IMG/VR virus record: IMGVR_UViG_3300037883_000323
Span: 1-33,213 of that record
Strand: one strand, 5' to 3'
From: a virus
DNA length: 33,213 bases
Shown: piece by piece, positions 1 to 33,213 of the stretch
Numbering within the stretch: the first letter of the stretch is position 1
Layout of the letters: each line of letters begins with the position of its first letter
Made by a program: the position numbers and the translations under genes
The notes under the pieces: model-generated
What the model was told of the DNA's origin: nothing
Seen by the model: only the letters and a program-made list of their open reading frames with translations
Database searches by the model: none

Positions 1-1296
1 TCAGCGCATCACCTCGATAGCATCCCCAACGATATTCTTGCCGGTTGCACTTCCATTGGATGTGTTCGTTGGGGCAAGCTTGACTCGATGAAAGTTGAGC
101 GGCACGTTTTGCAAAGTAACGACCGGAGCAGATGCACTCGCAGCCGCTGCGTAGAGATCAACCGATGACTGGAATACGCCATCAAGGTAAATATTGGCGA
201 TTCCCATATAGGGAGCTTTAAAAGACCAGAGCCTAAAGCCGTACCCGAAATAAAGCCACTCGCAGGCATCAGTTATTGATGTGCCGGCATTCCAATATCC
301 GAATCCTCCATGCACACCTGCATCTGCGTTTGGTGACGGCAACAACACAGGTCCACCACCTGTTTTCGCATAGATACTTGGTGCGGGACCATATTCATAC
401 TGCGCACCCGACGCGTATATGGTGAAAGCAGAGTTGTCCCCGCTGGCCGAGCGCAGCAAGAGTTGCGACTGAGATATGCCGTCCGCGCTGGATACGATAG
501 CGAACCTTTGCCATTGCGTATTTAACGCGCAATTGAGCTGGGTGAAACCCGCATTGCTTACCAGCCTGATGGTGATCGTACCGGACGATGTGCGCAGCCA
601 CATACTTCCCGTGGTTTGTACTCCAGCCGGCACAATCGAAGCTCCAAACAGATTCTGAAAAATGCGATAATCGCCTGCCGCTCCGCTGCCGTCGTATACG
701 ATTGCGTCCGCCGAGGTAACGCCAGGTGGATCATTCGGCCCGGCCACCAGGTTTGAAGTAACCGTGACCCCTGTAGTTTTAGCCCACACAGCATTGTCGA
801 ACTCTTCAGAACGCAAGCAATAATTCTGGTCGCGGCGATCCCAAGTCCCTGTCAGTTTCACTATGTCGTTGCCGAAGCCGTCGCGCTCCTCGCGGAACAC
901 AGCGTCCCGCGACCAGTTGCTAGGATACTGATAGAGCGGCAGACCCGGGACCACCACAAAGTTTGCAGAGATGTTCACCTTATCGTTTCCTGCGATCTCG
1001 ATCTGCGGCTCATCATCGAACATGCCGCTGAAGTAGCGTCCACGGTCAAGATCGTTAAACGTGAAGAAATCCGATTCGTATTGAGCAAACCATTGGCGGA
1101 GAGTGTTGTAGGTCGAGAACAGACGATTATTCCACTGGAGCTGAAACACCGTGCCTCTGGCGTTCACGCGGCGATTGTACGGCCGCCCGCTGCGTGCCTG
1201 CGCCCTACCCATTGTTCGAGTATCGACCTCCTTGACCGGATACTCAGGATTCAAGTCGCTTGATGGCGTGGGGTTCAGTATGTTCTGCTCGCTCAT
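1..1296 (-). CDS. Phage tail-tip protein with carbohydrate-binding-like modules
   Basis: This 431-residue protein is encoded directly after the tape measure gene, which is the usual place for distal tail and host-contact proteins of siphoviruses. Residues about 50-120 (FQLQWNNRLFSTY, then a FFTFNDLDRGRYF stretch) look like the N-terminal domain of minor tail proteins that dock on the tail tip. Residues about 155-312 start with NYCLRSEEFDNAVWAK, a pattern typical of phage jelly-roll or carbohydrate-binding modules, and the C-terminal 100 residues look like a second beta-sandwich. The start is ATG, its four bases overlap the tape measure stop as ATGA, and GAGGGG precedes it. I infer host-surface recognition; the exact family is not certain. 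The stop codon is the first three bases of the window, so further tail genes probably lie to the left. Confidence 0.7.
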   Translation of the reverse strand: MSEQNILNPTPSSDLNPEYPVKEVDTRTMGRAQARSGRPYNRRVNARGTVFQLQWNNRLFSTYNTLRQWFAQYESDFFTFNDLDRGRYFSGMFDDEPQIEIAGNDKVNISANFVVVPGLPLYQYPSNWSRDAVFREERDGFGNDIVKLTGTWDRRDQNYCLRSEEFDNAVWAKTTGVTVTSNLVAGPNDPPGVTSADAIVYDGSGAAGDYRIFQNLFGASIVPAGVQTTGSMWLRTSSGTITIRLVSNAGFTQLNCALNTQWQRFAIVSSADGISQSQLLLRSASGDNSAFTIYASGAQYEYGPAPSIYAKTGGGPVLLPSPNADAGVHGGFGYWNAGTSITDACEWLYFGYGFRLWSFKAPYMGIANIYLDGVFQSSVDLYAAAASASAPVVTLQNVPLNFHRVKLAPTNTSNGSATGKNIVGDAIEVMR

Positions 1297-4200
1297 CTCA
1301 ACCCCTCATACTTTGCCCGCCGCAAAGCGTCCAATATCTGCTGGGCGCCGCCGTTACGCAGCCACGCTTCATCGACTCTTTGCGCCTGGATCAGAGGCGC
1401 ATAGAAATGCATGTCGCCACTGATCGTTCCACCGGAGTTGATTCTTTCGAGCGTTTGCAAATTTCTGGAAGTAGACTGCGGATTGACGACAAATTCACCG
1501 TGCTTCAGCACCGCCATCAACTCGCCAGGACGATTGACAAAACTTGAAAATGCGGACGACACAAACCCGCCATCGTGGAATTGCGGAGGGCCGAAGGTCA
1601 GACTGCTACGTCGTTGCCGCTCATCCTCAAATTTCTTGATCTCTTTTTTCGCATCGTCAATGGCCGGTTGGACTCGCTTGCCAAAAATGCTTTTGCCTTC
1701 ACCTTTCAACTTGCCCAGCTCTGCCTTGGCCTGAGTATCTAGATCATCCAGTTGCTTGTTGGCTCCGGCAAAGTCGAGCTGGAAGTTCTCATAAGCGTCC
1801 ACGATCTTCTTTATATCCGGTAGAACGGTGCTATCGACAAAACTGTTGGCCTGCTTCTTTCTCTTGCTGCCGCCGAAGATGCCGCCAAAGATGCCGCCGA
1901 GTAACCCGATCAGGCCGCCTACTAGCGCCCCAATTGGACCGCCAATCAACAGCCCGCTCAGCGCGCCGCTGCCAGCGCCACTCAGCGCGCCGATCCCGCT
2001 GCCGAAGTTCTGCCCGAGTCCAAATCCCAGCAGGCCGCCAATCCCGCCGCCAAGCACAGCAGCAGCGCCGGTCGCGCCAATAGTGCCAAACAACGCGCTT
2101 ACAATTCCGCTCAGTTTCCCTGTTAGCCCGAGAGCCAACAGCGTTCCACCAATCGATCCAGTCGTACCGCCAAGCCTTCCCAGCAGAGATGAAGCTAGCG
2201 CTCCAACTCCCAGCAGACCATTCGGGCTAAGCAGCTTGCCAAGCCCAAGCAGCCCTCCAGATCGCGAGGGAGAAGCTGTTGCAGCTCCAGCCGATGAGTC
2301 TCCGGCAATAGCCCCGCCCAGCACATCAGAAAGACTCGTTGTGTTGAGCGGTCCGGATGGCGCAACCACGGATGTTAATGCCGGCGACTGTCCAAAAAAG
2401 GCACCCAAGCCAAGCGCGCTTGCAGTGGTTGCAGTGCTCGATGATGTGGCAGCGCCGTTGATCGTCGCGGCTGTCGTGCTTCCCTGCCCAAATATGTTGC
2501 CTAGCGAGCTGCCAAACAACTGGCCCGTATTAGCGAAGCTGGCAGGCGCGCCTGTTGCAGTGCCGCCAGCGGTCGGCGATCCGCCTGAAATGCCTGGGGG
2601 AACAAATGGAGGAGTACCCCCGCCGCCGAACAAACCGCCGCCTAGCAGGCCGCCAAAGGGGTTTCCGCCACCGCCAAAAATGTTTGCGCCAGTTGATCCT
2701 GGGCCGAACACAACCGAACCCAAGATGCTGCCGGCTTGCGACTTCATCACACCCATCGACAAAATCCACTGCGCCAGTATCTGGAAGAACAGCTTCTCCA
2801 TGTTTTGCAGGATGCGTTTGCCGATGTTGCCGCTGCCGATGTCATTGAAGACCGACTCCAGTTCACTCCCTAGCTGGTCGGCCATCCGCTTGTTTTCCTG
2901 GATGATCTTCTCATCCGTCTCGGCGTGGACCTGGGCGCGTTTGGCGTCCGCCTCTTTGCTTAAGGCCGCATATTCATCGCTGCCTTGCTTGTATTTTGCA
3001 AGCTGGCTGCGTTCCTGCTGGTCGATCTGCTGAATGCGTTTGTTGGATTCGATCACGATCTGCGCGTATGCGCGCTGCCACGGCGGTATTGTGGCCAGCG
3101 CCGCCGCAGTCTCCGCGTTGCGTGTTTCCTCTGCGGACTGCTCCAGTAACAACGCAGTTTTCTCAGCCTCGCCTTTCCTAAGCTTATCTACCTCTTCCTG
3201 GGTTAGTTTGGTGATCGCAATCTCTTTTTGGGAGATCTCGGATAGCTTGGCAGCAATCAGGCTCGTAGTCTGGCCATTGGAGGCAGCGATGATACCTTTC
3301 TTTGCATCTTCCAGTTGTTTGATCTTGAGGTTGCGCTCCGCATAGAGCTTCTCTTCTCCGGTTAGGGACTGGATATCCTGCTGCAATACAAAATCTTCAG
3401 TCTGCTGATGGACTTTTTGCACCTCCAAATCAAGAGTCTTGAGCTTATTGGTTGCCTGCTGATGAATCAGCACTGCCCTTTGCTCGTAATCCTGCCTGGT
3501 GATCAGGCTCTGGCTGCGCAGATTATCTAATTCTTTAATGGAAAACTTCTCGTCTTCGCGGATCTTCAGCTCATCTGCAAGAGTTTCATCTGTCACCTGA
3601 TGACGCAAGGCCAGCGTGGCCTGGGCGTTTTGCCGGGCCAGCGCCCCCGACTCTGCGACAAATTTCCGCTCGTTCGCTGCAAGCACCTCGGGATCAGTAA
3701 TGTCCTGGCTAGCGAATTGCTTTTCCGCGTTCAGCTTTGCAAAACCTTGCAACCCCGCCAACGTTGCTTCCCTCTTTGCCTGTTGGAGCACTTTATTCTG
3801 CTGTTCGAGCGCCTTATTCTCCTCTTTGACCAGTCCGGTGCGGTGTTCTGTTAGTTGATTGCGCTGGCTCTCTAGCTCAATGATTTGATCTTGAATCTGT
3901 TTTTGTTCTTGCAGAGCTTTATTTTCTTGTTCTGTTAGCGACCGCTCTTCTCCGTAGCCGCTATCCTGGGAAAATGGATTCTGAGTTAGCGCTCTTTGCT
4001 GCAGATCCTCGACCTGTTTTTTCTTTCGTTCAAGTTCCTCAATTTTTTTATTAAGTTCATTCGTGTGAGCTACAGCGATATCGACAGTACCAGGCGTAAT
4101 AAACGCTTGACGGCTGGCCTGGATCGTGGCTTGTTCCATCTGTTTCACGGTCGCCGTGTACCCTGCCATTTCCTGGGTCACCTCCACGATCTTGTTCCCA

Positions 4201-4574
4201 ATGCCAGACAGTGCGCTAATGGCAGTCGTTAAAATCGCGACATTGAAAGCTCCCGCCAAAATCGGCCCCAGCGCCTGGCTCTTGGCGATTACCTTCGACA
4301 GCGCGCCAGGCAGTTCAATGCCCAGGTCTTGAAGCAGGATTCTCTCGGCGATCCGCGACTTTAGCGTCTCTGACTGTATCCCGCGAAAGGCGCTCTGCGC
4401 TTTCTGGCCGGCCGCCTCTGCCTGCGCTCCCAACTGTTGCGACTGTGCTCCAAAGTTTTTGAATTCGGCAGCAATAGCAGACATGGACGCCTTCACGCCG
4501 GTCTTGAATCGCTCAAAGCCGGTGAGCGCTCCTTTCTCGTCAACCGTCAAGTTCAACTGGACAGCAGTGGCCAC
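1293..4574 (-). CDS. Tail tape measure protein
   Basis: At 1093 residues this is the longest gene in the window, and its composition is typical of tape measure proteins, which set tail length and sit inside the tail tube. An N-terminal hydrophobic segment (about 95-130) precedes a long Gln/Glu/Lys-rich coiled-coil part (about 150-570). A very Gly/Ala/Leu-rich hydrophobic stretch follows (about 640-905), and the C-terminal domain holds the FHDGGFV and LKHGEFVVNP motifs common at tape measure ends. The start is GTG, with AGGAG about 11 bases upstream. The gene lies between two genes in the tail-chaperone position and the tail-tip gene, which fits the standard order. The Gly-rich part produces a long proline-rich open frame on the other strand, which is an artefact. 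Confidence 0.9.
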   Translation of the reverse strand: MATAVQLNLTVDEKGALTGFERFKTGVKASMSAIAAEFKNFGAQSQQLGAQAEAAGQKAQSAFRGIQSETLKSRIAERILLQDLGIELPGALSKVIAKSQALGPILAGAFNVAILTTAISALSGIGNKIVEVTQEMAGYTATVKQMEQATIQASRQAFITPGTVDIAVAHTNELNKKIEELERKKKQVEDLQQRALTQNPFSQDSGYGEERSLTEQENKALQEQKQIQDQIIELESQRNQLTEHRTGLVKEENKALEQQNKVLQQAKREATLAGLQGFAKLNAEKQFASQDITDPEVLAANERKFVAESGALARQNAQATLALRHQVTDETLADELKIREDEKFSIKELDNLRSQSLITRQDYEQRAVLIHQQATNKLKTLDLEVQKVHQQTEDFVLQQDIQSLTGEEKLYAERNLKIKQLEDAKKGIIAASNGQTTSLIAAKLSEISQKEIAITKLTQEEVDKLRKGEAEKTALLLEQSAEETRNAETAAALATIPPWQRAYAQIVIESNKRIQQIDQQERSQLAKYKQGSDEYAALSKEADAKRAQVHAETDEKIIQENKRMADQLGSELESVFNDIGSGNIGKRILQNMEKLFFQILAQWILSMGVMKSQAGSILGSVVFGPGSTGANIFGGGGNPFGGLLGGGLFGGGGTPPFVPPGISGGSPTAGGTATGAPASFANTGQLFGSSLGNIFGQGSTTAATINGAATSSSTATTASALGLGAFFGQSPALTSVVAPSGPLNTTSLSDVLGGAIAGDSSAGAATASPSRSGGLLGLGKLLSPNGLLGVGALASSLLGRLGGTTGSIGGTLLALGLTGKLSGIVSALFGTIGATGAAAVLGGGIGGLLGFGLGQNFGSGIGALSGAGSGALSGLLIGGPIGALVGGLIGLLGGIFGGIFGGSKRKKQANSFVDSTVLPDIKKIVDAYENFQLDFAGANKQLDDLDTQAKAELGKLKGEGKSIFGKRVQPAIDDAKKEIKKFEDERQRRSSLTFGPPQFHDGGFVSSAFSSFVNRPGELMAVLKHGEFVVNPQSTSRNLQTLERINSGGTISGDMHFYAPLIQAQRVDEAWLRNGGAQQILDALRRAKYEGLR

Positions 4575-4581
4575 TTTTTAT

Positions 4582-4968
4582 TTAGCTCCTAAACTCCACA
4601 CTGCAACTGCGGCAGCGCAGGCTTACTTTTGAATATTGTCGCGCGCCGCACTTGAAGCATTGCGGATGCTCGCGCTCAAATTCCTGCCGCGCGCTCACCA
4701 GGGCTGTCAACCCTTCGGCCTCGTCGGCGCTAATCTCCAGGTTGACGCCGGTGTCGATCTTTCCCTTGAGCCATATCAAGTAGAGAGTCCAATCCCGATA
4801 CCCAGGAGAGAGCTTCTGTTCCTGCACTACTCTTTCGAGCGCAGTGAGATCATCCGCCTGGGATGCGTTAGAGATCACGCGGTCCATCTCCTTCTCCCGC
4901 AGCGACTCCTCAAAAAGCTGCAACGCAGCCAGGCGGATGCCCTCAACGTCTTGTGCCACGATGATCAT
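4582..4968 (-). CDS. Small zinc-ribbon protein in tail-chaperone position
   Basis: The 128-residue product has a helical N-terminal part and ends in a four-cysteine motif (C104, C107, C119, C122) that looks like a zinc ribbon. The gene begins with an ATGA overlap with the preceding 258-residue gene and ends seven bases before the tape measure gene. In siphoviruses the gene directly before the tape measure normally encodes the second tail assembly chaperone, often made by a ribosomal frameshift. Here there is an ordinary start codon and I see no slippery heptamer near the junction. I recognise no family. A tail assembly role is inferred from position only. Confidence 0.65.
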   Translation of the reverse strand: MIIVAQDVEGIRLAALQLFEESLREKEMDRVISNASQADDLTALERVVQEQKLSPGYRDWTLYLIWLKGKIDTGVNLEISADEAEGLTALVSARQEFEREHPQCFKCGARQYSKVSLRCRSCSVEFRS

Positions 4969-5741
4969 TCGCTGGTTTCATCCTGGGTTTCATCAGACTC
5001 GCTGGTGCCTGCAAAAAGCTGCTCTGCGGCCTTTACTTTGTGGTATGCATCCATCTCCCGGATGATCTCCTCGCGCGTTGAAAGCGCGCGTCCGGCGATC
5101 CCGTAGCCCTCCACCGACTGGATCAGTTCGTCATATACCTTCAACAGGGCTTTGTGTCGCAGCGCATGAATGGTGGTTCCATTGCGCGATCCGCCTACCA
5201 CGCGGCTCTGCGCGCCAGTGCGATAGAACTTGCGGCGCAACTCAATGGTGACTGGAGAGAACCGGTGCACAAGCCCTTCATATCCTGTCATCTTGCCTGG
5301 ACCTAACATCCCCCAGGCAGCATCCAACAACACTTCAATCGATTCAGGATCGAAAGGCTTATCGGATTCAATTTTCGATGGACTCACACCGCGCAGCACG
5401 TATGCCACAGGTCGAACGTGGCGTAGCGGCAGCTTGCTCTTCCAGCCGATCTTCGACATGAAGTCGCCGCTATAACCTTCCACGCGGTCAATCGTTTGCT
5501 CCACCAGGTCACAGCCCGCAGTGTCCCAATCAAAGGTTGTAATCTCGGCTTTGCCTTCATTGCGGCTGGTAAAAATAATGCCGTCGAAAAATCTCTCCCA
5601 ATCGCGCTGGGCGATGCGGTTGAAGTAATAGGTGTAGGCGAACTTTCCATCCTTGAAGCTCACCACGCGCTGCTCATCCAGCAGCAGCAGTGCGCCTTCG
5701 CTGATTTTCTGTGTTAGTTGCGCCGCTTCCATAGTGGACAT
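4965..5741 (-). CDS. Hypothetical protein, likely tail assembly chaperone by position
   Basis: This 258-residue protein has no motif I can name. It lies after the tail tube gene and before the zinc-ribbon and tape measure genes, the place of the first tail assembly chaperone. The N-terminal part (QRVVSFKDGKFAYTYYF) looks like a beta-rich domain, and the C-terminal 60 residues are helical and acidic at the end. The start is ATG, preceded by GAGGGAGA. A second ATG three codons later is possible. A 250-base leader with three hairpins separates it from the tail tube gene, so its expression may be set separately from the structural genes upstream. Confidence 0.75.
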   Translation of the reverse strand: MSTMEAAQLTQKISEGALLLLDEQRVVSFKDGKFAYTYYFNRIAQRDWERFFDGIIFTSRNEGKAEITTFDWDTAGCDLVEQTIDRVEGYSGDFMSKIGWKSKLPLRHVRPVAYVLRGVSPSKIESDKPFDPESIEVLLDAAWGMLGPGKMTGYEGLVHRFSPVTIELRRKFYRTGAQSRVVGGSRNGTTIHALRHKALLKVYDELIQSVEGYGIAGRALSTREEIIREMDAYHKVKAAEQLFAGTSESDETQDETSE

Positions 5742-5796
5742 AATGGATAACTCTCCCTCAATTTGAATGTTTGATTTAGTCTTGCTGCCCGATCAC

Positions 5797-5868
5797 GAGG
5801 CACGAAGTGGTGTGCCCTCAGGACCGCGAAGCGGTGCGGTCCTCCCGGATGCGAAGCGGTGCCTCCGG
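5797..5868 (-). repeat. Three tandem hairpins with a conserved loop
   Basis: Three stem-loops follow each other in the leader of the 258-residue gene. In plus-strand reading the stems are GGCAC/GTGCC (5799-5803 with 5812-5816), GGACCGC/GCGGTCC (5821-5827 with 5836-5842) and CCGGATGC/GCCTCCGG with one mismatch (5845-5852 with 5861-5868). All loops are eight bases, GAAGTGGT once and GAAGCGGT twice. The late mRNA carries the complement. No T-run follows, so these are not classical terminators. They may be protein-binding RNA hairpins or a host-type interspersed palindromic repeat. Confidence 0.7.
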
Positions 5869-5991
5869 TTACTGCTCGACTGGTAACTGATCAAGGCTGC
5901 GTCTCTATCGTGATGCCGCCCGGTTTTGCGACCACTGCGTTGACATTTGACTCAATTCAAGATTGAGCACCCTGAGCAGCTATCGTTCGCC

Positions 5992-7305
5992 TTAAGCGCC
6001 TACCATGTAGGCGGATTGATTGTTGATGACCGTGGCCTGAAACACTTCATTCAAGCCATTTTTTACTACATCCTGGTCTCCGGCACTGAGCTGCCAAATC
6101 TCCTCCACACCCTGGGCCGTGAGCTGCGCAGTAAAGAAGATGCCGGGAAACTTCATGTTGAGCTGGGCCGCAGCGCCCGAGTTGCAGTTGATCTGCAGCT
6201 CGCGCATGGTGTCATTCAGAAACAGCGTGCGGATGTCATCGGCATCCTTGGCCGCAACCTGCAGCGTGCAGGTTGCGCGCTGCTTCAAGACCTTCGTGAA
6301 TGTAGCTATGAGGCCGCCGCCTGGCGCGCGATGAGGAACCATGTCCATCACCAGGTGGACCTGCCACTCCCGGATGCGCTCTTTAATGCTGCTGAGCGCC
6401 GTGGTCGCCGTGGGCAGCGCCGCTCCCACAATCAGTCCTGTGCCGGGCAATTGAAACTGTGTACCGATCGCAATGGCCCCAACGTTCTGCTTCGTCTCAG
6501 TGCCAGCCGCAGACGACATATAGCAATTCCAGCCGGTAGCGCCCAGGATCGCAGCGGGAGAAGCTGCAACCGGAACACTGTTGGCAGGCACAAGCAATGA
6601 GGCTTCAGGACCGGCCAGCGTCTCACCAGCAGCATCGACATAAGTGATCCTGACGTAATACGTAGTCTGCGCAAGAGCGCCGGATACAGCAGAGCTAAGA
6701 ACCGGCGCGGCCTGTGGCGACGGCGGCCCGAGGAGAATGTCGGCATCCGATGCGAGGAGATAGCTCGGAATAGCTACAGCGGGGAATGTAACCGCGCCGT
6801 CCACCCATTTCCCAGATCCAACCATCTTGAACTGCGCGCTCAGCGGCCCGAAGTCCTTGCCGGTGATGATCACCTCGCTGAATGCCAGATCGGGGAGTTG
6901 ATAGATCACGTCGTTGGTGTCCTGGAAGAGGACAGAGGTCACCGGCATCTGATTGCTCGACTGAAGAAATTTAAACGTGTGCGTATATGGGCCTGCGCCG
7001 GTAACAGTCACAGCTCCCATTGCGAACGCCATCAGCCAGCCGGCCAAGAAACTGTCAACATCCCACGTTCCATCGAACGCCGTAAGAGTTTGCGTGGGAA
7101 TCTTGAAGGTAGGCCACTGGTGGCCTTTGTTGGCCATCTGTTCATCCGTGTAATAGCTCTTCGTGATTGCTGCAAACGCGGTACCAGGATTTCGCGGGCG
7201 CTGGGTGTAGCTGGCGGCGGCCACGGCTGTTCCGTAAGCATTCTGCTTATTGGGCGCAATAGCCGTGTTCTTGACCTCATATATATGTTGCGGCTCGTAA
7301 GACAT
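5992..7305 (-). CDS. Major tail tube protein with an Ig-like insertion
   Basis: The 437-residue product lies between the head-completion genes and the tail assembly genes, where the major tail protein is expected. Residues about 1-195 and 310-437 look like the two halves of a tail tube domain; the second half has FTKVLKQRATCTLQVAAKDADD. Between them, about 197-305, is a complete Ig/FN3-like module (TTYYVRITYVDAAGETL, then a GWNCYMSSAAG stretch) that would decorate the outside of the tail tube. The start is ATG with AAGGAG upstream. I see no sheath gene, which supports a long flexible non-contractile tail. The tube assignment rests on position and general fold signs. Confidence 0.78.
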   Translation of the reverse strand: MSYEPQHIYEVKNTAIAPNKQNAYGTAVAAASYTQRPRNPGTAFAAITKSYYTDEQMANKGHQWPTFKIPTQTLTAFDGTWDVDSFLAGWLMAFAMGAVTVTGAGPYTHTFKFLQSSNQMPVTSVLFQDTNDVIYQLPDLAFSEVIITGKDFGPLSAQFKMVGSGKWVDGAVTFPAVAIPSYLLASDADILLGPPSPQAAPVLSSAVSGALAQTTYYVRITYVDAAGETLAGPEASLLVPANSVPVAASPAAILGATGWNCYMSSAAGTETKQNVGAIAIGTQFQLPGTGLIVGAALPTATTALSSIKERIREWQVHLVMDMVPHRAPGGGLIATFTKVLKQRATCTLQVAAKDADDIRTLFLNDTMRELQINCNSGAAAQLNMKFPGIFFTAQLTAQGVEEIWQLSAGDQDVVKNGLNEVFQATVINNQSAYMVGA

Positions 7306-7339
7306 TAGGTTGATTCTCCTTCAGTCACAAATTTTGTTT

Positions 7340-7567
7340 TTACTCTTTCGGCTGCTGCTCGATCTCTTCCGGCACGATCTCGAAAAGCCTGTGGCCGTTG
7401 ATGAGCTGGCGGCTAAGAACGCGGTTCCAATCAAACGCTACAGTCACTCGGTGCGGTTGCCCCGGCAAAAAGATGAACTCGCGCACACCTTCCTGAACCC
7501 GAACGGCTGTGCCGGCCGCCAGCGACTCCCTGAACTTGGTCAATCGCACTTCGACAAAATCTGACAT
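7340..7567 (-). CDS. Small protein in Mu gp38 position
   Basis: This 75-residue protein is encoded between the gp37-like tail terminator gene and the tail tube gene, the place of Mu gp38 (DUF2635). The middle part (VREFIFLPGQPHRVTVAFDWNRVLSRQLINGH) has the same kind of layout as that family, with a short strand, a proline turn and an Arg/Leu-rich segment. The match is too weak to name the family. It has an ATG start with GGAGG upstream and an acidic Gln/Glu-rich tail. Confidence 0.7.
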   Translation of the reverse strand: MSDFVEVRLTKFRESLAAGTAVRVQEGVREFIFLPGQPHRVTVAFDWNRVLSRQLINGHRLFEIVPEEIEQQPKE

Positions 7568-7584
7568 CCTTGGTTTCCTCCTTT

Positions 7585-8049
7585 TTAAAACTGCGCGATG
7601 GCTTCGACCAGCACTCTCGCTGAATACCAGACTCCATTGGTGTCGAATTGCTCACGAGCTACGCCGTTCAATTCAATCGGGGGCGTCTGCGTCGATCCGG
7701 CGTCAATCGCCAACCGCTGCCCGGCCAGCGCAGCCCGCACCGTGGCAACCAGCGTTTCGCAATCACCGCGCTCGTTATCGACGCTGCTTAAGTTCTTCGC
7801 ACCGCAAAAAATAGAGAACTCATGCACGGTCTTGTAAGTCTTGCGCGTGGTGTCGTTGCCGGCGACGTCTGATGTCTGGTCATACAACACCAGAACAGCC
7901 GGTGGACGCACGATCAGATTGCCCTGCTGGTCAAATTGATTGCTGGAGAGCGCCGCGATCTGCGCCTTCAGCGCCGTCAATGCAGAGTTGGCCTTCAACG
8001 TTGTAATGAGCGCCTGCTCCACATCATTGACTTTGAATTGGGTGGGCAT
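7585..8049 (-). CDS. Mu gp37-like (DUF1834) tail terminator protein
   Basis: The 154-residue protein begins with FKVNDVEQALITTLKAN, continues with a PPAVLVLYDQ strand and ends with a VWYSARVLVEAIAQF strand, the layout of Mu gp37/DUF1834 proteins. These form the ring that ends the tail and joins it to the head. Order supports this: gp36-like, gpG-like, this gene, a gp38-position gene, then the tail tube. The ATG start sits directly after the stop of the gpG-like gene, with GGAGGG inside the end of that gene, so the two are probably translationally coupled. Confidence 0.78.
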   Translation of the reverse strand: MPTQFKVNDVEQALITTLKANSALTALKAQIAALSSNQFDQQGNLIVRPPAVLVLYDQTSDVAGNDTTRKTYKTVHEFSIFCGAKNLSSVDNERGDCETLVATVRAALAGQRLAIDAGSTQTPPIELNGVAREQFDTNGVWYSARVLVEAIAQF

Positions 8050-8529
8050 TTATTGCTGCCCTCCAGCCTGGATGTACCGCTCGATGGCGTCCGTGATCTT
8101 TTGCGGATCGTCAGGCCGGAAAACCAGGTACGGCCTGGCGGGAATGCGAGCGCGACGGCCCTGCTGCTTCTTGAATGGCGGCCTACGCCCGGCCTCTCCA
8201 CCTTCCTGCTGCACGCGTGCATACACCAGGTTTGTGCCAATCGTAAGTTGGTTGCCTTTGATCTGATACGTCATCGAGTTCTTTAGCCGCGCACTCCGGA
8301 TCAGAATCTTGCGCCCCGCTCCGCCGCGTCCACGTTGGATCGTGGAGGCTGCGAGCGGTGCCCACGATCCGGCTGGCGATCCCTGCTCACGGAAAGTCTT
8401 CTCAATCGAGCTGCGCATCACTTGCCCGGCAATATTGAGCATCGGGCCTGGCGCGAGGCGCAGGGACATATTCCGCAGCGTGATGTCGAGCTGCTTATCG
8501 TTGATCGACAGACTTACCGTTGGAATCAC
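8050..8529 (-). CDS. Phage virion morphogenesis protein, Mu gpG family
   Basis: The 159-residue protein has the pattern of the phage virion morphogenesis family (Mu gpG, tail completion proteins). An N-terminal AGQVMRSSIEKTFREQGSPAG segment leads into WAPLA, then a basic loop with GRKIL and RSARLKNSMTYQ, and a YARVQQEGG stretch. It helps complete the head-tail joint. The start is GTG, overlapping the stop of the DUF1320 gene as GTGA. A nearby ATG lies in another frame. In Mu itself gene G follows F directly, whereas here it sits between the gp36 and gp37 homologues. Confidence 0.87.
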   Translation of the reverse strand: MIPTVSLSINDKQLDITLRNMSLRLAPGPMLNIAGQVMRSSIEKTFREQGSPAGSWAPLAASTIQRGRGGAGRKILIRSARLKNSMTYQIKGNQLTIGTNLVYARVQQEGGEAGRRPPFKKQQGRRARIPARPYLVFRPDDPQKITDAIERYIQAGGQQ

Positions 8530-8954
8530 ACATACCCCGCTAGATTGTCGTCGCTGAATCGTTCATCGACTTGTGTAACCTGCACGGCCCCGCCTCCGCT
8601 CTGCGGTGTGGCCGTTGCAGGCTGGTCCAGGGCGGCCTTGCCGCTGGACACGTCTTTAAGAAATGACACGGCATCCTCATAAGCCTGGCGCACGTCCGGG
8701 CTTACCCGCTTGCGGCGCAGATACAGGTAATACTCAGCGATGCTGAGGCACACTCCCTTGATCTGATCGCTTTGCTGCAGTGGTACCTGGTAGCGAGCGC
8801 GGCAGTAGGAATCGATCAATCCCGATGCCTCGATAAGGATGTCGGTCACAACCTGGGCATTCACCAAGCCGGAATTGGTGTCGTCGGTGAGCTGGATCAG
8901 CTCGCTGTTCGATATCCGGCGCGGTGAAATATCGGATTGGGTTGCGTAAGGCAT
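8526..8954 (-). CDS. Mu gp36-like (DUF1320) head completion protein
   Basis: This 142-residue protein starts MPYATQSDI and contains LIQLTDDTNSG, then DILIEASGLIDSYCRARY and a CLSIAEYYLYLRR helix, which are the typical DUF1320 signature (Mu gp36). Such proteins bind the portal as head-tail connectors. It is followed by the gpG-like gene with a GTGA overlap. A C-terminal Gly/Gln-rich stretch is probably flexible. The start is ATG, with a purine-rich GGAAGAGAAG upstream. Confidence 0.9.
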   Translation of the reverse strand: MPYATQSDISPRRISNSELIQLTDDTNSGLVNAQVVTDILIEASGLIDSYCRARYQVPLQQSDQIKGVCLSIAEYYLYLRRKRVSPDVRQAYEDAVSFLKDVSSGKAALDQPATATPQSGGGAVQVTQVDERFSDDNLAGYV

Positions 8955-8970
8955 TTACTTCTCTTCCTTG

Positions 8971-9447
8971 TCAGTTGTAGAGCAGGCGAATCGAAGTCGT
9001 AGAAGCATCGGTTTGCGCACACAGATCCTGGCCTGCCGGCACAATCGCTCCCAGGTAATACGTCTGGATCGGCGGGTTGGTAACCGGGCCGATCAGCACT
9101 GTTGTTCCAGTGCCGCAGTTGGTCCCGGTGCCATATTGCAGAGTGAACGACCCGCCAGCCCCTGTCGATTTCTCCACCGCAATGGAGCGGATGTAGGTTG
9201 ATCCACTGGCAGGAGCTGCGACAACCCGGGTGAGGGTTGCCGTGGCCACGGCCGTCGAAAGATTGCTCAGATCTCCGGTCTGCAAAATGCGCGTACCCTG
9301 ATTGCTCACACCTTTCCCGATGAAAGACAGGTTGAGCATGTTTTGATCTCCGGTCTGTTGTGCTAGTACCTGGGGGCTCGGAGCAGCTATCAACATGATC
9401 CCTACAAAGCAAATTCCCATGCCGAGTATCAAAAACGCGTTCCTCAT
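8971..9447 (-). CDS. Exported protein inside the head gene cluster
   Basis: The 158-residue product has a clear N-terminal hydrophobic segment (about 5-29) ending APSPQVLA|QQ, which looks like a type I signal peptide with cleavage near 29-30. The mature part is rich in Thr, Ser, Gly and Ala with strand-like segments and two cysteines (NCGTG and DLCAQ) that could form a disulphide. It lies between the major capsid and DUF1320 genes, where Mu has gp35. A secretion signal is odd for a virion structural gene. It could be an envelope protein made late in infection, or a host-derived insertion. The start is ATG with AAGGAG. Family unknown. Confidence 0.75.
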   Translation of the reverse strand: MRNAFLILGMGICFVGIMLIAAPSPQVLAQQTGDQNMLNLSFIGKGVSNQGTRILQTGDLSNLSTAVATATLTRVVAAPASGSTYIRSIAVEKSTGAGGSFTLQYGTGTNCGTGTTVLIGPVTNPPIQTYYLGAIVPAGQDLCAQTDASTTSIRLLYN

Positions 9448-9468
9448 TGGTTTCTCCTTGTGTTCAAA

Positions 9469-9588
9469 TTAAAAGTTACGGGTGTCTATTTCATTGCCGT
9501 GGCGCAGCCACTTACGAGCAGAAGCGACTGCGCCTGGCAATGGCTCTGGCGATTCTCCGACGACCTCCTTCCACCTCCGAATTTCCAT
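9469..9588 (-). CDS. Possible 39-residue protein
   Basis: Between the major capsid and the exported protein genes there are 164 bases with one open frame. It reads MEIRRWKEVVGE and continues to a TAA stop, with ordinary amino acid composition. The only ATG has no ribosome binding site. A GTG four codons upstream also lacks one. It may be a small phage protein or a remnant. A GTGGC/GCCAC hairpin lies inside it. Confidence 0.25.
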   Translation of the reverse strand: MEIRRWKEVVGESPEPLPGAVASARKWLRHGNEIDTRNF

Positions 9589-9611
9589 CGCGAGAATCAC
9601 GATGGATATCG

Positions 9612-10562
9612 TTAGCCCACGGCGTTCTTGATCAGGTAGCCGGAGATGTTCGAGGTCACTACCTGGCCGTAATACCAATGCACTGCGAGTTCATCAGACT
9701 TCTTGCTGGCTGGCGTCTCCCGCGCGATCTCGGTTACAAACCCGCCCACGGTCCCTGGAGCCTGCGTCCAAACAAAGGTTTTGCCAAAGCTTGGGTCCAT
9801 CATCGTGGGATTGTCCTGGCAGTAGGCCAGCACGACATGCTTGCCCCAAACGAAGCTCGCGTTATCGTTTTTATCGAGCTGGACTGCCGAGGCTAGAAAT
9901 ACCTCTTCAACGCCGAAGACAGCCGCAAGGTTTTGCAGCGTGATCTGTCCAGCCTGGACGTACTTGAAGCGGTCCAGGATGGCAGGATGAACGCGCAGCT
10001 TTTGGTAGACCGGATCACTGATGATCATGGTGTTGGCTTCAGCGCCGATCTGCCGGATTTGGCTCTTGGCCGTCTCCACGTCCGATATTGGGGTTGAGTT
10101 TGCCAGATCGGACCACTGCGACTGCCCGGCCAGCGTAATGGAATTGGTGTTGGCGTAGTTCGCTGTGTTGGTTGCAAACGCCGCCACAGACACTTCTTCG
10201 TCTAGCAGCAGTTTGTCCATTAGCGCCTGCGTGGCCCATTGTTCAAGGTCACCGGCCATAAAGTTTCCGCGCTCCTCGTCGGTGATCAGACGCGCGAGCG
10301 AATGATCGGTGGTGAAGTACTTGGTCTTCGACAAGGATTGCTGGATGCGCTCAGCCGCCGTGCCAGGCGCACGGTTGGTGTTTTCGCGCAATGCCTGATT
10401 CTCACGGCCAAACTGCCAGTAAAAATCCGATTCCCGTTGTACTTCCACGCGCGGGAAAAGTTCTTCGGCAACAAGCGTGTTGTTTCGATATCCCCGCGCG
10501 AACTGCGATAACGCTACATCTATTTTTCCCTGTACGGGATTGACTATTGCTCCAGGTGGCAT
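9612..10562 (-). CDS. Major capsid protein (HK97-type)
   Basis: At 316 residues this is close to Mu gpT (305). It follows the protease/scaffold and decoration genes, the standard place of the coat protein. The N-terminal part (NTLVAEELFPRVEVQRESDFYW) resembles the arm and extended loop of HK97-fold coat proteins. The stretch TMIISDPVYQKLRVHPAILDR, followed by FGVEEVFLASAVQ and FVWGKHVVLAY, is typical of capsid proteins of this size. The start is ATG with GGAGGAGAG close upstream. The assignment is strong by content and context, though fold is inferred. Confidence 0.9.
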   Translation of the reverse strand: MPPGAIVNPVQGKIDVALSQFARGYRNNTLVAEELFPRVEVQRESDFYWQFGRENQALRENTNRAPGTAAERIQQSLSKTKYFTTDHSLARLITDEERGNFMAGDLEQWATQALMDKLLLDEEVSVAAFATNTANYANTNSITLAGQSQWSDLANSTPISDVETAKSQIRQIGAEANTMIISDPVYQKLRVHPAILDRFKYVQAGQITLQNLAAVFGVEEVFLASAVQLDKNDNASFVWGKHVVLAYCQDNPTMMDPSFGKTFVWTQAPGTVGGFVTEIARETPASKKSDELAVHWYYGQVVTSNISGYLIKNAVG

Positions 10563-10611
10563 TTTTCTCTCTCCTCCGTTACTAAGCCCTCAGCGCGCGA
10601 GGGGAATCTTC

Positions 10612-11013
10612 TTACCCTTGAACCCGCTGCGGAATCACCAGCAGCAGAAACTCGTCGCCCTGGGCTGCCGCCGCTTCGAGCGCCAGGCCCACGGTTTCAT
10701 AATTGGTGCCAGCGACTGCGCCAACCGGTGCGAGCTGCCCGGTGGCTGCGTTCACCATCACCCATTGGTTGCGTGCAATCGCAGCGTCAGCGATGGCCGT
10801 GACCTCACCGATCTCGACCACGGCAATCGGGTCGCCAATGTTGGCTGATGCCGCTGCGGTCACGCCTACGGCCCGGACATTTGCGCCGCCCGGCAAGGCC
10901 ACGGAATTGGAAGCCGCTCCGGCAATGACAGCCAGGCCGGCTCCTATCACCGCGTCACACTTGTAGCTGCGAGTTACATTGGGCGCTACAACCCCAAACT
11001 GCGTCTTCGCCAT
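10612..11013 (-). CDS. Capsid decoration protein, DUF2190 family
   Basis: The 133-residue protein is rich in Ala, Val and Gly with repeating short strands (GLAVIAGAAS, GVTAAASANIGDPIAVVEIGEVTAIADA, WVMVNAATGQLAPVG), the pattern of DUF2190 capsid cement proteins that trimerise on the capsid surface. It is encoded directly before the major capsid protein, as is usual for this family. The start is ATG with GAGAGGGAGAG upstream, a strong purine-rich site that fits a highly expressed structural protein. Confidence 0.87.
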   Translation of the reverse strand: MAKTQFGVVAPNVTRSYKCDAVIGAGLAVIAGAASNSVALPGGANVRAVGVTAAASANIGDPIAVVEIGEVTAIADAAIARNQWVMVNAATGQLAPVGAVAGTNYETVGLALEAAAAQGDEFLLLVIPQRVQG

Positions 11014-11085
11014 TTCTCTCCCTCTCCGCCAGTGTTCGCGTCTGACGGTCCGCTTGCTAACTTGCGCTCACAAAAACAAAAATGT

Positions 11086-12189
11086 TTACACAGCGCCGGA
11101 GGACGATCCTCCAGCAACGGCGTAGTTGCCTGTGCGCCGTAGCTGCTTCAATGCTTCTCCAAAATTCATTTTGCCGTTGGACTTGTTGACCATATCCTGC
11201 GCAGCCTCTGCCAGCGCTGCAGAGTCCTGATCGACCACGGTATTGCGATCGGCAGGCTCATTGAACTGCACGAGCGTTCCTTGTGCGCGCCCTTGGCCAT
11301 TTACTAGCTCGCCGCTTGGCACGATCTGCGACAAGCCAATCATGAAGTCGGCGAACGCTTCGACAGCCGGCTTCTCGGTCTTTTTATCGCCTTCGCCGAA
11401 GCTGATCGCCGATGATTTCGCCAGTTCGGTGAAGATCGCCGGCAATCCCATCTTGTCGAAAGCAGGAATCCATCGCTTGCTGTCTTTAACGCGCTGCATC
11501 TGCTTTTCCGCCAGCGCCACCTGGGCTTGCGAGGCAGCCGCCGCCGCACCAGCAGCGTTGGCCGTGGCCCCTTCGTTAACTTTCTTTTCCAGCTCGGTGA
11601 CGCTGGTGGTCAGTGGTGCGACGGCGGCCGCCACGGCTGCTTCGATGGCCTTGGCCTGCTCGCCTTCGCTCAAGTTCTCGATCTTTTTGCCTTTGAAGAG
11701 TTCGGTGAAGAAGTCTTTCAAAGACTGGATAATAGGTTTCGAAAGTTCGTTAGGGTCCAATGCGTGCTCCTCTCTGAATTCAATTGCCTCAAATTTTCCT
11801 GCGCCAAAAGAAGCAAGCTTCACATCGGCCAGGCCTTTCACCTCGGGCGGCATGGCGCCGAGGAAACCTACATGCCGCAGCGCCGGTCCATCGGCCGTGC
11901 GGTACAAGCTGATCGAGCGCTTCTTGAACATCCCTTGCTTGACCAGCTCTTCAAATTTGGTGGGCACCTGTTTGAGCTTTCCCAGCAGCACATCGCCTGC
12001 GCGCTTCAGCGCTTCCACCCATCCGAAAGCCGGTGCGTCGTGCTCCGGGTGCCCTACCACAATCGGCGCTTCGTGATGCGACGGATCGTAGTTGGCCACC
12101 ATCTTGTCGATGTCGGCCTGCGTATATTTGCCTTTGGCGCCATAGTCACCGGCGCGAAAGAGCTCGATCCATTGCCCGTTTAAACTCAT
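11086..12189 (-). CDS. Mu gpI-like head maturation protease and scaffold
   Basis: The 367-residue protein starts WIELFRAGDYGAKGKYT and has HEAPIVVGHPEHDAPAFGWVEAL, GMFKKRSISLY and LRHVGFLGAMPP in order, the signature of the Mu-like I protein family. The Ser of KRSISL and the His of LRHVGF are candidate catalytic residues. After residue about 180 the protein becomes Ala/Lys/Glu-rich and helical (AAVAAAVAPL, AAAAASQAQ), which fits the scaffold part that is made as one chain with the protease and is probably cleaved off. Its ATG overlaps the stop of the gpF-like gene as ATGA. The decoration and coat genes follow. Confidence 0.9.
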   Translation of the reverse strand: MSLNGQWIELFRAGDYGAKGKYTQADIDKMVANYDPSHHEAPIVVGHPEHDAPAFGWVEALKRAGDVLLGKLKQVPTKFEELVKQGMFKKRSISLYRTADGPALRHVGFLGAMPPEVKGLADVKLASFGAGKFEAIEFREEHALDPNELSKPIIQSLKDFFTELFKGKKIENLSEGEQAKAIEAAVAAAVAPLTTSVTELEKKVNEGATANAAGAAAAASQAQVALAEKQMQRVKDSKRWIPAFDKMGLPAIFTELAKSSAISFGEGDKKTEKPAVEAFADFMIGLSQIVPSGELVNGQGRAQGTLVQFNEPADRNTVVDQDSAALAEAAQDMVNKSNGKMNFGEALKQLRRTGNYAVAGGSSSGAV

Positions 12190-12986
12190 GCAGCCTCCAC
12201 AAACTCGGGAAGATCAGCCGCTTCATCCGGCAATCGATCCAGGCCGGGTGTGTCAGCATCCTTATCCACGTCGTCCGGTCCTTCCGCCGTTACCGTGCAG
12301 CGGCAGTTGTACCCGCACGGCGGATAAATCTTTCCCCACACCGCGTCATCATTGAGCGCGGCAAAGCCATCCAGCGCCTCATGCGACTCTCTGACGCGAT
12401 CATCGCCAGCCGTGCGATACACCCAGTAAGGCAGCGCAGCTTTGACTTCCGGGGCAGACATCTGCTCCAGCCGCCCGCCCTGGTAAGCACTCTGCACGGC
12501 GGTTTGAAAAACACTATCGATCTGCGTCTTGGCCAGCTTCGCTACCGAAGACTCGCTGGTAAGCTCATCGACTGCGTTGCGGAAATCTTCGATTGTGCCG
12601 CCGCTCTCCATCACATCAGCCAGCGCTTGCTTGATCTTCTCGATCAGCTTCACGTCGCTGACTCCGGCGATGGTGAAAGCCTGCTGCTGGTAGCGCTGCG
12701 AGAGTCCGTCAAAAGCATCGCGGCTCATACCAATCAGGTTCAGCACCCGCTGAATAGCTTGCGTGGGCGGTACCGTCTCAAAAGCCAGCGCCGCGAAGCG
12801 CGTGCTGGTGGCCAGCTTGAATTTCTTGCCGGTCTTTTTGTGCGCGGCCTCGATGACGTGCGCCCGGCCCAGCAAGTCAAACCCCGCCAAGTATTCCGCC
12901 AGGATGCCGCCTACCTGCTTCTGAAACTGCGCCATCAGGATGTGGGAAGCGGATACAGCAGCCGCGCGCGCGTGGGAAGTCTTCAT
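12186..12986 (-). CDS. Mu gpF-like head morphogenesis protein
   Basis: The 266-residue product ends with the family hallmark: DDRVRESHEALDG (195-207), a tryptophan at about 217, and PPCGYNCRCTV (222-232). This is the conserved Mu F-like domain, thought to act in head assembly and linked to the portal. The N-terminal half is helical. The gene overlaps the portal gene by ATGA upstream and the protease gene by ATGA downstream, so portal, F and protease are made from one coupled unit. The conserved His and Cys residues are intact. Confidence 0.93.
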   Translation of the reverse strand: MKTSHARAAAVSASHILMAQFQKQVGGILAEYLAGFDLLGRAHVIEAAHKKTGKKFKLATSTRFAALAFETVPPTQAIQRVLNLIGMSRDAFDGLSQRYQQQAFTIAGVSDVKLIEKIKQALADVMESGGTIEDFRNAVDELTSESSVAKLAKTQIDSVFQTAVQSAYQGGRLEQMSAPEVKAALPYWVYRTAGDDRVRESHEALDGFAALNDDAVWGKIYPPCGYNCRCTVTAEGPDDVDKDADTPGLDRLPDEAADLPEFVEAA

Positions 12987-14431
12987 TGGACACTGCCTCC
13001 ACGCACCGCCTCGGCGATCTGGTGAATGCGTTGCTTGTAGATATCCCCAAGCCCCGCACCCAAACCCTTCAGCATCTCTCGCACTTCCGCCAGATTGTGC
13101 TGAGCCTCGTCATCACTGAAGCTCGGTATCGCAGCCGCGCCGCTGGAGATCGCACCCGCTGAGCCTTGAGGAGTGAGCACTTCATCTCCATCTTTAGCCT
13201 GCGGAAATCCGTAGCGGTTAATCATGTAGCTTTTTGTGATCGGCATTCCCATCGTCTGGGCTTGCGCGTCGATCCCGATCCTCTGTACCAGGTCCTCTTC
13301 GTCCTGGGTATCGATGGAGAACTTGGCCATGGGAGCACCCGGGCCGAAGTTCCACAGCACCAGAGGGCGCACAAGCTGATCGTTGATCACCGTCATCAAC
13401 TTGATGGCAACTTCGACTTCCTTGAGGTAGAACATCTTGGCGTGGACACTGCCCTGCGCTTTCGATCCGGTTCCTCCTTCATTGCCGTAGGAGGTCAGCG
13501 TCTGGCCGAGAATCACTCTCGCGATCTTGTAATTCATCTTGTCCACCAAGCGTTCATAGACCGCTGGATTCTGCGAGCGCGCCGAGGTGAGCAAATCCTT
13601 CACGAGCTGGAAATTCTCCGGCACTGCGATGGCGATCTTCTCCACGATGGCTTCAGCAGCGGCCAGGGCTTTTTGCTTCTCATCGTCGTTAGCGCCGGCC
13701 GGATACATCACCGCCGCAGTGCCCGGACCTTTTTCCCCGAAACGCAACCAGAAGCGCAGCGCCTGGCGCTTGAACCAGCTCGGCCAGAAGCAGCGGCGCA
13801 ACAAAGGCCGTCCTCGCCGGTTGCCGCTGCGCGGCCTGAAGGTGAAGATCAGGAACTTTTCTTCCGGCACCAGATCGCCACCGTCGATGGCGAATGGGTT
13901 CTGCATCAGGCGCAATGGACCGGTTTGCAACTGGTATTGCGGATTGAAGCTGAACAGCTCTTGTGGCCGGTCCTTTATGTCAATCAAACCGACCTGCCCG
14001 GCGCTCACGTCATAGAGAATTTCCGCAACAGAGATTCCATAACCAGGCGCATCCAGAAGCCCTTCCAGCACCTCATGGAATGCTGGCACCTGGGCAAACT
14101 GCTCCTGGACGAACTTGGCCACGTCCTGCGCTTGGCCGGAATCATCGGCAGGCATAATCTGCCGGTCGCGCGACAGCACCGCCAGCTTCAGCATTTCGAG
14201 CGCCGAAGAAACGTCGTCGTCCTTTTCTTCCAGCTCGCGGTAATAGATGAAAGCGCTGCGGAAGTCCCGGATCATTGCCGTCCAGATCACAGTTGGATCA
14301 GAGACGCCGGCAAAAGCATTCGCTAGAGATAGCACGGTTCGGTGAATGCCTTCAAGGACCTGCGGCGTGACCAGCTCCTGCGCGGGCGGCTTCTCCGGCA
14401 CGGTTGCGGACATGTTCACGACATCGCTCAT
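12983..14431 (-). CDS. Portal protein, DUF935 (Mu gp29-like)
   Basis: At 482 residues this is the usual length for a Mu-like portal. Characteristic stretches include DVSSALEMLKLAVLSRD, GYGISVAEILYD, FTFRPRSGNRRGRPLLRR and MNYKIARVILGQTLTSYGNEGG, matching the DUF935 family. The protein forms the twelve-fold ring through which the terminase pumps DNA. It lies between the large terminase and the gpF homologue, with ATGA overlaps on both sides. The C-terminal 70 residues are Ala/Ser-rich and helical. I see no disruption. Confidence 0.93.
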   Translation of the reverse strand: MSDVVNMSATVPEKPPAQELVTPQVLEGIHRTVLSLANAFAGVSDPTVIWTAMIRDFRSAFIYYRELEEKDDDVSSALEMLKLAVLSRDRQIMPADDSGQAQDVAKFVQEQFAQVPAFHEVLEGLLDAPGYGISVAEILYDVSAGQVGLIDIKDRPQELFSFNPQYQLQTGPLRLMQNPFAIDGGDLVPEEKFLIFTFRPRSGNRRGRPLLRRCFWPSWFKRQALRFWLRFGEKGPGTAAVMYPAGANDDEKQKALAAAEAIVEKIAIAVPENFQLVKDLLTSARSQNPAVYERLVDKMNYKIARVILGQTLTSYGNEGGTGSKAQGSVHAKMFYLKEVEVAIKLMTVINDQLVRPLVLWNFGPGAPMAKFSIDTQDEEDLVQRIGIDAQAQTMGMPITKSYMINRYGFPQAKDGDEVLTPQGSAGAISSGAAAIPSFSDDEAQHNLAEVREMLKGLGAGLGDIYKQRIHQIAEAVRGGSVQ

Positions 14432-15801
14432 GCGGCCCCCATATAGGTATGTGCCTGGCTGCTCACACTGGCTATAAAGTCGGTGGAAAGCGATGGACCA
14501 GACGCTGCCGCTATCGCCAGCGCCAGCGCCCAGAATTCATCGGCGTGACCCTGGTCGGTGCGGTCGGCATCGAAGCGGAAATGCCCCGTCAGGCTGCTAT
14601 AGCGCTTCACTGCGTTGATGGAGCGCCGCAGTGCAGGGGCCGAGACGATGCGGATTCTCCGTTCCTCAAATAATCGCTTCGTGGCCGTCGCCATCTTTTC
14701 TTTGTTGTCGATGTTGAAGACAACTTGTTCAACTTTGCCCTGCCCATGCTTGATCGCCAGATCTTCGGCCAATTGAGCACCGATACCGGTAGCATCTACA
14801 CAGGAGCGGCGCGACCGCTGCACAATGGGGTCGATGCAATCAAATTGCACGCCAAACGGAGTGCGCTCCAATGTGTCCATGCGGCGCATCCATAGAACGT
14901 CGCCTACCTTCTCCAGCGCAGTATTAATGGTGCGGTCTTTTTTGCGCCCTATGTCAGTACCGCAATAGATCGAGCCGCCAAGCTGATCGACAGGAGTATC
15001 GAGGCGGGCATCCACGCTCTCGCAAGCTACCACCAGCTCCATCGGAATGTAGTTTTGAGCATCGGCCAGGAAGACACAGCAATATTCCTGAAGCCATGTG
15101 TCCTCATCGCCAGCAGCCTCACGCAATGCGGCTACATCGACCGGGCAACCTTCAGCAACGGCGGAATAGATATCCAGCCAGTGCACCGACCAAATCCCCT
15201 TCGTCCAGCAGCACTCTTCCATCCCGCCCAGCGGATCGACCCCGGCAGCATTGCAGATGTCCCAATATTTCCCGCTCTGGCCGTTAGGCGTCGAGATGAC
15301 TTCCAGGTTGAATCCGCGGCTGATGATGGCCATGGCCGCGCGCCAGATTTTTACCGGGTCGCGGTGGAAGGCAAACTCATCCAGTACCACATCGCCGGAA
15401 AATCCCCGGATGGTATCGGGGTTCGCGGGCATGGCGATGATGCGCGAGCCATTGTGGCGGAAGGTGATTTGGTAAGCCTTCTCATCTGTCTTCGGCAATT
15501 CAATCTCTTCATAGTCGAAGGCTTCGCGCAGAGCGCTGAGATGAACCTTACAATATTCAATCGCCTCCAGCGATTGGCGCTCGGAAGCGGAAATCCAAAC
15601 CGTGGTTCCTTTCCTAGCCAGTCGCCGGCGGACGTGCCGAAGCGTAGTCGAGAAGGTCAGGCCGGTCTGCCTGCCCTTGACCATCAGCTTGAACCGGGCC
15701 TCATCCTCGATCCACCGCTTCTGGTAGGCGTAGAGGATGACCAGGGCCGCAGTGATCGCAGGCGACTTGCCTTTGTCGAGTTTGGTTCTAGGCTTGTCCA
15801 A
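14428..15801 (-). CDS. terL: Terminase large subunit, Mu gp28-like
   Basis: The 457-residue motor protein has a deviant Walker A (KGRQTGLT, 42-49) and Walker B (VVLDE, 138-142) in the ATPase half. The nuclease half has acidic residues at D283 (GTDIGRKKD), D336 (CVDATGIG) and D421 (GHADEFWALALA). It packages DNA into the head through the portal. The best start is a TTG overlapping the small terminase gene by 14 bases. No ATG lies between it and the Walker A motif, and no clear ribosome binding site is seen, so translation is probably coupled and the exact start is uncertain. It overlaps the portal gene by ATGA. Confidence 0.93.
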   Translation of the reverse strand: MDKPRTKLDKGKSPAITAALVILYAYQKRWIEDEARFKLMVKGRQTGLTFSTTLRHVRRRLARKGTTVWISASERQSLEAIEYCKVHLSALREAFDYEEIELPKTDEKAYQITFRHNGSRIIAMPANPDTIRGFSGDVVLDEFAFHRDPVKIWRAAMAIISRGFNLEVISTPNGQSGKYWDICNAAGVDPLGGMEECCWTKGIWSVHWLDIYSAVAEGCPVDVAALREAAGDEDTWLQEYCCVFLADAQNYIPMELVVACESVDARLDTPVDQLGGSIYCGTDIGRKKDRTINTALEKVGDVLWMRRMDTLERTPFGVQFDCIDPIVQRSRRSCVDATGIGAQLAEDLAIKHGQGKVEQVVFNIDNKEKMATATKRLFEERRIRIVSAPALRRSINAVKRYSSLTGHFRFDADRTDQGHADEFWALALAIAAASGPSLSTDFIASVSSQAHTYMGAA

Positions 15802-16426
15802 GTCCGTAAATTTCGTCCAGCTTCTTTTGCAGCTCCTCTGGACTCAACTCCTTTTTCTTCTCGGCCACTTCTTTCTTGAGCACCTGGACCTTTTCTTTCA
15901 TCTGCTGGATCTTCAACTCCAGGGCCTTTTCATTGGTCTGCTGCTGCCGCTCCTTGATGTCGAGCTTGCGCTGCTCGGCCAGCAGCATTCCTAAATTCAG
16001 CAACTCCTTGCGGAACTGCTGTTTGTCTGTTGCTTCTGCGCTCTGCATCAAAGCGAAAATCTGGTCGCCAAGCGCATTGCGGACCGCATCCGGCAGTTGC
16101 TCAAAACCGCCTCGCGCAAAGGTCGAAGCAAATTCCCGCGCCCGCTCCGAGTCCGCCATTACCTCGCGCCTGATCTGCTCGACGCGCAGGTCATACCAGC
16201 GCTGCAGCGAAGATCGCGGAATTCTCATGTCCGGGAAAAGTTCGAGCACGGTCAATGGCAGCTTGTCCCAGCCTTCCAATTTGGGCGACAGCTCCTCGAT
16301 CTCTTCCCACGTTCGCCCCTCGGCGCGCAAGCGCTGAATCGCGTCACGCATCTCCATCGGCAGCTTGTCGATCTTGAGCGGCTGCCGCGTCTTGCGCTTG
16401 TCTCCGGTTTTGGGCCGAGTGGGCAT
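15788..16426 (-). CDS. Terminase small subunit, DUF3486 (Mu gp27-like)
   Basis: The product, 212 residues from the ATG at 16426, begins MPTRPKTGDKRKTRQPLKIDKLP, then MRDAIQRLRAEGRTWEEIEEL, which is the DNA-binding N-terminus of DUF3486 proteins. Residues about 130-210 form a long Lys/Glu/Gln coiled coil. It recognises phage DNA for packaging with the large subunit. The frame is open eight codons further to a TTG at 16450 that overlaps the previous gene as TTGA. I prefer the ATG because family members begin near it, but coupling from the TTG is possible. Confidence 0.88.
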   Translation of the reverse strand: MPTRPKTGDKRKTRQPLKIDKLPMEMRDAIQRLRAEGRTWEEIEELSPKLEGWDKLPLTVLELFPDMRIPRSSLQRWYDLRVEQIRREVMADSERAREFASTFARGGFEQLPDAVRNALGDQIFALMQSAEATDKQQFRKELLNLGMLLAEQRKLDIKERQQQTNEKALELKIQQMKEKVQVLKKEVAEKKKELSPEELQKKLDEIYGLGQA

Positions 16427-16446
16427 GGCTTCAGCAAAAAGAAAAA

Positions 16447-16770
16447 TCAATCAAAGTCAACCGCTGGATCGACGCGGGTTTTCTCCACCAGGTCGCGGCC
16501 AGCCGGCAATACCTGAATCTCGCCAATCATGGTCTTGCGCTTTTTGCGATACAGCTCTTCATCGCGCTGAAAGCTGAGATAGCCCCGCTCCTTCAGGTCC
16601 TGCAGAACCGTGATGAATTCATCCTCGCTGACATCGAAATACAGCCTGGTGACCGCTCCGTACAGCGGTATCATTCGCAGACGGCTTCGCTGCCTCAGAT
16701 GGTTTTCGTAAACGATCTGCAGGATTGCCGAGCGTAATTGCCGGATGTTATCCGCCAGCAGAATGTCCAT
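16447..16770 (-). CDS. Small winged-helix-like protein in Mu gp26 position
   Basis: This 107-residue protein lies between a two-helix membrane protein and the small terminase, the place of Mu gp26. Residues 8-30 are helical (IRQLRSAILQIVYENHLRQR), and the segment VSEDEFITVLQDLKERGYLSFQRDEE reads like the recognition helix and wing of a winged-helix domain. A basic patch (YRKKRKTM) follows. The start is ATG with AAGGAG inside the end of the previous gene, a 23-base overlap. A DNA-binding packaging or regulatory role is inferred from fold and context. Confidence 0.8.
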   Translation of the reverse strand: MDILLADNIRQLRSAILQIVYENHLRQRSRLRMIPLYGAVTRLYFDVSEDEFITVLQDLKERGYLSFQRDEELYRKKRKTMIGEIQVLPAGRDLVEKTRVDPAVDFD

Positions 16771-17212
16771 GTGCTTTCTCCTTCAGCTCTGATCGCAATG
16801 CAGCTACCTGATCCACTACTTCTCCGACCTGCTTTTTCACTTCCCTGGTCTCGCTCTTCACGTCCCGCATACCGCGCGCCACATGATCGACAATCAATTC
16901 CATTTCGCGCGAGCGCTCGTCATCTCTGGCGGAAATCGCCTGCACCGCATCAGCGAGCTTTTGTTGCGCCGCAGTTCCTTCGCGCAAGATGGCAGCGCCA
17001 CTTTTTAAGCCTCGATCCAAAATCACCAGCGCGACCAATCCGAGAAACGTGGCTGGCCCGAACTTTTGCAGCGTCTCGATGAGTAATTTCGGCTCTTTTT
17101 CGGCGAGCGTGAACACCATCGCGCCAAGGCTCGTGACCGCGCCTCCAAAAACCAGGTGCTGCAGCCACCTTGGGAGGCGAATTTCCGTCTTCCCGGACCC
17201 GTTTTTATCCAT
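16748..17212 (-). CDS. Membrane protein with two helices and a coiled coil (Mu gp25-like position)
   Basis: The 154-residue protein has two probable membrane helices (about 20-38 and 52-71). A charged coiled-coil tail follows to the end, including DDERSREMELIVDHVARGMRDV and VGEVVDQVAALRSELKEK. The arrangement resembles Mu gp25/DUF2730-type proteins found just before gp26 and gp27 homologues. It may serve in lysis as a holin-like or accessory membrane protein, but this is not shown. I chose the ATG at 17212, preceded by GGGAGGA, over a TTG one codon earlier. A large palindrome lies just upstream. Confidence 0.75.
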   Translation of the reverse strand: MDKNGSGKTEIRLPRWLQHLVFGGAVTSLGAMVFTLAEKEPKLLIETLQKFGPATFLGLVALVILDRGLKSGAAILREGTAAQQKLADAVQAISARDDERSREMELIVDHVARGMRDVKSETREVKKQVGEVVDQVAALRSELKEKAHGHSAGG

Positions 17213-17263
17213 CAACTCATTCCTCCCGCTTTGGCGCTGGTCAGACCCACCCCGAAACTACCC

Positions 17264-17303
17264 TGTGTGCCACGGCACAAGGCACCTTGTGACGTGGCAC
17301 ACA
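17264..17303. repeat. 40-bp near-perfect palindrome
   Basis: The outer arms TGTGTGCCACG (17264-17274) and CGTGGCACACA (17293-17303) match over all 11 bases. After one G/A mismatch, the inner arms CACAAGG (17276-17282) and CCTTGTG (17285-17291) match over 7 bases. No T-run follows on either strand. It lies between two small membrane protein genes, about 50 bases upstream of the start of the two-helix one. It may be an RNA hairpin in the late mRNA, a protein site or a cruciform. Confidence 0.85.
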
Positions 17304-17364
17304 CACTTGTTGGGCCTGTGGGGTATCCAGGCCATTTTTCTAAGTAGAACGCCCTAATCCCAGA

Positions 17365-17562
17365 TCACCCGAAAATCTCATCCAGCCTGTGCTTGGCCCC
17401 GGCCTTCAGCTTTTTCCATTCGTTTTTGGCCTCAGTGAACGCCTTTTGGGCGTCCAATTTCGCCTCGTTGGCTGTGTTGACGACTCGTTGCTTGAAAAAC
17501 ATGCCAGCGCCGAAGCACACGAGGCATGCGATACACACAATTGCAAATTCCGTGAATGTCAT
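17365..17562 (-). CDS. Small single-helix membrane protein
   Basis: The 65-residue protein has one N-terminal membrane helix (about 5-23, EFAIVCIACLVCFGAGMFF) and a basic, helical C-terminal part. The size and form fit small holin-like or accessory lysis proteins, and it sits between a spanin-like gene and another membrane gene. It has no distinctive motif, so lysis is only inferred. The start is ATG with AAAGGAG eleven bases upstream. A stable hairpin lies directly before the ribosome binding site. Confidence 0.72.
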   Translation of the reverse strand: MTFTEFAIVCIACLVCFGAGMFFKQRVVNTANEAKLDAQKAFTEAKNEWKKLKAGAKHRLDEIFG

Positions 17563-17584
17563 TTTGGGAAATTCTCCTTTTTTT

Positions 17585-17615
17585 AACTGAGCCGCCAGGC
17601 CCAGGCAGCTCAGTT
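17585..17615 (-). other. 12-bp stem-loop upstream of small membrane gene
   Basis: In the late mRNA the arms AACTGAGCTGCC and GGCGGCTCAGTT pair over 12 positions (one is a T-G wobble) around a seven-base loop. An A-run and the AAGGAG of the 65-residue gene follow directly, so it is not a U-tract terminator. It may protect or shape the leader of that gene. Confidence 0.6.
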
Positions 17616-17696
17616 CTTGTCAACGTCGCCTGTCACAACTCCGAATTGGGAATCGTGAGCCTTGGCAGGACTTTCGATTAGTCCTTTCGGCAGCAT
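17610..17696 (-). CDS. Possible 28-residue protein
   Basis: Nine bases after the stop of the spanin-like gene an ATG opens a 28-codon frame reading MLPKGLIESPAKAHDSQFGV and ending DVDKN. GGAGGAG touches the ATG, which is closer than an efficient site would be. Its stop lies inside the following hairpin. It has no membrane helix and no cysteine, so it is not an outer-membrane spanin. It may be a leader peptide or chance. Confidence 0.28.
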   Translation of the reverse strand: MLPKGLIESPAKAHDSQFGVVTGDVDKN

Positions 17697-17705
17697 CTCC
17701 TCCGC

Positions 17706-18446
17706 TTACTTCTCCTTCTTGCCAAACAATTCCTGAGGATCTGGGTACGGCAATTTCTTGGGCTTACCCTTGCGCCCTAGCGTGAATAAGGAAATAAGCC
17801 GATTTCCTTTCTTAGGAAACGCGTTGAAAATTTGCACGTAAGACTGCTCGACCCGCGTGGTATACGCTCCCAGGGCCGCGAACTTATCGTTGAGCGCCTG
17901 GACTTCCTTGTGCATCTGAGCAATCTGCCCGCCGAGCGCTTCCGCCTGGTCGGAGTGCGCGGCGCTCTCTGCCTGACAGCTTGGACGATCTACCAGCAAG
18001 CACTGCGCAATTTCGCGTTCTTCGCTTGCCGTGTAGCCAGTAGATAGATTGCCGGGCGCACGTCCCAGTGCCGCCGCGATTTTTCCGTGCAGGTCTGGGT
18101 CGGAAGTTTTAGCCAGGCTTGCCGCCGCCACCGATTTTTGCTGGCTGATATTTGCGAGTGTCTGTAACGTCTCGATCTCCCGCGCTCGGTCCGCCTGTCG
18201 ATCCTTCTCATACTGCGCGATTTTTTCATTCAGATCGCCGAGCTTGACTTCAAATTCCTGCTTGGCCTGGACACGAAGCTTTTCCGCATCTGCCTTCATG
18301 TCCTGCGCTGCCGCTTGCCTGCCTTCGTCTTTGCCCGCTTCTTTGGCCTTGTGCAGCTCATAGCCGGCAATGCCGCCCAGAATTACGGCGACAACCAGGC
18401 CGATGCCGATCTTGCGTACTAGCGGAATAGCAAAGAATGCTCCCAT
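17706..18446 (-). CDS. Inner-membrane coiled-coil protein, spanin-like
   Basis: From the ATG at 18446 (GAGGTGA just upstream) the product has 246 residues. One N-terminal membrane helix (about 8-27, VRKIGIGLVVAVILGG) precedes a long charged coiled coil (30-110). A region with two cysteines (ECLL-type AQCLLVDRPSCQ) follows, then a second coiled coil and a basic, proline-containing tail. This is the layout of an i-spanin-type lysis protein, but it is longer than Rz and no outer-membrane partner is seen. The frame is open 113 codons further upstream, but that part overlaps the preceding 91-residue gene in another frame and looks unnatural. Confidence 0.7.
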   Translation of the reverse strand: MGAFFAIPLVRKIGIGLVVAVILGGIAGYELHKAKEAGKDEGRQAAAQDMKADAEKLRVQAKQEFEVKLGDLNEKIAQYEKDRQADRAREIETLQTLANISQQKSVAAASLAKTSDPDLHGKIAAALGRAPGNLSTGYTASEEREIAQCLLVDRPSCQAESAAHSDQAEALGGQIAQMHKEVQALNDKFAALGAYTTRVEQSYVQIFNAFPKKGNRLISLFTLGRKGKPKKLPYPDPQELFGKKEK

Positions 18447-18463
18447 CACTTCACCTCGGCTTC

Positions 18464-18739
18464 TTAACGAACCAACTGCAACGCGCGAGCAGGCTTTCTT
18501 CCGCCACGCGCTGCAGTACGCCTGTCGCGGCGATCCTGCTCCCGCTGCTGAAATCGATAATTCATGACGTTGCCGGCCATCTCGGATTCCTCTGCGGTGA
18601 GCGGCCCGCGCCCAGCTCGCGTCAGCCTGAAGCTGATCTCGCACAACAAGCGCGTCCGCATCCTGTCGCTTCCATCGTTCAGGCTGCCTAACGCTTGCGC
18701 CAAATCCAGGTCGGTGAATTTCGACAGCGGCCAGTTCAT
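18464..18739 (-). CDS. Small basic hypothetical protein
   Basis: This 91-residue protein begins MNWPLSKFTDLDLAQALGSL and has a helical first half, then a segment PLTAEESEMAGNVMNYRFQQ, and a very Arg-rich C-terminus (REQDRRDRRTAARGGRKPAR) likely to bind nucleic acid. It ends 17 bases before the spanin-like gene. The ATG has no recognisable ribosome binding site. Its natural-looking composition makes it the better choice over the overlapping frame in this stretch. Function unknown. Confidence 0.6.
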   Translation of the reverse strand: MNWPLSKFTDLDLAQALGSLNDGSDRMRTRLLCEISFRLTRAGRGPLTAEESEMAGNVMNYRFQQREQDRRDRRTAARGGRKPARALQLVR

Positions 18740-19045
18740 TTTTGTTTTGTGGGAAAGTTGAAAACGGCAAAACCGAGCAGCGCACCTTTTTGACCTGAGT
18801 ATTTGGTAGGACTCAAAGAAGACTGCGCCGCTCGTTTTTGCGCGCCTTCACTCTCAGGACGAACCTTAACTCAGAGCTGCTGAATCTGGTGTCCGGTTTG
18901 GCGGACTTTGTGCTCTTTTTGCCTTTGGAAGGTTTGGTAGATTTGGATGGTTTTTACGAGGTTAGAAGTGTCCGCAGTGTAATTCACCGCTGCCCGCTTG
19001 TATACGATTCATTTGATGTAAGAGTTGATGCGCTTAAGGCCATGG
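18740..19045. other. 306-base stretch without a convincing gene
   Basis: No frame here has both a start site and a natural composition. On the minus strand a GTG-started frame of about 37 codons exists without a ribosome binding site. A 72-codon frame on the plus strand runs against all neighbours. No clear promoter, terminator hairpin or RNA gene is visible. It may be the remnant of a gene, or a leader of the lysis and head operon. Confidence 0.5.
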
Positions 19046-19468
19046 TTAATTGGTAAGCCCAGCAGCATCGATAATCGCTTTTCTCTGTCGTGTTCTTGTC
19101 GAGACGCATTCAGACACGTTACCAACGTGCGCTGTCAGATCGATATGGCAAGCCCCTATGGTATCTTGAAGAGAAATTAAAGACAGAGCTACAGCGCTCT
19201 CTCTTTTGTTTGCGGCTATCCTCTTCGCTTTACCAAGCATCTCCATACACCTCATGTCCTGGGGCAGGAATATAGAATCCGGTTTATCCTCCACGGACAT
19301 TAGAGCATCGAGGCAGCCCAATCCATCCTCAGCTATCACTCGGAACTGTTGGCTTATCGTCAGCTTTTTGTCACTCATCAACGCCTCTGCTGCTGCCACG
19401 GGATCGCCACTTGTGGGCTGCTGGAACAACGCTGTAGCTATGAGCAGTGTGGCAATGGAAAGCATCAT
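19046..19468 (-). CDS. Secreted hypothetical protein
   Basis: The 140-residue protein has a short signal peptide (MMLSIATLLIATALFQQPTSG) and a mature helical part with four cysteines (about 52, 74, 107 and 120) that could form two disulphides outside the cytoplasm. It is preceded by AAGGAG about 12 bases before tandem ATG codons. It lies in an accessory block between the control region and the lysis-like genes. I recognise no family. A role in the envelope, such as lysogenic conversion or lysis control, is speculative. Confidence 0.72.
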   Translation of the reverse strand: MMLSIATLLIATALFQQPTSGDPVAAAEALMSDKKLTISQQFRVIAEDGLGCLDALMSVEDKPDSIFLPQDMRCMEMLGKAKRIAANKRESAVALSLISLQDTIGACHIDLTAHVGNVSECVSTRTRQRKAIIDAAGLTN

Positions 19469-19604
19469 CGGTTAAATTGTCTCCTTTTTTATCGAATCGG
19501 CGGTGCCCAAACGTTTCACAAATTCTTATTTGCAGCCCTTAAATCTGGGAATATGGGAGACTCGATGCACAAACTTCGAAAACGGGGGTAGTCACCAGAT
19601 CCCA

Positions 19605-20171
19605 CTAGCGGGGCTTCCCTTTGTGGTGTCTGCGCTCTAGGCATTCCTCGATTTCCACAGAGGTAGCCATTCTGAACTTATTGCCTTGCTCTCTAACGAT
19701 TAAGGGTTTGCCAGCGTTGCCCTTGGCATGGGTAGCATGGCGACCAATTCCGATTGCAGCAAATCTGAGCAATTCTTTTTCTTTGTGCCTTCTCTCATCT
19801 GGATTCTCAGTCGCCCTTACTTGAGCCTGATCAGACCGCCGATAACCTAGTCGAAGCGCCTCAGCCGCAATCTCCTTGCCTGTTAGGCTTCTCCCACCTT
19901 TGAGGATGATGGGAAGTAAGTCGGCAAGCCTATCGCTTTGAGCATCGTCAATAGAGACTACTTGTGGCCCCGGGTCCTGCCCTTTAAGCGCGCGTATAGC
20001 ATCTTCGATCCTCGCTACGCCAGCAAGGAGGCGTTGGGCGCTTTTAATCTGAGGTTTCTTTCTTTCCAGCCAAGCCTCAAGCGCCTCCACGCCGGAATCG
20101 AGAGGAATGTTTTCGTCCTGCTCCACATGCTTCATGATCGCATTCACAGCGAACCACCGATTCTCATGCAC
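19605..20171 (-). CDS. Hypothetical protein with a HARE-HTH-like segment
   Basis: The 188-residue product has a helical N-terminal half and a segment SLTGKEIAAEALRLGYR (about 94-110) followed by a basic stretch and LIVREQGNKFRMA. This looks like the winged-helix pattern of HARE-HTH domains, which occur in restriction and chromatin proteins. The match is only visual. The likely start is a GTG overlapping the previous gene by 28 bases, with GGAG 13 bases upstream; an ATG twelve codons later is possible. A DNA-binding accessory role is inferred. Confidence 0.65.
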   Translation of the reverse strand: MHENRWFAVNAIMKHVEQDENIPLDSGVEALEAWLERKKPQIKSAQRLLAGVARIEDAIRALKGQDPGPQVVSIDDAQSDRLADLLPIILKGGRSLTGKEIAAEALRLGYRRSDQAQVRATENPDERRHKEKELLRFAAIGIGRHATHAKGNAGKPLIVREQGNKFRMATSVEIEECLERRHHKGKPR

Positions 20172-20512
20172 GTACCCGGTCGGTGCTCCAAAAAAACGGC
20201 GGCGGTCAAGTCCCTGAGTGCCCTATATGCCCTTATGATTTTCTTAAATTTTTCTAAAGATGGCGCGGTCTGAAATTTATCACATCTGTGGATTAATTTC
20301 ATAGCGTTTGCCCGTACATCCCCAAGTTCGTCCTCTGGGTCGCCCAAACCCACATCTGTAATGGCCAATATCGTCCTGGCGTTGTGGACTATTTCCGCGA
20401 CTGTCGCATTGAAATCGCATCGCTGAATTTCAAATTTTACAGGCCTGAGCTCGTTGATCAGTCTATCTATACTTTCTTGCTCTTGCCTTTCAACTAATCC
20501 GTGTTTAGGCAT
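20144..20512 (-). CDS. Hypothetical helical protein
   Basis: From the ATG at 20512 (GAGGTG 11 bases upstream) the product has 122 residues. It is almost wholly helical (SIDRLINELRPVKFEIQR, then TVAEIVHNARTILAI and LEKFKKIIRAYRALRD). No membrane segment, HTH or catalytic motif is seen. It lies between the seven-helix membrane protein gene and the HARE-HTH-like gene. The frame also opens at a TTG three codons earlier. Function unknown; a small dimeric or partner protein is possible. Confidence 0.65.
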   Translation of the reverse strand: MPKHGLVERQEQESIDRLINELRPVKFEIQRCDFNATVAEIVHNARTILAITDVGLGDPEDELGDVRANAMKLIHRCDKFQTAPSLEKFKKIIRAYRALRDLTAAVFLEHRPGTCMRIGGSL

Positions 20513-20527
20513 CGGAATCAAAACACC

Positions 20528-21316
20528 TCAGCGATCTGCAGGTACGCCTGCGATTCCTGAATCTATTGCAGCTTCTACGACATTCTGAAATTCAGCACGT
20601 ACGCGAGATCTGATCGTGGCGGAAAGAGTAAGTCGTTTTTCTGGGATGGCAAAGCATTTGCACCAGAGCAAAAGAGATGTCAGGTATCCGCATTGCTGAA
20701 TAATAGTTAGTATTTCTGCCGCTGTCTTTGCACATCTGCCTTTGAGGAGCAAGCAAATAAAATCGATGCTCAAAGTCAGGACAAGCCCGTACAGGATTCC
20801 CGCAGGATATCTTCTCCAAGTTACTCCCCAATGGCGAGAGTAAAAAGCAATAATCCAAAGCGTGGAAACGATTCCCGCTAAAGCGACGGCCTCAGCGGTA
20901 CGCAAAGAGTTGTAGAGCGGTGCCAGGGATCGAGCGTGCCAGAGCAGCCCAATCAAAATACAGCTTGGGTAAGTAAACGCCAACATGACCCAAAGTTTGT
21001 TGGCTACGACCGGAGGCCTTGACCGAGATGGTCCGTACACTTTTAGGAATAATTCAACAGGCACCGCGATAAGAACGGCAATACACAGAAATGAAACACA
21101 GTAGTAGACAATTGCCATGTTCTCACGCGTGAAAAACCTATACGCGAATACTGCAACGAGGTTCGCTGCTGTGGCAACCATCACGAAGACGCTAAAGAAG
21201 GGATAGGTCTTCCACACCTTGTTCCTTGCGACATTGAATAGGAGGAGTAGTTGGCCAATGATGACTAGCGGCCACGTAGCATAAATTACCAAAACAAGAA
21301 TGTCTTGACTCAACAT
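20528..21316 (-). CDS. Seven-helix membrane protein, accessory gene
   Basis: From the ATG at 21316, preceded by AGAGGTAG, the product has 262 residues with about seven membrane helices (near 5-27, 38-59, 68-92, 107-124, 138-157, 172-190 and 200-220) and a soluble C-terminal tail. The motifs YPFFSVFV and VELFLKVYGPSRSRPP resemble a membrane family I recall as repeated in Acidobacteriota genomes, of unknown function. As the second gene of the leftward transcript it is a candidate lysogenic-conversion or superinfection gene. The frame opens 37 codons further upstream, but that part overlaps the 59-residue gene. Confidence 0.72.
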   Translation of the reverse strand: MLSQDILVLVIYATWPLVIIGQLLLLFNVARNKVWKTYPFFSVFVMVATAANLVAVFAYRFFTRENMAIVYYCVSFLCIAVLIAVPVELFLKVYGPSRSRPPVVANKLWVMLAFTYPSCILIGLLWHARSLAPLYNSLRTAEAVALAGIVSTLWIIAFYSRHWGVTWRRYPAGILYGLVLTLSIDFICLLLKGRCAKTAAEILTIIQQCGYLTSLLLWCKCFAIPEKRLTLSATIRSRVRAEFQNVVEAAIDSGIAGVPADR

Positions 21317-21377
21317 GGGGCTACCTCTCTTGTAAAAAACGAAGAAGTAACCCCGATTGTATAGCGCGAATGAATCG

Positions 21378-21557
21378 TTATCGAGGGCGACCAGGACCAC
21401 ACAGCGGGGGGCAATCTGGAATGCCACAGCAAATTTTTGAGGTTTCTAATATTTCTTTGGTTTGCTCGTGGCGCATGTTCGCACTCTGATACTCGGCTGT
21501 AGCCAACATTGTTCCCAGAACGATTATTGAAAAGAGTAACAGCCTTACGGTTTTCAT
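21378..21557 (-). CDS. Small secreted cysteine-rich protein
   Basis: This 59-residue gene is the first one leftward from the control region. The ATG at 21557 has a near-ideal ribosome binding site (AAGGAG, 8-9 bases upstream). Residues 1-21 form a signal peptide (MKTVRLLLFSIIVLGTMLATA). The mature part is about 38 residues and ends in a Cys/Pro-rich segment (ICCGIPDCPPLCGPG) with four cysteines. A hairpin GGCGC/GCGCC sits just before the ribosome binding site. Function unknown; a small envelope or secreted peptide expressed from the leftward promoter is likely. It lies in another frame than the longer open frame across this region, which has no good start. Confidence 0.72.
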   Translation of the reverse strand: MKTVRLLLFSIIVLGTMLATAEYQSANMRHEQTKEILETSKICCGIPDCPPLCGPGRPR

Positions 21558-21642
21558 TTAACTCTCCTTCATGGCGCTGTTGCGCCTGGAAGGATTGTAT
21601 ATCCATCTGCATTATTGCTCTCGCTCTCTTACCTTTGATCTT

Positions 21643-21673
21643 CAGATTATCTGATCTGCATGTGAATCAGATT
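21643..21673. promoter_or_regulatory. Operator cluster at the leftward promoter
   Basis: The stretch holds CAGATTATCTG (21643-21653, CAGAT/ATCTG inverted repeat) and AATCAGATT (21665-21673, AATC/GATT inverted repeat), with GATCTG between them. AATCAGATT recurs exactly at the rightward promoter. It lies just downstream of the leftward -10 box, where a bound protein would block transcription. Confidence 0.65.
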
Positions 21674-21674
21674 T

Positions 21675-21703
21675 AAAATATTAGCTCGCCTTCCAGGAGT
21701 CAA
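21675..21703 (-). promoter_or_regulatory. Leftward sigma70-type promoter
   Basis: On the minus strand TTGACT (21698-21703) and TATTTT (21675-21680) are separated by exactly 17 bases. A-tracts lie upstream. The start would be near 21668, inside the operator, with a leader of about 110 bases before the 59-residue gene. Confidence 0.65.
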
Positions 21704-21729
21704 TAAAAAATCGAAAAAAACTAAAAAAT
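21704..21729. promoter_or_regulatory. A-tract spacer between divergent promoters
   Basis: Three A-runs of 6-7 bases are spaced about 9-10 bases apart between the two -35 boxes. Such phased tracts bend DNA and act as UP elements for RNA polymerase; here one tract set could serve both promoters. Confidence 0.5.
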
Positions 21730-21734
21730 AACCA

Positions 21735-21762
21735 TTGACACCCCGCTATTTTAAGTTAGTAT
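21735..21762 (+). promoter_or_regulatory. Rightward early promoter
   Basis: TTGACA (21735-21740), a perfect -35 box, is followed after 16 bases by TAGTAT (21757-21762). It points at the 75-residue regulator and the transposition genes. The start falls at about 21769, on the operator. Confidence 0.7.
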
Positions 21763-21768
21763 CATTGG

Positions 21769-21783
21769 AATCTGAATCAGATT
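21769..21783. promoter_or_regulatory. Operator at the rightward promoter
   Basis: AATCTG-AAT-CAGATT is a 6+3+6 inverted repeat and contains the AATCAGATT word shared with the leftward operator. It covers the expected start site of the early transcript. The 75-residue winged-helix protein is the obvious candidate to bind it. Confidence 0.65.
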
Positions 21784-21789
21784 AAATAA

Positions 21790-21809
21790 GATCAGATCAA
21801 ATCAAATCA
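21790..21809 (+). repeat. Four tandem RATCA repeats before the regulator start
   Basis: GATCA, GATCA, AATCA, AATCA stand in a row directly before and into the ATG at 21809. They fill the space where a ribosome binding site should be, and none is present. They share the ATCA core of the operators and could extend protein binding. Confidence 0.55.
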
Positions 21810-22036
21810 TGAAAAACCATCGAAAACCAAGACGCAGATTGTCCCCTTCTGAGCTTGAGTGCTACAAGGCCCTCAAAGCCTTAATGAACGAAGACCAGTT
21901 GGCAGAGATCGGCCAAAAAGAAATTGCCCAGCGTCTCAACTGCACCGTCTCTCGGATCAGCCAGATACTCGCGAGCCTAAAGAAAAAGGGTTACGTTCAG
22001 CGCACTCGACGCCCAGTTGAAGTAATCACGCCCTAA
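21809..22036 (+). CDS. Winged-helix early regulator (Ner position)
   Basis: The 75-residue protein is basic at both ends and contains one winged-helix domain: ELECYKALKALMNEDQ, then EIAQRLNCTVSRISQILASLKKKGYVQRT (about 38-66), the typical HTH plus wing of MarR/GntR-like repressors. It is the first gene of the early operon, directly before the transposase, which is the place of Ner in Mu. It probably binds the AATCAGATT operators and controls both divergent promoters. No separate repressor of the Mu c or lambda cI type is visible, so it might be the lysogeny regulator itself. It has no ribosome binding site, which suggests low expression. Confidence 0.8.
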   Translation: MKNHRKPRRRLSPSELECYKALKALMNEDQLAEIGQKEIAQRLNCTVSRISQILASLKKKGYVQRTRRPVEVITP

Positions 22037-22068
22037 CGCCTTGCTTCGCTCGGAGTGCGGAAAAGCTT

Positions 22069-22155
22069 ATGCCAATAGCCTCTTCATCATCCTCAAAGAG
22101 TATCGAGATTTCCCAGCTTCGCGCCAGGTGTCAGCAGACCGAGGTGCAGCAATGA
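22069..22155 (+). CDS. Possible 28-residue leader peptide before transposase
   Basis: A 28-codon frame starts at ATG 22069 (MPIASSSSSKSIEISQLR) and its TGA overlaps the transposase ATG as ATGA. No convincing ribosome binding site precedes it. If translated it would couple transposase synthesis to its own. The GAGGTG for the transposase lies within it. Confidence 0.25.
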   Translation: MPIASSSSSKSIEISQLRARCQQTEVQQ

Positions 22156-24152
22156 CACACGAGGTTTGGCTCACTCTGCCTGAAGTAATGAGTGCGACCG
22201 GATGGTCTGAGCGGACCGTGTATCGCAAAGAAATCAAGACTCGCGATGGCAAGAAAGGTAGCAATGGTAAGCCGCTTAAGCAATACGCTGCCAGCTCTCT
22301 TCCTGCCGAAGTACAGTCCACGCTTTTCCGCCAGCGCCTGGCCTCGGAGGCGCTGGTAATAGCCTCGCGCTCTCCGCATCACATCGCGCCCAAGCTGCCT
22401 ACCGGACCTGATGAAAGAGAACGCATCGATCTCGGACCTGAAGCTTACGCGCAGGCTGAGCTGCGGCTAAAGATCATTGGCCCCATGATCGATTTCGTGA
22501 ATAACACCAACGGTCATAAGCCGGTTTTCAAGAACGGCTCCGGCCAGGAGATATGCACGCTCTGCGGTGTGGTGGACCACATCGCAGCCATCCAGCAGGT
22601 TTCGACCGCCACGCTGTGGGACTGGTATGGAAGGTATAAGAAGCAGGGATTCGCCGCACTTGCGGATCGCGTTCGCTCCGATGCCGGCAAGTCGCGCTAC
22701 TTCAGCAAGCATCCCCAGGTCGATGCGTTTGCACAGAATAAATTCCTGAACGAAAAGCTTTCCATCAAGCTGGTCCACGAGGCCATCGTCCGTAACTGGC
22801 CAAGACTGCGCAATGATGAAAGCGACCAGCCGCCCTCGTATGAAGTGCTGCGCACCTTCCTGAACGCCATCCCTCCCATTCTCAGCGCCGTGGCTCGCAA
22901 GGGAGAAAAGGCATTCAACAACGACTTCGCGCCCTTCATCATCAGGAACATTGAAGCCAAACGTCCGAATGAAATTTGGGTCAGCGACCACATGGTTCAC
23001 GACGTGTGGGTCCGCAATGATGGAGTGTTCGGCGAATTGAAAGAAAACGAGGCTTTCCGCCCCTGGCTTACCTGCATCGTGGACATGCGCTCGCGCAAGG
23101 TGTTGGGCACAGCCTGGTGCGTGAATCCCTCCAGCCGGTCGATCAGTTCGGCGTTGCGCGTAGCTATGTGCCGCTTTGGGTTGCCCCAAGTCTTCTACAT
23201 CGACAACGGGAAAGATTACCAGAAGGTTGGCAAAGAAGTGCCGGGCCTATCGCCTGAGGCCAGTGGGATTCTCTTTCGGCTAAACGTGAAATCACAGCAT
23301 TGCCTGCCGCTCCATCCGCAATCGAAGCAGATCGAGTCTTTCTTCCGCACTCTACATCAGCGTTTCGATGTGATCTGGTCTCCGTTCTACTGCGGCATCT
23401 CGCCGGCAAAACGCCCGGAGCAATGCGACCAGGTTCTGCGCGATCACAAGAAGCTTGTGGCGGCAGGCCAAGGCGATAAGTCGCCACTGCCGGCTGCATC
23501 GGAATTCATCCAGCTTGCAGCCCGGTGGACCGATGAATTCAATGCGACGTTCCCGCACAGCGGGCAGGGAATGAATGGGCACACCCCGAACCAGGTATTC
23601 GAGGCCGAGTTGCCCTCCGATCAACTACATCCAATCAATCCCGCCGATGTAGCCGAACTTTTTTGGGATCGCCAGAAACGCATGGTCCGCGAAGGTGGAA
23701 CTATCGAGCTAAACAACGCTCGTTACGAGCCAGCCAATGCCGAGACCTTCGCAGCGATGGCCTGCCAGATCAAGAGAGAAATCCTGGTCGCGTGCGACCC
23801 GCTGAATGTAGGCGAGGCCATAGCCCTGAGTATCGATGGCAACTTCTTAGGCCAGTTACGCGCCCAGGAGCTTCTAATCCACGGGGCAACCTCGCAAGAT
23901 GAAATCCAGGCCTCGCTGAAGACGCGGCGGCGGATGCTCAAGGCCACAAAACAATATCTGGCCACGCTCGAAAGCAGCCGAGTGCTGGCCGGAGATTCCA
24001 CCGAGATCGAGGATCTGCGCAGGCGCGCAGTGGCCTCATGTTCCAAACCCACAATCCACGCTTTGCCTGTCCTCAAAGCGGTCAACGCGCCGGAACCACG
24101 CCTGCACGTTGATGACATCGTGGACAGCTTTCTTGAGGAGACACAACCATGA
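22152..24152 (+). CDS. muA: MuA-type DDE transposase
   Basis: From the ATG at 22152 (GAGGTG seven bases upstream) the product has 666 residues, almost exactly the length of MuA (663). The N-terminus (VWLTLPEVMSATGWSERTVYRKE) is the Mu-type winged HTH that binds the internal activation or operator DNA. Further HTH segments for end binding follow at about 140-230. The catalytic triad is visible: D279 (WVSDHMVHD), D351 (FYIDNGKDY) and E395 (KQIESFFRTLH), close to D269, D336 and E392 of MuA. The C-terminal part should contact MuB. It integrates and replicates the phage by transposition. The frame stays open 37 codons upstream to a TTG, which I reject. It overlaps the next gene by ATGA. Confidence 0.96.
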   Translation: MTHEVWLTLPEVMSATGWSERTVYRKEIKTRDGKKGSNGKPLKQYAASSLPAEVQSTLFRQRLASEALVIASRSPHHIAPKLPTGPDERERIDLGPEAYAQAELRLKIIGPMIDFVNNTNGHKPVFKNGSGQEICTLCGVVDHIAAIQQVSTATLWDWYGRYKKQGFAALADRVRSDAGKSRYFSKHPQVDAFAQNKFLNEKLSIKLVHEAIVRNWPRLRNDESDQPPSYEVLRTFLNAIPPILSAVARKGEKAFNNDFAPFIIRNIEAKRPNEIWVSDHMVHDVWVRNDGVFGELKENEAFRPWLTCIVDMRSRKVLGTAWCVNPSSRSISSALRVAMCRFGLPQVFYIDNGKDYQKVGKEVPGLSPEASGILFRLNVKSQHCLPLHPQSKQIESFFRTLHQRFDVIWSPFYCGISPAKRPEQCDQVLRDHKKLVAAGQGDKSPLPAASEFIQLAARWTDEFNATFPHSGQGMNGHTPNQVFEAELPSDQLHPINPADVAELFWDRQKRMVREGGTIELNNARYEPANAETFAAMACQIKREILVACDPLNVGEAIALSIDGNFLGQLRAQELLIHGATSQDEIQASLKTRRRMLKATKQYLATLESSRVLAGDSTEIEDLRRRAVASCSKPTIHALPVLKAVNAPEPRLHVDDIVDSFLEETQP

Positions 24153-25108
24153 CGCCACAGAAGTCCGCTGAACTATCCATTGCTCAAGTCATTGATCTTT
24201 CCCGCGACTACATCTCCAGAAAAGGTTTGCGGCAGAGAGACTTTGCTGCCCGCGTCGGTTATTCGTTGAGCGCCGTCCAGAGTTTTTTGACCGCTCCCGG
24301 AAAATACTGGGGCGACGAGCAGGCGCTGGGCGCTGCGATCATGAAAGTGGTCAGCGCTGCCGATGACGAAGATGTCGATCTTGACGCGCCGCTGTTTGAG
24401 ACCGAGAATCTCGCGTTGATTCGGCGGTATTTCACCGATGCGCTCGAATCGGCTGCCGCTCGTGAAGATGTCCGAGGCTACTATTTTCGCGGCGCGCCTG
24501 GCTCACAAAAGAGCTTTGTCCTGAAACTGCTCAGCCGGGAATACAACCTGTCGCAGGCACACAAGAACGGCAGCGGTGGCCGCGCTTACTACGTTAGTTG
24601 CTACGAACGCATCCCGCGTCACGCTCTGATCTCTCGCATCGCCGTTGCCGTGGGTTCGCTGGCTGCCGGAAACACCGAGCGCATCTTGCAGAACTTGAAA
24701 TTCCACCTGCGCAGCCGCCATTGCGTTCTCATCATCGATGAGGCACAGGGATTGGAGCACCCCTGCCTGGAGATCGTTCGCGACCTGGTCGATGCGCTGC
24801 CACGGTGCGCCGTGATCTTCGCAGGGTCGCACAAACTAGAGCAAATATTCGCGCAGCTCAACATGCAGCAGTGGCATTCGAGAATTCGCAAGGGCACGGC
24901 AGTGCCTGGCGTGCAAGAGGATGAGGCCCGCGCGATTATCAAAACCGTTCTGGGAGAAGTACCCGTCAAGAAGATCGCTGGCCTGATTGCCGGGTCGTAT
25001 GACACAGACCTCTACGGCGGCAAAGTTGTCCAGTACATCTCGATGCGCAAGCTGGCCAATGCGCTCAAGCGAATCAAGTCGCGCCTGTCGGAAGGCGGAA
25101 ACGCATGA
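24149..25108 (+). CDS. muB: MuB-type target-DNA ATPase
   Basis: The 319-residue protein (MuB has 312) has an N-terminal HTH (LRQRDFAARVGYSLSAVQSFL, 27-47) and an AAA+ ATPase domain. Walker A reads GAPGSQKS (115-122), with Gln where the consensus has Gly, and Walker B reads VLIIDEAQ (193-200). RKGT near 250 may hold a sensor arginine. MuB forms filaments on DNA, chooses targets and activates the transposase. The ATG overlaps the transposase stop as ATGA, so the pair is coupled. The odd Walker A residue also occurs in some relatives, to my memory, so I do not call it inactive. Confidence 0.94.
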   Translation: MTPQKSAELSIAQVIDLSRDYISRKGLRQRDFAARVGYSLSAVQSFLTAPGKYWGDEQALGAAIMKVVSAADDEDVDLDAPLFETENLALIRRYFTDALESAAAREDVRGYYFRGAPGSQKSFVLKLLSREYNLSQAHKNGSGGRAYYVSCYERIPRHALISRIAVAVGSLAAGNTERILQNLKFHLRSRHCVLIIDEAQGLEHPCLEIVRDLVDALPRCAVIFAGSHKLEQIFAQLNMQQWHSRIRKGTAVPGVQEDEARAIIKTVLGEVPVKKIAGLIAGSYDTDLYGGKVVQYISMRKLANALKRIKSRLSEGGNA

Positions 25109-25281
25109 GCGCAGCAAAGACCATTGCCGATGTCGATTTTGGGAACACCACGCCGTGGTGTTCCCACTGTGAAAACGTCTTTCCCCTGACCGCTAGGGTT
25201 AGCCTGGATGGTGGGTACCTTCTAGTTCAGTGCCCTTCATGTAGTCATATCACTCCCTTCAAGAAGGCGGTGAAGGCATGA
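25105..25281 (+). CDS. Small zinc-ribbon protein
   Basis: The 58-residue protein has two CxxC pairs (C19/C22 in WCSHCEN and C43/C46 in QCPSCSH), a classic zinc ribbon. Between them lies a short beta-hairpin (ARVSLDGGYLLVQ). The ATG overlaps the MuB stop as ATGA and the stop overlaps the next ATG the same way. Its role could be nucleic-acid or protein contact in early infection. No family is recognised. Confidence 0.75.
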   Translation: MSAAKTIADVDFGNTTPWCSHCENVFPLTARVSLDGGYLLVQCPSCSHITPFKKAVKA

Positions 25282-25361
25282 CCTACGAGCAGATATTTGT
25301 GGCACAGCTTGAGCAGGAATTTCAACAGAAGAAATCGAAGCGCAAGAAGGTGTCCGCATGA
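25278..25361 (+). CDS. 27-residue basic peptide
   Basis: MTYEQIFVAQLEQEFQQ is followed by a Lys/Arg-rich end (KKSKRKKVSA). The gene is bounded by ATGA overlaps on both sides, which is the main evidence that it is translated. It may be a true micro-protein or only a coupling device for the genes around it. Confidence 0.5.
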   Translation: MTYEQIFVAQLEQEFQQKKSKRKKVSA

Positions 25362-25570
25362 AGCTCTTGAGGCTATCTCGACGTTGCGGTGCAACCCCTG
25401 AAGCGGCAGCGGAAACGGGCCGGGAAGCCGCTCTTCTCCCGCGCCCAAATTCCCGTAGCGAGAAGCTAGCGAATACCGTCTGCACTGTTCTGCTGATCGC
25501 GGCAGCTTTCTACTTCTTGGCCCACACATTGGCAGCCTGGCTGCGTGGAAGCTTCGAGGTGGCCAGATGA
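25358..25570 (+). CDS. Small membrane protein
   Basis: The 70-residue protein has a basic N-terminal half (MKLLRLSRRCG, then RPNSRSEKL) and one membrane helix at about 40-61 (TVCTVLLIAAAFYFLAHTLAAWL). It is joined to both neighbours by ATGA overlaps in the early operon. A small early membrane protein may change the host envelope or block superinfection, but nothing specific is shown. Confidence 0.65.
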   Translation: MKLLRLSRRCGATPEAAAETGREAALLPRPNSRSEKLANTVCTVLLIAAAFYFLAHTLAAWLRGSFEVAR

Positions 25571-25875
25571 AATTCCCAGGCTATGAGTGCGCTGTTTGTG
25601 GAGCACTGAAGCGTGATGCAAATCACTGGTGGCTGCTATGGGTCACCGATTTCATGCAGTCAAATGGCGTTCAAAGTGATTTGTCCATTGGGCAATGGAG
25701 TGAAGATCGCCTGGCAGAGCATTTCACTTTCTTTCTGAAAACTGTTTCGTTGGGTAACGCTGTTGTGGCCTGCGGGAACAACTGCTGCCAAAAGCTGGTC
25801 GAGCGATTCCTAATCACCCGCAGTCTTGACGCGCCGTGCGGGGCTGCAGGAAATCCTGTGGAGGCTAAGCAATGA
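25567..25875 (+). CDS. Cys-rich early protein
   Basis: The 102-residue protein begins MKFPGYECAVCGALKRDANHWWLLW and later has VVACGNNCCQKLVERFL. The CxxC near the start and the CGxxCC later could together bind one zinc. I recall related short proteins with the same NHWW motif as hypothetical genes in Acidobacteriota, without known role. It starts by ATGA overlap and its stop overlaps the next ATG in the same way. Confidence 0.68.
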   Translation: MKFPGYECAVCGALKRDANHWWLLWVTDFMQSNGVQSDLSIGQWSEDRLAEHFTFFLKTVSLGNAVVACGNNCCQKLVERFLITRSLDAPCGAAGNPVEAKQ

Positions 25876-26126
25876 GCAAGATGAGGGCAATTCTCACAAA
25901 TCGCGCCATCAACCTCCTTTGCAAGCTGTTCTCCGAGTACAGGTCTGGCGCGTCTACTAAGCCCACCTTGAACGATCTTCGCGATGAGTTGGGCGCAGAG
26001 GAATACAAACGATTCGAATCCGATCTGTCCAGCGCTATGCGTCGGACAAATGCCTGGAAGGCGGTCACAGAGATCATCGGGGAAGCGATGGACCGCAAGA
26101 GGACGGCGTCTAAGCGAGGCGCTTAG
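25872..26126 (+). CDS. Small basic helical hypothetical protein
   Basis: This 84-residue protein is helical and Arg/Lys-rich (ILTNRAINLLCKLFSEYR, then LRDELGAEEYKRFESDLSSAMRRTNAW). It has no recognisable motif. It starts by ATGA overlap with the Cys-rich gene and ends the coupled run that began with the regulator-transposase unit; a 53-base gap follows. Confidence 0.65.
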   Translation: MSKMRAILTNRAINLLCKLFSEYRSGASTKPTLNDLRDELGAEEYKRFESDLSSAMRRTNAWKAVTEIIGEAMDRKRTASKRGA

Positions 26127-26179
26127 ACAACAAACAATCAGCCAGGCGCCGCGATAAGGGCGACCACAAAAAGGAACCG

Positions 26180-26593
26180 ATGGAGGAAAAGAAACTACCC
26201 ACAACTGAAGAGATCGACACACTCGCTCAGATGTACGTTGACGGGCAAGCTAGCGCAGACCACGCGCAAGGAATCGCCGATGCATTTGGCGATCAGCTAA
26301 TAATGATGACGCAGGAATTCGGCAGCATCTCTCCTCGGGCTGAAAAGACCCGACAGCTTGAAGGCTCTGAATGGATCGTCAAGGTTACGCAGGGCCAAAG
26401 TGTCCACGTAAAAGCCTCCCAGGTAGTACGCCTGCGCAGGTTCCTGGCCGGCAAAGGCAAATCGCGTCTCTTCGGAAAGCTCTTCACAACCGAGGAGCGA
26501 TATTCGCTTTCCAGTGAGGCTCATACCGTTGTTAACGGTAAAGCATTCCTGGCTGGCCTGCCGGCTTCTATGTTGTCGAAGGTGAGTCGTTGA
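26180..26593 (+). CDS. Hypothetical protein in Gam region
   Basis: The 137-residue product has a helical N-terminal part and a strand-rich middle (EGSEWIVKVTQGQSVHVKASQVVRLRRFL), then FGKLFTTEERYSLSSEA. The gene is where Mu-like phages often carry Gam or other early helper genes, but the protein is shorter than Gam and lacks its coiled coil. I do not assign it. The start is ATG with AAAAAGGA upstream. Confidence 0.68.
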   Translation: MEEKKLPTTEEIDTLAQMYVDGQASADHAQGIADAFGDQLIMMTQEFGSISPRAEKTRQLEGSEWIVKVTQGQSVHVKASQVVRLRRFLAGKGKSRLFGKLFTTEERYSLSSEAHTVVNGKAFLAGLPASMLSKVSR

Positions 26594-26615
26594 AGAAGGA
26601 TAAGGAGTAGAGCGC

Positions 26616-26930
26616 ATGGATGTCTCTCTCAGTAATGCAATCCTTTTTGAGGCCCTGAAAGTCTCTCCTGAGCCATTGGATATTTGCGGGCTGCGGTGGT
26701 TGCTCCGCAACTACGTGAGCATCCCCGAATTTACCGAGGCTCTTTGCTGCTTGGAGATCGACGGCCTATTGGAGCCTGAGGGAGTTCTTAAATCTTCAAT
26801 CACTGAGAGCGGCAAGGCCCACCTTGCCGCCCTGGTAGCAACCGCGCTGCTCGCCATATCGGGAGAAGACTTAGGCGATGTTAGCGATCACCTGCTCCTG
26901 GAAATTCCCGAACCTCACGAGGTACGCTGA
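26616..26930 (+). CDS. Hypothetical protein, possible winged helix
   Basis: The 104-residue acidic protein has a layout like a short winged helix: AILFEALKVSPEPLDICGLRWLL, then FTEALCCLEIDGLLEPEG and SSITESGKAHLAAL. A C-terminal acidic tail follows. The start is ATG with AGGAG ten bases upstream. It stands two bases before the next gene. It may be a small regulator; the match is by eye only. Confidence 0.65.
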   Translation: MDVSLSNAILFEALKVSPEPLDICGLRWLLRNYVSIPEFTEALCCLEIDGLLEPEGVLKSSITESGKAHLAALVATALLAISGEDLGDVSDHLLLEIPEPHEVR

Positions 26931-26932
26931 TC

Positions 26933-27571
26933 ATGGCAGACGACTACAGCATTGATGCCCGCGCCGCACTGAGGCCAGATATATGTGTGCCATGCCAGCA
27001 GCGCGGCCATATCTGCCCTGCTCACTGCACCGTTGACAATGAGCGCTGGTGCCTGGACTGTACCGAGGGCAACCCTTGCGTCTACCAGCAGCGCAATGAC
27101 AAATCTATCCAGGCCGGCCCATTGCCTGCCCCGGCCTCTCCCAATGCCGAAGCCATAGCCGGATGGCTTTCCACCAGAGAACACTACCGCAAAAAACGGA
27201 AGCAACAAAAGGCCCAACCATCGCCACATCCGAAAGGAAAACTAGATATGCATTCAGCGAAAAAATGCTCTCACCCTGAGTGTGAGACTCCGCTAACCGA
27301 GCGCAACAAGTCCGGCTATTGCGCCAAGCATTTTTATTACAGCAAGAAAAATAAACCGCCACGCGGTGCGCGGCGCGTGGCTCGCAAAAGTACCAAGGCG
27401 GATCATTTCCCAACAATCCCAATCATCGCTACACGCAAGTCCGCCAAATCGCAGAACGGAACAGCCGTGGCGACGATCTGCGTGACGGAAGCCAACCTGA
27501 ACGCTTTCTGGCAAAAGCTTTCCATTGATGAGAAAGCCGATCTCTTCATGAAACAACTTGGAGCGAACTGA
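26933..27571 (+). CDS. Cys-rich zinc-binding protein
   Basis: The 212-residue protein has three Cys/His clusters. The first is CVPCQQRGHICPAHC (18-32), the second CLDCTEGNPC (40-49) and the third KKCSHPECETPL with GYCAKHF (about 110-133), followed by a Lys/Arg-rich linker. The end (VTEANLNAFWQKLSIDEKADLF) is a short helical domain seen at the ends of other phage and bacterial hypothetical proteins. Probably two or three zinc sites and nucleic-acid binding. The start is ATG two bases after the previous stop. Confidence 0.7.
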   Translation: MADDYSIDARAALRPDICVPCQQRGHICPAHCTVDNERWCLDCTEGNPCVYQQRNDKSIQAGPLPAPASPNAEAIAGWLSTREHYRKKRKQQKAQPSPHPKGKLDMHSAKKCSHPECETPLTERNKSGYCAKHFYYSKKNKPPRGARRVARKSTKADHFPTIPIIATRKSAKSQNGTAVATICVTEANLNAFWQKLSIDEKADLFMKQLGAN

Positions 27572-27572
27572 G

Positions 27573-27620
27573 ATGAAGGAAGACGACGCCCAATATTGGT
27601 TTTACAACGCCATCATTTAA
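27573..27620 (+). CDS. 15-residue leader peptide
   Basis: MKEDDAQYWFYNAII ends in TAATG, so its stop overlaps the start of the next gene. GGAG lies about nine bases before its ATG. The next gene has no ribosome binding site of its own, so this short frame probably delivers ribosomes to it. Confidence 0.45.
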   Translation: MKEDDAQYWFYNAII

Positions 27621-28099
27621 TGACTCCTCCTCTCCAGCTCGGTCTTACCGGTATCGCGCCTATTGAGCCGCCTGACGCGCACGCACGTAAAGTCATGACC
27701 GGCGAATTCGGTCCGTGGCCGATTACCGATCTTCAGCGCGAGTTCCTGCGCGTCTTAGTCTTTCATCAGGGCGCACAGCGCGCCATCCAGTTGCGCGACC
27801 TTATGGCCAAGCTGCAGAGCAAAGTCCGACCAATTCCCACCGAGCGTGAGATCAAGGACGCAGCGCGCAGCCTGGTGGTGGACTTCAAGGTTCGCATTGG
27901 AGCGTCCCGGCAAAGGCCAGCGGGGTACTACCTAATCACAAATTCCCAAGAAGCCCGTGACGCTGCTCAGGCTTATATCGCTGAGATCAAGCACTTGGCG
28001 CAGCGCGTTCGCGTGCTCCTCGATCCGCACGAGCTGGCGGAGCTCGCCGGCCAGCTCCGGCTCGACCGCAACGATGATGATCCAAAGGAGGCAGCTTGA
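27620..28099 (+). CDS. Winged-helix-like phage protein
   Basis: From the ATG at 27620 the product has 159 residues. WPITDLQREFLRVLVFHQGAQRAIQLRDLM, TEREIKDAARSLVVDF, and RQRPAGYYLITNSQEARDAA follow in order. This resembles a winged-helix family common in phage early regions, where the GYY part is the wing. A helical C-terminus ends in acidic residues. Translation seems coupled to a 15-codon leader by TAATG. A regulatory or replication-linked role is inferred. Confidence 0.7.
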   Translation: MTPPLQLGLTGIAPIEPPDAHARKVMTGEFGPWPITDLQREFLRVLVFHQGAQRAIQLRDLMAKLQSKVRPIPTEREIKDAARSLVVDFKVRIGASRQRPAGYYLITNSQEARDAAQAYIAEIKHLAQRVRVLLDPHELAELAGQLRLDRNDDDPKEAA

Positions 28100-28707
28100 G
28101 AGTCAAGGTTCTTTCGATATGGCATCCCCACGCGTGGGCGATGTATATGGGCTTGAAGACGTATGAAACAAGAGATGAACGGTTCATCTTGCCTGGCGTG
28201 AAGCGTTATAGAGGACCGCTGGCGATCCACGCCGCTAAGAAAACATTTGATCCTCTCGACTACGATCCCCGACTGTGCTCTCAACTGGCCAAGGATGGAC
28301 TCAAGACTCCTGAGAACCTCGTCTATGGCGCTGTGTTGTGCGTTCTTGATCTGGTCGACATTGTGCCGACCGCGCAAGTCCGCGGATCGCTCGATGCTCG
28401 CGAATTGATGTATGGCGATTACTCAACCGGGCGTTGCGCTTTGCAGACCACCAACCTGCGGCAGCTTGAAATCCCCGAATTGGTGAAAGGTCACCAGGGA
28501 TTGTTTTATTGGGACGTTCCGTCGCGGCTCACGCAGAAGCTCGCGCTCACTCCATGCGAAGGATGTTCGAAGAATGCTGGGATGTTATGGAATATGCAGG
28601 GCTTGGTGAATGTAGCTATCCGCCTGTGCAACGGGTGCTATCAGTTAGCTAAGTCATCGTACCCCAACACTCCTTTCCAATACGTGCGCCAGGGGGACGC
28701 TGCCTAA
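28096..28707 (+). CDS. ASCH-domain protein with extra Cys module
   Basis: The 203-residue protein starts VLSIWHPHAWAMYMGLKTYETRDER and continues YRGPLAIHAAKKTF, the signature of ASCH (PUA-like) domains that bind RNA or modified nucleobases. The ASCH part covers residues 1-140. The C-terminal third adds two Cys pairs, CEGC (154-157) and CNGC (178-181), which may bind zinc. The start is TTG, supported by AAAGGAGG five bases upstream and a TTGA overlap with the previous stop. A role in RNA or modified-DNA recognition is a guess. Confidence 0.78.
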   Translation: MRVKVLSIWHPHAWAMYMGLKTYETRDERFILPGVKRYRGPLAIHAAKKTFDPLDYDPRLCSQLAKDGLKTPENLVYGAVLCVLDLVDIVPTAQVRGSLDARELMYGDYSTGRCALQTTNLRQLEIPELVKGHQGLFYWDVPSRLTQKLALTPCEGCSKNAGMLWNMQGLVNVAIRLCNGCYQLAKSSYPNTPFQYVRQGDAA

Positions 28708-29150
28708 TGCTAGTTCCTATATTCAATCAAGGCCAAGTGGTCAGGATTCAGTGTGGCCGCATTATTGGCTACGCCGAGGATGCAATCATCTTATGCACCT
28801 ATCAGTATGGCCATGACGGTGACTGTTGTACCGTCGAACATCACGCGAAGCTCTGCCGGCGTCTAGTGAGCCATCCAGCAATCCACGATGAATGTCCGGT
28901 CTGCCGGAATTGCGGCTACAGCATCGCCATCGCAAAATTCGGAGAGTTCGCCGGTAGATATGTCCATGGGTTGACCGGCAATGTGCTCTGCGGTGAGCTG
29001 TTGCTTATCTGTGCCGCGAAAGATGGTATGCCAGTTGTCGAGCAGGATGGTGGATTGACCGGCCATCAGTTTGCGCTCCGCCTTACTGCTGAACCCGAGA
29101 CAGAAGCTGAGCCGGATAGTGATCAACTCAGTCCAAGGAGTATCTACTGA
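28707..29150 (+). CDS. Cys-rich hypothetical protein
   Basis: This 147-residue protein has many cysteines, including a CPVCRNC cluster (63-69) after HDGDCCTVEHHAKLC, likely for zinc. The N-terminal half looks beta-rich, and the end is acidic. It starts by TAATG overlap with the ASCH gene, with GGGGGA upstream, so the two are made together and may act together. No family recognised. Confidence 0.62.
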   Translation: MLVPIFNQGQVVRIQCGRIIGYAEDAIILCTYQYGHDGDCCTVEHHAKLCRRLVSHPAIHDECPVCRNCGYSIAIAKFGEFAGRYVHGLTGNVLCGELLLICAAKDGMPVVEQDGGLTGHQFALRLTAEPETEAEPDSDQLSPRSIY

Positions 29151-29399
29151 ATGTTCGTCAATTTCCCAAACCCTGAAATAAGCGCTGTCCGCCTTGCACC
29201 AGGGGGAGAGGCAATGCTTACGGTGCGCGAACTCCTAGCTGAGCTTAAGTACCTGCAGCGTGACACGATCATTGCTGTGGCCGATTGCATGGATGCCGCT
29301 GCCAGCAAATTCGAACGTGTCAATAAGCTGGCAATAACTCCTGATGATCTTCGCTGCGAAGCTCAAAAGCTGCGTGATTACGCCAACGGAGTCGCATGA
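29151..29399 (+). CDS. Small helical hypothetical protein
   Basis: The 82-residue protein is helical from about residue 22 (LTVRELLAELKYLQRDTIIAVADCMDAAASKFE). Its ATG follows the previous stop directly, with CAAGGAG about ten bases upstream. A second ATG at codon 22 has GGGGGAGAG upstream and is equally good, so the true protein may be 61 residues. Its stop overlaps the next start by ATGA. Confidence 0.6.
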   Translation: MFVNFPNPEISAVRLAPGGEAMLTVRELLAELKYLQRDTIIAVADCMDAAASKFERVNKLAITPDDLRCEAQKLRDYANGVA

Positions 29400-29695
29400 C
29401 CTTCGTCCCCAAATGTGAAGTCGTGATATCCGGTAACCCATCGATCAAAGAGTGTGTGGATGCTCACTTCGAAGGTTTGCTATGGGCATTCACCTTGTCG
29501 GGTATGAGCTACACGGAATTTGAGCGGGTGATCCAGAAGCGCCTGATCGAACATGCGCTCGCGAAGAATAACTACATCAGGGGCCGAGCGGCAGAGCAGC
29601 TCCTAATTCGTAGGGATGTAATCAACCACAGGATAAAGAAGCTCGGCATAGCTATGCCGCCTAAAGCAGCGCCGAAGAGAAGGAGAAGGGGATGA
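29396..29695 (+). CDS. Fis-type HTH protein, candidate middle regulator
   Basis: The 99-residue protein has at its C-terminus NYIRGRAAEQLLIRRDVINHRIKKLGI (58-84), which matches the Fis/NtrC-type HTH pattern, followed by a basic tail (PKAAPKRRRRG). The N-terminal half is helical and could dimerise. In Mu the middle activator Mor is a DNA-binding dimer encoded in a comparable place at the end of the early region. This protein is a candidate for that job, though not a clear Mor homologue. It overlaps both neighbours by ATGA. Confidence 0.7.
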   Translation: MTFVPKCEVVISGNPSIKECVDAHFEGLLWAFTLSGMSYTEFERVIQKRLIEHALAKNNYIRGRAAEQLLIRRDVINHRIKKLGIAMPPKAAPKRRRRG

Positions 29696-30045
29696 AAAGA
29701 CTCTTCGAAGAGGTCACGCAAAACGAATGGTCTTTAGTGGTGGAGGAAGCTGCCGGCTTTCATGGAGGAAACTCATTGAACCGTAGCTTGTGGCAGGCCC
29801 TGTACTTCCTCAAATCTTCACCGATTGGGACGACGGCCAGAATCGAATGCAAACGTGAATACCAAAGCAAAAAGAGGCACGCTGCACATGTCTACGCCGA
29901 CCGGCTACATATTTTTGTGCAAACCCGCTACCTAGACAACTACGTCTATCTTCGGCGCGTGGAAACCAGAGATCGCAGAGGCAGAAAGCGCGACGAGGCT
30001 TTAGATTCGCAAGGGACTGAAGCAATCATGCAGAGAGAGAGCTAA
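29692..30045 (+). CDS. Basic hypothetical protein
   Basis: The 117-residue product has a strand-rich middle (PIGTTARIECKREY, then LHIFVQTRYLDNYVYLRRVE) and is rich in Arg and Lys, suggesting nucleic-acid contact. It starts by ATGA overlap with the Fis-like gene. The end is acidic and polar. I recognise no family. Confidence 0.6.
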   Translation: MKRLFEEVTQNEWSLVVEEAAGFHGGNSLNRSLWQALYFLKSSPIGTTARIECKREYQSKKRHAAHVYADRLHIFVQTRYLDNYVYLRRVETRDRRGRKRDEALDSQGTEAIMQRES

Positions 30046-30054
30046 AAAATCATC

Positions 30055-30858
30055 ATGCGCCCCTCAGACTTGCCAAGCGTCGAGCAGCTAGCCAGAAAAA
30101 GACGGCACGGTCATAAGATTCGTTATGTGGCTGGCTGTCGGTGCTGGCGTTGCCGGGCAGGGAACGCTGCCTACGAGAAGCAACTCGAAGAGAACCGCCG
30201 ACTGGATGGTCCTAATGACAATGTACCAACCGATCGCGTAAGAGCACATCTCAAATACCTGCAGAAGTTCGGGATGGGTGTTAAGACTGTAGCTAAACAC
30301 GCGCGCGTTTCCAAGACTGGCCTGGCTGAAATTGTATGGTATGGCAAGAAGCTAATGAGGAGACGTAGCGAGGCACGAGTTCTCGCTGTCCAACCCACAC
30401 TCGACACCCTGCCAAGGCATTTGAACATTCCCGCTGCCGAGACCCTCTCGAAGATCGAGCAATTGATTCGATGGGGATATCCCAAATCTCTGATTAGCCA
30501 GCATGGAATGGGTGCAGCCACGGTCGGGCTACAGATTCGCTCGCTGAATGGAAAGATTCCCACAGTAACAGTAAAAACGGCTGTGAAGATACGAGATTTT
30601 TTTGCAGAGATCGAGGGCATTCGCCGTGCATGGCAGGAAAGACGTGGGGCCATCCCGCGCGGGCACTTCGTCTATTGGAAACGGAGTAAGCGCAGTTGCC
30701 GCATTCAGGAACTGGAATTGCAGCCCTTCGCACGCACCTATAACTACAACTACATTTACCCGCCAGAGCTGAAAGAAGTGATGCGATTGGCGAACAAACT
30801 CAAACGCACCTACCAAGCCAGGAGTCGCCATGAAAAACAGCTTAGAAGATCTTCGTAA
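30055..30858 (+). CDS. Actinophage-style HTH protein
   Basis: The 267-residue protein opens with a basic stretch and GCRCWRCRAGNAAYE (27-41), then VRAHLKYLQKFGMGVKTVAKHARVSKTGLAEI, and later LSKIEQLIRWGYPKSLISQHGM. The order of a CxC..C patch, a GMG helix with HTH, and a second HTH is very like regulatory proteins widespread in Actinobacteria and their phages. The C-terminal part is Arg/Lys-rich. Probably a DNA-binding regulator. The ATG has no clear ribosome binding site. It overlaps the next gene by 29 bases. Confidence 0.7.
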   Translation: MRPSDLPSVEQLARKRRHGHKIRYVAGCRCWRCRAGNAAYEKQLEENRRLDGPNDNVPTDRVRAHLKYLQKFGMGVKTVAKHARVSKTGLAEIVWYGKKLMRRRSEARVLAVQPTLDTLPRHLNIPAAETLSKIEQLIRWGYPKSLISQHGMGAATVGLQIRSLNGKIPTVTVKTAVKIRDFFAEIEGIRRAWQERRGAIPRGHFVYWKRSKRSCRIQELELQPFARTYNYNYIYPPELKEVMRLANKLKRTYQARSRHEKQLRRSS

Positions 30859-31075
30859 TCATCTCTTTGAAACCATCGAGAAATTGAGCGATGCAAAAGA
30901 GCCAATGGACATTAACCGCGCAAGGGTCATCAATCACACCGCTCAAGTACTGATCAATTCTGGAAAGCTCGAAGTGCAGCTTATGCAAGCAACAGGGAAT
31001 GAATCGGGCGGCGGATTTTTCAAAAAGTCACAACCAGCTTTGATAGCCGGCACCAACGGCAAAGACAAGAAATGA
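30830..31075 (+). CDS. Conserved small phage protein
   Basis: The 81-residue protein begins SLEDLRNHLFETIEKLSDAKEPMDINRARVINHTAQ, a pattern I know from many small phage proteins of proteobacterial phages, near replication or recombination genes. Its function is not known. It is helical with a flexible Gly/Lys end. The start is ATG with CAGGAG, inside the end of the HTH gene. Confidence 0.7.
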   Translation: MKNSLEDLRNHLFETIEKLSDAKEPMDINRARVINHTAQVLINSGKLEVQLMQATGNESGGGFFKKSQPALIAGTNGKDKK

Positions 31076-31123
31076 GAAGGCATCATCATCCCCAATTTGA
31101 CGGAGCCCCAAGGAGAAAACGCA

Positions 31124-31789
31124 ATGAAGCAAATGCTGAAAGTACTCGCACTGACGGCGTTAACGTTGGTGTTTGCAATTGGAATAATAACCGCCTGCGG
31201 AGGCCGTGGACCCAACCCTTCTTCGACGGCAGATAACTTTTTTTCTTTTGATTGGAACCCGGCTCATCTGCTCGGTCGCACTTCCGGGACAAACCTGGCC
31301 GACAGTTCCGGTGCGTTCATCGTGAGCGCCCAGAGCACGACGCCTGGAGGAGGCAATCTATCAGGCTTCCGTGATCGTGTGTCTCCCAGCTCGGCCAGGG
31401 CAGCAACTGTGATCTTTGGTTTGGGCCGCTGGTCTTCCGGCTCTTGCGATGATGCCAGGACTCCGGATTCTTCGGTAGGAGTTGCCATTCCGCAGAACGG
31501 CCAAGTGGGGCAGCTCTCCGTCGATGCTGTGGGGACAGGTACAGCAGCCGACTCTGGCTTTATGGAGTTGAAGATCATCCACAGCGATTCGACTGAGACA
31601 ATTCTGCCGATCACTTGCACGCTCGGCATCTCTAACCCTGGCGCAAGAGTTCATTGTGAAGATAAGAGCGCTGCTCACAATACTAACGTCTCGTCGGGCG
31701 ACCAGTTCTCAGCCAGGATTTTTTACAACGGCGGGGATATCTATAACGCGATCCGCGTCAACGTTCAATACGCGGTTCCAACATTCTGA
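31124..31789 (+). CDS. Phage-encoded lipoprotein
   Basis: From the ATG at 31124 (AAGGAG ten bases upstream) the product has 221 residues. It starts with a lipoprotein signal (MKQMLKVLALTALTLVFAIG) ending in the lipobox ITAC, with the lipid-bearing Cys at 25. The mature part has a Ser/Gly-rich linker and a beta-rich domain with four cysteines (SGSCDD, ITCTLG, VHCED and the lipid site). An early lipoprotein may block superinfection by shielding a receptor, but this is inferred. The frame opens nine codons upstream; I chose the ATG with the ribosome site. Confidence 0.75.
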   Translation: MKQMLKVLALTALTLVFAIGIITACGGRGPNPSSTADNFFSFDWNPAHLLGRTSGTNLADSSGAFIVSAQSTTPGGGNLSGFRDRVSPSSARAATVIFGLGRWSSGSCDDARTPDSSVGVAIPQNGQVGQLSVDAVGTGTAADSGFMELKIIHSDSTETILPITCTLGISNPGARVHCEDKSAAHNTNVSSGDQFSARIFYNGGDIYNAIRVNVQYAVPTF

Positions 31790-31795
31790 AGAAAA

Positions 31796-31935
31796 GGCGG
31801 GGGCTTGTGTCCCGCCTGAGACTCTCATTGGCGTGTTCATCAGTTGATTCAGGGAATACAGACGAATCCGGCCCTGCCGTTTGGTGAGCGTCAAGGGGAT
31901 GCCCAGAGCATCCCCAGTCTCAGGGAGGACACAAG
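31796..31935 (+). promoter_or_regulatory. Long-range RNA stem covering a ribosome binding site
   Basis: Arm 31804-31823 pairs with arm 31916-31935 at 18 of 20 positions. The right arm contains AGGGAGG, the best ribosome binding site for the gene that follows. A second hairpin, GGCGGG (31796-31801) with CCCGCC (31811-31816), uses the same left-arm bases and would free the site. A third hairpin, GGGGATGC (31895-31902) with GCATCCCC (31908-31915), is next to the right arm. This is a switch-like layout; no ligand is known. Confidence 0.55.
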
Positions 31936-31936
31936 T

Positions 31937-32446
31937 TTGCAGGTGCAGGCCAGGGACATTTACGCAGGCTCAGATGGCGAGCTTACAAAGCGTTTCTATG
32001 CGCGCCTTGAAGATCGCGGCCACATAGGTATCGTGGCGGTTAATCTTTTTCGTGCGCAGAAGTGCTCAGCGCGCGCCAAAGTGTATAGAGGCGGCGTTCG
32101 CGGTTACGGTTCATTCAAGCGCTTGGCTTACGACCGCAAGGCATGGGCGCTGAGAAACTTATGTTCTGTCCTTGAGCAGCACGGAAATGATCTTAATATC
32201 CGTTTCGGATGGAAAGAAGACCCCTTGGAATACTTCGCAAGCTGGGTGTTGTATGTAGACCTTCCAAATGGCCAGGTTAGCTTTCACAACATTTCTCGGC
32301 TTGCTGGACCGGATTATCCAGGCCAGTGGGACGGCCAGCACTTGAGTTGTAATCGAGTCTTAGACTTCTGCGATGCCGTCCTCGATGGAGGCACAGTCGT
32401 ACCAGCCCTGCAACAATCTTGCGGACAACAAGGGAGCCTATTTTAA
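31937..32446 (+). CDS. Hypothetical phage protein (WVLYVDLPNGQVSFH family)
   Basis: The core stretches VAVNLFRAQKCSARAKVYRG, WVLYVDLPNGQVSFHN and GPDYPGQWDGQ form a pattern I recall from phage and plasmid proteins of unknown function. From the TTG at 31937, which has AGGGAGG eight bases upstream, the product has 169 residues. An upstream in-frame TTG at 31844 would give 200 residues but has no ribosome binding site and a low-complexity start. The site for the preferred start lies in a long-range RNA stem. Function unknown. Confidence 0.7.
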   Translation: MQVQARDIYAGSDGELTKRFYARLEDRGHIGIVAVNLFRAQKCSARAKVYRGGVRGYGSFKRLAYDRKAWALRNLCSVLEQHGNDLNIRFGWKEDPLEYFASWVLYVDLPNGQVSFHNISRLAGPDYPGQWDGQHLSCNRVLDFCDAVLDGGTVVPALQQSCGQQGSLF

Positions 32447-32448
32447 AG

Positions 32449-32646
32449 ATGGCCAGATTCTGTATGTGTGGTTGCGGCAGAAAACTTTTGAAAGAAGATG
32501 GGTTGACCGATTACAACAGAATGTTTTTTTCAAAGCAATGTCGTGCCCAAGATAAGAAGAATAAGCTCCGGGATGATAGGGCAAGGATCAAAGCTCAGGA
32601 TCGTTGTCCTAAATGTGGCCAGCTCATCAATAAAGATAAAAAGTAA
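32449..32646 (+). CDS. Small zinc-finger protein
   Basis: From the ATG at 32449 the product has 65 residues with MARFCMCGCGRKL at the start (C5, C7, C9), another Cys at 31, and CPKCGQLI (C53, C56) near the end. The FCxCGCG opening is common in small phage and plasmid zinc proteins. The middle is very basic and helical (KKNKLRDDRARIKAQ). GGGAG lies about 13 bases upstream. It starts two bases after the previous stop. Probably binds nucleic acid. Confidence 0.68.
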   Translation: MARFCMCGCGRKLLKEDGLTDYNRMFFSKQCRAQDKKNKLRDDRARIKAQDRCPKCGQLINKDKK

Positions 32647-32673
32647 GCAGCACCTGTCTGTCTGATTCTCAAA

Positions 32674-33213
32674 ATGCCTGCCGCAGAAATATCGCGCGAT
32701 CAGTTGAAGCGACTGCAAACGCTGTGGTCTCAATACGCCCGGCGTGAGATGTGGGAAGATTCATCCAGGGCGCGGAGAATAGCGTGGGCATCTTCCGTTA
32801 CCAAACGCGAACTCTCCAGCTTCAACGATCTGACTGGCTCTGAAGCATCCACGCTGATTAACCTTCTCCAGGCTGAAATGGGCATCGCCGAAACCTCGCC
32901 GGCCAGGGCCAAGCGCAGATACCGTTCAGCCATCAAGGACCGCGACCAGGCCCGCGCCGCTGGTACTGAAGGGCGCAGAGGATCATCGAACAGCGTCACG
33001 ATGGCGACATCTGAAGACCTGGCTATGATCGATGCCCAGCTTACATTAATGGATTGGACACGCGCCCGCCTGGATGCGTTCCTGGCGTCATCCTCATCTC
33101 CTCTAGGTAAGCGTTCCAACCCTCAATTGCGCACCGTCGCTGATGTAAATCGAGTGATGTGGGCGCTAAAGCGCATCGCCAAAAAATCAAAATCAGTTGA
33201 GGTGCAGGCGTGA
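32674..33213 (+). CDS. GemA/gp16-like regulatory protein
   Basis: The 179-residue protein begins ISRDQLKRLQTLWSQYAR, then RRIAWASSVTKRELSSFNDLTGSEASTLINLLQAEMG (about 34-70). This is the layout of gp16/GemA-like phage proteins, where an LT.xEA helix ends the domain. GemA affects host gene expression and DNA supercoiling in Mu. The second half is basic and helical, with NRVMWALKRIAKKSK at the end. The ATG has no clear ribosome binding site. The stop is the last codon of the window, so the early operon may continue beyond. Confidence 0.65.
   Translation: MPAAEISRDQLKRLQTLWSQYARREMWEDSSRARRIAWASSVTKRELSSFNDLTGSEASTLINLLQAEMGIAETSPARAKRRYRSAIKDRDQARAAGTEGRRGSSNSVTMATSEDLAMIDAQLTLMDWTRARLDAFLASSSSPLGKRSNPQLRTVADVNRVMWALKRIAKKSKSVEVQA

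Follow-up and report, generated by a model that had tools for sequence, protein, structure and literature searches.

Long hairpins placed at the initiation region of a second gene can keep that gene closed, as in the intercistronic hairpin that sequesters the Shine-Dalgarno sequence (SD) between genes VII and IX of phage f1, where a 4-nt overlap joins the two genes and the ribosome arriving from upstream traverses the hairpin (PMC12548453). Such translational coupling achieves little or nothing beyond a spacing of about 30 nt, fading past 30-40 nt, and in f1 VII/IX a stop codon well upstream of the hairpin abolishes it (PMC12548453). In riboswitch and attenuator leaders, one arm has two alternative partners and the SD is held in the off stem. 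The T7-type intercistronic RNase III sites constitute another class, in which a double-stranded stretch of about 20 pairs, interrupted by an internal loop, lies between early genes. Finally, the Correia, ERIC and RUP MITEs are intergenic units of 100-150 nt with inverted ends, which fold over their whole length and are possible RNase III substrates (PMC10969869).

A gap that resembles each of these systems in part was found in the window analysed here, which is the whole IMG/VR virus record IMGVR_UViG_3300037883_000323 (33,213 bases) and which, judging from its encoded proteins, represents a Mu-like transposable phage. The early genes are tightly packed on the + strand. No non-coding stretch of their operon is longer than this gap (31790-31936, 147 nt), which lies between a lipoprotein gene and a gene from an uncharacterised phage family; all other gaps are shorter than about 80 nt according to the automatic ORF call and the gene list. 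The automatic call itself omits this gap, since it begins the downstream frame at the earliest start codon available (31844). Based on modelled folds, we tentatively read the gap as a phage-specific non-coding folded spacer that would act as a fixed translational brake in the steady state, with no two-way switch. The explanations considered overlap, since a mobile palindrome may at the same time serve as a brake or as a site for RNase III, and the confidence given to each refers to it as the primary reading. The features involved are as follows.

22146-24152: MuA-like transposase (PHROG 310, E 6e-89)
24149-25108: MuB-like ATPase (PHROG 296)
31124-31789, + strand: upstream lipoprotein gene, an ORF with a lipobox and a signal peptide ending in ..IITAC-GG; stop codon TGA at 31787-31789
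31795-31817, + strand: alternative hairpin H1, AGGCGGG (31795-31801) pairing exactly with CCCGCCT (31811-31817)
31804-31823, + strand: left arm of helix P1, CTTGTGTCCCGCCTGAGACT, complementary at 18 of 20 positions to 31916-31935
31828-31894, + strand: arm P2 of a three-way junction, in both the MFE and the centroid structure, imperfect and with several G-U pairs
31895-31915, + strand: hairpin P3, GGGGATGC-CCAGA-GCATCCCC, 31895-31902 pairing with 31908-31915
31916-31935, + strand: right arm of P1, AGTCTCAGGGAGGACACAAG, containing the SD, pairing probability about 1.0
31922-31928, + strand: SD AGGGAGG, 8 nt before TTG 31937 and 14 nt before GTG 31943
31943-32446, + strand: downstream gene of an uncharacterised phage protein family, starting at GTG 31943 (by homology) or TTG 31937 (by SD spacing)
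32674 to the window end: GemA-like gene

The first-pass annotation had described a 20-base arm pairing at 18 positions with a distant partner, a second partner GGCGGG just upstream of that arm, and a third hairpin stacked against the right arm. The two arms of P1 were recovered to the nucleotide, 92 nt apart, by a repeat search and a separate scan in agreement; the upstream partner forms the exact stem of H1, which uses 7 nt of the left arm, and P3 directly adjoins the right arm. In the RNA, three outer G-U pairs (31801-31803 with 31936-31938) extend P1 to 21 pairs, plus a 2x2 internal loop. Inverted repeats of this quality (18/20, no more than 200 nt apart) numbered 0.03 on average in 60 dinucleotide shuffles of the whole window, as against two in the window itself, the second being at 17263-17304.

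RNA folding with energies, which the annotation had proposed as a check, confirmed a stable fold, a single dominant three-way junction of P1 with P2 and P3. The region 31800-31940 reached -70.8 kcal/mol, compared with -47.4 ± 3.7 kcal/mol for shuffled sequences (z -6.4, equalled by none of 200 shuffles), all energies reported here being single-sequence predictions that leave aside proteins, ribosomes and host temperature. Among all 150-nt stretches on both strands of the window, the region of this fold has the lowest energy for its GC content. P1, P3 and H1 are each beyond chance, the perfect 8-bp stem of P3 being matched in stability by none of 500 shuffles and H1 alone (-14.0 kcal/mol) by 3 of 500, whereas P2 alone is within chance (29 of 500). 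The arms also fold strongly on the opposite strand and as DNA, as expected because they form a DNA palindrome. As modelled, the structure is real, statistically strong and confined to this phage. An inversion artefact of the assembly is unlikely, as the two arms are not identical (2 mismatches in 20) and enclose an unrelated core; a pair of DNA operators was likewise set aside, the arms being the sole matches within the window, which is uninformative in this respect.

Whether the SD of a real gene is involved depends on the true start of the downstream frame. Some 60 homologues of its product were identified by protein and then profile scans, at about 56 separate loci in IMG/VR and three in bacterial genomes, and most of them begin with M-x-A-x-x-(V/I)-Y, aligned to GTG 31943. 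A start at TTG 31844, which the annotation had named as incompatible with its proposal, is ruled out by this alignment, no homology being found upstream of residues 1-3. TTG 31937 lies two codons before GTG 31943 in the same frame and has the better SD spacing (8 nt). Because the homologues fix the start at 31943 or 31937, and not at 31844, the SD AGGGAGG lies in the right arm of P1, as had been suggested, and since the gene is intact and conserved, its start matters. Searches of Pfam and PHROG with this family returned no match, and PDB nothing convincing. The family (31943-32446 here; loci L002-L060) comprises proteins of about 150-170 aa widespread in IMG/VR, with an invariant motif NLFRAxKxSxRAKxY and a mostly conserved YVDLPxGQVSFH. 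At L002, a gene similar to acyl carrier proteins (3744-4001) lies just upstream of the homologue, overlapping it by 4 nt.

The burial of this SD is predicted to be nearly complete. It lies within P1 at a pairing probability of approximately 1, apart from the bases GA (31925-31926), which fall in the 2x2 internal loop, so that the SD of a real gene is held within a stable helix. In its full context AGGGAGG takes 11.0 kcal/mol to open, a cost that drops to 3.5 kcal/mol once the left arm is blocked; its duplex with the anti-SD is worth -11.1 kcal/mol. The opening cost of the SD region (-22 to -8 relative to TTG 31937) is 17.8 kcal/mol, the highest of 43 phage gene starts (mean 6.0, sd 3.0 for the other 41 starts). 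With a wider opening window the start ranks second to third in closure, behind that of gene 25105; closed starts are therefore tolerated in this phage, and the closure is unusual rather than unique. An RNA thermometer was also considered and rejected, P1 being far too stable.

In the proposed mechanism, the early-operon transcript would collapse into the three-way junction, with P1 enclosing the strong SD of the next gene, and because of this inclusion the downstream gene should by default be translated poorly. H1 would form first during transcription and P1 would displace it through strand exchange after synthesis of the right arm, leaving at most a short window with the SD free before P1 closes. 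Relief would most likely come from cutting of the P1 duplex by a double-strand RNase, such as the host RNase III. The sequence, the folds with their energies, the true start and the lack of the element in relatives are established here; that the fold forms in the cell, that it lowers translation, and the route of its relief are our inferences.

The annotation had gone further and proposed that the gene is off in one fold and on in the other, the choice being made by ribosomes that translate the lipoprotein gene as far as its stop codon. Part of this scheme holds, as H1 (on) and P1 (off), individually beyond chance, share 31811-31817 and are mutually exclusive, and H1 is the first to form during transcription. 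Energetically, however, the two folds are strongly unequal: the H1 state is 8.5 kcal/mol worse than the P1 state, and the probability of H1 is approximately 0 once the right arm is made. In a calculation on the growing transcript, H1 dominates (about 0.83) to about position 31923 and is gone at 31935, which identifies it as a folding intermediate; a balanced two-state switch is not supported, the states being neither close in energy nor shifted by a modelled ribosome block. The proposed role of the lipoprotein stop has the wrong direction. A ribosome terminating at 31787-31789 reaches roughly to 31800, and the buried stem starts at 31801-31804, 12-15 nt past the stop. Such a ribosome would block the 5' strand of H1 (31795-31801) and spare P1, and when the RNA was blocked up to any point in 31789-31803 the exposure of the SD stayed constant at 0.27. 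Unlike f1, where the ribosome enters the hairpin, the lipoprotein stop precedes it, so that the ribosome never does, and the distance from this stop to the downstream start (147-153 nt) exceeds the published range of coupling (PMC12548453). As the homologous leaders showed no covariation either, neither the switch nor control through the lipoprotein stop is supported, and we consider a two-state switch set by lipoprotein translation extremely unlikely. The likeness to riboswitch and attenuator leaders is limited in the same way, since the window offers no conserved aptamer-like core, no relatives and no Rfam match: a known riboswitch or ncRNA was rejected for want of an Rfam 15 match at gathering score, the only hit being at chance level and outside the element (E 8.8). 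A kinetic RNA timer, in which H1 forms first on the nascent RNA and leaves the SD open as it emerges, and P1 then shuts the gene irreversibly, with only a brief pulse of translation per transcript until RNase III cleaves P1, is in our view very unlikely; in a variant of it, the folded junction could bring the lipoprotein stop beside the downstream start, with ribosomes hopping across.

The comparative evidence, for which the annotation had called in the form of covariation, did not bear out a conserved pairing. No comparable inverted repeat in register was present upstream of any of the 59 homologous loci (58 with the full 200 nt), and a search of 1.08 Mb of kin and homologue loci with a covariance model built on the leader brought up no further copy. 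Loss of the pairing in homologues had been named by the annotation as an outcome that would refute its model, and this condition turned out against it. As no homologue or kin phage keeps the structure, selection on the pairing cannot be shown, and in this respect the gap departs from SD-sequestering leaders with conserved or covarying pairs. Many loci have almost no gap, or even an overlap, between the downstream-gene homologue and the gene next to it, and the only equally strong repeat among the homologues, at L023, is a 14-bp hairpin with a 7-nt loop located 102 nt before the start. Two homologues belong to loci that also share MuA and gemA (L010/L083 and L013/L086); their upstream gaps measure 3 nt and about 109 nt, the latter with one 10-bp hairpin, and their fold z values are -0.2 and -1.3, respectively. 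Closer kin phages were recovered by a MuA-profile scan, single-sequence scans with MuB or GemA having yielded none. Matches to MuA in about 400 Pseudomonadota genomes were no more than about 35% identical, and the host probably lies outside this phylum.

Two other explanations compete with the fixed brake. The segment 31804-31935 may have entered the gap as a small palindrome of the MITE/ERIC/Correia type, either mobile or derived from the host, its fold a by-product of the inverted ends and its effect on the next gene incidental. The annotation had itself named inverted repeats of a mobile element as an alternative, and this is a serious rival: 20-nt inverted ends with 90% identity (18/20) bound a short non-coding core within a 132-nt segment able to fold on either strand and as DNA, and the element is absent from kin phages. 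Moreover, the early operon of a kin phage (L075) carries a dispersed palindrome in one of its gaps, so that such palindromes do enter these operons, and in Correia elements the inverted ends are where RNase III cleaves (PMC10969869). By contrast with the Correia, ERIC and RUP families, no target-site duplication (at least 4 nt) was detected at any offset up to 8 nt, there is no second copy within the window and no family was found; neither exact arm was matched in IMG/VR, nor was there a match among phage or plasmid records or in 100 Pseudomonadota genomes, although the host is probably of another phylum. As the primary reading we regard the mobile repeat as possible but on the unlikely side.

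We give less credence again, and consider it rather improbable, that the gap primarily serves the lipoprotein mRNA, as a processing or 3'-end element, giving the two genes separate transcripts either because RNase III cuts the long P1 duplex or because the hairpins block exonucleases. P1, with about 21 pairs and a 2x2 internal loop, exceeds a duplex length of about 20 bp and is a putative RNase III site, within the size range of the known phage sites of T7; in contrast to T7-type sites, the candidate cleavage site overlaps the SD. Kin phage L073 (MuA 54% identical) bears on the same question. Downstream of its lipoprotein homologue (53% identical) comes a gap of 101 nt, in which two strong hairpins begin about 9 nt past the stop codon; an exposed SD and a different gene follow. 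Hairpins thus recur behind the lipoprotein gene whatever gene comes next, whereas burial of the SD does not. That gap, however, is only mildly unusual (z -1.0 over 201 nt, z -2.2 for the gap alone), shares neither sequence nor shape with that of the window, and is a single case. On balance, a brake or a processing site is the likeliest role of the gap, and its origin may lie in a palindromic repeat.

If the brake works, it would provide an example of gene-by-gene translational control within the early operon of a Mu-like phage, in a phage group without characterised close relatives, with a target from a protein family that is conserved yet entirely uncharacterised. If the element is instead a mobile palindrome, such repeats can set a ready-made SD-hiding hairpin before a phage gene.

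An intrinsic terminator on the + strand was rejected, as no T-run follows H1, P1 or P3 and a terminator scan was empty there. On the - strand, H1 (31788-31817) reads as a terminator-like 7-bp GC stem followed by TTTCTTC, with a T-rich tail (CCCGCCTTTTCTTC); no - strand gene was seen at this position. The lipoprotein gene, located within the early operon of a Mu-like phage, gave no match in Pfam and PHROG, and the L073 copy is its only strong homologue among the kin phage records searched; at a guess, its product is a possible moron or superinfection-exclusion protein.

The dispersed palindrome of L075 (15381-15466, ACCACAGAGGACACAGAGG...CCTCTGTGCCCTCCGTGTCCTCGGTGGT) lies in the early operon, immediately past a stop codon and ahead of an ATG. 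It occurs at 27 places in six plasmid records (Bacteroides and Gemmatirosa plasmids), two Gemmatirosa megaplasmids accounting for 12 and 9 of them.

Two further structured gaps were observed on the - strand of the window. The first, a non-coding hairpin at 18751-18900 (gap about 18740-19045) upstream of late-side genes, has an energy of -63.4 kcal/mol (z -6.0), with no match in Rfam and no DNA match in kin loci, and is a candidate small RNA or late leader. The other is the strong intergenic palindrome at 17263-17304, in the gap before gene 17212-16748, which is 72-74% identical to sequences that precede the homologous gene in two kin phages, L074 (3414-3519) and L073 (2887-2951). At a slide of +2, 95.6% of cells pair across the three sequences and two pairs change on both sides, so that, judged on this alignment, the palindrome appears to have better covariation evidence than the 31800-31940 fold.
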